NCBI RefSeq assembly: GCF_012843675.1
Contig: NZ_JABAFO010000001.1
Location: 62,001 to 126,000, forward strand
Direction: 5' to 3'
Length of the DNA: 64,000 nt
Origin: Lactobacillus sp. MRS-253-APC-2B
Lineage (GTDB): Bacteria > Bacillota > Bacilli > Lactobacillales > Lactobacillaceae
Both the position numbers and the translations under genes were made by a program. Positions 1 to 64,000 of this stretch are shown here, piece by piece. The stretch's first letter is position 1. Each line of letters opens with the position of its first letter. A model generated the notes under the pieces. It saw only the letters and a list, made by a program, of their open reading frames with translations. It ran no database searches and was not told the origin of the DNA.

Positions 1-1479
1 GTCATCAGTTTTTTCCTGCAGCGTTTCAAGATCGTCTTGCACGATTAAAAGCTGCTTGGTAATGTCTTCCATATCGATTTTAACTTGATTAATGGCGTCC
101 GCCAGTTTACCGATCTCATCGCTAACCAAGAAAAAGTAGTCCAGATAGTCTTTTGGAATGCCAGGCAGATTCAATGACTCAACTCGCCGTTTGATTGTAC
201 GAATCTCAACTGAGAACTTTTGCAGCGTCTTTTTGGCTCGGGTCTCATCGGACTGCAGATCCGCTACGCTGTCGTTGATTTGCTGCTGTTGTTCCTCAAT
301 TGCCGTCAGCATCTTTTCGTTGTCGGTTTGTCGAGCAACAACCTGACTGTCAATAGCCTCTTCGATCGCCAAAGCTTCTTGGTCTTGATCATATGACGCC
401 TGCAGCTGCCGCAATTGTTCATCCAGTCCACGTGCATTGGCCAACTCATCATTATTGAGCGTATAGTTGAGACTGAGACGTTCCAGTTCATCAATCAGTT
501 CACGATTCTGCTGCTTGGCATGACTCAGATGCCGACCAACATCACGCATCAACGGTGAAACTTTTGGTCGGGCATCAAGTTCGCGCTGCATAACGTCATA
601 GAGTTGATCAATGTGCTGCGTTAATTGGTCGTTAGCCGTTGCTGCCTCATCAACCTTTAAAACCTCCAGATCTGCAGCCGACCGTTCACAAAGCTGATTG
701 AGCTGGTCGATTTCCTGATCGATCTGGTCATCGGCAAAGTTGTAATGATGTCTTTTCAGCTGGTCATAGCCTTCTTTAAGCTCCTGCAGCTGGGTGGGAA
801 ATTCAGTCAGCAGCGGCTTATAAACATCTGGAACCTTTTGAATCAATTGATCCAGCTTAGCAGTATCTTCCTGCAGTTCGCTGAGCACGTCTTGAGCGGC
901 CTCATAATCGCCCTTGGCCGTAAGCGTGGTAAACGTGGTAAAGCGCGTTTCCAGATCAGCCAAGCGTTGACGCAGAGCCGTACTGCTCTTGCCATAACGA
1001 TAACTGTTTTCTTCCAGCTCGCTACGGAACTGCTGATACTGTTTTTTCAGCTGACCAATTGCCTTTTGGTGCTCAGCCTTGGCATCGTCGATTTTTTTCA
1101 AGCCATTCTCCAAGCTTTGCTGCTCACTGATCAGCTTGGCCGTAGCATCTTGAAGCTTGCGTAGATCTGGCTTGACTCTTAACAGATTAAAACCATGCAG
1201 ATCCTGAGCAATTTGATCGGCTAGGTCATCTACTCGACTGGCAGCTGTCAAAAATTCGTCTTGGTATTCTTCTTTAAGCTGATTAAAATCCTTTAGTGAA
1301 TCACCACTCAGCTCTGGGCGCGCATCTTCAGCGAATCGCTCGTCTAAATGAGCTGCCAAGGCGGCGGCTTTTTGATTCAGCATCGCATCAACAGCATTGA
1401 GCGTTCTTTTTTGATAGACGTAAACACCGATGATTACCAATGCAGCAATAATTAAAATTCCGATCAACACTTGAAACAT
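1..1479 (-). CDS. ezrA: Septation ring regulator EzrA (3' end beyond window)
   Basis: Partial gene: 493 codons are present and the C-terminal end lies beyond the left edge (the family is about 570 residues). EzrA is a membrane-anchored negative regulator of FtsZ ring formation in Firmicutes. The product starts MFQVLIGILIIAALVI, a single N-terminal membrane segment, followed by a long charged region rich in Leu, Gln and Glu that reads as coiled coil. This is the spectrin-like layout of EzrA. The ATG at 1479 follows a strong AGGTGGGA. The gene is divergent from the GAF gene and rpsD, a neighbourhood often seen for ezrA in Firmicutes. Confidence 0.9.
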   Translation of the reverse strand, partial: MFQVLIGILIIAALVIIGVYVYQKRTLNAVDAMLNQKAAALAAHLDERFAEDARPELSGDSLKDFNQLKEEYQDEFLTAASRVDDLADQIAQDLHGFNLLRVKPDLRKLQDATAKLISEQQSLENGLKKIDDAKAEHQKAIGQLKKQYQQFRSELEENSYRYGKSSTALRQRLADLETRFTTFTTLTAKGDYEAAQDVLSELQEDTAKLDQLIQKVPDVYKPLLTEFPTQLQELKEGYDQLKRHHYNFADDQIDQEIDQLNQLCERSAADLEVLKVDEAATANDQLTQHIDQLYDVMQRELDARPKVSPLMRDVGRHLSHAKQQNRELIDELERLSLNYTLNNDELANARGLDEQLRQLQASYDQDQEALAIEEAIDSQVVARQTDNEKMLTAIEEQQQQINDSVADLQSDETRAKKTLQKFSVEIRTIKRRVESLNLPGIPKDYLDYFFLVSDEIGKLADAINQVKIDMEDITKQLLIVQDDLETLQEKTDD

Positions 1480-1607
1480 CTATATCCCACCTAAATTTTG
1501 CACGGTTTATGCTTTGTTTTTTTCACCGTTTAATTTAAAATTCTACTAATTAAAATTATATCATATCTATACTTGACAACTTATTATTTATCGGAGGGAT
1601 TTTTACA

Positions 1608-2063
1608 TTGCCAGATTTTAAGCTTATCAACGCCCAACTGGCCGCCTTGTTGGCAAATGAGACCAATCTGATTGCCAACCTGGCCAATGCCTCAGCACTG
1701 TTAAACGACAGCGTCGATCAATTAAACTGGACCGGCTTTTATCTTTATGATCCTAAAGGCGATGAACTGGTCTTAGGCCCATTCCAAGGTCATCCCGCCT
1801 GCATGCATATCGCAATGAACAAGGGCGTCTGCGGCCAGGCAGCAGCTCAGAAGCAAACCCTGGCAGTCGATGACGTCACCACTTTTCCCGGCTACATTTC
1901 ATGCGATGCGGCTGCTCAGTCTGAGCTGGTCGTTCCGTTGATTAAGCATCGGCGACTGGTGGGTGTCTTAGATTTGGATGCACCAGTCAAGAACCGTTTT
2001 GATGCAAAATTACAGATCGGCATCAAATCTTTTGTCGATGAACTGATCAAACATCTTGACTAA
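1608..2063 (+). CDS. msrC: Free methionine-(R)-sulfoxide reductase (GAF domain)
   Basis: A 151-residue single GAF-domain protein. It reduces free L-methionine-(R)-sulfoxide, using thioredoxin-type reductant. The three family cysteines are visible in their usual contexts: HPACMHI, KGVCGQAA and ISCDAAAQSE. The segment NWTGFYLYD is also typical. The start is TTG, placed by the GGAGGG at 1592-1597. It lies between ezrA and rpsD. Length agrees with fRMsr proteins such as E. coli MsrC (about 165) and yeast YKG9. Confidence 0.9.
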   Translation: MPDFKLINAQLAALLANETNLIANLANASALLNDSVDQLNWTGFYLYDPKGDELVLGPFQGHPACMHIAMNKGVCGQAAAQKQTLAVDDVTTFPGYISCDAAAQSELVVPLIKHRRLVGVLDLDAPVKNRFDAKLQIGIKSFVDELIKHLD

Positions 2064-2100
2064 GCCGGTTTTTCGCGTTAAAGTACTCTTTGTGTAAAAT

Positions 2101-2256
2101 AATGCAGCAGTGAGGGGCAAGCTCGTCAACAGACCAATGCCGCATGGTGTTTTCAGTAACCCAGCTGCAAGGGTGAACGATCCAATTGGCCTGCACGAAT
2201 GTCAAGCTCACATCGGATTATTTTACTCCAAATAATTTTATTGGAGGAATTCTAAT
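2101..2256 (+). promoter_or_regulatory. rpsD 5' leader, candidate r-protein autoregulatory RNA
   Basis: About 155 bases separate a TAAAAT -10-like box (2095-2100, weak TTCGCG -35 at 2072-2077) from the rpsD start. The leader contains GC-rich, self-complementary stretches around 2108-2200. S4 represses its own mRNA through a leader in several Firmicutes, so a structured leader is expected here. I did not match it to a defined motif. Confidence 0.35.
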
Positions 2257-2865
2257 ATGTCTCGTTACACTGGCCCTAGCTGGCGTGTATCTCGCCGTCT
2301 TGGCATGTCTCTGTCCGGTACCGGTAAGGAACTGGCTCGCCGCAACTACGCACCTGGTGATCACGGTAATGACCGTCGTGGCCGCCTGTCTGAATACGGT
2401 ATGCAACTGCGCGAAAAGCAAAAGCTGCGTTACATGTACGGTATGACTGAACGTCAATTCCGTAACCTGTTCAAGCGTGCCGGCAAGATCAAGGAAGGTA
2501 CTCACGGTACCAACTTCATGGTTCTGTTGGAACGTCGTCTGGACAACATGGTTTACCGTCTGGGTCTGGCTACTACTCGTCGTCAAGCTCGTCAATTGGT
2601 TAACCACGGTCACATTACCGTAGATGGCAAGCGTGTTGACATTCCTTCCTTCGAAGTTAAGGTTGGTCAAGTCATCTCCGTTCGCGACAAGTCCAAGAAC
2701 CTGGACGTTATCAAGAACGCTGTTGAAGCCGTTGTTGCTCGTCCATCTTACGTTGAATTCGATGCTGACAAGCTCGAAGGTAAGCTGGTTCGCCTGCCAG
2801 AACGTGAAGACATGAACGCCGACATCGACGAAGCGCTGATTGTCGAATTCTACAACAAGCTGTAA
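2257..2865 (+). CDS. rpsD: 30S ribosomal protein S4
   Basis: Complete 202-residue S4, a primary 16S rRNA-binding protein of the small subunit and, in many bacteria, a translational autorepressor. It opens [16 protein letters not shown] and carries the S4 RNA-binding domain at about residues 92-155 ([20 protein letters not shown], then [10 protein letters not shown]). It lacks the zinc-binding cysteines found in some S4 proteins, so it is the C- form. The strong GGAGGA lies at 2243-2248. A strong terminator follows directly, so the gene is monocistronic. Confidence 0.98.
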
Positions 2866-2884
2866 TCATTGATTGCTGCTTCAT

Positions 2885-2922
2885 AAAAAGCCTTGTGATG
2901 TTAAGTCACAGGGCTTTTTTAC
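2885..2922 (+). terminator. rpsD terminator
   Basis: GC-rich hairpin with arms AAAAAGCC...TGTGA and TCACAGGGCTTTTTT, about 20 bases after the rpsD stop. Confidence 0.9.
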
Positions 2923-2945
2923 TGTAAGTATTTATAATCAAAATC

Positions 2946-2993
2946 AAAAAGACATGATCGATCAGGATGGGAAATCGATCATGCCTTTTTCTT
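2946..2993 (-). terminator. tkt terminator, possibly bidirectional
   Basis: Inverted repeat with arms AAAAAGACATGATCGAT and ATCGATCATGCCTTTTT, with A and T tracts on both sides. It lies downstream of tkt and convergent with rpsD. Confidence 0.8.
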
Positions 2994-3070
2994 TTAGGGA
3001 TTTTTGGAGTATTTTGAGGTTTAGAGATTAAGATTTATAATGCGAATCATAGATTTTGGAGTGATAATGG

Positions 3071-5086
3071 CTAGCCATTAACGGCTGCCTGTTCTGACGT
3101 TTCTGCCGTAAGTCCAGCGGTTTGTTTAAAGGCTGCAGCCACGTGCTCAGGCGTAAAGCCATACTTTTCAATAACCTGATTTCCCGGCGCGCTGGTACCA
3201 AACTCGTCAACGCCCATTACCATGCCATTTAAGCCAACAAACCGATGCCAGCACATTGAGCTGCCCATTTCAATTGCCAGACGTTTATCCAGTCGTGGCG
3301 GCAGTACCATGTCTTGATACTGTTTGGACTGCCGCAAGAAGCGTTCTTGACATGGCATCGAGACGACCTGCACGTCAATGCCCTCTTTTGCCAGTTTTTC
3401 TCTAGCCTGCAGCGCCAAGGAGACTTCCGAACCGCTGGCAATCAAAATTCCAGCTGGATGATTGGTCTTGGCTGGTGCTAAAACGTAAGCCCCACGTTCT
3501 ACCGGTGCATGCTTGGCAGCCGCCAGAACCGGCAGACCTTGGCGAGAGGTAACGATAACGCTTGGTCGATCGCTGGTTTTGCCGATTACCTGCCATGATG
3601 CAATCGTTTCATTGGCATCAGCCGGCCGAAAGACATCAACGCCTGGCATCGAACGCAGTGCCGCCAGCTGTTCAACCGGCTCATGCGTTGGTCCGTCCTC
3701 GCCAACTGCTAAGGAATCGTGTGAGAAGACAAAAGTCGTTGGTACTTTCATTAAAGCTGCCAGTCGTACTGCCGCCTTGAGGTAGTCGCTAAATACCAAA
3801 AACGTACTGCCAAACGCCCGTGTACCACCATGCAGCGTAATGCCGTTCAAAGCCGCGGCCATGCCAAACTCACGCACGCCAAACCGCAGATTGCGTCCTA
3901 AAGGATTATCGGCGGCAAAATTGTCGTCTTGTTTAAGCAGCGTTTTGTTGGAACTGGCCAGATCGGCTGCCCCGCCCCAAAACATTGGATTTTGACGAGC
4001 AATCTCTTGCAGTGCATCATCACATACCAACCGCGTGGCAATTTTTTCACCCGGTTGATAGTTCAGTTCAGCATCATTAAGCTTGAACTGGTCGCTCATC
4101 AACTGTGCTGCCAGTTGTGGATACTGCTGCTGGTAGGAAGCCCACATTTCCAACCAGTGCTGATACTGTTTTTCCTTAGCTGCCGTCAGTTCCTTAAAGT
4201 GATCATAGACTGCCTGTGGCACGGTAAAAGACGGCTCATGCCAATCAAACTTTTCTCGCAGCGTCATCAGGCCATCTTGACCAACCGGCGTGCCATGCAC
4301 TTTATTAGTCCCCTGTTTAGGAGCACCATAGCCAATTACGGTCTTGACCTCGATCAAGGTTGGCTTACTAGAGCGTTTAGCCCGCCACAAGGCTGCATCA
4401 ATCTGGGCCAACTCGTTGCCGTCCTCAACACGTTCATAATTCCACGAGGCTGCTTTGACGCGTTGCTCAACGTTGTCATGGGTACTCATCGATAATGGTC
4501 CGTCTAACGAAACGTCATTTGAATCGTAAAGCACAATCAGCTTATTAAGCTGCAGATTGCCCGCAATGTCCAAGGCTTCTTGACTGATGCCTTCCATCAG
4601 GTCACCATCGCCGGCCAAAGCATACGTATAGTGATCAATTACCGGCAAGCCAGGCCGATTGCATTGAGCGGCCAGATGCTTTTCAGCAATCGCCATACCG
4701 ACTGCCATGCCCAGTCCCTGACCCAAGGGACCCGTTGAAGCATCAACGCCTGGCGTCCACCCATATTCGGGATGCCCCGGCGTTTTGGAACCCATCTGAC
4801 GAAATGCCTTTAAGTCATCAATCGTCAGATCAAAGCCATTTAGATGCAGCAGACTGTAAAGCAGTGCCGAGCCATGACCAGCCGACAATACAAAGCGATC
4901 TCGGTTGATCCACTTGGGCTGCTTTGGATTAAAACGCATGTGATACTCAAACAGCGTATAGGCCATTGGCGCCGCATCCAAAACAATACCTGGATGTCCG
5001 CTGCGTGAGGCTTCGATCATTTCGACCCCCAGCATGCGAGCAGCCGTAACGGACAACTGATCCAGATTGGAGTGTTGACTATTCAT
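3071..5086 (-). CDS. tkt: Transketolase
   Basis: 671-residue thiamine diphosphate enzyme that moves two-carbon units in the non-oxidative pentose phosphate pathway. The cofactor motif is clear (AGDGDLMEG ... LYDSND), as are the family segments SRSGHPGIVLDAAPM near the N-terminus, GHGSALLYSLLH and TFVFSHDSLAVGEDGPTHEP. An upstream in-frame start would add 21 residues inside the transaldolase gene. The ATG at 5086 follows GGAGGCGG and begins MNSQHSNLDQ. It overlaps the end of the transaldolase gene by 8 bases, so the two are probably translationally coupled. Confidence 0.95.
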   Translation of the reverse strand: MNSQHSNLDQLSVTAARMLGVEMIEASRSGHPGIVLDAAPMAYTLFEYHMRFNPKQPKWINRDRFVLSAGHGSALLYSLLHLNGFDLTIDDLKAFRQMGSKTPGHPEYGWTPGVDASTGPLGQGLGMAVGMAIAEKHLAAQCNRPGLPVIDHYTYALAGDGDLMEGISQEALDIAGNLQLNKLIVLYDSNDVSLDGPLSMSTHDNVEQRVKAASWNYERVEDGNELAQIDAALWRAKRSSKPTLIEVKTVIGYGAPKQGTNKVHGTPVGQDGLMTLREKFDWHEPSFTVPQAVYDHFKELTAAKEKQYQHWLEMWASYQQQYPQLAAQLMSDQFKLNDAELNYQPGEKIATRLVCDDALQEIARQNPMFWGGAADLASSNKTLLKQDDNFAADNPLGRNLRFGVREFGMAAALNGITLHGGTRAFGSTFLVFSDYLKAAVRLAALMKVPTTFVFSHDSLAVGEDGPTHEPVEQLAALRSMPGVDVFRPADANETIASWQVIGKTSDRPSVIVTSRQGLPVLAAAKHAPVERGAYVLAPAKTNHPAGILIASGSEVSLALQAREKLAKEGIDVQVVSMPCQERFLRQSKQYQDMVLPPRLDKRLAIEMGSSMCWHRFVGLNGMVMGVDEFGTSAPGNQVIEKYGFTPEHVAAAFKQTAGLTAETSEQAAVNG

Positions 5087-5831
5087 TAGCGGCCGCCTCC
5101 TTAACATCATCAAGAATACTAAAGCCCAGCGTACTGATATCTTTATCAAAGCCCCGGACCGTATCTAAGGCAACGTCTTCGGGAGTAAACTTTCGCCGAG
5201 CCAGCCATTTTTCAAGAATTGCCGGTGGTACCGTGATAATATCGATTCCTGCCTGTTTGGCCTGGCGAATATTATCGACCTCGCGCGTTGAAGCCCAAAG
5301 CAGATCAACATTAGGATGCAAATGCGACATTGCAACGCTGGCATTGACAAAAGAAGTTGGGTCAGCCCCCGTATCGGCAACGCGTCCAACAAACAGTGAA
5401 ATAATTGCCGGCGTCTGTTCATCCAATGCTTCCAGTGCCAAACGAACCTGCTCGCTGGTCGTTACTGCGGTAATATTCAGCTTGATGCCGGCATGAGACA
5501 GTTGTTGAATCAGATCAGTGTTGGGCTGACCACTAAGATTGAGGATTGGAATCTTAACGTAGACATGATTTCCTAATGAACTCAAAATCTCTGCTTCCTG
5601 CTGCATTTCTTGGGGATCTTGTGAAAAAACCTCAAAAGACAGGGAAGCTTCAGGAAACTCACTGACCACCTGCTTGGCAAACGTTAGGTAGTTGGTGACG
5701 CCTGCTCGCTTCATCAGTGAAGGATTGGTTGTAAAGCCGGTTACTTCTGGCAGCTTGGCCATTTGACGCATATCGTCAATGACGGCACCGTCAGCATAGA
5801 TGGCAATCGTTTTTTGCTCAGTTGATTGCAT
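5079..5831 (-). CDS. Transaldolase family protein
   Basis: 250-residue class I aldolase fold. The Schiff-base lysine lies in VYVKIPILN, and GFTTNPSLMKRAG and ITAVTTSEQV are conserved family segments. Length is nearer to the short transaldolase/fructose-6-phosphate aldolase subfamily (about 220-250) than to E. coli TalB (317), so transaldolase activity is probable but F6P aldolase activity is possible. It is first of a two-gene operon with tkt, which fits interconversion of pentose and hexose phosphates. The SD AAGGAGC precedes the ATG. Confidence 0.88.
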   Translation of the reverse strand: MQSTEQKTIAIYADGAVIDDMRQMAKLPEVTGFTTNPSLMKRAGVTNYLTFAKQVVSEFPEASLSFEVFSQDPQEMQQEAEILSSLGNHVYVKIPILNLSGQPNTDLIQQLSHAGIKLNITAVTTSEQVRLALEALDEQTPAIISLFVGRVADTGADPTSFVNASVAMSHLHPNVDLLWASTREVDNIRQAKQAGIDIITVPPAILEKWLARRKFTPEDVALDTVRGFDKDISTLGFSILDDVKEAAANE

Positions 5832-6067
5832 TTCTCTTGCTCCTTTGTTAAATATACCAATTTTTGATTAACAATTAATTCATGACTCGTATCATGGTCC
5901 AATTTGAGCGCATCGTCAATTGATTTTTTGAATTATTTTTGCTAATCGATTGACAATACCAATTTTTATTTGTGCACGATTTATCAGCTATTTTTTAACA
6001 AGATTATTGGTTTATCAACGTTTATTCACATATGGACCACATATAAATCTTGACTTTATATTGTTAA

Positions 6068-6079
6068 GCAATCGATTGC
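6068..6079. promoter_or_regulatory. LacI-type palindromic operator (candidate)
   Basis: Perfect palindrome GCAATCGATTGC with a central CG, the shape of LacI/GalR-family operators. A related half, AATCGATTGACA, lies near 5944. It could serve the divergent tal-tkt operon. No LacI-type gene is next to it in this window. Confidence 0.5.
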
Positions 6080-6320
6080 GCAAAACTTAATCTTTTTTAG
6101 ATATATATGATTTTATGTTCATAAGTGCCTTGTTGGGATTGCTATACCAATTTAGAAATGAGCAAACTTTCTCCAAGCAATACTGTGAATCAAAGAGCAA
6201 ACTCACGATAAAGTCACTAATTTTTTTATTACTGAACTTTCTTTTGCAGTTGCCAGTCACCGCGTCAAAGAAAACGGTTCCTAAAACTGGATGACCCCGC
6301 GACATCAATCTTTATTTTCC

Positions 6321-6336
6321 TGTCAACCGGTTGACA
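6321..6336. promoter_or_regulatory. Operator palindrome overlapping a -35 box
   Basis: Perfect 16-base palindrome TGTCAACCGGTTGACA. Its right half supplies the TTGACA -35 of the promoter at 6331-6359, so a bound repressor would block that promoter. Central CCGG symmetry is typical of LacI-family sites. Confidence 0.6.
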
Positions 6337-6359
6337 TCAAGCGATGCTGGCGGTATCTT
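6331..6359 (+). promoter_or_regulatory. Promoter of the YczE/YitT-like gene
   Basis: TTGACA, 17-base spacer, TATCTT. It lies 68 bases before the start codon of the following gene. Confidence 0.65.
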
Positions 6360-6426
6360 TATCGTAGCAAGTGAAATCTATCACCAATTTTAAGATTGAT
6401 ATCTTGTCAGGAAGAAGGGAATTAAT

Positions 6427-7161
6427 TTGGATCAAGCAAGTTCAAACAATATCACCACAGTCCCTAAGCGGACCATTTCAATGCAGGCCAGCATCGCCTA
6501 CTTTGCCCTGTCAATCGTAATCAATTCGATGGGCAACGTCTTAACGCTGGTAACAAGTTCACACATTCATCCGCAGTTTCTTGGTTCTGCCTATTGGACG
6601 GCGGCTGAAAACAACCTTGGCATTGCCGTATTAGGCGACAATTCAATGACTCTGTTTTGGGCCTTTATGGTTTTAGGAATGCTTACCTCGGTTTTAAATG
6701 CCATCTTGATGCACAAATGGGAATGGAAACGAATCTTTGGCAACTTCTTGTTCATGCTGCCATTTTCGATCTTCATTCAATGGTTCTCGGATATCTTCAA
6801 CCGTATCATGCCTGACGCTCATTCCTTACCAGTGGTGGCCTTGTATGTCTTGATCAACTTTTTGGGCGTCACTTTCATTGGTGTGGCCATTTCAATTTAT
6901 CAGCGGGTCAACCTGGTTTTGCACCCAGCTGATGACCTATTCCAGATTTTGCGTTTCCGTTATTTCAAGGGTAATGCAACTTTGTCAATGTGGGCCTCAT
7001 ATATTCCGCCTACGATCATGGCTCTGGCTGCATTGCCTAAGATGGGACTGGCCAATTTCGGCTTAGGGACGATCTTTGCCCTGCTTTTTCAGGGTGGTAT
7101 TACGGGACTTGCCGATCGAATTATTTTCCCCAAGCTTAAGCATCAAGCTTTAGATGTTTAG
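6427..7161 (+). CDS. YczE/YitT-like multi-span membrane protein
   Basis: 244-residue integral membrane protein with about five or six hydrophobic segments (near residues 22-42, 74-94, 104-122, 135-160, 190-230). Composition and length resemble the YczE/YyaS/YitT group of unknown function. The residue pattern around LHPADDLFQILRFRY would be a soluble loop. The TTG start is set by GAAGGGA at 6414-6420. The operator-controlled promoter and the divergent tal-tkt pair suggest a role in carbohydrate metabolism or transport, which is inference. No substrate can be named. Confidence 0.7.
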   Translation: MDQASSNNITTVPKRTISMQASIAYFALSIVINSMGNVLTLVTSSHIHPQFLGSAYWTAAENNLGIAVLGDNSMTLFWAFMVLGMLTSVLNAILMHKWEWKRIFGNFLFMLPFSIFIQWFSDIFNRIMPDAHSLPVVALYVLINFLGVTFIGVAISIYQRVNLVLHPADDLFQILRFRYFKGNATLSMWASYIPPTIMALAALPKMGLANFGLGTIFALLFQGGITGLADRIIFPKLKHQALDV

Positions 7162-7204
7162 ATTCTTCACTTTTACAAATTATGTTTTATTAAAGGAGCA
7201 AATC

Positions 7205-7612
7205 ATGGCATTCAACAAAAGTTTAGCTGGCTACTTCGACGACCTGCAGCACATTGGCATTCCAACCGACGACCTGTCAAAAACGGTTGCCTTCTGGGAA
7301 AAACTCGGCTTTAAGATGTTGGGAAACTTTGACACCGACAACCAGGGTAATGAAGTCGTCTTCATGCAATACGCTCATCTGACGTTGGAAATCTGGACTG
7401 GTGATGGTGCCGTTCGTAAGACTGGGGCTATCAATCATATCTCACTGAATACCTCTGATGCCGATGCGGCCTACAAGGCGGCTAAGGAAGCCGGCTTTAC
7501 GATGAAAGAAGATGAGGTTCAGCACCTTGACTTCTGGCAGCATGGCATCAAGTTCTTCAACATTGAAGGGCCAAATGCTGAAACCATTGAATTCTGCGAA
7601 ATCGTTAAATAG
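7205..7612 (+). CDS. VOC/glyoxalase-fold protein
   Basis: 135-residue protein of the vicinal oxygen chelate fold (paired beta-alpha-beta-beta-beta units). Visible features are the N-terminal HIGIPTDDLSKTVAFWEKLGF, the middle strand VVFMQYAHLTLEIW, INHISLNTSD and the C-terminal FFNIEGPNAETIEFCE. Metal ligands compatible with the fold include the His of LQHIGI, Glu of LTLEIW, His of INHISL and Glu of ETIEFCE. The substrate is unknown: glyoxalase or lyase-type annotation is generic. ATG at 7205 follows AAAGGAGC. An upstream in-frame start lies inside the previous gene and is unlikely. Confidence 0.85.
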   Translation: MAFNKSLAGYFDDLQHIGIPTDDLSKTVAFWEKLGFKMLGNFDTDNQGNEVVFMQYAHLTLEIWTGDGAVRKTGAINHISLNTSDADAAYKAAKEAGFTMKEDEVQHLDFWQHGIKFFNIEGPNAETIEFCEIVK

Positions 7613-7619
7613 TCTGATC

Positions 7620-7651
7620 AACGTCACTGCCTGCTGCAGTGGCGTTTTCTT
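7620..7651 (+). terminator. Terminator after the VOC gene
   Basis: Stem AACGTCACTGC / GCAGTGGCGTT followed by TTCTT, 8 bases after the stop codon. Confidence 0.75.
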
Positions 7652-7707
7652 ATTGGCCCAGCGCAATCAATGATACAATAATAGGAAACACTCAAGGAGG
7701 ATCAGAC

Positions 7708-8178
7708 ATGGCAAATGAAGAAAAAAGCGCGGTTGACCAGCGACTGCAAAATGCGGTCTATGGTACGCCAAAAATCAACCCTGATGAACAGCGCCGCTAT
7801 CTAGGAACCTTTCGTGAACGGGTCTGCTTGACGATCAGCGTGGCGCAGCTAAAAGAGCGTGACTGGTCTGATGCATTGAAACAAGAACTTAAAAAAGGAA
7901 TTGGCAACCTGGTCTTTTTAAATGGCAACCTTTCTGATGAGGAATTGCGACCTTACATGCGTGCAGCCGTTCAAGAACACGCCAGCTTCACTTTAAAAAC
8001 CGATCCCGAATTCTCAACGGCCCCTGAAAAAATGGCCGTTGTGGTGGCGGCTAAAACGGCAGTTCATCAATCACCAGTTGACGTAGAAAAGCGCTATGCC
8101 GATCTGAAGACCCCAGCTGCTCCAATTAAAGAGCCCGCCAAGCCGAGTTTTTGGCAACGATTGTTTCATTCTAAATAA
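7708..8178 (+). CDS. YueI-like DUF1694 protein
   Basis: 156-residue cytoplasmic protein of the DUF1694 (B. subtilis YueI) family, function unknown. The family core RYLGTFRERVCLTISVAQL lies at about residues 30-50, and VQEHASFTLKTDPEF in the middle. The C-terminal 20 residues are Pro/Lys/Ala rich and end in FWQRLFHSK. Start at ATG 7708 after CAAGGAGGA. It is 15 bases upstream of rarA and probably co-transcribed with it. Confidence 0.85.
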   Translation: MANEEKSAVDQRLQNAVYGTPKINPDEQRRYLGTFRERVCLTISVAQLKERDWSDALKQELKKGIGNLVFLNGNLSDEELRPYMRAAVQEHASFTLKTDPEFSTAPEKMAVVVAAKTAVHQSPVDVEKRYADLKTPAAPIKEPAKPSFWQRLFHSK

Positions 8179-8193
8179 AAGGAGGCCTTTTGA

Positions 8194-9474
8194 TTGCAGC
8201 CATTAGCCTATCGCATGCGGCCACGCAATTTAGACGAAGTCGTTGGTCAGCAGCATTTGGTTGGTCCTGGCAAGATCATCAATCGCATGGTCAAGGCCAA
8301 AATGCTCAGCTCGATGATTCTCTATGGCCCGCCTGGCACGGGTAAGACCAGCATCGCCAGTGCCATTGCCGGCTCAACCAAGTATGCATTTCGCATGCTA
8401 AACGCCGCTACCGATTCTAAAAAAGACTTGCAGATCGTAGCCGAAGAAGCCAAGATGAGCGGCACCGTAATCCTATTGCTTGATGAAATCCATCGACTCG
8501 ACAAGACCAAGCAGGATTTTTTGCTTCCTCACCTCGAAAATGGACATATCGTTTTGATTGGCGCAACAACCGAGAATCCATATCTCGCGATCAATCCGGC
8601 CATTCGCAGCCGAACCCAAATCTTTCCGGTCTATCCATTGACCAAAACAGACATCAGCCAAGCCATCGATCGTGCTTTGATCGATTCCAAACGTGGTCTG
8701 GGAAAATTATCATTAAAATTGGACGACGATGCTCGCGATCAATTGATTCAGGCTGTCAATGGCGATCTGCGCAGTGCATTAAACGCTTTGGAACTGGCTG
8801 CCAGATCGACCGACCCCAACGATGACGGCACGATTCATTTGACGCTTCCAATCATTGAGGAGTGCGTACAGAAAAAAGCCTTAACTGCTGATAAAGATGG
8901 CGATGCTCACTATAACGTCATCTCGGCCTTTCAAAAGTCAATTCGCGGCAGTGACGTTGATGCTTCTCTACACTACCTGGCACGTTTGATTGCTACTGGC
9001 GACTTACCCAGCATTGCACGACGATTGACCGTAATTGCCTATGAAGATATTGGTCTGGCAAATCCGCCAGCGGTTCAGCGGGCAGTTACCGCAATCCAAG
9101 CAGCTGAAAAAATCGGCCTGCCTGAAGCACGCATTCCACTAGCCGATGCCGTAGTCGAGCTCGCCTTGTCGCCTAAATCAAATTCCGGCATTTTGGCAAT
9201 TGATGCCGCACTGGAACGCATCAATCAGGGCAATTTTGGTGACATCCCTGCCTGGCTCAAAGATGCTCATTATAAGGGCGCCAAAGAACTTGGTCATGGC
9301 GTTGACTATCAGTATCCACATGATTTTCCACAGGACTGGGTTCGTCAACAGTACCTGCCCGATCAAATTAAAAACGATGAGTACTACCATCCCAAACCAA
9401 ACGGTGAATTTGAAAAAGCCATGGGAAGTCAGTATCGACGGCTGTTAAAAGCACAACGACGACCAAGAAGTTGA
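8194..9474 (+). CDS. rarA: Replication-associated recombination protein RarA (MgsA)
   Basis: 426-residue AAA+ ATPase related to clamp loaders, acting at stalled forks. It starts QPLAYRMRPRNLDEVVGQ, has Walker A GPPGTGKTS, Walker B LLLDEIHR, sensor 1 GATTENPY and the arginine finger region AIRSR. The C-terminal tetramerisation part contains YEDIGLANP and YKGAKELGHG. Start is TTG at 8194 after AAGGAGG. The gene is immediately followed by 6S RNA; in Bacillus the 6S gene also lies near rarA (yrvN). Confidence 0.95.
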   Translation: MQPLAYRMRPRNLDEVVGQQHLVGPGKIINRMVKAKMLSSMILYGPPGTGKTSIASAIAGSTKYAFRMLNAATDSKKDLQIVAEEAKMSGTVILLLDEIHRLDKTKQDFLLPHLENGHIVLIGATTENPYLAINPAIRSRTQIFPVYPLTKTDISQAIDRALIDSKRGLGKLSLKLDDDARDQLIQAVNGDLRSALNALELAARSTDPNDDGTIHLTLPIIEECVQKKALTADKDGDAHYNVISAFQKSIRGSDVDASLHYLARLIATGDLPSIARRLTVIAYEDIGLANPPAVQRAVTAIQAAEKIGLPEARIPLADAVVELALSPKSNSGILAIDAALERINQGNFGDIPAWLKDAHYKGAKELGHGVDYQYPHDFPQDWVRQQYLPDQIKNDEYYHPKPNGEFEKAMGSQYRRLLKAQRRPRS

Positions 9475-9480
9475 AAACGA

Positions 9481-9509
9481 TTGCACTTATTTTAAAAAAA
9501 TGCTAACAT
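9481..9509 (+). promoter_or_regulatory. 6S RNA promoter
   Basis: TTGCAC, 17-base spacer, TAACAT. Predicted transcription start is near 9516. Confidence 0.7.
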
Positions 9510-9515
9510 ACTAAT

Positions 9516-9757
9516 AGAGGTTCTGTAGTGTGCGTGTTGTCTAATTCGCAGTCTTGCCTTACAGTTTCGTTACTTTGGGACTAGTGCCTCGACACTGGGA
9601 CGACATGCCTTCTCACTTGGTAGTCGAAGCTTTGTCGGCCATGGCCCACCTGTCTTATCCACAGGTCAACACTGAAAGACAATTAACGGCATGAACGGAG
9701 CCGATACATATCGTAAAAAGCGGGATTGAAATCATTACTGGTTTCAGTCCCGCTTTT
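9516..9757 (+). ncRNA. ssrS: 6S RNA
   Basis: About 200-base stable RNA region between rarA and the next gene, with its own promoter and strong terminator and no ORF. The 5' part (TTCTGTAGTGTGCGTGTTGT) and the 3' part (ACGGCATGAACGGAG ... TACATATCG) fit the closing ends of Lactobacillus 6S RNA, and the location next to rarA is conserved. 6S RNA mimics an open promoter and sequesters the housekeeping RNA polymerase holoenzyme. I could not fold it computationally. Confidence 0.8.
9716..9757 (+). terminator. 6S RNA terminator
   Basis: Long stem AAAAGCGGGATTGAAA / TTTCAGTCCCGCTTTT. Confidence 0.85.
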
Positions 9758-9792
9758 ATGGTATTTTGACAGAGAAAGGAGTTTTGATTTTT

Positions 9793-10077
9793 TTGATTAC
9801 TGTATTAATGATCTTTTTTGCCGCCATCATGCTGATTGAGGGCTGGTATCTTTTAAGTCATCGCAATACCGGTATCTTTGGTCAGGCCCCAACTGAGCGC
9901 AGTATTCGCCACTGCAACATCTGGGGCTGGGTAATGCTGATCTGGGGCATTGTCTGCTTGATTGCTGCATTTTTCCCGAATCGTATCGGTCTGGTAGCTA
10001 CAGTACTGGTAATTGGCTGTCTGACCGACATGGTAATGGCACTGGCAACCAGCTCATTAGTGTTCAAGAAACACTAA
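9793..10077 (+). CDS. Small membrane protein of unknown function
   Basis: About 94 residues with three hydrophobic segments (about residues 1-20, 42-62, 65-88) joined by a basic loop containing RSIRHCNIW. No family recognised. The start is uncertain: in-frame TTG codons lie at 9766, 9784 and 9793. The AAAGGAG at 9775-9781 is too close to 9784 and 11 bases from 9793, so I prefer 9793. It lies between 6S RNA and usp. Confidence 0.6.
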   Translation: MITVLMIFFAAIMLIEGWYLLSHRNTGIFGQAPTERSIRHCNIWGWVMLIWGIVCLIAAFFPNRIGLVATVLVIGCLTDMVMALATSSLVFKKH

Positions 10078-10093
10078 ACTTTTAAACATTTTT

Positions 10094-10122
10094 TTGCGAA
10101 AGCCTTTACAATGTTGTAAAAT
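10094..10122 (+). promoter_or_regulatory. usp promoter
   Basis: TTGCGA, 17-base spacer, TAAAAT, about 43 bases before the start codon. Confidence 0.65.
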
Positions 10123-10164
10123 ATAAATAAACAAAGAAGCTTAAGCATTAAGGGGGTACTTGAT

Positions 10165-10647
10165 ATGACTCAACAATACCAACACATTTTGGTTCCTGTA
10201 GATGGATCAAAGGAAGCTGAACTGGCTTTTAAGAAAGCTGTTGCTGTTGCTAAACGGAATGGCGCTGACACGGAATTGCGCCTGCTGCACGTTGTTGACA
10301 CTCGTGCTTTCCAAAATATCTCCAGTTTCGACAGCTCAATGGTCGAACAAGTAACCGCAACTGCCAAGAAGACGCTGGATCAATACGTTGACTACGCTAA
10401 AAAACAAGGCGTTGCCAATGTCAGCTACACGATTGAATACGGCGCGCCTAAGACGATCATTGCCCGCGAAGTGCCAAAGGAAATGCACGCTGACCTGATC
10501 ATGATCGGTGCCACCGGTTTGAACGCCGTTGAACGGATTCTGATTGGTTCGGTTACTGAATTTGTTACTCGGACTGCAATCTGTGATGTTCTGGTCGTAC
10601 GTACCGACCTGGACAATCAGCCAATTCCAGTTCAAAAAAAGCACTAA
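10165..10647 (+). CDS. Universal stress protein (UspA family)
   Basis: 160-residue single UspA domain. The N-terminus has HILVPVDGSKEAELAF. The ATP-binding signature is present near the end: GATGLNAVERILIGSVTE, i.e. G-x2-G-x9-G-(S/T), which marks an ATP-binding UspA. Strong SD GGGGG at 10151-10155. Monocistronic, with its own promoter and a terminator shared with the convergent regulator gene. Confidence 0.93.
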   Translation: MTQQYQHILVPVDGSKEAELAFKKAVAVAKRNGADTELRLLHVVDTRAFQNISSFDSSMVEQVTATAKKTLDQYVDYAKKQGVANVSYTIEYGAPKTIIAREVPKEMHADLIMIGATGLNAVERILIGSVTEFVTRTAICDVLVVRTDLDNQPIPVQKKH

Positions 10648-10665
10648 TGCATTAATAAATATGCT

Positions 10666-10701
10666 AAAAAGCGATGGCCATATTTTGGTCATCGCTTTTT
10701 G
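10666..10701. terminator. Bidirectional terminator (usp / XRE regulator)
   Basis: AAAAAGCGATGGCC / GGTCATCGCTTTTT between convergent genes. Confidence 0.85.
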
Positions 10702-10711
10702 TATGTATAAA

Positions 10712-11551
10712 TCATGCTGTTGCCAGAGCCTTCACCGACTCCTTGACCAATTCTGGATGTTGATTAACCAGGGCCAGACTATGGGCAATTTCAAGATCCT
10801 GCTTGGCAACTGCCTGGTTAGCCAATGCCAATTGTGCCTTGCCTGCATATAGATAATAACGATCAAGCAAAAACATCGACCGCATTTGACGACAGATATC
10901 GATGCCACGCTGAGCTGCATTCAGGGCGGCTCGCGGTTGACCAAGTGTCAGATAGAGTCCAGCAATATATTCATAGACGACGATCCACTGCATTTGGCCG
11001 CCCGTCAGTTTTTTCTCATCAATCAATCGCATTGCCCGTTCAACCAGACGCAGCGCGCGACTTTGGCTGCCAATCTTTTCATAGGCCATTGCCATGCCAA
11101 TCGTAGTCATGGCCAGATAGATGTTGGCGCTGGTCGTTGAAAATTGGGTCAATACCAGCTCAAAATTAAAGATTGCCTCATCAAACTGCTGCTCTTGAAC
11201 CTGCAGCATCCCCAATAGATAATAATAGCGCTGCTTATCAAACTCATTTTGCAGATTTTTGACCTTGATTTTTTGCATGGCATCTTGAGCTGCCTCAAAT
11301 TGTCTCTCGGCTAGCAGCCGCCCAATCTGATCGAAAATTGCGGTCATCGAAACATCATCATTTTCAATAATCTCATCCGTAGTAATATCCAGCCGCGAAC
11401 AAAGCGCGGTCAGAATATTCATCTTCGGAATTCGATTCTGCTTTTCCATCAGGCTGATCGTGGCCTGCGTACAGATTCCTTCCGCCAATGCCGTCTGCGA
11501 CAGCCCCCGTTTGCGGCGAATCTGTTTAAAGATATCCCCTCGAAGCTTCAT
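10712..11551 (-). CDS. XRE-type HTH regulator with TPR-like C-terminal domain
   Basis: 279 residues. The N-terminal helix-turn-helix (about residues 7-62) reads IRRKRGLSQTALAEGICTQ, then ISLMEKQNRIP. The rest is all-helical with tetratricopeptide-like repeats (QRYYYLLGMLQVQEQQFDEA, then IYLAMTTIGMAMAYEKIG). This is the layout of the RNPP group (Rgg/PlcR/PrgX), whose members bind short peptides. No small pheromone gene was found beside it, so peptide sensing is inference. SD AAGGAAT before the ATG. Confidence 0.85.
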   Translation of the reverse strand: MKLRGDIFKQIRRKRGLSQTALAEGICTQATISLMEKQNRIPKMNILTALCSRLDITTDEIIENDDVSMTAIFDQIGRLLAERQFEAAQDAMQKIKVKNLQNEFDKQRYYYLLGMLQVQEQQFDEAIFNFELVLTQFSTTSANIYLAMTTIGMAMAYEKIGSQSRALRLVERAMRLIDEKKLTGGQMQWIVVYEYIAGLYLTLGQPRAALNAAQRGIDICRQMRSMFLLDRYYLYAGKAQLALANQAVAKQDLEIAHSLALVNQHPELVKESVKALATA

Positions 11552-11662
11552 TCATATTCCTTCTTAATATGTATAGTAAAACCGATAAATCAATAAAATA
11601 TGTATATTATTATTCTATCATAAATTTATCAATAATTAGACGGTTGCCTTTGTTTTACAAAT

Positions 11663-11691
11663 AAAAAAGATGCCCAAGCAGGCACCTTTTT
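11663..11691 (-). terminator. ddl terminator
   Basis: Stem AGATGCC / GGCACCT with an A tract on the plus strand, reading as a T tract after ddl on the minus strand. Confidence 0.75.
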
Positions 11692-11698
11692 CATCATT

Positions 11699-12832
11699 TT
11701 AGTGATATTCTTTTTTACCGACTTTTTCTTCACCCAGTGATTGGAAGTCATACTTGATTTGTTCTTGATGCTCGAATTCTTCAAGCCCCAGCTTGATCAA
11801 CCGGTCGATCAAATCTGAGTACTTAATGCCAGAAACCTCCCACATCTGCGGATAAAGGCTGATGTTGGTAAAGCCAGGCAGAGTATTTGGCTCGCTAAGA
11901 TATGGCACGTTATTCTTATCAACCAGGAAGTCGATGCGGCAAAGTCCCTTCATACCAAGTGCTTTGTAAGCTTTCAATGCCATGTCCGTAATTTCTTGGG
12001 TCAGGTCATCTGGCAAGATTACTGGCAGATCAAAGACAACCCCGCTGGCATCGACGAACTTGTTTTCATAGTCATAGAATGGATCATCGCTTGGAACCCG
12101 AATCCCACCAAGCTTGGATGCGATTGGATGCTCATTACCCAGAATCGAGATTTCAATTTCACGAGGATGGTCAATTCCTTGCTCAACTAAAACCTTGAAG
12201 TCGTACTTGAAGGCGTCATCTAAGGCTGCCTTAAGCTCAGCTTCGTTTTCGACCTTGTGAATGCCGACTGAAGAGCCTTGCTTGGCCGGCTTAACGAATA
12301 CCAGATTGCCCAGCTCTTCTTGAATGGCATGCCAGTCGTATTGATCACGATTTTCCGGCGTCAGCAGGATGTATGGCGTGTTGCGAATACCGGCTTGGGT
12401 GATGATCTTCTTGGTAAGATCCTTATCAAATGACATTGCACTGGCTGCGATGCCTGAACCGATGTAAGGCTTCTTGAGCAGACGGAACAGTCCTTGCACC
12501 GTACCGTCTTCACCAAGATTACCGTGAATGACCGGAATGAAGAAATCAATCTGATCAACCGTACTCAAGGCTTGGATTGGTGCTAATGGTGCATCCAGAT
12601 CCATGTTGGCATAGGCTTCCTTGACAACGGCGTCTTCCGGCTCGCCATCAAAGATCCGCTGAGAGTATTCATTGTTCAGCAGAATGCCATCTTTAGTGAA
12701 CATAAACAGGCTGACGTCATATTTGTTCTTGTCCATCGCGTCAAATACATTGTGAGCGCTCCGCTTAGAGACATCATGTTCCGAAGAATTGCCCCCGAAC
12801 AGCAATGCTACGTGCAGCTTTTTGTTCGTCAT
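11699..12832 (-). CDS. ddl: D-alanine--D-alanine/D-lactate ligase, F-type
   Basis: 377-residue ATP-grasp ligase that makes the terminal dipeptide or depsipeptide of peptidoglycan precursors. Visible are LLFGGNSSEHDVSKRSA, the ATP-grasp loop KQGSSVGIHKV, EISILG, and the C-terminal SEPNTLPGFT. In the omega loop the sequence is YDYENKFVD, with Phe at position 259 where D-Ala-D-Ala ligases have Tyr. In Leuconostoc and many lactobacilli this Phe favours D-Ala-D-Lac synthesis and goes with intrinsic vancomycin resistance. SD AGGTGG before ATG. Confidence 0.95.
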   Translation of the reverse strand: MTNKKLHVALLFGGNSSEHDVSKRSAHNVFDAMDKNKYDVSLFMFTKDGILLNNEYSQRIFDGEPEDAVVKEAYANMDLDAPLAPIQALSTVDQIDFFIPVIHGNLGEDGTVQGLFRLLKKPYIGSGIAASAMSFDKDLTKKIITQAGIRNTPYILLTPENRDQYDWHAIQEELGNLVFVKPAKQGSSVGIHKVENEAELKAALDDAFKYDFKVLVEQGIDHPREIEISILGNEHPIASKLGGIRVPSDDPFYDYENKFVDASGVVFDLPVILPDDLTQEITDMALKAYKALGMKGLCRIDFLVDKNNVPYLSEPNTLPGFTNISLYPQMWEVSGIKYSDLIDRLIKLGLEEFEHQEQIKYDFQSLGEEKVGKKEYH

Positions 12833-12918
12833 GTAAATACCACCTATCTAATTTTTAAATGTACTTAAACCGTTTTTATTAGAAACTACAGTATAACACT
12901 ATCTGTAACCGTTGACAA

Positions 12919-13878
12919 CTAGATTTCCTTTTTATAAATCTCTGAAGCAACCTTAAGTGGCAGATCCTTGGTAATCAAAAGTGCGTTCATCAAGCGCTGA
13001 TAGTTGAAGAACAGGTGCCAGTCGCCTTCATTGACAACGTTTTCCTGTTGATCCAGCCATTGTCGCCAGTCTCTGAGCTCCATCAAAAAATAATCCTGAT
13101 ACAACCGATGACGCTTCATCAGTCGTGCTAAATAATCGGCCACCTCATTTTGCTCTCCCATTTCCAAAGGCGTCTTCAAACGCCGATAACGTTCCAATAA
13201 AACCGTCATCATAAAAATGTGATCGCCTCTTAAAAGCTCATTGCGCTCAGTCAACTCATTAAAAAGGCTGGGCAGCTCATAAAACATATGCGCCCAGCCC
13301 TGTCTGCCGACAAAACCACGCGTGTCTTTTTCTAAAAGAACCAGCAAAGCAATCTTATCAATAATCTTTTGCAGATCTTCATCAGTCAGAAAAAAGTATC
13401 CATAACGATCGGCCATTAATAAGGAGCGCAGCATGCTGACTGCTGAAGAGCGCAAGAACACAGCCTGATTCTTAGGTTCCAAAACATGCGCATACAAAAT
13501 CTCATCTTGCAGCAGGTAATCAGTCCAGCCGGCAGTCTCAGTTGGGTCGATCAGCTGGTCAGCCAACAGATCATTAATCGCCTGGCGTGACCGTTCTCTT
13601 GCCGAGCGACTGACAGAAGCCAAATGATAAATCAAAGACTGCATCTGATCCTGGTCAAGCGGGTGCTGGGCTTTGATTTGAGCTTCGATTACCGGTAATG
13701 CTTGTCTGATAAATATCCGATCATCAGCTGGTGGTGCATAGCTGGTCTTTTTTTGAATGGGAACCTGCTCTGTAAGCTCACCAACGCGATGGTACAGTGA
13801 CTGAAAGATTTCTGCATTATCAACGCGCTGATGCAGCTTCGCCAGCTGGCTTCCCAAGCTGGCAATTGATTCGGTCAT
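12919..13878 (-). CDS. DUF2785 family protein
   Basis: 319-residue soluble, mostly helical protein of unknown function. The DUF2785 hallmark is clear in the middle: LEKDTRGFVGRQGWAHMF, followed by an Arg/Leu-rich helical tail. The start is the ATG at 13878, giving MTESIASLG. A nearer ATG six bases upstream directly abuts the SD AAAGGGGG and is less likely. It stands alone upstream of ddl. Confidence 0.8.
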   Translation of the reverse strand: MTESIASLGSQLAKLHQRVDNAEIFQSLYHRVGELTEQVPIQKKTSYAPPADDRIFIRQALPVIEAQIKAQHPLDQDQMQSLIYHLASVSRSARERSRQAINDLLADQLIDPTETAGWTDYLLQDEILYAHVLEPKNQAVFLRSSAVSMLRSLLMADRYGYFFLTDEDLQKIIDKIALLVLLEKDTRGFVGRQGWAHMFYELPSLFNELTERNELLRGDHIFMMTVLLERYRRLKTPLEMGEQNEVADYLARLMKRHRLYQDYFLMELRDWRQWLDQQENVVNEGDWHLFFNYQRLMNALLITKDLPLKVASEIYKKEI

Positions 13879-13935
13879 AGACATCCCCCTTTTACTAGTC
13901 ATTTAATTTTATCACATTAAAAGAGAGTGAGAAAA

Positions 13936-13973
13936 AGCTCCGCAAATCAGCCTGCGACCGATTTGCGGAGTTT
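13936..13973 (-). terminator. Terminator of the M20 peptidase gene
   Basis: Perfect 11-base arms CTCCGCAAATC / GATTTGCGGAG with an 11-base loop; on the minus strand it is followed by CTTTTTC. It sits in a short element starting AGAGAGTGAGAAAAAGC. Confidence 0.75.
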
Positions 13974-14040
13974 GAACCGCCAGCCAGCTACTGCGCTGAG
14001 GTATGATTATCTATACGTAGTTAAGAGGTTGAGTTAAGTA

Positions 14041-15183
14041 CTATGCAAAAAAATCGCGCATGATCGTCTGATAGGCACTGATTGTGGCAAAATAGCTCGA
14101 CCAGGTCGTATACTCATCAACCTGATGGGCCCGCGACCACTCATCGGCACCTAATACGATAACCGGCAGCTCCGGACGATGCTTGACAAATACGCTGGCA
14201 TCGGTAGCCCCATTGATAATCGTTAGCTCTGGATCTTTTTGATAGCTGTTTTTCGATGCTGTCAATGCCAGTTTCACCAACTCATTTTGTGGATCGGTCG
14301 CAATTGGCCACCAGTCATTTAAAATGTTAAGCGACAACTGATAGTCCGTGGTCTGATTCAGATAGTCGATGGCCTGATTGAGGCGCTGCGTAACCTTTTG
14401 ATTATCAAAGGCCCGCGTAGGTCGAATGTTGCCGCGCAATTCAGCATGATCTGGAATCGTATTGACTTGATCGCCTGCCTTTAGAATCGTGATTGAATGC
14501 TTAACACTGCCCAGATACTGATCAAGTGGGACATTGTCAAAAAGCCGATCCTCCAGTTCAATAAACCGAGCCAGACCACTAACGGCATTGACGCCACGTT
14601 CTGGCATGGAGCTGTGAGTTGAGCGTCCTTTGCAGATAACTTGATAGTTGTAGCTTCCCGACGTGGCATAAACGATGTTGCCGCCCGTTGGCTCACCAAC
14701 GATTAAAGCATCCAGATCTTTTGCAATGCCTCTTTCTTCCAGACGATTGGCACCCGGCGTCCCATATTCTTCACCAGCGGTAGCAATAAAGCGAATCTTA
14801 CCATCAGGCTGCCAGCCACTTTCCTTTAGCTCGATCAAGGCAATAACCTGCGCTGCCAAACCGCTTTTCATATCAGCAGCCCCACGGCCATATAATCGAT
14901 CCCCTTGCGTTTCGGCCCCAAACGGATCATGATGCCAATTATTGCGATTACCGATTGCAACGGTATCCATGTGGCCGGTAACGCCCAATACCCGTTTTGA
15001 GCTGTCAGACCCAAACTCAACGATCAGATTGGCCCGCCGATCGCCAAACGCATCAATTTCAGTCTTAAAGCCGTATTGTTCAAAAAGTTTGGCTAAGTAT
15101 GCTGCAACATCAATCTCATTGCCATTGACCGAATTGATTTGAATCAGATCTTTTAATATTTTTGCCTGTTTCTCCTTATCCAT
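14041..15183 (-). CDS. M20 metallopeptidase, ArgE/DapE family
   Basis: 380-residue zinc-dependent deacylase or dipeptidase. Metal ligands are visible in order: His of VTGHMDTV, Asp of GRGAADMKSG, Glu-Glu of TAGEEYG, and the late His of SRAHQVDE. The dimerisation insert begins near STHSSMPERG. The family includes succinyl-diaminopimelate desuccinylase and acetylornithine deacetylase, and the substrate cannot be fixed from sequence. SD GGAGGG. It follows the met operon on the same strand, with that operon's terminator between. Confidence 0.88.
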   Translation of the reverse strand: MDKEKQAKILKDLIQINSVNGNEIDVAAYLAKLFEQYGFKTEIDAFGDRRANLIVEFGSDSSKRVLGVTGHMDTVAIGNRNNWHHDPFGAETQGDRLYGRGAADMKSGLAAQVIALIELKESGWQPDGKIRFIATAGEEYGTPGANRLEERGIAKDLDALIVGEPTGGNIVYATSGSYNYQVICKGRSTHSSMPERGVNAVSGLARFIELEDRLFDNVPLDQYLGSVKHSITILKAGDQVNTIPDHAELRGNIRPTRAFDNQKVTQRLNQAIDYLNQTTDYQLSLNILNDWWPIATDPQNELVKLALTASKNSYQKDPELTIINGATDASVFVKHRPELPVIVLGADEWSRAHQVDEYTTWSSYFATISAYQTIMRDFFA

Positions 15184-15205
15184 TTTAATGCCCTCCAGAA
15201 TTTCT

Positions 15206-15236
15206 AAAAAAAGAAACGGCCCGAAAAAGCCGTTTC
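15206..15236 (-). terminator. met operon terminator
   Basis: GAAACGGC / GCCGTTTC stem followed on the minus strand by a run of T, 16 bases after metI. Confidence 0.85.
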
Positions 15237-15251
15237 CATAATTTAAACAGA

Positions 15252-15953
15252 TTAGCGGTTTTGGTGGTTAACGGCCTTTGCCAAAACGTCACCAACCAAC
15301 TGAATAATGATAACCAGTACCAAGACCAGCAGCGTGGCTACGATCGTAATGTCATTGCAGAAACGATCGTACCCGTAGGCAATAGCCGTGTTACCAAGCC
15401 CACCGGCACCAACTGCACCAGCCATTGCAGTCAGGCCAACCAGACTGATCAGAGAAACCGTCGTTACCCGCACCAGCTCAGAGCGTGCCTCACGCAAGTA
15501 GACGTCAAAGATGATGTCGCTGTTGGTAGCACCGATTGCCTGAGCTGCTTCGATCTTACCATAGTTTACGCTTTCTAAGGCAACTTGTACCTGACGCGCA
15601 TAGAATGGGAAAAATCCTAACGACAATGGTACCAAAGCTGCCGTCGTCCCAATCTGCGTCCCAACGATCAATTGCGTTACTGGTGCAATGAAGGCCAGCA
15701 GGATGATGAACGGAATGGCCCGAAACAGTGAGACGATCTTGTCGGAAATACTAAACAGCGTCCGATTTTCCATAATGCCACCAGGCTTGGTGACAACCAA
15801 AATTACCCCGAACAGCATACCAAGAATGCCACCAAAGACAGCTGGCCAAAAAGTCATGTACAGTGTCTGACCAATTGAGGTGCCCCAGCCACTGTCGCCG
15901 CTCCAGCCTAGTTGGACGACATTAGGAAAATATTTTGCAAAAAACTCAGTCAT
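15252..15953 (-). CDS. metI: Methionine ABC transporter permease MetI
   Basis: 233-residue inner membrane permease with about five hydrophobic spans. The coupling EAA loop is present ([20 protein letters not shown]), and [20 protein letters not shown] is typical of MetI. ATG at 15953 overlaps the end of metN by 8 bases, indicating translational coupling. A longer in-frame start inside metN is rejected. It is the last gene of metQ-metN-metI under a Met T-box. Confidence 0.93.
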
Positions 15954-17013
15954 GCCAAATCCCCCGATCATCAATCTTGGTTACTTCAACGTCTTGATCC
16001 TTAAAGAACTTTACAGCAGCATCGCGTTGCTCAGGCGTACCTTTAACGATGACAAACAGCATTCCGATCGGCACGTTGCCTAATACCTCAACGTTACCGT
16101 AAATCATGCTGGCCTCAACGCCGGTCTGCTTATAGAGTCCGATAATCAGTGGCTCAACGACTGAATTGCCGCTGTAGACCAGTTGATAGAGCTCTTCATC
16201 ATCTTTTAGCGTTCCCAGATCCATTGAGCGCAGCGTATCCATGGCAGCCAGTGAACCACCAACGAATTGGCGCGTCAGTTCCTGCTGTGGCTGCAGGAAA
16301 ATCTTGCGCAGCTCGCCTTTTTCGATGATAACCCCATGCTGCATTACTGCAATCTTGTTGGCAACACGCTTAACGGCATCCATTTCGTGCGTGATCAAAA
16401 TAATTGTCAAGCCCAGCTTTTCATTCAGGTCCTTGAGCAGATCCAGAATTTGATTGGTATTGCGTGGATCCAATGCCGACGTTGCCTCATCTGAAATCAA
16501 AATCTCAGGGTCGTTGGCCAGCGCACGGGCAATCGCAACCCGCTGCTGCTCACCGCCGGACAGCTGAACCGGATAAGCATCAGCCTTGTCCTTTAAGCCG
16601 ACCAGATCCAAGAGCTTGAGTGACTTTTGTTCGACCTCGTCATCACTGAGTTTACTGTGCTTGAGGGCAAACATGACGTTGTCGAGCACCGTCGTTTCGT
16701 TCAGCAGATTAAAGTGCTGAAAGATCATACCGATATTGCGTCGCTTTTCCTGCAGTTTGTCATTGCTGATCTGCTGCTTGTGATCGGCAAACAGTACCTC
16801 GCCTTCAACCGTAATCTTACCTGCAGTTGGCTTTTGCAGCAGGTTGATCGTACGAACCAGCGTAGACTTACCGGCACCAGAGTAGCCAACTACCCCATAG
16901 ATGTCGCCTTTTTCGACTTGCAGGGTGACATCCTTAACGGCTTGAACAGTTTCGTTTTTGCCAGTCTGGAACGTAACGTCGATGTGTTCCAAATCAATAA
17001 TGTTTGTCCCCAT
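15946..17013 (-). CDS. metN: Methionine ABC transporter ATP-binding protein MetN
   Basis: 355 residues. Walker A is GYSGAGKST, the signature is [18 protein letters not shown], Walker B is [13 protein letters not shown], and the switch His is in ILITHEMD. The last about 90 residues form the NIL domain, the methionine-sensing regulatory domain of MetN, which mediates transinhibition in E. coli. SD AGAAGGAGAAG. It lies 29 bases after metQ. Confidence 0.96.
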
Positions 17014-17042
17014 ATATCTCTTCTCCTTCTGTCTAGTCGGAA

Positions 17043-17891
17043 TTACTTCAGCTTAATGTCCCAAGCTGGCTTTTCCATGCCCTTGTATTGTTCGTTAATA
17101 ACCTTCTTAACCTTTTCAGTTTGGTATGCCTTAACAACATCCTTGTAGGCTTCCTTGTTGCGATCCTTCTTTTGAGCGGCAATCAAGTTGATCCATTGTT
17201 CAGAGTTCTTGTCAACTGGTTCAGTAAAGATGGACTTCTTGGTTGAGATCTTGGCAGCCACGGCGTAGTTGGTGTTAACCACTGCAGCATCGACACTGCT
17301 CAAAGTCCGGGCAGCTTGGTCAGCAGCAACTTCTTTAATCTTCAGGTTCTTTGGGTTCTTGGCAATTGAGCTGATCGTTGCCAATGCACCGGTGTTCTTC
17401 TTCAAGGTAATCAAGCCAGCACTTTGCAGAACGTACAGTGCCCGGCTTTCGTTGGATGCATCGTTTGGAATAGCAATCGTTGCGCCATCTGGCAGACTCT
17501 TAACGCTCTTGTAGTTGTTGGAGTACAGGTGAATTGGCGTGATAAACGTCTTACCGATGGAAACCAGCGTACCATGGTTGGCCTTGTTCCAAGCATTCAA
17601 GAATGCCTTGTGCTGGAATGCGTTCAGATCAATGCTGCCACTTTGCAGAGCCTTGTTTGGCTGGTTGTAGTCGGTAAACGTCTTCAACTTAATGTCAACG
17701 TTGTACTTGCTCTTCGCCGTCTTCTTAACCTGGTTCCAAACAGCTTCATCCTGCTTGGATGGGGAAACGACCCCGACCGTTACGGTTTGTTCTTTTTGCT
17801 TGCCAAAGTTGCCGAAGCTAAAAATCCCAGCAATAACGACAACCAGTGCTACAACAACCCAAATCAGTGTTTTCTTCTTACGTTTATTCAT
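17043..17891 (-). CDS. metQ: Methionine-binding protein MetQ (NlpA family), no lipobox
   Basis: 282-residue substrate-binding component. The start is ATG 17891 after GAGAGGAGA, giving [13 protein letters not shown]; a 36-residue upstream extension has no SD. The NlpA domain begins at [12 protein letters not shown] and includes [20 protein letters not shown] and the tail [12 protein letters not shown]. The usual lipoprotein cysteine is missing after the hydrophobic segment ([20 protein letters not shown]). It therefore seems held by an uncleaved membrane anchor or a non-lipid signal peptide. First gene of the T-box operon. Confidence 0.93.
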
Positions 17892-18001
17892 AATGATGTC
17901 TCCTCTCAATCTCAGTTGAATAATCCCTTTGAATAATAGCTTTTTACTAAACAACAGCCTGCCGGCAGCCAATTGTCTGATTATCATCAATCGAAACAAA
18001 C

Positions 18002-18246
18002 AAAAAACACTCGTCCTAAGAAAAAGGACGAGTGTTTCGCGGTACCACCTTTTTTTGTCTGATTCTCACAAACCAGACCTCGGTAGGTGACTTGAAAAAA
18101 TCACCTTGCATTGATAACGGCTGCAACCCCGTTACCGGCTAAATATCGCCAGTACCATTCCAAGCCCATCTTCGACTGCTTAACGAATTTCCTCGCACCA
18201 ACCGGAAACTCTCTGAGCACGCGCCACAATCTACTCTGCTTTTCTG
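18002..18246 (-). promoter_or_regulatory. T-box riboswitch, predicted Met-specific, for metQNI
   Basis: On the minus strand: Stem I with AGTAGA near its base, the distal AGAGAG and GGTTGGTGCGAG segments, and the conserved antiterminator GGTGGTACCGCG (18038-18049). The terminator is AACACTCGTCC / GGACGAGTGTT plus T run (18002-18037). The likely specifier is the ATG in GAAGATGGGCTTGGA (18167-18169), a context shared with the metA T-box of this window. A second ATG at 18156-18158 is the alternative. Uncharged tRNA-Met would allow readthrough. Confidence 0.92.
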
Positions 18247-18287
18247 TATGTTTAGATTTGTTCGTTCGATTAATTGATTATGTAGTT

Positions 18288-18315
18288 ATTATAATGCAAT
18301 TTTAATTTCCGTCAA
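18288..18315 (-). promoter_or_regulatory. Promoter of the T-box/metQNI operon
   Basis: TTGACG (18310-18315), 16-base spacer, perfect TATAAT (18288-18293), just upstream of Stem I. Confidence 0.75.
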
Positions 18316-18336
18316 CACTTTTTTCATAAATTTCAT

Positions 18337-18373
18337 AAAAAAACTGAGACTGGCTTAATATTGCCGGTCTCAG
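18337..18373 (-). terminator. Terminator of the cell-shape operon
   Basis: CTGAGACTGG / CCGGTCTCAG with a long T run on the minus strand, about 18 bases after the gcvH-like stop. Confidence 0.85.
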
Positions 18374-18390
18374 TAGTCAGAGAAATTCAT

Positions 18391-18681
18391 TCAGCTAAAT
18401 GGCTGTACCTTAATCAGCCATTGTCCATTATCGACATCAGCAGCCACCCATCCCTTTAAGGCTGGATTGACCGCCACGATCACACCATCAATTGGACTTT
18501 TTAAATCGGTAATCATCTGCTGTCCTTCAATCGTTGCCAAACTGTCATTGGTCTTAAGCTGCGTACCAACCAGTGCAAGATCGACAAACCGCAGCCGTCC
18601 TAGTTTCTGCAATGCCGACTCAGTCAAACCAATCGCGGCCAGGTCACGAGCCTGATGATCAATCCACCATGGCTGCTCCAT
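18391..18681 (-). CDS. GcvH-like protein lacking the lipoylation lysine
   Basis: 96 residues with the barrel-sandwich fold of glycine-cleavage H-protein: LAAIGLTESALQKLGRLRFV, then VGTQLKTNDSLATIEG, then SPIDGVIVAVNPAL. In true H-proteins the lipoyl lysine lies in ESVKA before the SDxYSP segment. Here the aligned stretch reads EGQQMITDLKSP, with Gln55 at the lysine position. The only nearby lysine (61) is six residues off. No glycine cleavage genes are present in this window. It follows rodA by 12 bases as the last gene of the shape operon. A catalytic H-protein role is unlikely, and the actual role is unknown. Confidence 0.8.
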   Translation of the reverse strand: MEQPWWIDHQARDLAAIGLTESALQKLGRLRFVDLALVGTQLKTNDSLATIEGQQMITDLKSPIDGVIVAVNPALKGWVAADVDNGQWLIKVQPFS

Positions 18682-18693
18682 TTTATATCACCT

Positions 18694-19887
18694 CTAGTGA
18701 AATTCTTGATTGTTGCTGAACATGTAGGAATGATGATGATATCGCATTGACATGACCATACCGACCCCGATCAGATTTCCGATCAAAGACGAACCCCCAG
18801 CACTGATAAATGGCAACGGAATCCCGGTCAATGGCAAAAGACCAATATTCATCCCGATATTTTCAAAGACGTGAAAAAGAATCATCATAATTACGCCGGT
18901 TGAAATGTAGGCATAAAACTCATTTCGAGTATCAAACGTCACCCGAATCATCAGATAGATCAACAATAGGTACAGCAGGATTAATAAAACGCCACCGATA
19001 AAGCCAAAGTTCTCACCAATCACCGAAAAGATCATGTCGGATTCACGCACCGGCACATAAACGTGCGTATGGTTAAAGCCAGTCCCGGTAATGCCACCAC
19101 TACCGACCGCCTTGATACTTTGCCAAAGCTGGTAGCCTTGATTGGTCGTATCAGCTTGAGGATTCAGCCAAGTGTCGACACGGTCAAACTGATACGATTG
19201 AAAGCCGATATGTTCCAAGATCCGGCGACCGGTCGTACTGGTAACCATTGCCAAAGCTGAACCACCAATCACGATCAATACCGTCGCTACCGGAGCGATG
19301 ATGCGCCAGGTTACGCCACCAACCAGCAACATGCCGCAGAAGATGGCAAAGAAAACCAGCGACGTCCCAAAGTCGTTTTGGAAGTGCAAAGAGATCATGA
19401 TCGGCATCAGCCACAAAAGCATCTTCCCGATCAAGCGCCAGTCCGATTCCACGGTATGTGTGCTGTACTGACTGTTGTGCGTGGTAATTACGCGCCCCAT
19501 CATCAGAATGTAGGCTGGTTTCATAACCTCGGAAGGCTGGAAGGTGAATGGACCAATTGCAAACCAGCTTTTGGCACCAGTACTGGCATAGTATGATCGA
19601 CTGTAGAACACCAGAATGGCAAACATCAAGAAGACACCCAGCCAATAGACGATTGGGGCGATCTTCCAGAGCTGTTCGGCATCAAACTGCATGATAACAA
19701 TGATCAGAATCGTCCCGATGATGTACCAAACCAGTTGCGATACTACCTGGCGTGCAACACTGGTTGGCGTCGTATCGTTAACGGCAGCAACATAGATTGA
19801 AGCCAGACCAATCAAAGCCAGCAAAAGCACACAGAAGATAATGCCCCAGTCAATCCGCGATTCATTATCATTTTGCGAACGTTGCAT
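18694..19887 (-). CDS. rodA: Peptidoglycan glycosyltransferase RodA
   Basis: 397-residue SEDS-family polytopic membrane protein, about ten spans, which polymerises lipid II for lateral wall growth with a class B PBP. Family motifs: AKSWFAIGPFTFQPSEVMKP, HFQNDFGTSLVF with the catalytic-type Asp, and TGIPLPFISAGGSSL near the C-terminus. It lies in the mbl-yidD-DUF2969-rodA cluster, which supports RodA rather than FtsW. SD AAGGAGA. Confidence 0.93.
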   Translation of the reverse strand: MQRSQNDNESRIDWGIIFCVLLLALIGLASIYVAAVNDTTPTSVARQVVSQLVWYIIGTILIIVIMQFDAEQLWKIAPIVYWLGVFLMFAILVFYSRSYYASTGAKSWFAIGPFTFQPSEVMKPAYILMMGRVITTHNSQYSTHTVESDWRLIGKMLLWLMPIMISLHFQNDFGTSLVFFAIFCGMLLVGGVTWRIIAPVATVLIVIGGSALAMVTSTTGRRILEHIGFQSYQFDRVDTWLNPQADTTNQGYQLWQSIKAVGSGGITGTGFNHTHVYVPVRESDMIFSVIGENFGFIGGVLLILLYLLLIYLMIRVTFDTRNEFYAYISTGVIMMILFHVFENIGMNIGLLPLTGIPLPFISAGGSSLIGNLIGVGMVMSMRYHHHSYMFSNNQEFH

Positions 19888-19911
19888 TAAAATTTCTCCT
19901 TAATTAAAACT

Positions 19912-19945
19912 AAAAAGGGTTCGGGATGTCCCCCAACCCCCTTTT
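19912..19945 (-). terminator. Hairpin between DUF2969 gene and rodA (candidate attenuator)
   Basis: On the minus strand an imperfect GC-rich hairpin (AAAAGGGGGTT / GAACCCTTTTT) followed by T-rich DNA. It lies inside the operon and could reduce transcription into rodA. Confidence 0.5.
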
Positions 19946-19954
19946 ATCCACCAA

Positions 19955-20179
19955 TCAACCTTGGTGAAGATGATACTGCTGCAGAATCGTTTCGAGGCCC
20001 TCTTCTTGAGAGCGAACGTAAAATGCCTGCTCCCCTTTCAAAAGGATTGCTTTAAAACGCTCCTTATCAGCCACGACCTCACCGATCAGTCGCTTTCCAA
20101 CAAAAATCTGTTCTACCGGCTGGCCATTGCGTTCAATATCTTTGACGCTAACAGCAACCGTCTTTTCTTTTTTTGACAC
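19955..20179 (-). CDS. DUF2969 family protein
   Basis: 74-residue protein starting at GTG 20179 after AAGGGTGAA (SKKEKTVAVSVKDIE). DUF2969 is a small cytoplasmic family of unknown function, largely restricted to lactobacilli and relatives and commonly next to rodA. The sequence has charged short beta-strand-like segments (QIFVGKRLIGEVVADKERF). An upstream in-frame start inside yidD has no SD support. The gap to yidD is 4 bases. Confidence 0.85.
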   Translation of the reverse strand: MSKKEKTVAVSVKDIERNGQPVEQIFVGKRLIGEVVADKERFKAILLKGEQAFYVRSQEEGLETILQQYHLHQG

Positions 20180-20183
20180 GTTT

Positions 20184-20435
20184 TCACCCTTGTCTATGAT
20201 GTGTTCGTCGGATTGTAAAGTGATCCGGCACTGGATCAAAACCGCCCCTGGCCCAAGGATGACAGCGCAGAATCCTGGCACTGCCCATAATGATTCCTTT
20301 TAGGCCAAATCGCTGAACGGCTTCCAGCATATACTGCGAGCAGGTTGGCTCATAGCGACACACACGATAGGGACGACGTGCTGAAATGCCGCGCTGATAA
20401 CCCTTGATCAGCATGATCACCATTTTCCTAAACAT
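20184..20435 (-). CDS. yidD: Membrane protein insertion efficiency factor YidD
   Basis: 83 residues. The family pattern is complete: [31 protein letters not shown], and [17 protein letters not shown]. YidD is a small membrane-associated protein that helps YidC-dependent insertion in E. coli. In lactobacilli it is often found inside the mreB cluster rather than beside rpmH/rnpA/yidC. It starts 5 bases after the mbl stop. Confidence 0.93.
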
Positions 20436-20440
20436 TGCTT

Positions 20441-21439
20441 CTACTTGCGACTTTTACCGCCATCAGCCTGCATACGTTCCAGCAGTTCGCCGGCGCCCTT
20501 GGCAACGTTATCCAGCGGATCTTGAGAAACGACTACCGGGACCTTCAATCGATCACTAAACAGCTTATCGAGACCATGCAGCATTGCGGTCCCACCCGTC
20601 AGCATGATGCCGCGATCGATAATATCGCTGGCCAGCTCTGGTGGTATGGTTTCCAAAACGGTAACCGAAGCCCGTACAATCTGTTCCAGCGTGTCGTGCA
20701 GAGCATCCGCAATTTCATTCTCATTGGTTTCGATCTGCTTTGGCATGCCACTGGCAACGTCACGACCGCGAACTTCCATAGTCTGAGGCTCAGCCATCTT
20801 TTGAGCCGTCCCCAGCTTGATCTTGATGCGCTCAGCGGTATGCTCACCAATGATCAGGCCATGGTGATCCTTGATATATTCAGCAATATCACTGTTCAGC
20901 TGGTCACCAGCCAAGCGGACTGATTCACTGGCTACGATATCGCCCAATGAAAGGACGGCGATGTCGCTGGTACCGCCACCCATGTCGATTACCATATTGC
21001 CGCGTGGCTTGAAGATGTCCAATCCAGCACCGATTGCAGCTACCTTAGGCTCATATTCCAAGTAGACCTTGCCGCCGCCGGATTGTTCGGCAGCTTGAAT
21101 AATGGCTTTGCGCTCAATTTCGGTAATGTTGGTTGGCGCACAGATCATAATATCAGGTTTTGACATGAAGCCCTTGACACTAAGCTTGCTGATAAAGTAG
21201 GAAAGCATTTCCTGGGTCATATCAAAGTCGGAAATTACCCCATTTTTCAGTGGCCGAATCGCGCGAATGTTGCTTGGCGTCCGACCAACCATTCGATAGG
21301 CCTCTGAGCCGACTGCCAGCACCTTGTTAGTACGAGTATCAATTGCCACTACGGATGGTTCGTTTAATACGATACCCTTTCCTTGTACGTAAATCAGAAC
21401 ATTGGCTGTTCCAAGGTCAATTCCGATATCCTTAGCCAT
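20441..21439 (-). CDS. mbl: Rod-shape determining actin homologue MreB/Mbl
   Basis: 332 residues. It forms membrane-associated actin-like filaments that organise lateral wall synthesis with RodA. Phosphate 1 loop [14 protein letters not shown], phosphate 2 [14 protein letters not shown], and adenosine loop [16 protein letters not shown] are all intact. The start is ATG 21439 (MAKDIG) after GGAGAAAAAC. Sequence character ([17 protein letters not shown]) fits Mbl, but MreB versus Mbl cannot be settled without alignment. It has its own extended -10 promoter downstream of the murA-like gene. Confidence 0.92.
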
Positions 21440-21476
21440 GTTTTTCTCCTTCCGATTTTTACTCAATTCGAACGAT

Positions 21477-21485
21477 ATTATACCA
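21477..21485 (-). promoter_or_regulatory. Extended -10 promoter of mbl
   Basis: TGGTATAAT on the minus strand, 38 bases before the mbl ATG. No clear -35. Confidence 0.6.
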
Positions 21486-21553
21486 CAACCAGCTTTTAAC
21501 CGCTGAATTGATAAGAATCTACCATACTTAAATTTTTATTGCGATACTTAAGA

Positions 21554-22771
21554 TCAATCAATGTCTTTTAGCTGCAGACTGGCCCCCAGACCTTGCAGCT
21601 TGCTTGGCAAGTCCTCGTACTCAATCCCAAGATAAGCGCCATTTTCAACGATCGTCATTCCTCGTGCTGCCAGCCCTGCCAAGGTCAACGTCAAGGCACT
21701 GACAGCATCGGTAGCCTTAACGCTGGTTCCGGTCAGCCGACAAGGACCTTTTAAAACCAGTCCATCGTTTTGTACCTGTACGTCAGCCTGCATCTTTTGC
21801 AACTGATCAAGCAGTTTGGGATCTATCTTGGCATTTACGCTGTTGCCATTGGCTAATAGCTGCAGTACTGCTAATTCAGGCCTCATCGTTTTAGGAAAAA
21901 GCGCTACCGGATCACTGGGCAGCAAAACGGCAGTTCCCAAGACGCGGATCCCATTTTGCTGTACGATCACCGTGCAACCCATCCGCTCAAGCTGATCAAT
22001 TGCACCTTGAACGGCCTGCGCATGAATATTTTCTACGATAACGTCACCATTAGTAATCGCCGCCGCCAGCATCAATGCCGTGGCCTCCAAATGGTCGCCA
22101 GAAATCTCAAAGTCACAGCTATGCACAAAGGTTACCCCCTGGATGCGGATGGTCTTAGTCCCCGCGCCATGAACACGCGCACCCATCTTGTTTAAGAGAT
22201 TGGCCAGGGCGATAACTTCAAAATCACAGGCAGCATTTTCAATCACGGTAATGCCATTCGCCAATACTGCTGCTAAAATCAAGCTCTGTGTAATTAGACA
22301 ATCAGCCGAGTGGATCATCAAGTGGCTGCCCGTTAGCTGATCAACACTAACCTTTAAAGTCTGATCATCACTTGATACGGTTGCACCTAAGCGACTTAGG
22401 CCATCAATCAGCTCATCCGATAACTGATCCTTATTCAGCTTAATGCTGCCAGTTCGTGCCAATAGCGGTCCAACCATCAAAGCAGCTGATGTTGAGGAAT
22501 CAATCGTCGTTAGGTCATCAAACGTTAATTCAGCTTGAGCTTGAACATTCAGTTGATGCATTGGCTTGACGGCATCAATGCCTAAGCCAATCTTTTGCAG
22601 ACATTCGCTCATCGAATCAACCATTGCCGTATCCGCTACATTAGTCAGCTTAAATTCGCCGGTTGAAGCCAAAAGAGCTGCCGCCTGCATTGAAAGTGCC
22701 AACTCAGTCGAGCCAGCAACCGCTGCGTTTCCTTGCAGACGCTGTCCTCCTTGAATCAGAATCTTTTTCAT
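21554..22771 (-). CDS. MurA-family pseudoenzyme (EPSP-transferase fold)
   Basis: 405 residues, with the full two-domain fold length of MurA (about 420). The N-terminus reads MKKILIQGGQRLQG. MurA normally joins enolpyruvate to UDP-GlcNAc. Here GAKN is GSTE (K22 to T, N23 to E), TMRAS is SSTSA (R91 lost), the PGGC loop carrying Cys115 and R120 is deleted (LARTGSIKLNKDQLSDEL), FPTDMQ is FPKTMR (D305 lost), and TDLRAS is TDAVSA (R397 lost). The reading frame is clean and SD GGAGGA precedes ATG 22771. It is therefore a maintained but probably inactive homologue, between DUF1146 and mbl. Confidence 0.88.
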   Translation of the reverse strand: MKKILIQGGQRLQGNAAVAGSTELALSMQAAALLASTGEFKLTNVADTAMVDSMSECLQKIGLGIDAVKPMHQLNVQAQAELTFDDLTTIDSSTSAALMVGPLLARTGSIKLNKDQLSDELIDGLSRLGATVSSDDQTLKVSVDQLTGSHLMIHSADCLITQSLILAAVLANGITVIENAACDFEVIALANLLNKMGARVHGAGTKTIRIQGVTFVHSCDFEISGDHLEATALMLAAAITNGDVIVENIHAQAVQGAIDQLERMGCTVIVQQNGIRVLGTAVLLPSDPVALFPKTMRPELAVLQLLANGNSVNAKIDPKLLDQLQKMQADVQVQNDGLVLKGPCRLTGTSVKATDAVSALTLTLAGLAARGMTIVENGAYLGIEYEDLPSKLQGLGASLQLKDID

Positions 22772-22793
22772 TCGATTTTCCTCCAGCATTGAT

Positions 22794-23024
22794 TTATCGT
22801 GCCAGATAAATCAGATTATGAATTGCCTTTAGCACCGTTAATAAAAAACTGGCATTCAAATAGCCCAGTGCAGTCGCCAACATCACTGTCAGCAAAGGCA
22901 GTGTCTTGGGTGGGCGCCGAAACCAGCGTTCCATATGCAGCCCTTGCAGAGCATAAAAGGCAATCCAAATAAAACCAAGTTGAATCACAATCGTAATCAA
23001 AGCCTGCAGCCCTGTCAGTTCCAT
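22794..23024 (-). CDS. DUF1146 family membrane protein
   Basis: 76 residues with two hydrophobic segments (residues 5-25 and 42-66) joined by a basic loop HMERWFRRPPKTLP. DUF1146 (YwzB-like) is a small membrane family of unknown function that in Firmicutes lies just after atpC and before murA, exactly as here. ATG 23024 follows GGGAGGATG. It begins the cell-shape transcription unit after the atp terminator. Confidence 0.85.
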   Translation of the reverse strand: MELTGLQALITIVIQLGFIWIAFYALQGLHMERWFRRPPKTLPLLTVMLATALGYLNASFLLTVLKAIHNLIYLAR

Positions 23025-23113
23025 TAAACATCCTCCCAGTAAGCAATCATTTATCATCTTACCATACTCTGCACCAAGCCTTCTAATTGAAGATCAATGT
23101 TTACAAAGAATTT

Positions 23114-23152
23114 AAAAAAAACGCCATGCCAATAATTGGCATGACGTTTTTT
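23114..23152 (-). terminator. atp operon terminator
   Basis: ACGCCATGCCAAT / ATTGGCATGACGT followed by T run on the minus strand, directly after atpC. Confidence 0.88.
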
Positions 23153-23160
23153 CAAACGAC

Positions 23161-23583
23161 TTAACGCATCTGAGAAACGTTAAGTCGGTTAATAGCCCGA
23201 CGCAAGTGAACTTCGGCACGCGCAAGCTCATTCTTGCTGTGCTTTTGCTTAGCTTCTTCAACCCATTTTTCAGAGCGTTCCTTGGCCTTTTCAGCCCGGG
23301 CAACATCAATGGTCGTTGGCAGCTCAGCACTGTCGGCAACCACCATTGCGGTATTTTCGTTGAATTCCATGAAACCACCGTTAACGGCGATCACATCGTC
23401 TTTAGCGGAGTTGTGCTTGACGCGCAAGGCACTGATCTGCAACGCTGCAACCAGGGGCACGTGGTTCGCCATGATCCCCATTTGACCGCCACGCGTATCC
23501 ATAACCAGCATCGTAGCGTCTTTGTTCTCATAGACGGTGCCATCAGGAGTGATAATGGTGACCTTAAAAGTACTATCAGCCAT
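23161..23583 (-). CDS. atpC: ATP synthase F1 epsilon subunit
   Basis: 140 residues. It has the N-terminal beta-sandwich (FKVTIITPDGTVYENKDATM, GQMGIMANHVPLVAAL) and two C-terminal helices (KAKERSEKWVEEAKQKHSK). The subunit links the gamma shaft and c-ring and inhibits ATP hydrolysis. ATG 23583 is preferred over one six bases upstream that merges with the SD. Last gene of the operon. Confidence 0.96.
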   Translation of the reverse strand: MADSTFKVTIITPDGTVYENKDATMLVMDTRGGQMGIMANHVPLVAALQISALRVKHNSAKDDVIAVNGGFMEFNENTAMVVADSAELPTTIDVARAEKAKERSEKWVEEAKQKHSKNELARAEVHLRRAINRLNVSQMR

Positions 23584-23594
23584 GATCATCCCTC

Positions 23595-25034
<1,440 letters not shown>

Positions 25035-25046
25035 TTACTAGAATGA

Positions 25047-25970
25047 TTATTCTTGGGCCGTCATACCACCGGTAATTTCGGTAATTTCCGTGGTAATGGC
25101 AGCCTGTCGTGCCCGGTTGTATTGAAGCTCCAAATCCGAAATGATTTCATCGGCATTGTCGGAAGCAGAGCTCATTGCATTGGCACTTGAGGAGTGTTCG
25201 GACGTCTTGGCATCCAAAATCGCTCCATAAACCAAACTTTCCGCATATTGTGAAACGATTACCGAAACGATATCGTTAGCGGAAGGTTCGAACTCGAATT
25301 CAGGTGAAATCCGGGTCTTATCAGTTGATTCGCTGCTTACGGCCGGCTGATCGTCGGTCATGGAATCTTCTGATACCGGCATCATTTTTTGAACTCGAAC
25401 GTGTGACGTGATTCGGTTGACGTAGTGGTTATATGACAGGAAAAGCTCATCAAACACTCCATCATTGTACATTTGAACCGTGGTCTTAACGATCCCACGC
25501 ACTTCCTTGTACGTTGGCACGTCACTAACACCAGTATATTCATAGACAACATTCATCCCGCGTTTCTTAAAGAACTCGGTCCCGGTTCGCCCAATCGTCA
25601 GGAAAACCGTGTTGTCCTTATTCAAATGGTGTTTTTTCATCGTTTCCAGGGTTTCTTTGATAACGTTGCTGTTATAGCTTCCTACCAAACCCCGGTCAGA
25701 TGTAATAACTAAGATGCCAGTCTGTTGTACTGGTCGTTTGTCAAACAGCGACGTAAACTGATCCTTACTGTCAGCGTCCGTCGTACTGTGAGATTTGACC
25801 ATGCTGGACAGGACTTCACGAACCGTAGCAGCATAGGCTTCATAAGCCTTGGTATGGTGCTGAATCTGGTTAAGCTTAGCCGTAGAAACCATTTGCATGG
25901 CAGAAGTGATCTGACGCGTGCTCTTGGTTGACTGAATCTTGCGTTTAACAGTAGCAAGTGAAGCTGGCAC
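25047..25970 (-). CDS. atpG: ATP synthase F1 gamma subunit
   Basis: 307 residues, central rotor shaft. Typical N-terminal helix LATVKRKIQSTKSTRQITSA and C-terminal helix YNRARQAAITTEITEITGG. An insert rich in Ser/Asp (about residues 195-225) makes it longer than the usual 285-290, as in other lactobacilli. The start is GTG at 25970 after GGTGAG. Confidence 0.97.
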   Translation of the reverse strand: MPASLATVKRKIQSTKSTRQITSAMQMVSTAKLNQIQHHTKAYEAYAATVREVLSSMVKSHSTTDADSKDQFTSLFDKRPVQQTGILVITSDRGLVGSYNSNVIKETLETMKKHHLNKDNTVFLTIGRTGTEFFKKRGMNVVYEYTGVSDVPTYKEVRGIVKTTVQMYNDGVFDELFLSYNHYVNRITSHVRVQKMMPVSEDSMTDDQPAVSSESTDKTRISPEFEFEPSANDIVSVIVSQYAESLVYGAILDAKTSEHSSSANAMSSASDNADEIISDLELQYNRARQAAITTEITEITGGMTAQE

Positions 25971-26001
25971 TAAATCTCACCGTCCTTTCGACTAGTCATG
26001 C

Positions 26002-28092
<2,091 letters not shown>

Positions 28093-28103
<11 letters not shown>

Positions 28104-28608
28104 GTTTTACCAACCCTTCGATGTACGAATCGATCAGTTCTTTTTGATCGTCCGCATTTAATTCCTTGTGGATGAGCTTGGAAGCAATCTCAATAGATAA
28201 GTTGGCAACGTCATTTTGTGCCCCTTTAAGAGCATCGCGACGTGCCTGCTCAGCATCCTTTTGGGCTTGCTCTTTTACGATCTGCGCATCTTTTTGCGCA
28301 TCCGTAACGATCTGGTCCCGTTGAGCTTCACCAGTCTTTTTGGCCGTACTGATAATGTTGGCGGCTTCTTGGTGAGAGTTCTGCAATTCAGCTTGACGCT
28401 GCGCCGCCAGCTTTTCAGCTTCAGCACGCGACTTTTCTGCATTGTCGATGTCATCGGAAATCTTGGCTGCCCGCTTGTTCATCATATCCGTAACTGGTTT
28501 CCAAGCATAGTGCTTAACCAGCAGCATCAAGATAATAAATGAAACAATGTAAAACAGCATGTCTCCGACGTATAAGCTATTGGATTGAGCCAGAACACCT
28601 TGCAACAT
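28093..28608 (-). CDS. atpF: ATP synthase Fo b subunit
   Basis: 171 residues: one N-terminal membrane span ([20 protein letters not shown]) then a long charged Ala/Glu/Lys/Gln helix forming the peripheral stalk dimer. SD GGAGGTG. Confidence 0.97.
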
Positions 28609-28651
28609 CTATTGACACCTCCTTGTAAATTGATAGCTTTAGTTACTCAAA

Positions 28652-28888
<237 letters not shown>

Positions 28889-29602
28889 TTATTCCTCAGC
28901 AGAAACCTTCTGAGAAATATAAACCGTAGTTAATGTTACAAAGACATAAGCCTGAATAGCCCCAATGAAGACTGAGAAGCCTTGCCAAACGATTTCAAGC
29001 GGCAGACTGACCAGAATCGTTGGAACACCATGTGAAAAGGCCATCTGTCCAAGCAACTTCAGCAGCAGTTCCCCGGCAAAGATGTTACCAAAGAGCCGCA
29101 GACCCAGCGTCAAGAAGTTGGCAAATTCCTCAACCAAGTTAATTGGCAGCATAATGGCATATGGCTTGAGGTAAGAGCCAAAATAGTGCTTCAGACCGTT
29201 TTTGCTGATCCCGGCAAAGTGTGCCAGCATGATCATGCTTAACGAGAACGTCAGCGTTACGACTGGATCGGCAGTGGGACTTCTTACAATCTCGTTTCCA
29301 TTCCATCCGATCTGGAAAATCAGACCCAGCTGGTTTGAGAAGAAGATGAAGGCAAACAGTACGAAGGCCAAGAAGCTGTAGTTGCCAACTTCTGATGCGG
29401 GCATCTGTTCCCGCACGATACCGTTTGTGAATTCAATCAGCCATTCAATCAAGTTCTGACCACCCTTGGGCTTCATTTGCAGATGCCGTGAAAGGCCAAA
29501 CAATACAAAGAAGACCAAGACAAAGATAATGGCGCCTGAAATTACGTTAGTCGCATTGAACGTAAGGCCGAATAGCTTAAAAGTATAAGCTTCCTCGCCC
29601 AT
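28889..29602 (-). CDS. atpB: ATP synthase Fo a subunit
   Basis: 237 residues, five to six membrane helices forming the proton half-channels. The essential Arg is in [13 protein letters not shown], and the last helix has [16 protein letters not shown]. First gene of the atp operon. No atpI is found upstream. SD AGAGGTGG. Confidence 0.97.
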
Positions 29603-29699
29603 TTATATTCCACCTCTTTTCTTTATAACAATAATTTGGTTTGTAAATTGGATTCCATCTCGTTGAAACAACCACGAACTGTCCCAAGTTACGATCATT

Positions 29700-29728
29700 A
29701 ATATAGCATTATTTCATTAAAATTTCAA
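29700..29728 (-). promoter_or_regulatory. atp operon promoter
   Basis: TTGAAA (29723-29728), 17-base spacer, TATATT (29700-29705), about 98 bases upstream of atpB. The rest of the 313-base gap holds only the uraA terminator. Confidence 0.7.
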
Positions 29729-29858
29729 AAAAATATCAGCGTCTAAGAAAACGCCAACATCATCTCAATCCGTTGCTCAGCAAGCAGTTAGAGTTTAAGG
29801 TAATATATAAACCAACCTAATAAATTGTTGATAATTTATATCTATTCATTGACATAAA

Positions 29859-29898
29859 TAAAAAAATGATGACATTTGAGATAAAACGTCATCATTTG
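29859..29898 (-). terminator. uraA terminator
   Basis: AAATGATGAC / GTCATCATTT with T run on the minus strand, 18 bases after the stop. Confidence 0.85.
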
Positions 29899-29915
29899 TT
29901 TCTTTTTTAATTGGT

Positions 29916-31193
29916 CTAGTTGTTTTGCTTACGTTCGCTGGCAGCCTCATCAGGCAGGATCAGATTTAAAATGATCCCCAAGACCGCTGCTACTGCCAAT
30001 CCTGAAAACTGATATTGGCCTAATTTTAAGTAGGCATTACCAATCCCAATCACCAGAATTACCGAGCTGATCATCAAATTGCGCTTTTTGTTAAAGTCAA
30101 TTTGGTCTTCAATCATAACTCGCAGACCGCTAGAGGCAATCACACCAAATAATAAGAAGGAGATACCACCGATTACAGGTCCAGGAATTGATTCGATCAA
30201 TGCACTCAGCTTACCGACAAAACTGAAGAAGACGGCAAACATTGCAGCTCCAGCCAGCACGTAGACACTGTGAACCCGCGTGATGGCCAAGACACCGATA
30301 TTTTCACCATATGAGGTTACTGGCGGGCCCCCAACGAAACCAGCAATGATTGAAGCCGTCCCGTCACCAGCCAGCGTATGGTTCAAGCCAGGATCTTTAA
30401 AGTAGTTGCGTTCGGTCAGTTCGTTAAGAACCATGATATGCCCCATATGCTCAGTCATGGTAACGAACGCGATCGGTGCCATGCTTAAAATGGCTCCCCA
30501 GTAAAAATGCGGCTTATATGTTACAAATGGAATTTGAAAGTCTGGCAGACTGAACCAATGCGCGCTGGCAACTGGAGCCAGATCAACAATACCAAACAGA
30601 CAAGCAATCACATAGCCACAAACAATCCCAAGCAGAATCGGAATCAGTCCCAAAAAGCCCTTAAAAAACATATTGAATGCAATCGTAATGATCAGAGTCA
30701 GCATAGCTACGGCAAAGTAGCGCAAGTCATAGTGCGTACCATTCATCGTGGCATCCTTGGCAGCCGTACTGGCCAAAGAAAGACCGATTACCATCACGAT
30801 CGGGCCAACCACAATCGGCGGCAGTACTCGATCAATCCAGTCCGAACCGATCATCGTTACAATTAAAGATACCAGCAGATATACACAGCCAACTGCTACC
30901 GTTCCTTGAGCAATGCCGGGATAGCCAGTTGACTTCATCAATGCCATCATCGGCACGATAAAACTGAAGCTGGATCCCATGTAGGCTGGAATCTTATGCC
31001 ATGTAATCAGCAGATACATTAAGGTCCCAACCCCAGAACTAAAAAGGGCAATGCCGGGATTTAATCCGACCAGAATTGGTACCAGCACCGTTGAGCCAAA
31101 CATTGAGAACATATGCTGCAATGAAAGTCCAACCCATTGACCAAATTCTGGCCGTTCATCAACGTCTAAAACGACGCCATCGCGATGTGCCAT
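29916..31193 (-). CDS. uraA: Uracil permease (NCS2 family)
   Basis: 425 residues, about 14 membrane segments. It takes up uracil with protons. Family features: GLSLQHMFSMFGSTVLVPIL at the N-terminus, the signature TMTEHMGHI with the transport Glu, and GDGTASIIAGFVGGPPVTSY. A PyrR-controlled attenuator precedes it, so expression should fall when UMP/UTP is plentiful. With upp nearby it forms a uracil salvage set. SD TAGGAG. Confidence 0.94.
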   Translation of the reverse strand: MAHRDGVVLDVDERPEFGQWVGLSLQHMFSMFGSTVLVPILVGLNPGIALFSSGVGTLMYLLITWHKIPAYMGSSFSFIVPMMALMKSTGYPGIAQGTVAVGCVYLLVSLIVTMIGSDWIDRVLPPIVVGPIVMVIGLSLASTAAKDATMNGTHYDLRYFAVAMLTLIITIAFNMFFKGFLGLIPILLGIVCGYVIACLFGIVDLAPVASAHWFSLPDFQIPFVTYKPHFYWGAILSMAPIAFVTMTEHMGHIMVLNELTERNYFKDPGLNHTLAGDGTASIIAGFVGGPPVTSYGENIGVLAITRVHSVYVLAGAAMFAVFFSFVGKLSALIESIPGPVIGGISFLLFGVIASSGLRVMIEDQIDFNKKRNLMISSVILVIGIGNAYLKLGQYQFSGLAVAAVLGIILNLILPDEAASERKQNN

Positions 31194-31211
31194 AAAAACA
31201 CTCCTATGCAG

Positions 31212-31321
31212 ATAAAAATAATAGCCCTTGAGCGCCGGCCCAAAGACTACCTTAAAACAATCCGCAATTGGATGATTATTTTAACGCATCCTTTCAAACC
31301 TCTCTGGATTTGATTAAAGGA
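31212..31321 (-). promoter_or_regulatory. PyrR-dependent pyrimidine attenuator of uraA
   Basis: On the minus strand the PyrR-binding loop ATCCAGAGAGGTT is present within a stem TCCTTT..TCAAA / TTTGA..AAGGA (31289-31321). This closely fits the ARUCCNGNGAGGYU consensus. About 40 bases on is an intrinsic terminator of 12 pairs (31222-31249, with T tract to 31212); several pairs are G-U and exist only in the minus-strand RNA. Known mechanism: PyrR with UMP stabilises the anti-antiterminator and causes termination before uraA. Confidence 0.88.
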
Positions 31322-31348
31322 CCGATATTCAAGTTACCAGATAATAGC

Positions 31349-32122
31349 TTACTTGTTTTCACCAAAACTGTCAACCACGCTCTTTTTTCGCAGTCCCATG
31401 ATCCAAGCCGTAATCGGCACCGTCAGCAAAACGCCGATAAACGAGGTCAATACCATGATCATCTCACCAACGAAAATCTTGTTGTTTATGATCGTGCCTA
31501 ACGAATAATGCAGTCCCGCAAACCAGATAAACAGCGTTAAGAAGCCGCCAAAAAAGCCAAAGAACAAGGTATTAAAGGTCGTACCAATAATCTGGCCACC
31601 AATTGCCATCCCGCTTTTCATGATCTGCGCATTGTCAATATCAGGATGGGCATCTAAAATCTCGGTCAGTCCAGCCGACACGGCCATTGCTGCTTCAGCA
31701 ATGGCCCCCAACGTACTTAAAATCGTCGTCGTAACTGCTACTTTCAGATAGCTGATGCCGATTAAAAGCGACATTCCTTCCAAATCCTCGCTGTCTTCGG
31801 AACCAAAGCCTTGCACCATTGCCCAATGCTCAACACCGACAATCAACAACAAAAGAAGCCCCATTACGATCAGTGAGGCATAAAAAGCCGTTACAGTCGT
31901 TTTCAAATCATCTTCGCCCATAAAAATCGTTACAGCCAAAATAATCGTACCCGTCGTTAGCGTAACAAACATTGGCGGGACATGAAAAGCAATCAAAACG
32001 ATGGCAAAGTACAAAAAGCCAAAATTTAGCAGCAGACTTAAAAATGCGGTCCAGCCTTGCTTACCGCCAACCAAAATCATCAACACCATCAAGACCAGGC
32101 CCAGTGCTGTAATCGTACTCAT
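31349..32122 (-). CDS. YibE/F-like membrane protein (second of pair)
   Basis: 257 residues, about seven hydrophobic segments, YibE/F family of unknown function. A recognisable family stretch is TTILSTLGAIAEAAMAVSAG, with NAQIMKSGMAIGGQIIGTTFN. ATG 32122 overlaps the stop of the upstream gene by 4 bases (ATGA), so the pair is coupled. The terminator of the uraA leader lies downstream, so it can also end this transcript. Confidence 0.8.
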   Translation of the reverse strand: MSTITALGLVLMVLMILVGGKQGWTAFLSLLLNFGFLYFAIVLIAFHVPPMFVTLTTGTIILAVTIFMGEDDLKTTVTAFYASLIVMGLLLLLIVGVEHWAMVQGFGSEDSEDLEGMSLLIGISYLKVAVTTTILSTLGAIAEAAMAVSAGLTEILDAHPDIDNAQIMKSGMAIGGQIIGTTFNTLFFGFFGGFLTLFIWFAGLHYSLGTIINNKIFVGEMIMVLTSFIGVLLTVPITAWIMGLRKKSVVDSFGENK

Positions 32123-33234
32123 GCTTTTCCCTTCTTTCCCAACAGGATTGCCGCCAGACCACTGGCAATCGGAATGGCCAAGACGATGCCAATACCGCTG
32201 ATCAGACTCTGAACGGTTCCCAGACACATGTTCATCGAAAACGTATAGCCCCAAGAATTGCCATTTTTAAGATACAGCAGCGATGAGGTAAAGGTATCGG
32301 CCATAAAAATCAGAAACAAAACATTGACCAAGGGTCCCATGATCGATTTGCCAACGCTGCGGCCGGCCATAAACAGCTGGCCTTTGGTTGCGGTGGGATC
32401 GAGCTGTCTCAATTCAAAGATCGTGGCCACGATATCGCTTGATTCATCCATTACGGCACCCAGTGATCCCAGTAAGGTCTCGGCCAAAAACAACGGTCGG
32501 GGAACCTGGGTTACGTACTGCATTGATTCATAGTAAATGCCGCGCTCCTGCGTTAATTGGAAAACCAACAGGCTGATCAGCATTGCAATCAACGTACCAC
32601 AAACGGTTGCACCCAGCGTCGCCAGCATGCGCTTGGTCAAGCCCAAAATCAGAATCAGGCTGACAATCGTAAAGATCAGTGCCAAAGTGCCAAAAATCAA
32701 CAAGACATGGGCTGCCTGCATTTTAAGATCCAGCTCAATTGCCAAAACAAATAGAATCGAGTTGACCACTACACTGAGTAATGCCAGATTGCCTTGTTTT
32801 TTCATCATCAAAAGCAGAAGCAAAATTACCAGCCAAACCAGAAATACAATGACGGTATCGCGCTTATAGCCCGCGATCGTCGCATGCAGCAATCCATCTT
32901 TCTCATGCACGCGCGTTAAAAAGATCTCATTGCCGACTCGATATCTTTGATCCATTGCACCCGAATAAGAATAGGTATTGGTGACCATCAGCTTTTTTCC
33001 ACGATACTTACCATTGAGCATCTTGATTTTTAGATATTGCTTAGTCTGCCAGTCAACGTTTTTAAACTCGTCAGTCTGCTTGACTGCCTTTTCGTTCCTC
33101 ACCTGCTCGACTCTGGCCAGGGGACGCTGATAAAACGACTCATTATGAAACGTAAACAGAATCGCCCCCAGCCCAACGACCACCAAAATCAGCAGCCATC
33201 TGACAAAGCTGGATGAAACCTTTAATTTCTGCAT
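32119..33234 (-). CDS. YibE/F-like membrane protein (first of pair)
   Basis: 371 residues: one N-terminal span, an extracytoplasmic beta-rich domain (about residues 35-120, YLKIKMLNGKYRGKKLMVTN), then about seven membrane spans with GSLGAVMDESSDIVATIFEL and AGRSVGKSIMGPLVNVLFL. This layout is typical of YibE/F proteins. The pair is inserted between upp and the uraA/atp region. Transport of a small molecule has been suggested for such families but is not shown here. Confidence 0.8.
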   Translation of the reverse strand: MQKLKVSSSFVRWLLILVVVGLGAILFTFHNESFYQRPLARVEQVRNEKAVKQTDEFKNVDWQTKQYLKIKMLNGKYRGKKLMVTNTYSYSGAMDQRYRVGNEIFLTRVHEKDGLLHATIAGYKRDTVIVFLVWLVILLLLLMMKKQGNLALLSVVVNSILFVLAIELDLKMQAAHVLLIFGTLALIFTIVSLILILGLTKRMLATLGATVCGTLIAMLISLLVFQLTQERGIYYESMQYVTQVPRPLFLAETLLGSLGAVMDESSDIVATIFELRQLDPTATKGQLFMAGRSVGKSIMGPLVNVLFLIFMADTFTSSLLYLKNGNSWGYTFSMNMCLGTVQSLISGIGIVLAIPIASGLAAILLGKKGKA

Positions 33235-33342
33235 TTTTTCAGATCCTTTATTGGATTTATTTTTTACAATCAGCTACTATTTTACTATTTTTGGCGAACT
33301 TGACTTCATTTGAGCGCGGTTGTTAATAAATGTTAAGAAATC

Positions 33343-33381
33343 AAAAATCCAGTCCATGATTAGATCACAGACTGGATTTTT
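33343..33381 (-). terminator. upp terminator
   Basis: AAAAATCCAGTC / GACTGGATTTTT, 12 bases after upp. Confidence 0.88.
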
Positions 33382-33392
33382 AATTCAGCTAA

Positions 33393-34028
33393 TTACTTGG
33401 TACCAAACAGGCGGTCACCGGCATCGCCCAGACCAGGAACGATGTAGCCTTGGTCGTTTAAGCGTTCGTCCAGTGATGCCGTATAGATGTCAACATCTGG
33501 ATAAGCAGCTTGGATTGCCTTAACCCCTTCTGGAGCAGCAACCAGACAAGCAAACTTGATATTCTTTTCCTCACAGCCCCGCTTCTTTAAAGCGCCAATG
33601 GCATCAACGGCTGAGCCACCCGTTGCCAGCATTGGGTCAACAACGAATAATTGACGTTCTGAAACGTCGCTTGGCAGCTTAACAAAATATTCATGTGGCT
33701 TAAGCGTTTCCTCATCACGGTACATACCAATAAAACCGATCTTGGCAGCTGGAATCAGATCGGTAAAGCCTTCGACCATTCCCAAACCAGCCCGCAGAAT
33801 TGGCACAATGGCAACCTTCTTGCCAGCCAGTTCCTTTTGCGTGGTCTTGCAGATTGGCGTTTCGATCTCGACTTCCTTGAGCGGCATGTTCTTAGAAACC
33901 TCGTAAGCAATCAGTGTTGAGATTTCCTTGACCGTTTCGCGGAAAAACTTGGTCCCAACGTTTTTGTCGCGGATCATCGTTAATTTGTGTTGAACCAATG
34001 GATGTTCAATAACTTCAAACTTGCCCAT
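33393..34028 (-). CDS. upp: Uracil phosphoribosyltransferase
   Basis: 211 residues, converts uracil and PRPP to UMP. Key segments: [22 protein letters not shown], the PRPP loop [15 protein letters not shown] and the uracil-binding [17 protein letters not shown]. Monocistronic, with a -10-like TGGTACAAT upstream. Works with the nearby uraA. Confidence 0.98.
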
Positions 34029-34059
34029 GAATATATATCTCCTTAAATGTTTCTCAACT

Positions 34060-34068
34060 ATTGTACCA
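34060..34068 (-). promoter_or_regulatory. upp extended -10 promoter
   Basis: TGGTACAAT on the minus strand, 32 bases before the ATG. No good -35. Confidence 0.5.
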
Positions 34069-34111
34069 AAAACGTGCCTTTATGCTTAGGCAAAAAAATT
34101 AATTTTATCAA

Positions 34112-35137
34112 TTATTTGACTGATGCATCAAAATGGTGGCCGCCCGCTGACTTATTCAAGCGATTCATATAGGCGGCACCTAGTCCAGCAGCTTTTAATC
34201 CCTGTACCAGAATTGCTTTGACGTCGGCTTGATCGTCAAAAAAGCGCAGCCCGCCAAACAGATGCGCACTGGCATCACTGACATCATCCCCCAACGAGTA
34301 GAGGACGGCATTATCACTCCAGGCAATCTGATCTAAAATTTGTTTTTCAGCCATTACACCGACCTTAAACGGCTGATCAGCAATCCATTTATCAACCATC
34401 TGCCAGTCGGTTTGCGGATCAACAATGGCAACCGGGACGCCTGGTGCATAGTGGCGATACTTCATGCCTGGAGCCTTAGGCGTTTCGTTTTTGCCAACGT
34501 GGTGCCGGTCCAGATCAATCGAGCCAATTACTGATTCGATCTGGGCCTTGGTAACAGCTCCGGGCCGCAGAATTGCCGGTTGCGATGTTGAAAGATCCAG
34601 CACCGTCGATTCAACCCCAACTCGTGTCGGTCCATTGTCCAAGATTCCCGCAATTTTGCCGTTTAAGTCATGATAGACGTGCTGAGCCGTCGTTGGACTC
34701 GGCTTGCCAGAAGTATTGGCAGATGGGCCCACGATCGGTACACCGGCTTTTAAGATTAAATCAAGGGTTGGCTGACAGTCAGGGAAACGAAAGGCCACCG
34801 TTTCCAGACCACCAGTTACTGTTTTGGAAAGTGAGCCTGGCTTGATTTTTAAAATGATCGTCAATGAACCAGGCCAAAACTGCTTCATCAATTGCCGCGC
34901 GTTATCGGGAATCTCGGCTGCATAGCGCTCAACCATCTCAATTGAGGCCACGTGAACGATCAGTGGATTGTCACTGGGACGTCCCTTGGCCAAGTAGACA
35001 TTTTTAACGGCGTCTTCATTGGTGGCATCAGCACCCAGACCATAGACCGTTTCAGTTGGGAAAGCCACCAGCTGTCCATTTTTAATAGCCTGCGCCGCTT
35101 GATCAATCTCATTTAGCTTAAAAATCTTTGTTTCCAA
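34112..35137 (-). CDS. Threonylcarbamoyl-AMP synthase, Sua5 type
   Basis: 341 residues. It makes threonylcarbamoyl-AMP for t6A37 modification of ANN-decoding tRNAs. The YrdC domain (residues 1-205) shows GQLVAFPTETVYGLGADA, KGRPSDNPLIVH, and SANTSGKPSPT. The C-terminal Sua5 domain follows a linker with APGMKYRHYAPGVP, so this is the long two-domain type. The start is TTG at 35137 after GGAAGGAAG, 21 bases after prmC. Confidence 0.95.
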   Translation of the reverse strand: METKIFKLNEIDQAAQAIKNGQLVAFPTETVYGLGADATNEDAVKNVYLAKGRPSDNPLIVHVASIEMVERYAAEIPDNARQLMKQFWPGSLTIILKIKPGSLSKTVTGGLETVAFRFPDCQPTLDLILKAGVPIVGPSANTSGKPSPTTAQHVYHDLNGKIAGILDNGPTRVGVESTVLDLSTSQPAILRPGAVTKAQIESVIGSIDLDRHHVGKNETPKAPGMKYRHYAPGVPVAIVDPQTDWQMVDKWIADQPFKVGVMAEKQILDQIAWSDNAVLYSLGDDVSDASAHLFGGLRFFDDQADVKAILVQGLKAAGLGAAYMNRLNKSAGGHHFDASVK

Positions 35138-35158
35138 AATCGTGCTTCCTTCCCAGAC

Positions 35159-36019
35159 TTAAAAATTCCATGCATGAATCATCCGCATGCGATCAGCCAT
35201 ATCATGACGCGTTTGGATTTGCGCATTGGGGGCAACTTGATGGCAGAGATCTTGAATGCCCTGCTCCTGATCAAAACCGGTTTCGCCAAACAGCTGACCG
35301 CCTGGTGTTAGATGATCGCCAATCCTTTCAAACAGGCGATGATAAAATCCAAGGCCGTGCTCATCAGCAAACAGTGCAACGGGCGGCTCATAGTCCAAGA
35401 CCGCCTTATCCATTAGAGCAATCTCTGATGGCGCGATATATGGCGGATTGGTTACGATCAGATCAAACTTTTGATCAGCCAGGCGAGCAAACATGTCGCT
35501 TTCAATTTCGGGTAGATTGGTACCATGCAGACGCTGATTGGCGGTTGCTACGCGTAAGGCTCCAGCTGAGATGTCGCTGAGCGTCACTTGCCAAAGCGGC
35601 CGCTCCAGTTTCAGCGTAATACCGATTGCCCCACTGCCGGTTCCCAGATCCAAAACGCGCAGTGGCTTGTCTTTAGGCATTGTATCCAATACCCACTCAA
35701 CCAGTTCTTCGGTTTCGCTTTCTGGGATTAAGACATCGCGACTGACAATAAACATGCGGCCGTAAAATGGTGCCTTGCCAACGACATACTGTGGCGGCTC
35801 GTGGTCAGCTACGCGCTCAATGGCCTTGCGAAAGCGGACCGCCTCTTCAGTTGGCATCAGATCGCGATTATGCATTAAAAGCGTCGTGGTGTTCCAGTCA
35901 TGAATCATCTTGAGGATAAATTCTGGCGTATGCGGATCAAGTCCCCGCTCTTTGAGATAATCGGCTGCCCAGCGCTGTGCCTGAAAGTAGGTCCAGGATT
36001 CGCCGGTTGGCCTATTCAT
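35159..36019 (-). CDS. prmC: Release factor glutamine methyltransferase
   Basis: 286 residues. N5-methylates the GGQ glutamine of RF1 and RF2. The SAM site is [15 protein letters not shown] and the catalytic NPPY is in [15 protein letters not shown] 36019 overlaps the end of prfA by 8 bases, coupling the enzyme to its substrate gene. A longer in-frame start inside prfA is rejected. Confidence 0.96.
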
Positions 36020-37100
36020 TGCGCAGCTGCTCCAGTTTCTTGGTCTGATCGGCAATGATCAAGGCTTCGATGATCTCATCTAGGTCCCCAGCCATGATCT
36101 TATCCAGCTTGTTAAGCGTCAAGCCGATACGGTGGTCGGTAACCCGGTTTTGTGGGTAGTTGTAGGTCCGAATTCGTTCGGAACGATCCCCGGTCCCAAT
36201 CGCATCTTTACGCTTTTGGTCATAGGCATTCTGTTCTTTTTGCTGGTAGTAGTCATAGACCCGTGCCTTTAAGATCCGCATGGCCTTGGCTCGGTTCTGT
36301 TGTTGCGAACGCTCATCTTGCATGGCAACCACGATCCCGGTTGGCAGGTGCGTCATGCGAACGGCTGAAGAGGTCTTGTTGATGTGCTGACCACCGGCAC
36401 CAGAGGAACGGTAAACGTCGGTCCGAATGTCTTTTGGATCAATGTCGATCTCAACGTCTTCAGCTTCTGGCATCACTCCAACCGTTGCCGTTGACGTGTG
36501 CACCCGACCGGCTGATTCCGTAACTGGTACTCGCTGTACGCGGTGAGCGCCGTTTTCAAACTTCAGCTTGGAGTAAACCTTGTCGCCAGTGATCAGCAAA
36601 GAGATTTCCTTAAAACCGCCGACTTCGGTTTCGTTTTTATCGACAACTTCAACCTTCCAGCCTTGCTTTTCAGCATAGCGCAGGTACATATCATACAGAT
36701 CGGCCGCAAACAGACTGGCCTCATCACCACCGGCAGCCCCACGAATTTCCATGATAATGTTTTTGTCATCATTAGGGTCTTTAGGAATCAAAAGAACTTC
36801 CAATTCCTTTTCCAACTCGGCTTGGCGTTCCTTTAACGAGGCAATCTCATCTTTGGTCATTGCCGTTAAGTCAGGATCATCAATTTCACGAAGCATTTCT
36901 TCGTCATCTTTAATGGTTTGCGTTACCTGCTTGTACTCGTTGTATTTTTCAACGGTTTCACGCAGACTTCCCTCTTCCTTGGACAATTTCATAAACCGCG
37001 CCGTGTCGGCAATGACTTCAGGGTCACTGATCAGTTCGTTGAGCTCATCATAGCGATCGGCAACCGCTTGAAGCTTGTCAAAGATTTCTTCCATTTCCAT
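36012..37100 (-). CDS. prfA: Peptide chain release factor 1
   Basis: 362 residues, reads UAA and UAG. GGQ loop [20 protein letters not shown]. The codon-recognition tripeptide region has [22 protein letters not shown] 37100 ([11 protein letters not shown]) is placed by AGGAG; the second ATG six bases on is possible. It lies 2 bases after tdk. Confidence 0.97.
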
Positions 37101-37102
37101 GA

Positions 37103-37690
37103 TTATTTCTCCTGTTTCTTGTTCAGCAGCGGGTGAAAGTAGTGCTTGCGACAAACCGGGTAATAAGACTCGTTGCCGCCGATCTGAACCTGCTCTCCCT
37201 CATAAACGGGATGACCGTCAAGCATGCGCAGGTTCATGGTTGCCTTATGAGGGCAGAACCAGCAGATGGTCTTCATCTCTTCAATCTTGTCCGCATAGAT
37301 CAAAAGATACTTGGAGCCCTCAAACAGCTCATTGCGAAAATCATTCTTCAAGCCAAACGTCATGACGGGAATATTCAGCTCATCAACGATCCGGGTCAGC
37401 TGTAAGACATGTTCTTTGGACAGAAACTGAGCCTCGTCAATCAAGACGCAGTAGATACGATGATCAATATTTTTGACATATTCGTAGACGTCAGTATCTT
37501 TCATAATCGGATAAACCTTCCGTTCCAGACCGATTCGACTGGCGATGGTTCCGCGCCCCGAACGAGTATCCACGCCGCTGGTCAGTAAAACAACCGGCTT
37601 CCCCTGCTCCTCATAGTTGTGAGCTACCTTTAAGACGTCGATCGACTTGCCCGAATTCATCGCACCATACTTGAAGAATAACTGTGCCAC
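37103..37690 (-). CDS. tdk: Thymidine kinase
   Basis: 195 residues, type II thymidine kinase. P-loop [16 protein letters not shown], catalytic Glu in LIDEAQFL, zinc cysteines in CWFCPHKA plus PVCRKHYF. The start is GTG at 37690 after AAAGGTGAAAG. First gene of tdk-prfA-prmC-sua5. Confidence 0.97.
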
Positions 37691-37723
37691 GCTCTTTCAC
37701 CTTTTCTTTGCAATAGTAACTAA

Positions 37724-37752
37724 ATTATACCGAAAATCAGATCTATTTTAAA
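37724..37752 (-). promoter_or_regulatory. tdk operon promoter
   Basis: TTTAAA (37747-37752), 17-base spacer, TATAAT (37724-37729). Confidence 0.65.
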
Positions 37753-37927
37753 CTGTCTGACCGTTGGCTGCAATTCAGTCGACACAAGTATAAAATTTTA
37801 TCACAGATTATGATCGCTGTGGGGCTTTTAGCTGATTTGGGCTGGATGGCTTTCTTTTTTTTCCTTCTAAGTTTAAAATTGACCGGTACTATAATAAGTT
37901 AAAAATTATTTTGCGAAAGGATTTTTT

Positions 37928-39265
37928 ATGTCACTGAAAAGCTCATTTGCTGAATTGGCTGGCCGCTCCAGCTACTGGTTTTTACATACCTTCATGCACG
38001 GCGGCAGCTCTTTGCCTGGCAAGATTACTTTAAAATTGGATCCTGATATTCTGCAGTCATTTGCCAAAAAATATGATCTGGTTATCGTTACTGGAACCAA
38101 TGGCAAGACCTTGACGACTGCCCTGAGCGTCCGCGTTCTGCGCGAAAAATACCATGATGTCTTGACCAACCCTACCGGATCGAACATGAAGCAGGGAATT
38201 GTCACGACTTTTATTACCGCGCCCAAGCCAAAGCAAAAAGGCCTGGCTGTCTTGGAAGTCGATGAGGCCAACGTTGCTATCGTTACTTCTTACATCACGC
38301 CAATTGCATTTGTCTTTACCAATATTTTTCGTGATCAAATGGATCGTTATGGCGAAATCTATACGACCTACGAAAAGATTCTCAAAGGCGTGCGCATGGC
38401 ACCAAAGGCCACGATCATTGCCAATGGCGACGAACAGCTCTTCAATACGCAGGACCTGCCCAATCCGGTAATCTACTATGGCTTTAATCATGAGCATCAT
38501 GATGATCTAAGAGCTCCCGCCAATACTGATGGTCTGCTGTGTCCTAAGTGTCAGCATATTCTGCACTACCACTTGATCACCTATGCTGGGTTGGGTGACT
38601 ACTTCTGTCCACACTGCGGCTTTAAGCGACCCAAGCTGGACTATGCCGTTACCAAGCTGGGCAAGCTGACGCCAACCAGCTCGACGTTTGAGCTCGATGG
38701 TCAGGAATATCGCATCGGCATCGGAGGCCTTTATAATATCTACAATGCCTTAGCAGCCTATGCTTTAGGCCGCTTTTTAGGCGTCAGTCAGGTTCAGATC
38801 AAACACGCCTTTGAATCTGATGAGCGCGTCTTTGGCCGCCAAGAAGAGATTAATATCGATGGTAAAAAGACAACCTTGATTTTGGTTAAAAACCCGGTTG
38901 GACTCAATCAAGTACTCGACATGATTGAAACTGACCCCGAGCCATTCAGCTTTGTCTTCTTATTAAATGCCAACTATGCAGATGGGATCGACACCAGCTG
39001 GATTTGGGACGGCGACTTTGAAAAGCTGACTCAACATGACATCAAGCAATACATGACCGGCGGCGAACGCTACAAAGACATCACCACGCGCTTGACGATG
39101 GCCGGAGTCGACAATATCTGGAAAGAACCAGAACTTGCCAGCGTACTGACTAAAATCAAGGATCTGCCAACCGAGCACGTCTATATCTTAGCCAGCTATA
39201 CGGCCGTCTTACAGCTGCGCAAACTGTTGGCCGAAAAAGGATACATTAAAGGAGGGATGGACTAA
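37928..39265 (+). CDS. murT: Lipid II isoglutaminyl synthase, MurT subunit
   Basis: 445-residue Mur-ligase-like subunit. With GatD it amidates D-Glu of lipid II to D-isoglutamine. Features: P-loop VTGTNGKTLTTAL, a four-cysteine zinc ribbon (CPKCQHI ... FCPHCGFK), Mur-ligase region NAFVFTNIFRDQMDRYGE-like (here FVFTNIFRDQMDRYGE), and a C-terminal DUF1727 domain. SD AAAGGA. The stop overlaps the gatD start by one base (TAATG). Confidence 0.96.
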   Translation: MSLKSSFAELAGRSSYWFLHTFMHGGSSLPGKITLKLDPDILQSFAKKYDLVIVTGTNGKTLTTALSVRVLREKYHDVLTNPTGSNMKQGIVTTFITAPKPKQKGLAVLEVDEANVAIVTSYITPIAFVFTNIFRDQMDRYGEIYTTYEKILKGVRMAPKATIIANGDEQLFNTQDLPNPVIYYGFNHEHHDDLRAPANTDGLLCPKCQHILHYHLITYAGLGDYFCPHCGFKRPKLDYAVTKLGKLTPTSSTFELDGQEYRIGIGGLYNIYNALAAYALGRFLGVSQVQIKHAFESDERVFGRQEEINIDGKKTTLILVKNPVGLNQVLDMIETDPEPFSFVFLLNANYADGIDTSWIWDGDFEKLTQHDIKQYMTGGERYKDITTRLTMAGVDNIWKEPELASVLTKIKDLPTEHVYILASYTAVLQLRKLLAEKGYIKGGMD

Positions 39266-39972
39266 TGACCAAGTACCATTTGAATCTGGCCCATCTTTAT
39301 GGCGACCTGCTCAATACCTACAGCGACGTTGGCAATATTATCGCCCTGCGCTACTATGCCAAGCAAATGGATGCTGATATCGCCGTTAAGGTAATCAGTA
39401 TTGACGATGAGTTTAATCCTGACGAGTTTGACATTGCCTTATTTGGTGGTGGACAGGACTACGAACAGCTGGTAGTTTCAAAAGACCTACCCAATAAACA
39501 GGCTGGGATCGCCAAGTTTATCAATGATGGCAAACCAATGCTGGCAATCTGCGGTGGCTATCAGCTGCTGGGGCACTATTATGTTGGGGCCAATGGCGAA
39601 AAGATTCCTGGTCTGGGTGTTTTGGATCACTATACTTTAAGCCAGGACCATAATCGTTTTATCGGCGACATTACCATTAAAAATGAAGAAACCGGTCAAG
39701 AATACCATGGTTTTGAAAATCACAATGGCAAGACCTATCTGGGCAAAGGCGAGCGTCCCCTTGGCAAGGTCGTTTCCGGTCATGGCAACAATGGTGAAGA
39801 CGGCAGTGAGGGCGCAATCTATAAAAACGTCTACTGCTCTTATTTCCATGGACCAATTTTGACGCGTAATGGCGAAATTGCTAAAAAGATTCTGCTGGCG
39901 GCTCTGCATCACAAGTATCCCGAAGCTGATCTCAGCCAAGCAGAGGCTCTAAAAATCAAGCCGACCTTCTAG
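39265..39972 (+). CDS. gatD: Lipid II isoglutaminyl synthase, GatD glutamine amidotransferase
   Basis: 235 residues, class I glutaminase (CobB/CobQ-like). Catalytic Cys in MLAICGGYQLLG, with substrate-binding FGGGQDYEQ; the catalytic His is near YCSYFHGPILTRN. It supplies ammonia to MurT. One-base overlap with murT. Confidence 0.95.
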   Translation: MTKYHLNLAHLYGDLLNTYSDVGNIIALRYYAKQMDADIAVKVISIDDEFNPDEFDIALFGGGQDYEQLVVSKDLPNKQAGIAKFINDGKPMLAICGGYQLLGHYYVGANGEKIPGLGVLDHYTLSQDHNRFIGDITIKNEETGQEYHGFENHNGKTYLGKGERPLGKVVSGHGNNGEDGSEGAIYKNVYCSYFHGPILTRNGEIAKKILLAALHHKYPEADLSQAEALKIKPTF

Positions 39973-39983
39973 TCAAAGGACTG

Positions 39984-40298
39984 ATGAAATCAATGAATGC
40001 CGATCTTTATGCAACTTTGATCACAATTATCTTTATCATTGAAAGCTTTTGGGAGTTTCGTTTGTACGCCTGGCTGCGCGGCAACCAAAACCTGGCTGGC
40101 AGTCCTCAGCTGCAGCAGCGGCTTGCCAGCACCATGCGCATTGAAAGCAAATGGAACTGGGGCTCTTGGCTTTTGATCATTCTATTGTTGATCGCCCCCG
40201 ACAGTTGGGTTCTCCCGTTTGGCTGTCTTTTAGTCTTATTTGAGACACTGGTCATCAAGCGAATGGATAATCTGAAAAGCACCATGCAAAACCAATAA
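39984..40298 (+). CDS. Small membrane protein downstream of murT-gatD
   Basis: 104 residues with an N-terminal span (ATLITIIFIIESFWEF) and a C-terminal hydrophobic pair (SWLLIILLLIAPDSWVLPF). No family recognised. It lies 11 bases after gatD and before the terminator, so it is probably in the operon. Start at ATG 39984 or 39993; the SD AAAGGA lies at 39975-39980. Confidence 0.65.
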   Translation: MKSMNADLYATLITIIFIIESFWEFRLYAWLRGNQNLAGSPQLQQRLASTMRIESKWNWGSWLLIILLLIAPDSWVLPFGCLLVLFETLVIKRMDNLKSTMQNQ

Positions 40299-40338
40299 AA
40301 AAAGCGTCACACAGCACTTTTGGCTGGGTGGCGCTTTT
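40297..40338. terminator. Bidirectional terminator
   Basis: AAAAGCGTCACACAG / CTGGGTGGCGCTTTT between convergent genes. Confidence 0.85.
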
Positions 40339-40342
40339 ATGA

Positions 40343-41362
40343 TTAAAGATCTTTTTCATTTAGATACGTAGCAAACAGACGATCTCGGTCATCTAAAAAG
40401 GCTTGATTGTCAGCACTTGGATGCACACGATTGGTCAAGACAATCATCCCTTGATCAGTCTGCTTGTCCAGAACCATCCATGTCCCCGTGTAGCCGGTAT
40501 GCGAGATGACAAAATGCCGATCGTCGGTTTTAGAATGAAACAGTTTCCAGCCAAAGCTGCGTAGATGTTCACCATTCATTGGCGTTTGATCGTAAAAGAG
40601 GCTGGCGATCGTTTCTGGTTTGACCAGACCATTGAGATTGGTTTCTAACAGTGCATGGCTAAACTGCAAAAGATCGTCCAGCGTGGCAAACAAGCCGGCA
40701 CTGCCACAGTGTTTTCCTAAGACATAGGCCTTGGGATCGTGCGTCTGCCCACGAATCAGTCCGCGATCTTTTTTGATTTCAGTTGGTACGCAGTTTTTTG
40801 GATCTGGAGCAAATGTGGCACTTTTTAGCTGCAACGGCTTTAAGATTCGTTCAGTGATGGCAGTTTGAACCGGCTCGCCTAAAATCTTTTCAGCAATCCA
40901 GCCCACATAGATCAGCCCCACATCAGCATAGCGGATCTGTTTGTTTAAGTTGGGACCTACCCGCAGCGTATCAAGCATTTCTTTGGTCAATTCATCAGCC
41001 GGTAATTCATCACGACGTGGAATGTAGCCTTCGATGCTGGACGTATGCGTAATCAAATTGCGAATCGTAGCCCGATCGTCATTGAGCTCTGGCAGCCAGT
41101 TGACAACTGGATCATCCCAGTCGAGCTGTCCTTCATCCTTTAACTGCATGATCAAGGGAATCGTACCAACGACTTTGGTCAATGAGGCCACGTCATAGAG
41201 CATGCCATCTTTTAAAGCTTCTTTTTGAGGCTGCAGCTGAGCCAATCCAGTCACGTTTTTTAAGGTTTCCTGTCCTTCAAAAATTGCCCAGCTGATGCCT
41301 GGCACAATGCCACTTTCAACCATGGTATTCAAGGATCGAATCGTGTTTTGATATGCGCGCAT
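40343..41362 (-). CDS. Beta-lactamase-family serine hydrolase
   Basis: 339 residues, class C beta-lactamase/esterase fold (AmpC/PbpX-like). Nucleophile motif SLTK in VASLTKVV. The second motif is YAD (IRYADVGLIY) where many have YSN, and the third is HTG in SHTGYTGTWM. No signal peptide is seen, so it is probably cytoplasmic or exported by another route. Substrate unknown; possibly an esterase or peptide hydrolase. SD AAAGGGG. Confidence 0.88.
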   Translation of the reverse strand: MRAYQNTIRSLNTMVESGIVPGISWAIFEGQETLKNVTGLAQLQPQKEALKDGMLYDVASLTKVVGTIPLIMQLKDEGQLDWDDPVVNWLPELNDDRATIRNLITHTSSIEGYIPRRDELPADELTKEMLDTLRVGPNLNKQIRYADVGLIYVGWIAEKILGEPVQTAITERILKPLQLKSATFAPDPKNCVPTEIKKDRGLIRGQTHDPKAYVLGKHCGSAGLFATLDDLLQFSHALLETNLNGLVKPETIASLFYDQTPMNGEHLRSFGWKLFHSKTDDRHFVISHTGYTGTWMVLDKQTDQGMIVLTNRVHPSADNQAFLDDRDRLFATYLNEKDL

Positions 41363-41430
41363 ATTTTTAGCCCCTTTGCTTTGATTCGGCTTTTATTCTA
41401 ACACATCAGCTGCCAATTAATAATGAATCA

Positions 41431-42273
41431 TCAGCCAGCCAAGCCGTTCAGCCAGTTGCGATAAAGCAAAATACCGGGTTGGCGCCAGGAGTAATCGATA
41501 TCGTGGCATTTTTGATCGATGTAGTAATTTTTGGGTGGCTGAATCGTCAAGCCCTTTTGCTGGTCGCGCCGATATTCATTGTCCAAGGTATCGGCACTGT
41601 ATTCAGGATGCCCAGTAATATAAATCGAGCGACCATGATCAGCTTGATAGATCAAAGGGTCGATGGTCTGGTTGGCAACCAGCACCTGCAGACCGTTTGG
41701 CAGCTTTTTAGGTACTTGAACCTCAGTATGACGTGACTGGGGAATCTCGATCGTTGCCAAATCCTTTAAAAGCGGCGACTGACGATTGCACGCAATTCCT
41801 TGATAGACGCCAAAAATCTTATGGTCGATTTTTTGCTTTGGCAGACCAAAATCGTTCCAAAGTCCCGCCTGAGCCGCCCAGCACTCATAGATGATCGATT
41901 TAACATGACTGTGTGCCCATTTGACGATCTGTTTAAACTCATCCCAGTAGTCGACCGCCTCAAATGGCAAACATTCCACCGGAGCTCCCGTAATAATCAA
42001 ACCATCAAAACAGCGCTTGCGAATCTGATCCAAACAGACATAATGCTGCTTGATTTTTTGACCATCGGCATGCCGAAAACGATGCGTGGCCGGATATAAA
42101 AACGTCACCGTGCAATCGATGCCCGTTTCACGCAAGCGCTGGAGAAACTGCCATTCGGTTGCTTCTTTAGTCGGCATCAGATTCAAGATCAGAATTTCTT
42201 TTGGATTGACTACTGCTTCATTGTGCCAACGTGATGATAATTTTAATAAGCCATTGCGTGCATTGACTGTCAT
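41431..42273 (-). CDS. metA: Homoserine O-acyltransferase MetA, acetyl-type predicted
   Basis: 280 residues, first committed step of methionine synthesis. Catalytic Cys131 in YECWAAQAGL, and His/Glu in ITGHPEYSADTL. The segment ITGAPVECLPFEAVDYW carries Glu100 at the position that in B. cereus MetA (Glu111) favours acetyl-CoA, where succinylating E. coli MetA has Gly. Acetyl specificity is thus predicted. A Met T-box precedes it. SD AGGAGG. Confidence 0.92.
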   Translation of the reverse strand: MTVNARNGLLKLSSRWHNEAVVNPKEILILNLMPTKEATEWQFLQRLRETGIDCTVTFLYPATHRFRHADGQKIKQHYVCLDQIRKRCFDGLIITGAPVECLPFEAVDYWDEFKQIVKWAHSHVKSIIYECWAAQAGLWNDFGLPKQKIDHKIFGVYQGIACNRQSPLLKDLATIEIPQSRHTEVQVPKKLPNGLQVLVANQTIDPLIYQADHGRSIYITGHPEYSADTLDNEYRRDQQKGLTIQPPKNYYIDQKCHDIDYSWRQPGILLYRNWLNGLAG

Positions 42274-42301
42274 GATGATGCCTCCTAAATCATTGGTAAA
42301 T

Positions 42302-42566
42302 AAAAAACGTCTTCATCCCGATCCCCAAAACACTTGGGAAATCATGGGACGAAGGCGTTTCGTGGTACCACCCAATTTCACTGCCACTTCACAATGACAG
42401 CCTCATTCAGTACGAATATACTGGGCGAGATATCGGTCGCTTACCGGCTCAGGTAGCCTTTTGACCCCTGAACGAACTCCGAGCTCATCTTCAATCATTA
42501 CTGATCGATCCGCTTTCACCTAACCGGACTCTCTTTGACGACCCATCCTGATCTACTCTTCTCATC
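42302..42566 (-). promoter_or_regulatory. T-box riboswitch, predicted Met-specific, for metA
   Basis: Minus strand: Stem I with AGTAGA (near 42550), AGAGAGTCCGGTTAGGTG distal segment, antiterminator GGTGGTACCACG (42361-42372) and terminator AAACGCCTTCGTCCC / GGGATGAAGACGTTTTTT (42302-42360). Probable specifier ATG in GAAGATGAGCTCGGA (42486-42488), matching the context in the metQNI T-box. Confidence 0.92.
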
Positions 42567-42605
42567 AATGTTCTAATTTTTTGTGTTATTTTTTAATCGA
42601 TTATT

Positions 42606-42633
42606 AATTTAACATCTTTTAAGTAAAAGTCAA
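42606..42633 (-). promoter_or_regulatory. Promoter of the T-box/metA unit
   Basis: TTGACT (42628-42633), 16-base spacer, TAAATT (42606-42611). Confidence 0.6.
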
Positions 42634-42643
42634 GCACTAAGCG

Positions 42644-44485
42644 CTAGATCTGATTACCTAAAAACTGACTGTTGTACAGATCAGCATAAAAGCCGTTCTT
42701 GGCCATCAAAGTCTTGTGATTGCCAGTTTCAATAATCTGACCATGATTCATAACGATAATCTGCTCAGCATTACGAATCGTTGACAATCGGTGAGCTACG
42801 ACAAAGCTGGTTCGATTTTGCTGGATATCGTTCATCGCATTTTGAATCAATGATTCGGTCCGTGTATCAACCGAGCTAGTGGCCTCATCCAAGATCAAAA
42901 TCTCTGGGTTGGCCAAAAATGCCCGTGCAATCGTCAAAAGCTGGCGCTGACCTTGTGAAATATTGGAGGCTGATTCATCCAAAACCGTCTGATAGCCATC
43001 TGGCAGCTCACGAATAAAACTGTCGGCATATGCCAGTTTGGCTGCTTGATAAACTTCTTCTTCAGTTGCGTTTTCACGGCCATATTTGATGTTATCAAAG
43101 ATCGTCCCTTTAAACAGCCAGGTATCCTGTAGCACCATGGCGATGTGCGTTCGCAATTGACTGCGGGTCATCGTGCGCGTATCGTGACCATCAAGATAGA
43201 TGTGGCCGCCCTTGACGTCATAAAAACGCTCCAAAAGGTTGATGATCGTTGACTTACCGGCCCCGGTTGGACCAACAATGGCCACCATGTGATTGGCAGG
43301 TGCCTTAAGATTAAAATCTTGGATCAGCGGCTCATCGTTATAGCTGAACTGCACGTTTTTAAATTCAATCTTAGGATGTTCAGTTCCAGGCAGCGGTTGA
43401 TCCTCCAACAGGTGCTCATCCATTTCTGGTGCGTCCAATACCTCAAAGATTCGTTCAGCGGAAGCAATCGTCTGCTGAATCGTGCTGCTTAAGTTGGCAA
43501 TCTGAGTCAAGGGCTGGGAGAACTGATTGGTGTACTGCAAAAATGCCTGTACGTTCCCCAGCGTAATCTGACCGTGAATGACCTGCAAGGCCCCGATGAC
43601 AGCAACCAACAGATAGCCAACGTTTTTAATGCAGTTCATCAATGGGAAGATCAAAATTGAAAAGAACTGAGCCAGCCAAGCAGAATGATAGTACTTCTCG
43701 TTTTTCTGGGCAAACTTGGCCTCTTCGTCAGCCTCATGATTAAACGTGCGCACGATGGTCTGCCCAGCAAACGTTTCTTCAACCTGGGCATTGATCTTAC
43801 CAAGTTCTTCTTGCTGCGTGCTGAACAATCGCTGAGCTCGCGGTGCCACCAGCCCGACAACACCCAGACTTAAAGGTACAATGACCAACGCCACGATCGT
43901 TAGTTTCCAGCTGATGGTCAGCATCAATGCCAGCACCCCGACAAACGTGATCACACTGGTAATCATTTGAATCAGACTCTGCTGCAGGGTGGTAGCGATA
44001 TTATCCATATCATTGACCATCCGACTCATCAGATCACCATTGCTGTGGGTATCGTAAAACTTAACCGGGACAACTTTCATCTTGGCTTTAACGTCGCGGC
44101 GCAGATTGTAGACGACTTTTTGCGAGATGTTGGTCATGATGACCTGTTGAGCCAGACTGAAAAGTCCTGAAAACAAATAAAGCAAGACAACGATTACGGC
44201 AATATGCTTAATCTTGTCAAAGTCAATTGGCAAAGCACTCAGATGGTAGCCGGCCTTCATTTGGGCATAGCCCTTCATCATTCCTTCATAGATCGTCGTA
44301 GTTGCCTGACCTAAAATCTTTGGTGAGATAATCGACAAAACAACTGAGATGATGGCTAAGATGATAGAAGCAATCATCCCCCATGCCCAAGGTCGCAGAT
44401 AAGAAACCAGACGACCGGTCGTTCCCCAGAAATCCTGAGCCTTGGCAGCCTTGCCGCGTGGTCCGCCATGTGGTCCTCTACGCAT
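42644..44485 (-). CDS. Heterodimeric ABC exporter, canonical-Walker-B half
   Basis: 613 residues from ATG 44485: six-span exporter domain then ATPase domain. Walker A VGPTGAGKST, Walker B ILILDEATSSVD with the catalytic Glu, and a non-canonical signature ISQGQRQLL in place of LSGGQ. This matches the LmrD/TM288-type partner. N-terminus is Gly/Arg rich (RRGPHGGPRGKAAK). It overlaps the first half-transporter by 8 bases. An ATG 9 bases upstream abuts the SD and is less likely. Confidence 0.93.
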   Translation of the reverse strand: MRRGPHGGPRGKAAKAQDFWGTTGRLVSYLRPWAWGMIASIILAIISVVLSIISPKILGQATTTIYEGMMKGYAQMKAGYHLSALPIDFDKIKHIAVIVVLLYLFSGLFSLAQQVIMTNISQKVVYNLRRDVKAKMKVVPVKFYDTHSNGDLMSRMVNDMDNIATTLQQSLIQMITSVITFVGVLALMLTISWKLTIVALVIVPLSLGVVGLVAPRAQRLFSTQQEELGKINAQVEETFAGQTIVRTFNHEADEEAKFAQKNEKYYHSAWLAQFFSILIFPLMNCIKNVGYLLVAVIGALQVIHGQITLGNVQAFLQYTNQFSQPLTQIANLSSTIQQTIASAERIFEVLDAPEMDEHLLEDQPLPGTEHPKIEFKNVQFSYNDEPLIQDFNLKAPANHMVAIVGPTGAGKSTIINLLERFYDVKGGHIYLDGHDTRTMTRSQLRTHIAMVLQDTWLFKGTIFDNIKYGRENATEEEVYQAAKLAYADSFIRELPDGYQTVLDESASNISQGQRQLLTIARAFLANPEILILDEATSSVDTRTESLIQNAMNDIQQNRTSFVVAHRLSTIRNAEQIIVMNHGQIIETGNHKTLMAKNGFYADLYNSQFLGNQI

Positions 44486-46220
44486 GAGCTCCATCCCCTT
44501 CCTGAATCTGTGAGTGCAAAATCTGTTGATAGGTTGGGTTGTTGGCCTTTAATTCAGCATGTGTGCCTTGACCAACGACGCGTCCTTCATCCAATACCAA
44601 AATCAAGTCGGCATCGGCAACCGTCGAGATTCGCTGAGCCACGATTACCGTTACGGCCTGCTTGATCTGGGGATCGTCTTTTAATGCCATTCGCAGCTGA
44701 GCATCGGTCTTAAAGTCCAAAGCCGAAAATGAGTCATCAAAAATATAAATTGAGGCTTTTTTGATGATCGTTCGAGCGATCGCCAGTCGCTGCCGCTGAC
44801 CACCCGAGAAGTTGCTCCCGTTTTGCTCCACGATGGCATCCAAACCACCGGCTTCTCTAACGAAATCAGCCGCCCGCGCAACCTCTAAAGCATGCCACAT
44901 CTGTTCGTCGTCTGCCTGATCATTGCCAAACTGCAGATTGCTGCGAACCGTTCCTGTAAACAAGACGGCTTTTTGCTGCGTGATCGAGATCAGACTGTGT
45001 AAATCGTGCTGGCTGAGCCGCTCAATTGGCTGATCATTGACTTTGATCTCGCCTTTTTCAATCTCCAAGAGCCGCGGAATCAAATTGACCAAAGTCGACT
45101 TACCAGAGCCGGTCCCACCAATAATGGCCAACGTCTGTCCTGCCTTAATCTTAAAATTGAGGTCGGCCAATGCCAGTCTTTCGGCACCATGATAGCGAAA
45201 GTCAACATGATCAAAGCTCAATGCGGCTGGCTTAGTCTGATCCAATGGCAGCAACTGATCTTTTGGTGCATCATGGATGCTGATTGGCTTTTCCAAGACC
45301 TCATTGACCCGGACTGCTGAAGCTTGTGCCCGCGGAACAAAGACAAAAATCATCGAAAGCATCATGAAGCTGATCAAAATCATTACGGCATAGCTTAAAA
45401 ATGCGATTAAATCACCGACTTCCATCGTCATATTGGCAATCAGATGACTACCCATCCAGATAATGCTGACGTTGGTCAAGCTCAAAATCAAAGTCATAAC
45501 CGGAAACATCAGTGAAACCAGCGTAAAGGCCTTGATCCCGGTATCCGTGTAGTCACGATTGGCATGTTTAAAGCGTTCTTGTTCGTAATCATCTTGGTTA
45601 AAGGCCCGAATTACTCGTACACCGGTCAAACCTTCTCTAAAAATCAAATTAATCCGGTCAGTCTTTTTTTGAATACTCTTAAATAACGGCGTAGCCATCG
45701 ACATGATAATCACGATAACCACCGCCAGAATCGGCAGACTGATCAAAAAGATCTTGGTCAGCCTTGGCTCACGCTGGTAGGCCAAAAAACAAGCCGCTAC
45801 CAGCATGATTGGGGATTGAATCATCATTCGAAGCATCTGGACGATCACGTTTTGAATCTGAACCACGTCATTGGTTGAACGCGTAATTAAAGATGAGGTC
45901 CCCAGCTCTGACATCTCACGCTCCGAAAAACGAAAGACGCGCTGATAAATCTGGGCCCGCAGATTCTTGCCGACCTTCATTGCCTGCGTAGCCGCAAAAT
46001 AAATATTGCCAAGGGCCATCAACAAACCAATCAAGGCAACGCCCATCATAATCCAGCCTTCATGAGTAATAAACGACAGATCCTGTTTGACCACCCCACG
46101 ATTGATGATTTCTGAAGTCAATGTGGGAATCGTCAAATCACAGACAACCTGGCCGACCATAAATAAAAATGCTAAGACTACGGCCCACCATTGCAGGTTG
46201 CGTTTGGCAATCTTAATCAT
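44478..46220 (-). CDS. Heterodimeric ABC exporter, degenerate-Walker-B half
   Basis: 580 residues: six-span exporter domain then ATPase domain. Walker A IGGTGSGKST, signature FSGGQRQRLAIAR, Walker B IYIFDDSFSALD with Asp in place of the catalytic Glu. This is the LmrC/TM287-type half: its Walker site with the partner's SQGQ signature forms the degenerate nucleotide site. Probably a multidrug or lipid/peptide exporter; the substrate is unknown. It overlaps marR by 8 bases. ATG 46220 follows AAGGTGA. Confidence 0.93.
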   Translation of the reverse strand: MIKIAKRNLQWWAVVLAFLFMVGQVVCDLTIPTLTSEIINRGVVKQDLSFITHEGWIMMGVALIGLLMALGNIYFAATQAMKVGKNLRAQIYQRVFRFSEREMSELGTSSLITRSTNDVVQIQNVIVQMLRMMIQSPIMLVAACFLAYQREPRLTKIFLISLPILAVVIVIIMSMATPLFKSIQKKTDRINLIFREGLTGVRVIRAFNQDDYEQERFKHANRDYTDTGIKAFTLVSLMFPVMTLILSLTNVSIIWMGSHLIANMTMEVGDLIAFLSYAVMILISFMMLSMIFVFVPRAQASAVRVNEVLEKPISIHDAPKDQLLPLDQTKPAALSFDHVDFRYHGAERLALADLNFKIKAGQTLAIIGGTGSGKSTLVNLIPRLLEIEKGEIKVNDQPIERLSQHDLHSLISITQQKAVLFTGTVRSNLQFGNDQADDEQMWHALEVARAADFVREAGGLDAIVEQNGSNFSGGQRQRLAIARTIIKKASIYIFDDSFSALDFKTDAQLRMALKDDPQIKQAVTVIVAQRISTVADADLILVLDEGRVVGQGTHAELKANNPTYQQILHSQIQEGDGAHA

Positions 46221-46662
46221 GACAATTTTCACCTTCTTTTGTTAATTGTGTTTTGATGTTTTGATCGATCTTTAAAAGCAGTCGATTAAACTCTTCTTTT
46301 TCTTCTGGGTTCAGCGTGCCGAACAGCATATTACAAAATCGTTCATGGCGTTGGTGATTTTCTTTTGCCAGCTCAACACCGGTTTTAGTCAACTGCACAT
46401 GAATAACACGTTTATCATTTTCGTCTCGCTTGCGCTTGATCAAGTCGTCTCTTTCCATCCGAGCCAAAATCTCGGTCATCGATCCCGGTTTGATCTGTGC
46501 TAGATTGGCCAGTTCACGCTGCGAGATATTCTCATGCTTTGACAATAAAAACAAGACGCGTCCTTGGCCATGAAAACCGCGCTGTTTGGGCTTGGAAGCC
46601 ATTCGAATGTCCATGCCCACTAAAAACATGTGTCCGAACAGCATTTCATCGCTAATTGCCAT
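46213..46662 (-). CDS. MarR-family regulator of the ABC exporter operon
   Basis: 149 residues, winged-helix MarR protein: ISQRELANLAQIKPGSMTEI recognition region and wing RKRDENDKRVIHVQLT. It begins the operon marR-ABC-ABC with 8-base overlaps throughout. A 41-base perfect palindrome lies just upstream. Autoregulation with derepression by exported compounds is the usual pattern (inference). ATG 46662 after AGGAGGG; an in-frame upstream start would run through the palindrome and is rejected. Confidence 0.92.
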   Translation of the reverse strand: MAISDEMLFGHMFLVGMDIRMASKPKQRGFHGQGRVLFLLSKHENISQRELANLAQIKPGSMTEILARMERDDLIKRKRDENDKRVIHVQLTKTGVELAKENHQRHERFCNMLFGTLNPEEKEEFNRLLLKIDQNIKTQLTKEGENCHD

Positions 46663-46678
46663 TTCATTCCCTCCTATA

Positions 46679-46719
46679 AAAATCGTTAGGTACATAACAG
46701 TTATGTACCTAACGATTTT
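46679..46719. promoter_or_regulatory. 41-base perfect palindrome, probable MarR operator
   Basis: Two 20-base arms around one central base (46699). The core is GGTACATAAC-A-GTTATGTACC. Its upstream end overlaps the -10-like TATAAA (minus strand, near 46717-46722), and the downstream end reaches to 5 bases before the SD. In RNA it would also make a stable hairpin in the leader. Confidence 0.75.
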
Positions 46720-46784
46720 ATAGTCTACTCTTATTCTTGGAATCGTCAAGCAGTTTTTAGCTGATTTGAGGCCTTTTTAGAGAT

Positions 46785-46815
46785 AGAAAAGGCACCCGCA
46801 TAAAACGGATGCCTT
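46785..46815 (-). terminator. Terminator of the lipoprotein gene
   Basis: AAGGCATCCG / CGGGTGCCTTTTC on the minus strand. A second hairpin CATTGCCAA / TTGGCAATG lies at 46841-46869, just after the stop. Confidence 0.7.
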
Positions 46816-46875
46816 CACTGAGCAAAAAACCATTGCCAACCGTCCAGCGTTCATGACCATTGGCAATGACAATAT

Positions 46876-47490
46876 TTAATTAAACTCCCCGGTCATTGGG
46901 TCCATTTGCTGATATTGACCGGTTGTTGGGTTGTACTTGTAGATTCCCTTAAGATGTGAGACGTTGGGATCCTGACCTTCACCACTGCTGGTTCGAATAT
47001 CGACTTGCCAGTTGCCATCACTGGTCTGAGAAGTCATATACTGATCACCATTTTCCGGCTGCAGATTGGCGGCCTGGTTAAGCCCATCAACAACCTGATC
47101 GTTGACCGTTGAAGATGTTGCAGCGGACGCCTTATTGCTGGCTGGGCTGCTTGTTGTTTCACTGGCAGATATCACGTTGCTGGCAGCTGTTTGGCTTTGG
47201 GCACTGGCTGCTTGAGCCGATGATGCCAAAGCCCCCGTCGATTGATCAGCTGATGCCGACTCAGCTGTCGTACTAGAACTCTGGGCTGCCTCACTGCTGG
47301 CGCTGGTAGACTGATCCTTAACTGAGGTACTATGCTTTTTAGCCACCTTAGTCTTGCTTGAGACCGCTACCGAGTGGCTTGTGCTTTCCTGCGTACTGGT
47401 TGGAGCGCTGAGTGATGCACAGCCCGTTAGACTCAGCATCATTGCCGTCATCAACAATCCAGTTAGCCAATGCTTCGACTGCTTCATCAT
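46876..47490 (-). CDS. Ser/Ala-rich surface lipoprotein
   Basis: 204 residues. Lipoprotein signal peptide with lipobox LTGC (Cys24). Residues 30-130 are a low-complexity Ser/Ala/Thr/Gln linker (for example SSEAAQSSSTTAESA), then a compact C-terminal domain of about 65 residues with NWQVDIRTSSGEGQD and GIYKYNPTTGQYQQMDPMTG. The C-terminal domain resembles small domains of lactobacillus lipoproteins, but I cannot name it. It is probably displayed at the membrane surface. SD AAAGGGGCGG. Confidence 0.8.
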   Translation of the reverse strand: MMKQSKHWLTGLLMTAMMLSLTGCASLSAPTSTQESTSHSVAVSSKTKVAKKHSTSVKDQSTSASSEAAQSSSTTAESASADQSTGALASSAQAASAQSQTAASNVISASETTSSPASNKASAATSSTVNDQVVDGLNQAANLQPENGDQYMTSQTSDGNWQVDIRTSSGEGQDPNVSHLKGIYKYNPTTGQYQQMDPMTGEFN

Positions 47491-47656
47491 GTCAACCGCC
47501 CCTTTTCTAATTTAATTTTCATTACCATTGTAACTCATTTGCAACAATAATGTAATAATTTTTAAGATTCGGTTCGATCATTCCAATCGTTCAGACTTTA
47601 ATCAAGATGTGTGATGATAGCTCGTCAATGATAATTGCTTGGCAGCGCTCTTTGAT

Positions 47657-47685
47657 TTGCATTTTAAAACACACGTTCGTATAAT
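47657..47685 (+). promoter_or_regulatory. SOS-type promoter with LexA-like box
   Basis: TTGCAT, 17-base spacer, TATAAT. The spacer end contains AAAAC-ACAC-GTTCG (47666-47679), a near match to the Gram-positive LexA box CGAACNNNNGTTCG with two changes in the left half. Confidence 0.65.
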
Positions 47686-47719
47686 GGTTAAAAATCATAC
47701 GGAAGGACACGATCTGCAG

Positions 47720-48850
47720 ATGTTTGACTACCGCCATGAACCGCACGGCGTTTATTTAATGATCGACAACAAATCTTTTTTTGCCAGCATCGAAAGCGTA
47801 CAGCGTGGCATCGACCCACTGGACTCCGTTTTACTGGTCATGGCCGAGCATGAAAATAACGGCAGCGGCCTGGTCGTTGCCACCTCACCGCTTGCCAAAA
47901 AGCATTTTGGCATTCGCAACGTCGATCGTGGCTACAAGGTCCCCAGCGATGCCAGGTTGCTGACCGTACCGCCGCGTTTGAGTCTTTATCGCCAGAAAAA
48001 TCGGCAAATCAATCAGATTTTTCGCCGCTATGCCGATGCTGATCACTGGTGGCCTTATTCAATTGATGAAAGTATTCTTGACCTTAGCGATACCTGGCAG
48101 TTTTTTGGCCAAACGCCTGAACAGACAGCTGCCCAAATCCAAAAAGCCGTTTTTAAAGAGCTGGGACTGCGTACGACCGTTGGGATTGGTGAAAACCCAC
48201 TGCAGGCCAAACTGGCATTAGATTTGTTTGCCAAGCATGCGGCTGATTTTCAAGGCCGTCTCTCGTATCATGATTTTGCCGCTCGTATCTGGCCACGCCA
48301 TGATCTAACCAATATCTGGAGCATCGGTAAAAAAACGGCTGCTAAATTGAATCTTTTGGGCATCAATTCAATTGGTGACCTAGCCCATACTGATCCGCAC
48401 TGGCTCAAGCACGAATTTGGCGTTTCGGGTACTCATCTTTATGCCTTGGCCTGGGGCATTGACCGAACCGATCTTTCCGTACATTTAACGCCTAAAAACC
48501 CCAGCTGGAGCAGTTCTCAAGTTATGCCTAAGGATCTTAGTCAGCCAAAAGACATCGAGCAGGGCATTATTAAAGTAGCCAACGATGTCATCGATCGCCT
48601 CAGCCGCCACCATCAGAAGACCGGCCGGCTGCGCTTAGGGCTCGGTTATGCCAGTGGCGTTACCGATAGCAATGGCCGTACCAGCTATAGCCACGAAATT
48701 ACTATTGAGCCAACCGCCGATCGGAAAGTTTTGATCAACCATCTGCTGGGAATTTTTCGTCAAGCATGGGCAGGTGCTGCCGTTCGTAATATTTCAGTAG
48801 CATGCAGCCGCCTCAGTGATGCCAATACACAGCAGATCGCACTCTTTTAG
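47720..48850 (+). CDS. Y-family DNA polymerase, UvrX type
   Basis: 376 residues, translesion polymerase of the ImpB/MucB/SamB group. Metal-binding motifs: YLMIDNKSFFASIE near the N-terminus and YSIDESILDLS in the palm. Helix-hairpin-helix IWSIGKKTAAKLNLLGI and the C-terminal little finger domain follow. An in-frame ORF opens upstream at 47639, but the promoter's -10 lies inside it, so the first ATG after the transcription start (47720) is chosen; GGAAGGA lies 12 bases before. A LexA-like box suggests SOS control. Confidence 0.9.
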   Translation: MFDYRHEPHGVYLMIDNKSFFASIESVQRGIDPLDSVLLVMAEHENNGSGLVVATSPLAKKHFGIRNVDRGYKVPSDARLLTVPPRLSLYRQKNRQINQIFRRYADADHWWPYSIDESILDLSDTWQFFGQTPEQTAAQIQKAVFKELGLRTTVGIGENPLQAKLALDLFAKHAADFQGRLSYHDFAARIWPRHDLTNIWSIGKKTAAKLNLLGINSIGDLAHTDPHWLKHEFGVSGTHLYALAWGIDRTDLSVHLTPKNPSWSSSQVMPKDLSQPKDIEQGIIKVANDVIDRLSRHHQKTGRLRLGLGYASGVTDSNGRTSYSHEITIEPTADRKVLINHLLGIFRQAWAGAAVRNISVACSRLSDANTQQIALF

Positions 48851-48868
48851 TCAAATAAGGAAAGATCT

Positions 48869-49660
48869 ATGGACGATTCATTAAGCAAGGCCGCACACCA
48901 AATTGCCGATCAGGTCTGGCCCCTGTTCAAGCGGCTGCCTAAAACTATCTATCATATATTGGTCGTTAATGATCAATATGATGGCCAGTTTAATTTCTTT
49001 TTTGAAATCTATCGGCCACGTTTTCGTACACACTCTTATCCGCTTTATTCCATGCCCAATAATGATCTGGGGCAGTTGGAAAATCTGCTGCATCAGTTAA
49101 AAAAACAAGAAGGCCTACAAATTACCGTTGACTTTCGTGGTTTTGACAATCTGCGCTGGCCAGGCAGTCAGCGACGGATTATTGCTCATCCTTATCAGGC
49201 ACCGCATTTTAATCAAACTGCCGCTTTTAAGCCTGTCGAGCCCGCCCTGATTATGCATGCCCCCGTTCGTTTACCTAAATATGACGATCAAGAAGCCGCT
49301 AGAATTGCCGGCGCCTTTTTTAAAAACGAGTATGTCGACTATGGGATGGGCAAGTGGCATGGCTTTCGAACCGTTGAATTAAATCAGGTTGAAAACGAAT
49401 TTGCCACGCTGCCGCTTGAGATTCCCCAAAATCGACAAAGTCAGCTGGCCATTCAATCCCTCTTAAAGCTGGCCATTGAACAGCATCAGCCCGTTCATCT
49501 ACAAATGCTGTTTGGTGGCCGCTGTCATGGCATCAACGGGACAGTGTTAGGCGCTACCAAACAGACTGCATTTATCAAACCAGAAAAAATGCATCAATTT
49601 GCACTGCCAATCAAGCTGATCAGTCATGGCGAGCTGTTGACTAAAGACAAACAGGAATAA
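48869..49660 (+). CDS. Unknown protein co-transcribed with the Y-family polymerase
   Basis: 263 residues, soluble, no recognised domain for most of its length. It lies 18 bases after the polymerase gene and before a terminator. In many Firmicutes uvrX is followed by a short YolD-like gene. The segment here (about residues 190-255, VHLQMLFGGRCHGINGTVLG) has a YolD-like spacing, but the protein is more than twice as long as YolD. A DNA-damage role is inference from position. SD AAGGAAAG. Confidence 0.6.
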   Translation: MDDSLSKAAHQIADQVWPLFKRLPKTIYHILVVNDQYDGQFNFFFEIYRPRFRTHSYPLYSMPNNDLGQLENLLHQLKKQEGLQITVDFRGFDNLRWPGSQRRIIAHPYQAPHFNQTAAFKPVEPALIMHAPVRLPKYDDQEAARIAGAFFKNEYVDYGMGKWHGFRTVELNQVENEFATLPLEIPQNRQSQLAIQSLLKLAIEQHQPVHLQMLFGGRCHGINGTVLGATKQTAFIKPEKMHQFALPIKLISHGELLTKDKQE

Positions 49661-49666
49661 ACAGAC

Positions 49667-49698
49667 AAAAAGACGGCCCAGCGATCGGACCGTCTTTT
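49667..49698 (+). terminator. SOS operon terminator
   Basis: AAAAGACGG / CCGTCTTTT, directly after the operon. A separate hairpin AAGCGGTCT / AGACCGCTT lies at 49756-49780. Confidence 0.85.
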
Positions 49699-49889
49699 GA
49701 TTTATTGATTAGTCAGAATTAGCCAAAGCTCAAAATATTAACCCAAAATAAGGAAAAGCGGTCTAATCAAAAGACCGCTTAAGCGCTGTTATATCAACAA
49801 CTTATCCGCTATTACCTGCCCCATTGTGAAATTTTTCATTACCAGAAAAGTTACCAGAATTTCCCTGTATTTGAGTGTTTTTGCTTGTG

Positions 49890-49939
49890 AAATAAAAAAA
49901 GTGCATCATATCAACGATTAAGGACGCTGACAGATGCAC
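49890..49939 (-). terminator. tRNA-Gln terminator
   Basis: GTGCATC / GATGCAC with a run of seven T on the minus strand, 14 bases after the tRNA. Confidence 0.7.
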
Positions 49940-49952
49940 AATGTTGTTAGGA

Positions 49953-50024
49953 TTGGGTATACAGGGATCGAACCTGTAAATTATGGATTCAGAGTCCACT
50001 GCCTTACCATTTGGCTAATACCCA
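49953..50024 (-). tRNA. tRNA-Gln (anticodon CUG)
   Basis: 72 bases. Acceptor TGGGTAT / ATACCCA, D-arm GCC / GGC, anticodon arm GTGGA-CTCTGAA-TCCAT giving anticodon CTG, T-arm ACAGG-TTCGATC-CCTGT. No encoded CCA. Single gene, not in an rRNA-linked cluster. Confidence 0.93.
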
Positions 50025-50206
50025 ATAAAGAGTTGATTGCTTTTAACAACGATTATTAGTATACCTAATCCATCCATCTTCGTCAATGGTTTTTTCAAAA
50101 TTAATTTATTTAACCTTATTTGACGCTTTCTGCTAAAATGGAAAGCAATGAGTGAAAGATTTTTATGGCTATATATTTAAGAGAGAAAAGATGAGGAAGC
50201 GATAAG

Positions 50207-50536
50207 ATGGCTAGTAATTCTGATACGTTGTACTATGTTTTATCCAAGATCAATCATCATCCGGAATTAATCAAATCTCGCATGCCAATTTATTCCAATG
50301 CGATCTCAATGACGATTCCAGATTCATTAAAGATTGCCGATTCTGATTTTTACTTTCCAGACGGTAAACTGATGGTTAATCGTCTGGCACCTGAATTTGT
50401 TGCCAAAAACGGTGAGCTGCTTGACTATTTTTACCAGCAGACACGCGGTGACATTCCAGGCTATCATGACGTTTGGATCACGACTTCACACGTCCCCCAC
50501 GAGTCGGTTTATTTAATTGAGCTTTCCTATGAATAA
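50207..50536 (+). CDS. Hypothetical 109-residue protein
   Basis: Soluble, acidic protein with no signal or membrane segment and no recognised family (segments SDTLYYVLSKINHHPELI and DYFYQQTRGDIPGYHDVW). SD GAGGAAG, ATG 50207. It stands alone between two tRNA genes. Coding is supported by the SD, length and composition, but no function can be proposed. Confidence 0.7.
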   Translation: MASNSDTLYYVLSKINHHPELIKSRMPIYSNAISMTIPDSLKIADSDFYFPDGKLMVNRLAPEFVAKNGELLDYFYQQTRGDIPGYHDVWITTSHVPHESVYLIELSYE

Positions 50537-50550
50537 TTTTTAGTAAATGG

Positions 50551-50580
50551 TTGACAAAACCAACAATGATAACGTAAACT
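50551..50580 (+). promoter_or_regulatory. tRNA-Glu promoter
   Basis: Perfect TTGACA, 18-base spacer, TAAACT, 22 bases before the tRNA. Confidence 0.75.
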
Positions 50581-50602
50581 AATAGTCGTTCGTTATCATT
50601 AT

Positions 50603-50675
50603 TGCCCACTGGTCAAATTGGTTAAGACGTCGCCCTCTCAAGGCGGAGTTACGGGTTCGATCCCCGTGTGGGTGA
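50603..50675 (+). tRNA. tRNA-Glu (anticodon CUC)
   Basis: 73 bases. Acceptor TGCCCAC / GTGGGTG (first two pairs are wobble), D-arm GTC / GAC, anticodon arm TCGCC-CTCTCAA-GGCGG giving anticodon CTC, T-arm ACGGG-TTCGATC-CCCGT. No encoded CCA. Own promoter and terminator. Confidence 0.9.
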
Positions 50676-50690
50676 TTCAATATCTACGTT

Positions 50691-50733
50691 AAACCTGACG
50701 CATGTCTTAAATGGCATTGCGTCAGGTTTTTTC
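50691..50733 (+). terminator. tRNA-Glu terminator
   Basis: AACCTGACGC / GCGTCAGGTT then T run. Confidence 0.88.
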
Positions 50734-50787
50734 TTACCAAAAAAGCAGCGCCATTATTTTGACACTGCCAAATAAGCTGAGGTTCGA

Positions 50788-51372
50788 CTATTCCATTGAT
50801 ACTTGTGATTTGTTGACCAAAACATCATTGTCAAATTGTAAGGTCATTGTAGCCTTTGCTTTTGCTGAGTGCTTAAGATTGCTGCTCCATACGGCTGAGA
50901 TAACTTTGGTCCCATTTTGAGTTGAGACACTGTATTCATCCGGCTTACCGAATTCTTTGAGCGCTTCTTGATACGTGGTCTTGTTTACAGTCAGCTTGTT
51001 GTTGAAGTCATTTAATGAAGCAACCGTTTTTCTAGTATATTGATACCCAGTCAGTTCCTTATAGATGACCTTGTTGTTGATCAACTCAACAATTGCTGCA
51101 GCGTTTTTATCATTGTCAACCCCGCTGTAGACAAGCATCGTGGCCCGAACGTTGTCAACGGTACGACTGGACTTAAGCTTGGGTGACCCAAAGTCTTTTT
51201 CAAGCTGTTTGAGACTTGTTCCCCCATTACCGTTGTTAGAGCCAACTGAAACCTTATCAAATGCGGTTCGCGTAATCCGGTATTTATAATGTGAGGATGC
51301 AAACGATGTGGTAGTCATACCAACAGCGACAACACCTAAAAATAATTTTGTGATTTTTACTAAGCTTTTCAT
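50788..51372 (-). CDS. Secreted DUF3862-like protein
   Basis: 194 residues with a signal peptide (KITKLFLGVVAVGMTTTSFASS) and no lipobox Cys. Two related halves follow, each with an F-x-K or Y-x-E helix and a LKQLEKDFGSP / YQEALKEFGKP segment. This is the duplicated pattern of DUF3862/BLIP-like (SmpA-related) secreted proteins. Function unknown. A short terminator-like stem GCAG / CTGC plus T run lies at about 50742-50768. It converges on tRNA-Glu. Confidence 0.78.
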   Translation of the reverse strand: MKSLVKITKLFLGVVAVGMTTTSFASSHYKYRITRTAFDKVSVGSNNGNGGTSLKQLEKDFGSPKLKSSRTVDNVRATMLVYSGVDNDKNAAAIVELINNKVIYKELTGYQYTRKTVASLNDFNNKLTVNKTTYQEALKEFGKPDEYSVSTQNGTKVISAVWSSNLKHSAKAKATMTLQFDNDVLVNKSQVSME

Positions 51373-51552
51373 GTAGATTGCCTTTCCCCGCTAAGCAAAA
51401 AACAACAACTCTATTTTTTAGATTACTACAAATTTAAACTTAGCGACAATCATCACAGAAACTTTTATAACAATCGCAAATTTTGCTTGTAAAATTTCTC
51501 GCTTGAGCAGCATTATCTCTAATAATTACATTGCACCACATCACAAATAATC

Positions 51553-51589
51553 AAAAAGCATGATTCTGACCATCATCAAAATCATGCTC
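51553..51589 (-). terminator. folT terminator
   Basis: AGCATGATT / AATCATGCT followed by TTTTT on the minus strand. Confidence 0.8.
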
Positions 51590-51600
51590 CTATTGTTATT

Positions 51601-52155
51601 TTAATCAAAAGTCGTCTTGAGACCTACTCGTTCAACTGCCTTTAAAAGCGTTAAAACGATCAATGTCTCGATTGGCCAAGAAATAACCTCTTTTGGCAGC
51701 CGTACCATCAATAGCGCCATAAAAGTCGTTGCACTACTGCCTTGCCCCATTCCCATCAAATAGAGCCAAAGCGTCGTAAAGAAGACATTGGTAATCAGAA
51801 TCTGGCAAAACTCATAAATCAAGATTCGCTGCCAACTAATCTGCTGCTGATATAAGAAGATCCCAGCAATTATTCCCGAAATTGCGGCTGAAAGAGTAAA
51901 GCCGGGGAAAAACATAGCCCCAGAGCTCAATAGCGTATTACTGATCAGATCATTGATAATCATTGACAGCGCGCCGATCCAAGGTCCCAGTAAAAAACCA
52001 ATCAGTGCCGTGGCAATAAAGCCTAAACCAATCTTTAAGACTGCCGGATCACCAATCGACAGTTTCTCCAAAATAATCTGTAGCGCAATCAGCATTGCTG
52101 CCAGCACCATTTTCTTAGTATCAAGTCTGGGACCGTGCAGTGATAGTAATTTCAT
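51601..52155 (-). CDS. folT: Folate ECF transporter S component FolT
   Basis: 184 residues, six-helix substrate-binding membrane component of a group II ECF transporter; it would share the EcfAA'T module encoded elsewhere. Family features: MVLAAMLIALQIILEKLSIG, VLKIGLGFIATALIG, LLGPWIGALS and MFFPGFTLSAAISGIIAG. ATG 52155 lies 9 bases after AGGGGG; an ATG nine bases upstream abuts the SD. A structured leader precedes it. Confidence 0.87.
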   Translation of the reverse strand: MKLLSLHGPRLDTKKMVLAAMLIALQIILEKLSIGDPAVLKIGLGFIATALIGFLLGPWIGALSMIINDLISNTLLSSGAMFFPGFTLSAAISGIIAGIFLYQQQISWQRILIYEFCQILITNVFFTTLWLYLMGMGQGSSATTFMALLMVRLPKEVISWPIETLIVLTLLKAVERVGLKTTFD

Positions 52156-52159
52156 AATC

Positions 52160-52315
52160 AACATCCCCCTGAATAGTTTTTGTCAGGGAACAACATTGAC
52201 CATGGTCTCCGGTGGTGAATGCGGAAAATACAAGCAGCCGCAGCTTCCTTCCGGTTTCCACATTCCGCTCCACCGGACAATAACTCATATTTTCCTACCC
52301 CAACGTCAGCTATTG
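52160..52315 (-). promoter_or_regulatory. Structured leader of folT, candidate riboswitch with SD-sequestering hairpin
   Basis: Minus-strand RNA: outer stem CCGGTGG / CCACCGG (52270-52276 with 52209-52215), inner stem GAATGTGGAAA / TTTCCGCATTC, and a GC-rich apical region. Then comes GGAGACCATGGTCAATG, then CCCTGA pairing with TCAGGG of the SD (52183-52188 with 52167-52172; SD at 52165-52170). The last hairpin would block translation. folT is often under a THF riboswitch, but the AGTAG, GCGTTAAG and ACGAA landmarks are not seen. The GGAGACC...CAATG end recalls the cobalamin class. Family unassigned. Confidence 0.6.
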
Positions 52316-52471
52316 TATGACTTAAGTACTAAAAGTTCAATATCCTCCTCAATATTATTCGTTTTTATCCTTAGATGACAATCAAGATCATATTTATCCA
52401 TAATTTGACTGGCAACTTATCGTATAATTTAGGTAGTCACTTAATTAATTACAGCAGAAAGGATCCTAAAA

Positions 52472-53326
52472 ATGGTCAATCAAATCAGCAACCAATTTTT
52501 AACCCTGGCAGACGGCTACAAAATGCCTCAAGAAGGGTTTGGGCTCTATAAGATCACTGACGAACAAGAAGCCGTTAATGCCATTAAATGGGCATATGAA
52601 GCCGGCTATCGCCTGTTCGACACAGCACAGATGTATGAAAACGAAGAATTTGTCGGTGAAGGGCTGCGTCAATTAGCCGCACCTCGTGAAAGCTACTTTA
52701 TTACGACTAAGGTTTCCGAGGCCAACCAAGGCTATGACCAGGCAAAAAAATCCGTAGCTGACTCATTGAAAAAGCTGGGTTTGGACTATGTAGACCTGCT
52801 TTTGATTCACTGGCCGGTACACCAGCACTTCTTTGAAACCTGGCGTGCCTTTGAAGACTTAAAAGCAGAAGGTTTGGTACGTTCAATCGGGGTTTCAAAC
52901 TATGGCATGGTTCACTTGGAATACCTGGCAACCAAGGCGCGGGAAATGCCGGTTCTGGATCAATTAGAGGTTCATCCATGGCTGACCGAAAAGCCAATGT
53001 TGAGATTCAATGCCGAACACAACATCATCACTCAAGCCTGGAGTCCACTTGGCCGTGGCAAGCGTCTTGATGATCCCGTCTTGCTCAAATTGGCTGAAGC
53101 ACATGGCAAAACGCCAGCTCAAATCATTTTGCGCTGGCATCTGCAAAATGGCATTGCCATCATTCCAAAATCCGTTCACCAAGACCGCATCAAAGCCAAT
53201 GCCGATATCTTTGATTTTGAATTATCGCCAGCTGAAATGCAGCAGATCGATGGCTTAAACACCAATCACCGCATCAGCAAGGAACCTGAGATGGTTTATG
53301 AATTTGGCTGCCAATATCCATATTAA
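52472..53326 (+). CDS. Aldo/keto reductase
   Basis: 284 residues, NADPH-dependent TIM-barrel oxidoreductase. Catalytic tetrad visible: Asp and Tyr in LFDTAQMYENEE, Lys in FITTKVSE, His in LLLIHWP. NADP-binding IIPKSVHQDRIKANA near the end. Closest in character to the 2,5-diketo-gluconate reductase-like group of lactobacilli. Substrate not predictable. SD GAAAGGAT. Confidence 0.93.
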   Translation: MVNQISNQFLTLADGYKMPQEGFGLYKITDEQEAVNAIKWAYEAGYRLFDTAQMYENEEFVGEGLRQLAAPRESYFITTKVSEANQGYDQAKKSVADSLKKLGLDYVDLLLIHWPVHQHFFETWRAFEDLKAEGLVRSIGVSNYGMVHLEYLATKAREMPVLDQLEVHPWLTEKPMLRFNAEHNIITQAWSPLGRGKRLDDPVLLKLAEAHGKTPAQIILRWHLQNGIAIIPKSVHQDRIKANADIFDFELSPAEMQQIDGLNTNHRISKEPEMVYEFGCQYPY

Positions 53327-53334
53327 ATAATGTT

Positions 53335-53378
53335 AAAAAGCACCGAGTTGGACAATTCGTTCAAACCGATGCTTTTTA
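53335..53378 (+). terminator. Aldo/keto reductase terminator
   Basis: AAAAAGCACCG / CCGATGCTTTTT. Confidence 0.75.
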
Positions 53379-53415
53379 AGCTTTGGTTGCAATCTTTCCT
53401 TTAGGCATCATTAGA

Positions 53416-53445
53416 TTAGACGTTGCTCTTTTGACAGGGTAAAAT
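53416..53445 (+). promoter_or_regulatory. Promoter of the matrixin gene
   Basis: TTAGAC, 18-base spacer, TAAAAT, 30 bases before the start. Confidence 0.5.
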
Positions 53446-53475
53446 AACTCTACACCGTCGTAAAGGAGGAAAATC

Positions 53476-54204
53476 ATGCGACGCTTTTTTGGCACCATCA
53501 TGCTTTATGCACTGGCATTTATTGGCTTTGGCTGGGCCTACCAAAATAATGAGAACGTCCGCTTAACCGCCAATCGAATTGCCTACGTTGCCCAAGCTGA
53601 CTTCCAGCAGCTCAAGAGTCGCGTTACCGGCCAAAAGACAACTACGACCGCCAAAACCAAGGCACAGCAACAGACAACTGGTGATGATGACTCAGTCAGT
53701 GGTCGCTGGAAAAAAGCCATGGCTACCGTTTATGTTAACTATGAAAATCAAACGCTGCAGCAGGCGGCTTTGGATGCAATTGCCAACTGGAACGCCACCG
53801 GCTGCTTTAAGTTCAAGCAGACCAGCAACAAGAAAAATGCCGATATCGTTATGACGACCATGGATAAGGATAATGATGCGGCGGGACTTACTCAAATGAG
53901 TGTTGATTCATTAACCGGCTATTTTGTGCATGGTACGGTTTATTTAAACACTGCCTACCTGCTTAACTCATCGTATGGCTACTCCATGGAACGCATCATC
54001 AATACGGCAGAGCATGAATTAGGCCATGCCATAGGACTGCAGCATACCAATGACGTTTCGGTCATGCAGCCAGCTGGTTCGCTTTATACCATCCAACAAC
54101 GCGACATTGATAACGTCAACGAATTGTATAGCAGCCAAGTCAACTCCAGCAGCTCATCTGCTTCCAACATCAAGGTATCGACTCAAAACACCACCAATCA
54201 ATAA
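53476..54204 (+). CDS. Matrixin-type zinc metalloprotease, membrane-anchored or secreted
   Basis: 242 residues. N-terminal hydrophobic signal or anchor (GTIMLYALAFIGFGWAY), Thr/Gln/Lys-rich linker, then an M10/metzincin domain: zinc motif AEHELGHAIGLQH (HExxHxxGxxH) and Met-turn VSVMQP. The tail after the domain is Ser-rich. Lactobacilli often carry one such small matrixin; targets are unknown. SD AAAGGAGGA. Confidence 0.9.
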   Translation: MRRFFGTIMLYALAFIGFGWAYQNNENVRLTANRIAYVAQADFQQLKSRVTGQKTTTTAKTKAQQQTTGDDDSVSGRWKKAMATVYVNYENQTLQQAALDAIANWNATGCFKFKQTSNKKNADIVMTTMDKDNDAAGLTQMSVDSLTGYFVHGTVYLNTAYLLNSSYGYSMERIINTAEHELGHAIGLQHTNDVSVMQPAGSLYTIQQRDIDNVNELYSSQVNSSSSSASNIKVSTQNTTNQ

Positions 54205-54233
54205 GAGACTGGGAATAAAGCCTCAAAACCGAA

Positions 54234-54280
54234 AAATGGCTGAGGATTGCGTTACTTAAAACGCTGATCTTCAGCCATTT
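54234..54280 (+). terminator. Terminator of the matrixin gene
   Basis: AAATGGCTGA...GCGTT / AACGC...TCAGCCATTT with short T-rich tail, preceded by the element AGAGACTGGGAATAAAGC. Confidence 0.7.
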
Positions 54281-54337
54281 CTATTATTAAAGTTGTTTTA
54301 CTTGGTTGGAAAAATCAGTTTTTTTCAACTTCTTTTT

Positions 54338-54703
54338 CTATACCAATAGACAGCAGATCGCAGCCAGAATCGCTGGCAGCATCTGCATGGCCCAAACCTT
54401 TTTACCAACCGTCAGTCCACCGTAAAAGGCTACGACGATAACAAAGCTCAACAGCAATAGCCATACCTTGATCAAGATAGCTCCATTAAACAGCCAGTAG
54501 CTGACAATCAAAGAAAGCCCCAGCATGCCATTATAGATGCCTTGATTGGCAAATGCCACCCGCGCTTCTTTTTGACCAACGTATTCTTCTGAAAGCCCAA
54601 ATGCCTTGGCTTGACGTGCTGGGCTGGCAAACATCTCCAAACCCATGATACCCAGGTGTTCGATCCCAACCAGCATCGTCAAAATCAGTGCTAAAATCTC
54701 CAT
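54338..54703 (-). CDS. DUF1304 membrane protein
   Basis: 121 residues, four hydrophobic helices, DUF1304 family of unknown function. Typical segments: VGIEHLGIMGLEMFA, and VAFANQGIYNGMLGLSLI with the conserved NQGxYNG. SD AGGGGAT. Confidence 0.88.
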   Translation of the reverse strand: MEILALILTMLVGIEHLGIMGLEMFASPARQAKAFGLSEEYVGQKEARVAFANQGIYNGMLGLSLIVSYWLFNGAILIKVWLLLLSFVIVVAFYGGLTVGKKVWAMQMLPAILAAICCLLV

Positions 54704-54773
54704 GAAGATCCCCTATCTATTTAAATGTTTAATTAATTATGACAAGAAATAATGCCAGTTACAAGAAGTATGC

Positions 54774-54813
54774 AAAACACGCCCGCCGATTAAATCAGCC
54801 GAGCGTGTTTTTT
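54774..54813 (-). terminator. Terminator of the glpF unit
   Basis: AAAACACGC / GCGTGTTTT stem overlapping the stop codon of the small gene. Confidence 0.7.
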
Positions 54814-55018
54814 ATTTGGTATGATGATAAACATTAAACAGCCACAGCCACGTGCCCAGCAAAAAAACGCAATAGCCGGCACTTAACCAAGCCAGCCAAT
54901 GCACGAATGGCAAAACGTTGAAGGCTGCAATGATGTAAAAACAGATCGTCAAAACACACCAGACTGCCAGTTTGGTCTGCAGACGCTTTAGTTCAGCATG
55001 CAGCTTTTCTTTTTTCAC
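54812..55018 (-). CDS. Small two-span membrane protein after glpF
   Basis: 68 residues from GTG 55018 (KKEKLHAELKRLQTKL then two spans AVWCVLTICFYIIAAF and WLSAGYCVFLLGTWLWLF). The GTG is preceded by GGTGAAG and comes 2 bases after the glpF stop, suggesting coupled translation. No family recognised. Confidence 0.65.
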   Translation of the reverse strand: MKKEKLHAELKRLQTKLAVWCVLTICFYIIAAFNVLPFVHWLAWLSAGYCVFLLGTWLWLFNVYHHTK

Positions 55019-55020
55019 GT

Positions 55021-55719
55021 TTACTTCACCGCCATCTGCAGCATAGTCGCCAGCAGTGCTCCAGCCAGTGGTCCAAACATCGGTACCCAAGCATAATCCC
55101 ACATGGCACTCGTTTTATTGGGGACGGGGATGATCGTGTAAGCCAACCGTGGTCCCCAGTCACGAGCAGGGTTAAGCGCAAACCCAGTCGTCGTCCCCAG
55201 GCCAGCACCAATCACGAAAATCACCAGGCCAACAACGACTGGCTTTAATCCGGTCGTAAAATTTCCCAGGTTATACAGCACCAGCATAAAGACAAACGTG
55301 GCAATCAATTCACTCAAAAAGTTGAACAAATTGCTGCGAATCCCCGGCACGGTCGAAAAGATCCCGACGTTGTTGTGCTTTGGATCCTTAGTCACCTTAA
55401 AGTGCGACCAGAATTGAACCATAACCAAAACGGCACCCACAAAAGCGCCTAAGAATTGACCAATCAAATAAGGCACTACCTGTGACCAAGGAAATGTTCC
55501 GGCTACGGCAAATGCAATGGTAACGGCTGGATTCAAATGTCCCTGTGCACCAAAAGAGGCTGCGACATAGACTCCCATTGTTACGGCAATCCCCCAAGCA
55601 AACGTTACGTAGAACCAATCGCTTTGACCATGCGCCATAGTTTTGTTCAGGTTTAACCCGGCGCCAACGCCACATCCTAAAACAATCAGCGTCAGCGTCC
55701 CTAAAAATTCTCCCAGCAT
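55021..55719 (-). CDS. glpF: Glycerol/water channel (MIP family)
   Basis: 232-residue aquaglyceroporin with six spans. Both NPA boxes are present: GHLNPAVTIAFA and FALNPARDWGPR; the Asp after NPAR is the glycerol-facilitator signature. Facilitates glycerol and other small solutes. SD AAAGGAAG. Confidence 0.95.
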   Translation of the reverse strand: MLGEFLGTLTLIVLGCGVGAGLNLNKTMAHGQSDWFYVTFAWGIAVTMGVYVAASFGAQGHLNPAVTIAFAVAGTFPWSQVVPYLIGQFLGAFVGAVLVMVQFWSHFKVTKDPKHNNVGIFSTVPGIRSNLFNFLSELIATFVFMLVLYNLGNFTTGLKPVVVGLVIFVIGAGLGTTTGFALNPARDWGPRLAYTIIPVPNKTSAMWDYAWVPMFGPLAGALLATMLQMAVK

Positions 55720-55784
55720 TGAAATCTTCCTTTAATGATATAGTTTTGACTATTTAGTATTTAGTTTCTAAGACTAGATACCAC

Positions 55785-55828
55785 AAATAAAAAACGTCAT
55801 CCGCCAGTCACAGCGAATGACGCAAAAA
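55785..55828 (-). terminator. pgi terminator
   Basis: GCGTCATTCGC / GCGGATGACGT then a long T run on the minus strand. Confidence 0.85.
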
Positions 55829-55829
55829 A

Positions 55830-57191
55830 CTATTTTTCGTTTTCCTTCATTTGAGCACGCAGTTTGTCACCGACTTCTTCAAATCCTGGCTTGCCCAGCA
55901 GACCAAACATGTTCGTCTTGTATGCTTCAACACCAGGCTGGTTGAATGGGTTAATACCGTTCAAGTAACCGGAGATCCCCATAGCAACCTCAAAGAAGTA
56001 GATCAGACTGCCCAGCGTGTATTCATCCTCACGTGGAATGTGTACCGTCATAACTGGTACGCCACCGGCATTGTGCGCAGCAACCACGGCTTGGTAGGCC
56101 TTGGTGTTGACCCAGTCCATGTTCTTGCCTTGCAGGTAGGCCAAACCATCCAGATCGTTTTCAGCTGCTGGAATCGTAACGTCATGGTTTGGCGTATCCA
56201 GCTTAACAACCGTTTCCATCAGGTTGCGCAGCCCTTCTTGAATGTATTGACCAAGCGAGTGCAGATCAGTCGTGAAGTTGGCACTGGATGGGTAAATACC
56301 TTTTTGGTCCTTACCTTCAGATTCACCAGCCAATTGCTTCCACCATTCGGCAAACATCGTCATGTTTGGCTCGTAGTTTTCCAGCAGTTCGGTCGTGTAG
56401 CCCTTGCGATACAAAATGTTACGGTAGGCTGCGTATTGGTAGGCTTCGTTTTGCGTCAGGTCTGGGTTGGTGTATGACTTTTCAGCATCCGCGGCCCCAG
56501 CCATCAGCTGGTCGATGTCGGCACCAGAAACGGCAATCGGCAGCAAGCCAACAGCACTCAAAACTGAGTAGCGGCCACCAACGCCATCTGGAATTACAAA
56601 GGTTTCCCAACCGGCATCGTCAGCTTCAGTTTTCAAAGCACCGCGCTTAGCATCGGTCGTAGCATAGATGCGCTTGTTGGCACCGGCTTCACCATACTTT
56701 TTAACCAGCAGCTCACGGAAAATCCGGAAGGCAATGGCTGGCTCCGTGGTCGTACCAGACTTGGAGACCACGTTAACCGAAAAGTCGCGGTCGCCGATCA
56801 GCTTAACCAGATCATGCAAATAAGATGAACTCAGTGAGTTACCGGCAAACAGAACCAATGGGAACTTGCGATCTGCTGGTTCTTGTGAGTAGTAGAACGA
56901 GTTGTGCAAAAAGTCAATGGCCATCCGCGTACCCAGATAAGAGCCACCAATCCCAATGACAACCAGCACTTCAGAATCGGATTGAATCTGCTTGGCAGCC
57001 TGCTTGATGCGGTCAAATTCCTCATGATCATATTCCGTTGGCAGATGCAGCCAGTCACGGAAGTCAGCACCAGCCCCCGTACCATTGCGTAATTCGCTGT
57101 CAGCGGCATTGACCATGGCCTGCATTTCACCCAGTTCGTTTTCGTGCACGAACTTCTTCAGTGCACTGGCGTCAAATGAAATTTGCGTCAT
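55830..57191 (-). CDS. pgi: Glucose-6-phosphate isomerase
   Basis: 453 residues, interconverts G6P and F6P. Sugar-phosphate site [12 protein letters not shown], catalytic region [12 protein letters not shown], and signature [15 protein letters not shown]-terminal [12 protein letters not shown] with the catalytic Lys region. SD GGAAAGAAG. Monocistronic. Confidence 0.97.
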
Positions 57192-57623
57192 TAAAAAACA
57201 CTTCTTTCCTTAAATCTATCTAACATATGATTTCATAATAAAATGATAGCCGATTGTGGAGCCGGTTTCAACGTTGATCTGAAACTTGTCACTAATATTG
57301 AAAAGGATTGATAAGCATTATGTCGGTGAAACATACGGTTGCACGAATAAGCATAAAAAATAGCTTTAAAAGGCAATAAATAGACTGATAAGTGGCTCTT
57401 TGTTGGACAAAATCTTAAGTAGCCGATTGATCTTGGACGTGTTCCATTAACCTTTTTTCCCGAAACAGTAGTCATCCCGTACACATCATTTGAGAAACCA
57501 GACTTGATAAATGCTCCAAATCGTGAAGGCTTCAAAGTCATTGGCAAAAATCTTGTAACCTTTGTAACCCACAAAAAGCTGCCAGCAAACACTTGCAGAC
57601 AGCTTTTAGGCAACTCGCCATTA
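57192..57623. other. 432-base region without a supported gene
   Basis: Between pgi and araR, which lie on the same strand. One minus-strand open frame (57233-57613, 126 codons) fills it but lacks a clear SD and any recognised motif. A short plus-strand stretch near 57245-57305 reads like part of a protein (IADCGAGFNVDLKLVTNIEKD) before a stop. It may hold decayed coding DNA. The araR terminator was not clearly seen. Confidence 0.35.
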
Positions 57624-58706
57624 TTATTTTAATTTCCGCACTGAATCATTAAAAATCAACTTGGCATCATATTCAATCGGCTTGACCACTTCGCCATCGA
57701 TCATGCTCATAATCATCCGCCCGGCATCCAGTCCCATTTTTTCTTTAGGGTGCTCAATTGTCGTCAAGCGTGGTGAGAAGTAGCGCCCCAAAACGTAGTC
57801 ATCAAAGCCAACGATACTGACGTCTTCTGGAATCTTCAGTCCGGCCGAACGTACCACGTCCATAACTTGAATGGCCAAGGCATCATTGTAGCAGACAATT
57901 GCCGTCGGATGATCGGGACGTTCCATAATCTGCGTTACGCGTTGGAAAATCCGATTCATATCCTGGCCTGATTGATACATAACCGTCTCACTCAAGTACG
58001 AGATGTTAGGATATTCCATATAGGCATTGATAAACCCCTCCATCCGCCGCGTTCCTTGCAGATCATCAACCTGAAAGATGCCCAGGATCCGTTTATGTCC
58101 TTGTTTGATCAAATACCGAGTCATCTCGTATTCAGCTTTTTTATCCTTGATTTCCAAATAAGGCGCCTGCAGCTGCGGATAGTGCGCGTTGATAAAGACC
58201 ATTGGCAAATGACTCTGGGCGATTTTTTGATAAAGATCCATATTGGTATTTGCCAGCGCACTTTGCGTCGGTTCTACGATCAGCCCGGCAATCTGAGTGT
58301 CGAGCAGCCTCTCCAGACTCCGCCGCTCATTTTCTCTTTGGTTGTGCGTATTGCTGACGATCAAAGAATACCCATGCGCGGAAACGATTCGGTCAATCCC
58401 GCTAATGATATTAGGAAAGATATAGTCAACCAGATGCGTCGTCACCAGGCCAATCATTTTATTGTTGGCCTTAGGTGGCTGATGACTGTCCTGCCAATCA
58501 TCAACATACATGCCGCCACCTTGGATCCGGTAAACGTAATGCGCGTTTTGCAGCTCGCTGATTGCCCTTCTGACTGTATAGCGGCTTACACCAAACGTTT
58601 CCATCAGGTTTGATTCCGTGGGCAGCTTGTCACCGACTTGATACTTGCCGGACTCGATCTCTTTTTGAATTGTTTTTCTGATAATTTCATATTTAATCTC
58701 TGCCAT
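57624..58706 (-). CDS. araR: GntR/LacI hybrid regulator, AraR type
   Basis: 360 residues. N-terminal GntR winged helix (about residues 5-70: GDKLPTESNLMETFGVSRYT and VRRAISELQN), then a LacI-type periplasmic-binding-like sensor domain (MIGLVTTHLVDYIFPNIISG ... VSIVGFDDYVLGRYFSP). This domain pair is the AraR architecture, which senses L-arabinose in Bacillus and lactobacilli. The effector here is not proven: no ara genes are in the window, and the neighbour is a GH3 glucosidase. SD AGAAGG. Confidence 0.85.
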   Translation of the reverse strand: MAEIKYEIIRKTIQKEIESGKYQVGDKLPTESNLMETFGVSRYTVRRAISELQNAHYVYRIQGGGMYVDDWQDSHQPPKANNKMIGLVTTHLVDYIFPNIISGIDRIVSAHGYSLIVSNTHNQRENERRSLERLLDTQIAGLIVEPTQSALANTNMDLYQKIAQSHLPMVFINAHYPQLQAPYLEIKDKKAEYEMTRYLIKQGHKRILGIFQVDDLQGTRRMEGFINAYMEYPNISYLSETVMYQSGQDMNRIFQRVTQIMERPDHPTAIVCYNDALAIQVMDVVRSAGLKIPEDVSIVGFDDYVLGRYFSPRLTTIEHPKEKMGLDAGRMIMSMIDGEVVKPIEYDAKLIFNDSVRKLK

Positions 58707-59148
58707 TGAACCAACCTTCTATATAACTTTAATTAACTCTGATTTTATGATAATTCTAATAATTTCTTATTATGTTTAGCAATAAAATCCTGTAATCTTT
58801 TTTTCATATTGCGGACTAAATATAAAAAAGAAAATCTGTCTTCTAGAACTTTGAGTTACTAGAAGGCCACTGTTTCATTAACCCATAAACTATTACAAAC
58901 GATTCCAACTTTGATTTAAAAAATCAACTGTATAGTTGCGCAACCCAATACAATCAACAGCCTTTGCCATAACACCCGATCAAATAAACATTATGACAAT
59001 CCACTTTAAAAAAATAACATAAATTAGACTCTATTTGTTATACCCCAAATCTAATCTTTTAGGAGTACTTATTTAACTCGGTTATCTTCTTTTCAAAATG
59101 AAGTTGCTAAAATCACTGGCAGCTCTTAATTTAGAATAAAAAGCCTAG
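58707..59148. other. AT-rich intergenic region, nothing recognised
   Basis: About 440 bases upstream of araR, strongly AT-rich, with no SD-preceded ORF, no hairpin of note and no repeat recognised. It leads into the AraC remnant. Confidence 0.5.
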
Positions 59149-59310
59149 CAACTGCTGATGATGCCTAAGCTTTCAATCGGTGAAATCAGTACGGCGCTGG
59201 GTTACCAGGAAGCCTCCCATTTTTCTCGACAATTCAAGCGGTGGTGTGGCCAAACGCCAATGCAGTACCGCCAGACGGCTAAGAAGCATTCCCAAGAACA
59301 AGCCAAATAA
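59149..59310 (+). pseudogene. AraC-family regulator remnant (C-terminal HTH only)
   Basis: The frame reads QLLMMPKLSIGEISTALGYQ followed by EASHFSRQFKRWCGQTPMQY and R. This is the second half of an AraC/XylS DNA-binding domain (IGEIS...GY...FSRQFKR..G.TP..YR). There is a stop just upstream (59146) and no N-terminal part or SD. It is a truncated gene next to the beta-glucosidase. Confidence 0.8.
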
Positions 59311-59339
59311 AAAGGATCGCGAGATTCGCGATCCTTTTT
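59309..59339. terminator. Bidirectional terminator after the beta-glucosidase gene
   Basis: Near-perfect hairpin AAAAAGGATCGCGA / TCGCGATCCTTTTT with a 3-base loop. Confidence 0.85.
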
Positions 59340-59355
59340 ATTGATATTTAATTAA

Positions 59356-61563
59356 CTAATCTGGTTCATTTAATTTTTGCAGCAGCTCATGAACCGTTTC
59401 AGCATCAACATCCGCCATCGTTAATGAACGCAAAGGAATATTGGCAAAAACCGGTGCCAATTCAGGCAACATGAACTTATCAAAAGTAGCCGTCAGACCC
59501 ATTTCAGCAATGATCTGCTTGATTCGTTCATCAGCGTTTTCCATCAGTTCGCCAACGTAGGTTTCGCCGGTAATCTTACCCAGCGGATTAGTACCAATGG
59601 TCAGCTCAAATTCTTGACGCAGCCGAATGTCACGCGATGAGCTGCCGACTAAAATCTCGTATTTTCCATTATCAGCTTCCCACATTGCGGTTTCCGCGTT
59701 GTACCAAGCAAAGGCCCGTCGTAAAAGCTTAAGTGCCACATGCTTGGTTTCACCAGAATTTAGCTCAACCTTGACAAAATCACGCAATTCATCAACCGGC
59801 ATGACCGTCTGACTGGCATGGTTGGCTACGTAGATCTGTGCGACTTCCTTACCAGCTTGCTTGCCAGTGTTTGCCAGGTCAAAACTGACTTCAACGTCGT
59901 CGCTGTTTTCCCTGATCGTCAGATTTTGATAGGCAAACGTCGTGTAGCTCAAGCCGTGGCCAAATGGGAAGCGTACAGCCAGCTGCTTGGCATCGTAGTA
60001 GCGGTAACCCATCAAAATTCCTTCACGATAGACTTCATGTCTGCGATCCTTGCCAAAGGTCGGATAGGTTGGATTGTCAGCCAATCGCTTAGGGAACGTT
60101 TCGGAAAGCTTGCCTGAAGGATTGACTTGGCCAGACAAAATATCCCAGGTAGCTTCACCGACTGCCTCTCCAGCCAGATAAGTTTCAACAATAGCTGGCG
60201 TCTTTGGTTCCCAAGGCATCTCAACCGCTGAACCGTTTTGAAGGACTACAACCACGTGCGGATTGACCGTCAGCAGCTGTTCGAGCAGTTTATTCTGGTT
60301 AGCCGGCAGACTAATGGAATGTTTGTCAAAGCCTTCTGATTCCATAGCTTCAGGGAAACCAGCAAAGAAGACCACTTGATCACTGTTTTTAGCTAGCGCC
60401 ATTGCCTCAGCAGTCAATTGTTCATCCGGTTGATCACTATCCAAACGGTAGCCTTGCGCGTAAACCGCATTTTCAGGCATGACCTCTTTAGGCGTTACTA
60501 CGCGATGGGCGTTGACATGTGAGCTGCCACCACCTTCAAAACGCGGCTTTTGGGCCAGCTCGCCAATTACTGCCAGTTTGGCGGAATCACTCAATGGCAG
60601 CTCTTGTTTTTCGTTTTTCAACAAGACAATACTGTCATCAGCCAGCTGGCGGGCAAACTCATGCTGGGCTTCCATATCATATTCTGGAGCTGCAACGGTT
60701 GGGTAACCGTAACGCTCTGCCATTTTTAAGACGCGCAGTGCCGAACGGTTTAACGTCGATTCTTGCAAACGGCCTTCCTTAACGGCTTGGACGATCTCTT
60801 CTTTAGAAGCATCCCCCTTACCTGGCATTTCCAGATCCAGACCGGCCTTGATTGCTGCAACATGATCAACTACGGCACCCCAGTCTGACATAACCAGTCC
60901 TTGATAGCCCCATTCATCACGCAAAATATGCGTTAACAGGCGCTGATTTTGCGATACCTGAACGCCATTGAGCTTATTGTAAGAGCACATCAGCGTGGCT
61001 GGGTGCGCTAATTTAACGATGCGTTCAAACTGTGCCAGATAGATTTCGCGCAGCGTCCGTTCGTCAACATCGGAAGAATTGGTGAAACGTTGATCTTCAC
61101 GGTTATTAGTGGCAAAGTGCTTAACACTAACGCCAACCCCAGTACTCTGAACCCCTTTGACATAAGCCGTGCCCATCCGACCAGCCAACAGTGGATCTTC
61201 GGAGAAATACTCAAAATTACGACCAGCTAACGGGCTGCGTTTGATGTTGACCCCAGGACCGAGCAATACACCGATCTTTTCAGCCCGTGCCGCTGTTCCC
61301 AGATTCTCGCCCAATTTTTCCAGCATGGCATCATCAAACGAGCTGGCCGTCAACGCTGAGCATGGAAAACAAACCGCCTCAATACTTTGGTCCATGGCAC
61401 TGTGTACATTGACTTGTTTACGCAGGCCAGATGGTCCATCCGTCATCAGCATGGGATCCATTCCCGTTACCTTGGCCGTAAACCAAAAGTCCGTTCCTGA
61501 AACCAGATCGGCCCGTTCTTCAAGTGTCAAGCCTTCAACAAAATTCAGATCTACTTTTGTCAT
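59356..61563 (-). CDS. Beta-glucosidase, glycoside hydrolase family 3
   Basis: 735 residues, cytoplasmic (no signal). GH3 TIM barrel (residues 1-290) with substrate-binding VSVKHFATNNRE and nucleophile Asp227 in LVMSDWGAV. Then the alpha/beta sandwich domain (IVLLKNEKQELPL), the RFPFGHGLSYTTFAY segment, and a C-terminal fibronectin III-like domain (PVDELRDFVKVELNSGE). Probably acts on plant-derived beta-glucosides. A cre-like site covers the presumed transcription start. SD GAGGTAG. Confidence 0.95.
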   Translation of the reverse strand: MTKVDLNFVEGLTLEERADLVSGTDFWFTAKVTGMDPMLMTDGPSGLRKQVNVHSAMDQSIEAVCFPCSALTASSFDDAMLEKLGENLGTAARAEKIGVLLGPGVNIKRSPLAGRNFEYFSEDPLLAGRMGTAYVKGVQSTGVGVSVKHFATNNREDQRFTNSSDVDERTLREIYLAQFERIVKLAHPATLMCSYNKLNGVQVSQNQRLLTHILRDEWGYQGLVMSDWGAVVDHVAAIKAGLDLEMPGKGDASKEEIVQAVKEGRLQESTLNRSALRVLKMAERYGYPTVAAPEYDMEAQHEFARQLADDSIVLLKNEKQELPLSDSAKLAVIGELAQKPRFEGGGSSHVNAHRVVTPKEVMPENAVYAQGYRLDSDQPDEQLTAEAMALAKNSDQVVFFAGFPEAMESEGFDKHSISLPANQNKLLEQLLTVNPHVVVVLQNGSAVEMPWEPKTPAIVETYLAGEAVGEATWDILSGQVNPSGKLSETFPKRLADNPTYPTFGKDRRHEVYREGILMGYRYYDAKQLAVRFPFGHGLSYTTFAYQNLTIRENSDDVEVSFDLANTGKQAGKEVAQIYVANHASQTVMPVDELRDFVKVELNSGETKHVALKLLRRAFAWYNAETAMWEADNGKYEILVGSSSRDIRLRQEFELTIGTNPLGKITGETYVGELMENADERIKQIIAEMGLTATFDKFMLPELAPVFANIPLRSLTMADVDAETVHELLQKLNEPD

Positions 61564-61589
61564 ATTGCTACCTCATTTTTAAAAATATT

Positions 61590-61615
61590 CGCAACCGCTT
61601 TCTGATGTTATTATA
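61590..61615 (-). promoter_or_regulatory. cre-like site and -10 box of the beta-glucosidase gene
   Basis: TATAAT on the minus strand (61610-61615) with AGAAAGCGGTTGCG (61590-61603) at the expected start point. The latter fits TGNAANCGNNNNCN with one mismatch, so CcpA catabolite repression is likely. The -35 is weak. Confidence 0.5.
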
Positions 61616-61620
61616 ATATT

Positions 61621-61799
61621 TTTTTGAATCTTCGCTTATCTCACCTTGCTGCAGCCGCTCAGCCCATTACCGAGATTGCCGCCAGCCTTGGTTTTGCTAC
61701 GCCCAACTATGCCTCACGCTGCTTTAAAAAATTTGTCAGTACGTCACCCAAAAATATCAGCAAGCCCATCAGCTGAATTTTTTACATCTGCAATAACCA
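61621..61799 (+). pseudogene. AraC-family regulator remnant with frameshift
   Basis: Frame gives PITEIAASLGFATPNYASRC then FKKF, an AraC HTH end, with no N-terminal part. After SPK the frame breaks: dropping to the next frame restores KYQQAHQLNFLHLQ and a stop at about 61797-61799, as expected for the true end (SP.KYQQ). So it is both truncated and frameshifted. It is not the same gene as the remnant at 59149-59310. Confidence 0.75.
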
Positions 61800-61803
61800 A
61801 AAG

Positions 61804-61859
61804 AAAATGCCTTGGAACAGGCTAGGCTATAATGCCCACAAAAGTCCAAGACATTTTTT
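61804..61859 (-). terminator. ahpCF terminator
   Basis: AAAATGCCTTGGA / TCCAAGACATTTTTT hairpin with a long loop; T run on the plus side and TTTTC on the minus side. Confidence 0.65.
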
Positions 61860-61861
61860 CA

Positions 61862-63523
61862 TTATTCAGTTGCTTTTTCAGCAGCAGCTACCAATTCTTC
61901 TAGCGACTGGCTGCCAAAGATAACCGGCCCATCATTGATAATCGTAGCCGGTACGCTCATGATCTGGCGTTCCGTACGTAAAGCCGGGAAATGCTGTAGA
62001 TCAATCATCGTAGCCGTGATGCGCGGATTCAGCGAGGCCATCCGCTGACAAGCAGCCACGACATCCGGACAGAAGTGACACGTTAAAGAGACCCCAATCT
62101 TAATATCAGTCGATGGCAGCTTTTTGATTCGCTCAGCCAGTGCTGGCTCAACGCTTTGCCCTGGGCCGCCCACGTTGTAGATGCCTAAAATCAATGACGT
62201 CAATTCATGACCGGTTGGCACGCCGGCATAGTGCAGCCCAGTATCGATATCATCAACGACCAGACGCAGCTGAGGTGTGTAGACCAGGCTATCGGGTGCG
62301 GTGGCTTTTTGAATCTTGAGGTGATCATTGAGCTTTACCAGTTCACCAATAAAGCTGTCCATCTCTTGACTCAGTTCCGTATCGTCTTCCAAAAGCTGCA
62401 GCGTGACGTCTTTGGTCAGCCGGCTAAAGACGCCCTGCATCTGAGCAACCAAATCAGGCGTAAACCAGTCACCAGTATGATGAGCTACAGGCTGTTTGCT
62501 TTCAACCTGTGAAGTCTGACCAACCGTAGCGGCTTTAGGAACCTCTTTTTTGACATGAACCGGGATTCCCAACCGCTGCTTTTGTTCCGTCACGTATTTT
62601 TCCGCGCTGGTAGCTGCTACCGCCCCATCAGCCGCGGCCGTGATGATCTGACGCAACTGCTTGACGATGACGTCGCCCGCCGCATAAACACCAGGCAGGT
62701 CGGTTGCCCCGTTTTGATCAACGTGAATATAGCCGCGTTCATCCAGATCAACGATACCCTTTAACCGCTCAGTAGCCGGCTGCGTACCAACATAAATAAA
62801 GACGCCAAAGGTTTGGTCGCCATCATCGACATGGTAGACCGTTTCCTCGCCGGTTTGATTATTGACCATCGTCAGCGAGTTCAGGTATTGATCACCATCA
62901 ACGCGCTTGACTTCGGTATGATACATCACGCTGACCTTAGGATTGTCTAGCGCCCGAGAAGCTGTCAGTGGTGCACATTTGAAATGATCACCCCGGACTA
63001 AAACCGTAACGTGCTTGGCAAATCGCGTCAGGTAGTCAGCTTCTTCAGCGGCCGAATAGCCACCACCAACGACAAATACCTGCAGTCCACTGAACAACTC
63101 ACCATCACAGGTTGAACAATAGGCGATCCCTCGCCCACGAAACTCTGCTTCACCAGGGAAGCCAACCTTACGTGGACTGGCACCCATTGCCAAGATGATG
63201 CTGCGGGTTTGATAGACGGTACCACTCTTGCCAGTCAGCTTTTTGACGTCTCCTTTAAGCTCAAACTTGACGATATCGTCTTTTTGAATCGATACCCCGA
63301 AGTCAGCGGTCTGCTGCTGCATTTGATTCATCAACTTGGTACCGTCAATGGCCGCGTTGCCAGGATAGTTATAGACCGTCGAAGTCGTAGTAACCTGGCC
63401 GCCAACCGTATCTGCCTCCAAAATCAAGGTATCCAGCGTGGCACGACCAGCATAGATACCAGCCGTCAAGCCAGCTGGGCCGGCACCAACGATAATTAAG
63501 TCATAAATATGTTCTGCAGCCAT
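61862..63523 (-). CDS. ahpF: AhpF-like flavoprotein reductase with reversed domain order
   Basis: 553 residues. The N-terminal part is a thioredoxin-reductase module: FAD site IIVGAGPAGLTAGIYAGRA, redox pair CSTC (Cys136/139), NAD(P)H site VFVVGGGYSAAEEADYL, and VYAAGDVIV. After a linker (about 320-355) comes a C-terminal double-thioredoxin-like domain with CHFC (482-485). In E. coli AhpF the disulfide-carrying thioredoxin-like domain is N-terminal, so the order is reversed here. It should pass electrons to AhpC, encoded 18 bases upstream. ATG 63523 after AGGTGAT. Confidence 0.9.
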   Translation of the reverse strand: MAAEHIYDLIIVGAGPAGLTAGIYAGRATLDTLILEADTVGGQVTTTSTVYNYPGNAAIDGTKLMNQMQQQTADFGVSIQKDDIVKFELKGDVKKLTGKSGTVYQTRSIILAMGASPRKVGFPGEAEFRGRGIAYCSTCDGELFSGLQVFVVGGGYSAAEEADYLTRFAKHVTVLVRGDHFKCAPLTASRALDNPKVSVMYHTEVKRVDGDQYLNSLTMVNNQTGEETVYHVDDGDQTFGVFIYVGTQPATERLKGIVDLDERGYIHVDQNGATDLPGVYAAGDVIVKQLRQIITAAADGAVAATSAEKYVTEQKQRLGIPVHVKKEVPKAATVGQTSQVESKQPVAHHTGDWFTPDLVAQMQGVFSRLTKDVTLQLLEDDTELSQEMDSFIGELVKLNDHLKIQKATAPDSLVYTPQLRLVVDDIDTGLHYAGVPTGHELTSLILGIYNVGGPGQSVEPALAERIKKLPSTDIKIGVSLTCHFCPDVVAACQRMASLNPRITATMIDLQHFPALRTERQIMSVPATIINDGPVIFGSQSLEELVAAAEKATE

Positions 63524-63541
63524 TTTTATCACCTGCAATCA

Positions 63542-64000
63542 TTAAAGTTTGCCGACCAGATCCAGACTTGGCTTAATGGTATCTTGACCTGGCTTCCAGT
63601 TAGCTGGGCAGACCTGATCGCCGTGTTCACGAACAAATTGAGCCGCCTGAAGCGTCCGCAGAATCTCTTCAGCTGAGCGCCCAATGCCCATGTTATTGAT
63701 CGTGTATGATTGAATCTTGCCATCTGGGTCAACAATAAAGACGCCCCGGTAGGCTTGACCTTCATCTTCGTTTAAAACATCAAACATGCGTGCCAACTTG
63801 CCAGCCGGGTCAGCCAGCATGTGGTACTTGATCTTGCCGATTTTTTCAGATGCCTCCGCCCAGGCCTTGTGAACGAATTCTGTATCTTCAGAAACCGAGT
63901 AGATCTCGGCATTGGCCTGCTTGAAGGCTTCATAATTATCTTGCAGTGCCTCCAGTTCGGTTGGGCAGACAAATGAAAAGTCGGCTGGGTAGAAGAAGAA
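63542..64000 (-). CDS. ahpC: Peroxiredoxin AhpC (5' end beyond window)
   Basis: 152 C-terminal codons present; the start lies past the right edge. Typical 2-Cys peroxiredoxin: peroxidatic Cys in FVCPTELEALQ, GVFIVDPDGKIQ, and resolving Cys in QVCPANWKPG. Reduces hydrogen peroxide and organic peroxides. First gene of ahpC-ahpF; the reductase follows after 18 bases. Confidence 0.96.
   Translation of the reverse strand, partial: FFFYPADFSFVCPTELEALQDNYEAFKQANAEIYSVSEDTEFVHKAWAEASEKIGKIKYHMLADPAGKLARMFDVLNEDEGQAYRGVFIVDPDGKIQSYTINNMGIGRSAEEILRTLQAAQFVREHGDQVCPANWKPGQDTIKPSLDLVGKL

Follow-up and report, generated by a model that had tools for sequence, protein, structure and literature searches.

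The window, by which we mean the whole stretch of 64,000 nucleotides that was analysed, is part of contig 1 of a draft genome of 1.98 Mb (G000), and its source belongs to Limosilactobacillus, a genus of gut bacteria, and stands near L. mucosae. A cluster of genes on the reverse strand follows a terminator-like hairpin 3′ of atpC in the order DUF1146, a MurA-like gene, mbl, yidD, DUF2969 and rodA (Table 1). The hairpin is a consensus match only, and 7 such sites occur between 18300 and 23700 against 5.1 expected by chance; it has by far the longest stem of the seven and sets the cluster apart from atpC. The open reading frame of the MurA-like gene, counted from the ATG at 22789, has 411 codons. 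The ATG at 22771 is the likelier start because GGAGG stands 8 bases ahead of it; translation would then begin 22 bases after the DUF1146 stop codon. An earlier note on this DNA had claimed a gene of full MurA length with an open frame and a strong Shine-Dalgarno sequence, kept in a cell-shape operon. All of this was borne out: the 405-residue product is MurA-like from end to end, GGAGG is in place, and mbl, yidD, DUF2969 and rodA lie downstream on the same strand.

Table 1. Features of the murA1 cluster (positions are those of the window).
Feature	Position	Strand	Remarks
Terminator-like hairpin between atpC and DUF1146	23115..23153	-	18 pairs
DUF1146 gene	22794..23057	-	directly upstream of dead murA1
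Ribosome-binding site and start codon	22769..22784	-	GGAGG (22784-22780) and ATG at 22771; read from sequence
MurA1-type pseudoenzyme gene	21554..22771	-	405 aa; ORF extends to upstream ATG at 22789
Site of the deleted PGGC(115) loop	22430..22435	-	between residues 113 and 114; from alignment
Codons 186-285	21917..22216	-	segment most conserved among the 15 dead copies, with 9 of 11 invariant polar residues
mbl (MreB/Mbl)	20441..21466	-	downstream of dead murA1
yidD	20184..20435	-
DUF2969 gene	19955..20281	-
rodA (FtsW/RodA/SpoVE family)	18694..19887	-
GcvH-like short protein	18391..18681	-	96 aa; Pfam GCV_H 59 bits; directly 3′ of rodA

Homology with MurA extends over the whole protein. The Pfam profile EPSP_synthase matched it with 148.8 bits over profile positions 1–417, and the best match among solved structures in the PDB was 3r38 (E 5e-65), named as Listeria MurA (PMC8959180). 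The TIGR01072 murA model gave 238.5 bits and its curated equivalog cut-off of 392.7 was not reached. For comparison with E. coli MurA (reference sequence from NC_000913) the key positions were those listed in the earlier note together with R331 and R371, which we presume to belong with them. The alignment showed the replacements K22T, N23E, R91T, R120Q, D305T, R331K, R371V and R397I and a deletion of the PGGC loop including C115; none of the nine key residues (Cys or Asp included at 115) is kept, and the catalytic Lys, the Cys loop and the Arg residues were not recovered. The losses proposed from inspection by eye therefore stand for K22, N23, the PGGC loop with C115, R120, D305 and R397; R91 is lost too, but reads T and not S, and R331 and R371 extend the list. 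A single one of 12 positions that we take to contact UDP-GlcNAc is retained. As judged from these residues, the protein would be unable to bind or turn over substrates in the fashion of MurA. Annotation as a plain MurA is rejected by the residues and the TIGR01072 score, and a MurA-style sensor of UDP-GlcNAc is rejected by the loss of the contacts. The gene lies after DUF1146 and before mbl, the place of MurA1 in the genus, and is nearer to MurA1 than to MurZ. Sequence and position identify it as the ortholog of MurA1 (MurAA) in Limosilactobacillus, located where that gene usually lies but turned pseudoenzyme.

Three genes of the EPSP-synthase family are present in the same genome: aroA (contig 34), murZ (contig 5, L082), which lies downstream of pyrG, and the dead murA1; aroA and pyrG were named from their translated sequence. 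A search for a murA elsewhere, as the earlier note had proposed, thus returned one other MurA-type gene, murZ, with its catalytic residues in place: K22, N23, R91, R120, D305, R331, R371 and R397 are kept and position 115 is Asp. Therefore, the dead MurA1 is not needed for catalysis. Asp115 was found in all 47 MurZ loci examined in Lactobacillaceae (27 of Limosilactobacillus, 20 of other genera), among which 13 of the 15 genomes with dead MurA1 described below are represented. Its occurrence in lactobacilli is already in print (PMC9733070), and E. coli MurA carrying C115D is reported to be fully active and fosfomycin-insensitive (PMC4790336).

The place of MurA1 was readable in 49 of 50 Limosilactobacillus genomes, the exception (G015) being 78% complete with no atpC found. 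The slot holds a canonical MurA1 in 31 genomes, a dead copy in 15, a damaged copy in one and no MurA1 in two. Each of the nine key residues is present in all 31 live copies of the genus and in all 30 copies from other genera, and the dead copies keep between none and three of them. Single changes at other active-site positions occur in a few live copies, e.g. D123Y (L026) and P121L (L030). The dead copies fall into a lineage A (the window's own genome, G003 and G027, which is L. mucosae DSM 13345), a clade B (G006, G008, G010, G019, G025, G039, G011, G044, G018, G017 and G013) and a lineage C (G043). The damaged copy of G005 (L065) sits inside a live clade and keeps seven of the nine key residues; it carries R91H and C115G, and its loop reads LPAGGVDG in place of LPGGCAIG. 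Here, loss of catalysis is possibly under way. The order DUF1146-murA1-mbl-yidD-DUF2969-rodA is held in the 47 loci of the genus that keep murA1, so far as the stretches reach, except that two live loci (L027, L032) lack a yidD match. Neither murA1 nor mbl was found at the cluster in G009 (L087) and G016 (L086). These two genomes form sister rows with long branches, and G009 has no DUF1146 match either.

For comparison with other genera, atpC was searched in 51 genomes (five of them from the genus) and found in 50. Downstream of atpC, 30 loci of other genera were read, one of which was too short. The genomes had been picked for MurA scores that pointed to an absence of MurA1, and hence the comparison is one of fates and not a census. 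No MurA-like gene was found downstream of atpC in any of the 29 readable loci; mbl stays in 20, is also gone in one (L088), and in the remaining eight loci atpC is followed by other genes. At least two of these genomes (G103, G066) have a second murA elsewhere, that of G066 being in two pieces. In these loci of other genera the whole gene was lost, whereas in Limosilactobacillus the body of MurA1 is mostly kept. Many genomes of other genera gave weak second matches (40–117 bits), which are taken to be AroA, as judged by their scores; with no MurA-like gene in the 29 slots, dead MurA1 in other genera was rejected as their source. In ten further genomes, mostly chosen for odd scores, low or split matches proved to be pieces of a high-scoring murA, and some rows were left unassigned. 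A high-scoring murA split into at least two adjoining pieces was seen in G139, G209, G330, G342, G402, G416 and G066; these would stem from frameshifts or errors of assembly, in contrast to dead MurA1, which decayed in frame. In one genome of another genus, G219 (L044), atpC and DUF1146 are followed by a canonical MurA1, with matches to yidD and rodA but none to mbl within the stretch examined. Dead MurA1 is provisionally restricted to Limosilactobacillus, since the survey stayed inside the family and took a sample of the members of each genus.

A tree computed from the neighbour proteins (55 rows) separates the dead copies, and its starred branches force at least three changes of the dead label. 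Forced groupings were tested after removal of the two murA1-absent rows and of two long rows of the outgroup. A single clade of all 15 dead copies was rejected (AU p 9.3e-5). Forcing lineages A and B together with G043 excluded gave p 0.039; the separation of A and B rests on this value, from a post hoc test chosen after the tree was seen and involving long branches. Catalysis was thus lost independently, firmly at two occasions and likely at three, and G005 is a possible fourth loss under way. The nearest live relative of the dead copy in G043 is that of its sister G021 (52% identity; SH-aLRT 90 for the sister branch). It therefore probably died in place and was not imported from elsewhere.

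All 15 dead copies have open frames of at least 408 residues without internal stop. A dN/dS ratio could be obtained for four of nine pairs of dead copies, the other five being saturated at silent sites, and was 0.163 (95% bootstrap 0.112–0.227), 0.127 (0.073–0.194), 0.057 (0.027–0.099) and 0.138. Values of 0.06–0.16 place the dead protein under purifying selection, and the comparison across related species called for in the earlier note thus yielded ratios far below 1 in those pairs that gave one. For G011, G018, G017 and G013, selection is read from open frames and conservation because of the saturation. The corresponding values are 0.008–0.045 for Mbl and 0.02–0.12 for live MurA1, both below the 0.13–0.16 of lineage A; purifying selection acts on live and dead MurA1 and is weaker in lineage A. 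The dead protein evolves fast relative to its neighbours: between the window and G003, identity is 99% for AtpC, 97% for Mbl, 94% for both DUF1146 and YidD, and 71% for dead MurA1. The gene thus combines lost catalysis, as deduced from residues, with a conserved protein under purifying selection. The proposal of a MurA-derived pseudoenzyme is supported by this selection, by the lack of an active site and by the other MurA-type gene with catalytic residues. The conservation speaks for selection on a non-catalytic part of the protein, for which the roles suggested in the earlier note, a scaffold towards Mbl/RodA or a partner of true MurA, are candidates.

What is conserved lies outside the catalytic positions. 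Among the 15 dead copies 36 columns are identical, 25 of them non-polar and 11 polar. The invariant polar residues, none of them catalytic, are Q29, R106 and, within residues 186–285, H201, R209, Q211, T240, D243, T267, Q271, R276 and T280 (hypergeometric P 9e-5 for 9 of 11 in a segment picked after inspection). Across seven representatives of the dead copies, identity averages 0.53 in residues 186–225 and 0.47 in 226–290, against 0.23–0.36 elsewhere. Silent sites in the kept segment vary (dS 0.20–1.19) and the constraint therefore acts on the protein; a constraint on DNA or RNA was rejected on the same grounds. Q29, H201, Q211, Q271 and T280 occur in 31, 31, 31, 29 and 31 of the 31 live copies of the genus, and in 1, 0, 1, 0 and 1 of the 30 copies from other genera. 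Since these five genus-specific residues are also found in live MurA1, a selected, non-catalytic role of MurA1 probably predates the loss of catalysis. Of 20 columns derived in the live copies of the genus, 6 (30%) persist in 80% or more of the dead copies, and of 178 ancestral columns 52 (29%). The derived share is no higher, so that function is indicated by the residues being polar and retained without exception, not by how many there are. Patch positions are given by sequence only, and an AlphaFold2 model computed from a two-row alignment (mean pLDDT 42.1, pTM 0.34) was left unused. At the position of E. coli A374 (L360 in the window protein) 14 dead copies have Leu and one has Met, whereas Ala is found in 31 of 31 live and 30 of 30 other-genera copies; the larger residue could plug the former cleft. 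Live MurA1 of the genus has a C-terminal tail beyond the last aligned strand; most dead copies lack it, and L006, L069 and L078 keep part of it.

IreB, through which a dead MurA1 might act, was found in 49 of the 50 Limosilactobacillus genomes, the miss (G022) being 75% complete. The ReoY family, which we take to be UPF0302, was not found in the window's own genome, and direct inhibition is therefore favoured over ReoY-assisted proteolysis. In Enterococcus faecalis, unphosphorylated IreB is reported to send MurAA to ClpCP and to inhibit MurAB directly; it binds both and may bridge them, a MurAA-IreB2-MurAB bridge having been modelled (PMC12077105). Two replacements in Listeria MurA, N197D and S262L, which lie on helices at the surface and away from the active site, abolished the interaction with ReoM in two-hybrid and pull-down experiments (in vivo); surface plasmon resonance found ReoM binding unaltered (PMC8959180). 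By alignment, the two residues correspond to N191 and G256 of the window protein, just before the two best-kept hairpins. These two known contact residues are partly kept in dead copies: the N197 equivalent is Asn in the dead lineages A and C only, clade B having K, E, A or D, of which D is the very replacement that cost Listeria MurA its interaction (PMC8959180), and the S262 equivalent varies among live copies too. An alignment of IreB, from which 3 of 24 rows were left out, two of them from MurA1-less genomes, showed no difference by which live and dead lineages could be told apart. IreB is also present in both genomes without MurA1 (G009, G016). The precedent for regulation is a strong one. 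Since, however, clade B has no Asn at the N197 position, the S262 position is variable among live copies and genomes without MurA1 retain IreB, we rate an action of dead MurA1 through IreB at clearly less than an even chance, though somewhat above that of an Mbl/RodA scaffold; the remaining probability falls to other partners.

Taken together, we consider it rather probable (roughly 0.7) that the MurA1 pseudoenzyme acts by protein contact in peptidoglycan control, through a partner that we infer. MurA1 of the genus would have gained a protein-binding role involving residues about 186–285 while it was still an enzyme. With MurZ able to carry the reaction alone, catalysis could then have decayed in some lineages, the binding role alone being kept. 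In a more specific and tentative form, which we hold to be possible but short of an even chance, this second role was regulatory and specific to the genus, and evolution removed only the catalytic half in several lineages; what was left would be a regulatory subunit in its own right, which governs the one remaining enzyme, the Asp115-type MurZ, either directly or by way of IreB, and links the supply of precursors to Mbl-RodA.

A scaffold that binds Mbl or RodA and, independently of IreB, brings precursor synthesis or MurZ to that site would account for the cluster order kept in all 47 murA1-keeping loci (yidD apart in L027 and L032) and for the absence of mbl from the cluster in both genomes of the genus that lack murA1. 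However, G009 and G016 are sisters, so that this joint loss counts as one event; among the 29 readable loci of other genera, 20 have mbl in place although murA1 is gone, and in G219 no mbl was found beside a canonical MurA1. This makes a scaffold unlikely, albeit the least so of the competing readings. Recruitment of the fold for another reaction is improbable. It would be in line with the polar residues H201, R209, Q211, D243, Q271 and R276 being conserved across lineages, but the cleft positions K22, N23, R91, D305, R371 and R397 hold unrelated residues among the dead lineages, and Leu or Met replaces Ala, three residues from R371, in every dead copy; the cleft has therefore not been preserved as a catalytic site.

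A dying pseudogene that happens to have an open frame would evolve fast, and the low identity of the window protein to its counterparts in G003 and L. mucosae (71%, with AtpC at 99% and Mbl at 97%) and the dN/dS of lineage A, above those of Mbl and of live copies, are as expected from it. The confidence limits of dN/dS are nevertheless far below 1 in three pairs and all 15 frames are open, on which grounds a decayed pseudogene was rejected; in addition, the gene is gone and not decayed in those other genera that were read, and deletion is therefore easy. We regard this reading as largely refuted and very improbable. Residual synthesis of UDP-GlcNAc-enolpyruvate by dead MurA1 is scarcely credible: the homology is full-length, yet the window copy has a change at every one of the nine key positions and, on the list of contacts assumed above, retains a single UDP-GlcNAc contact. 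A contact role of the MurA1 pseudoenzyme is the reading that we prefer.

The label "UDP-GlcNAc carboxyvinyltransferase" for the gene in this slot would be wrong in 15 of the 50 surveyed genomes. Recurrent MurA1 pseudoenzymes in one genus are a broader finding than the single gene considered in the earlier note. Live, damaged and dead copies within one genus amount to a natural experiment that separates catalysis from other contacts, and the residues kept without catalysis are now visible as targets for mutation. In most of the Firmicutes that have been studied, MurAA is reported to be the primary MurA and at times an essential one (PMC12077105); in Limosilactobacillus it was this primary paralog that died and the secondary one that stayed, more than once.

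Among known systems the closest is MurAA/MurA1 itself, represented by Listeria MurA (3r38). The window copy shares with it full-length homology, and it shares its slot with live MurA1 of the genus and with that of G219 in another genus; it differs in having none of the nine catalytic residues and in scoring below the TIGR01072 cut-off. MurZ/MurAB with Asp115 belongs to the same enzyme family and the same genome, but keeps the catalytic residues that dead MurA1 has lost. An LPS pathway is not expected in a Gram-positive organism. In Pseudomonas, MurA is reported to activate LpxC, and a catalytically dead C117S variant still raised LpxC product and LPS (PMC12444477). As in our reading of dead MurA1, MurA acts there by protein contact, but the native protein doubles as the MurA enzyme of the cell; by analogy, the dead variant shows that a contact role is possible for the MurA fold. 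The IreB/ReoM system ties two MurA paralogs together via a small substrate of the PASTA kinase (PMC12077105, PMC8959180). Both paralogs are enzymes there, whereas here MurA1 is inactive by sequence and ReoY went unfound in the window's own genome. Mycobacterial CwlM is a regulator predicted to dock on an outer beta-sheet of MurA (PMC12723410), but that MurA is active and the residues in contact are located elsewhere in the sequence. In the literature searched, mostly papers free of subscription, no description of a MurA pseudoenzyme was found. Pseudoenzymes and MurA acting by contact are thus known already; what is new are recurrent MurA1 pseudoenzymes in one genus, with a selected role that apparently preceded the loss of catalysis.
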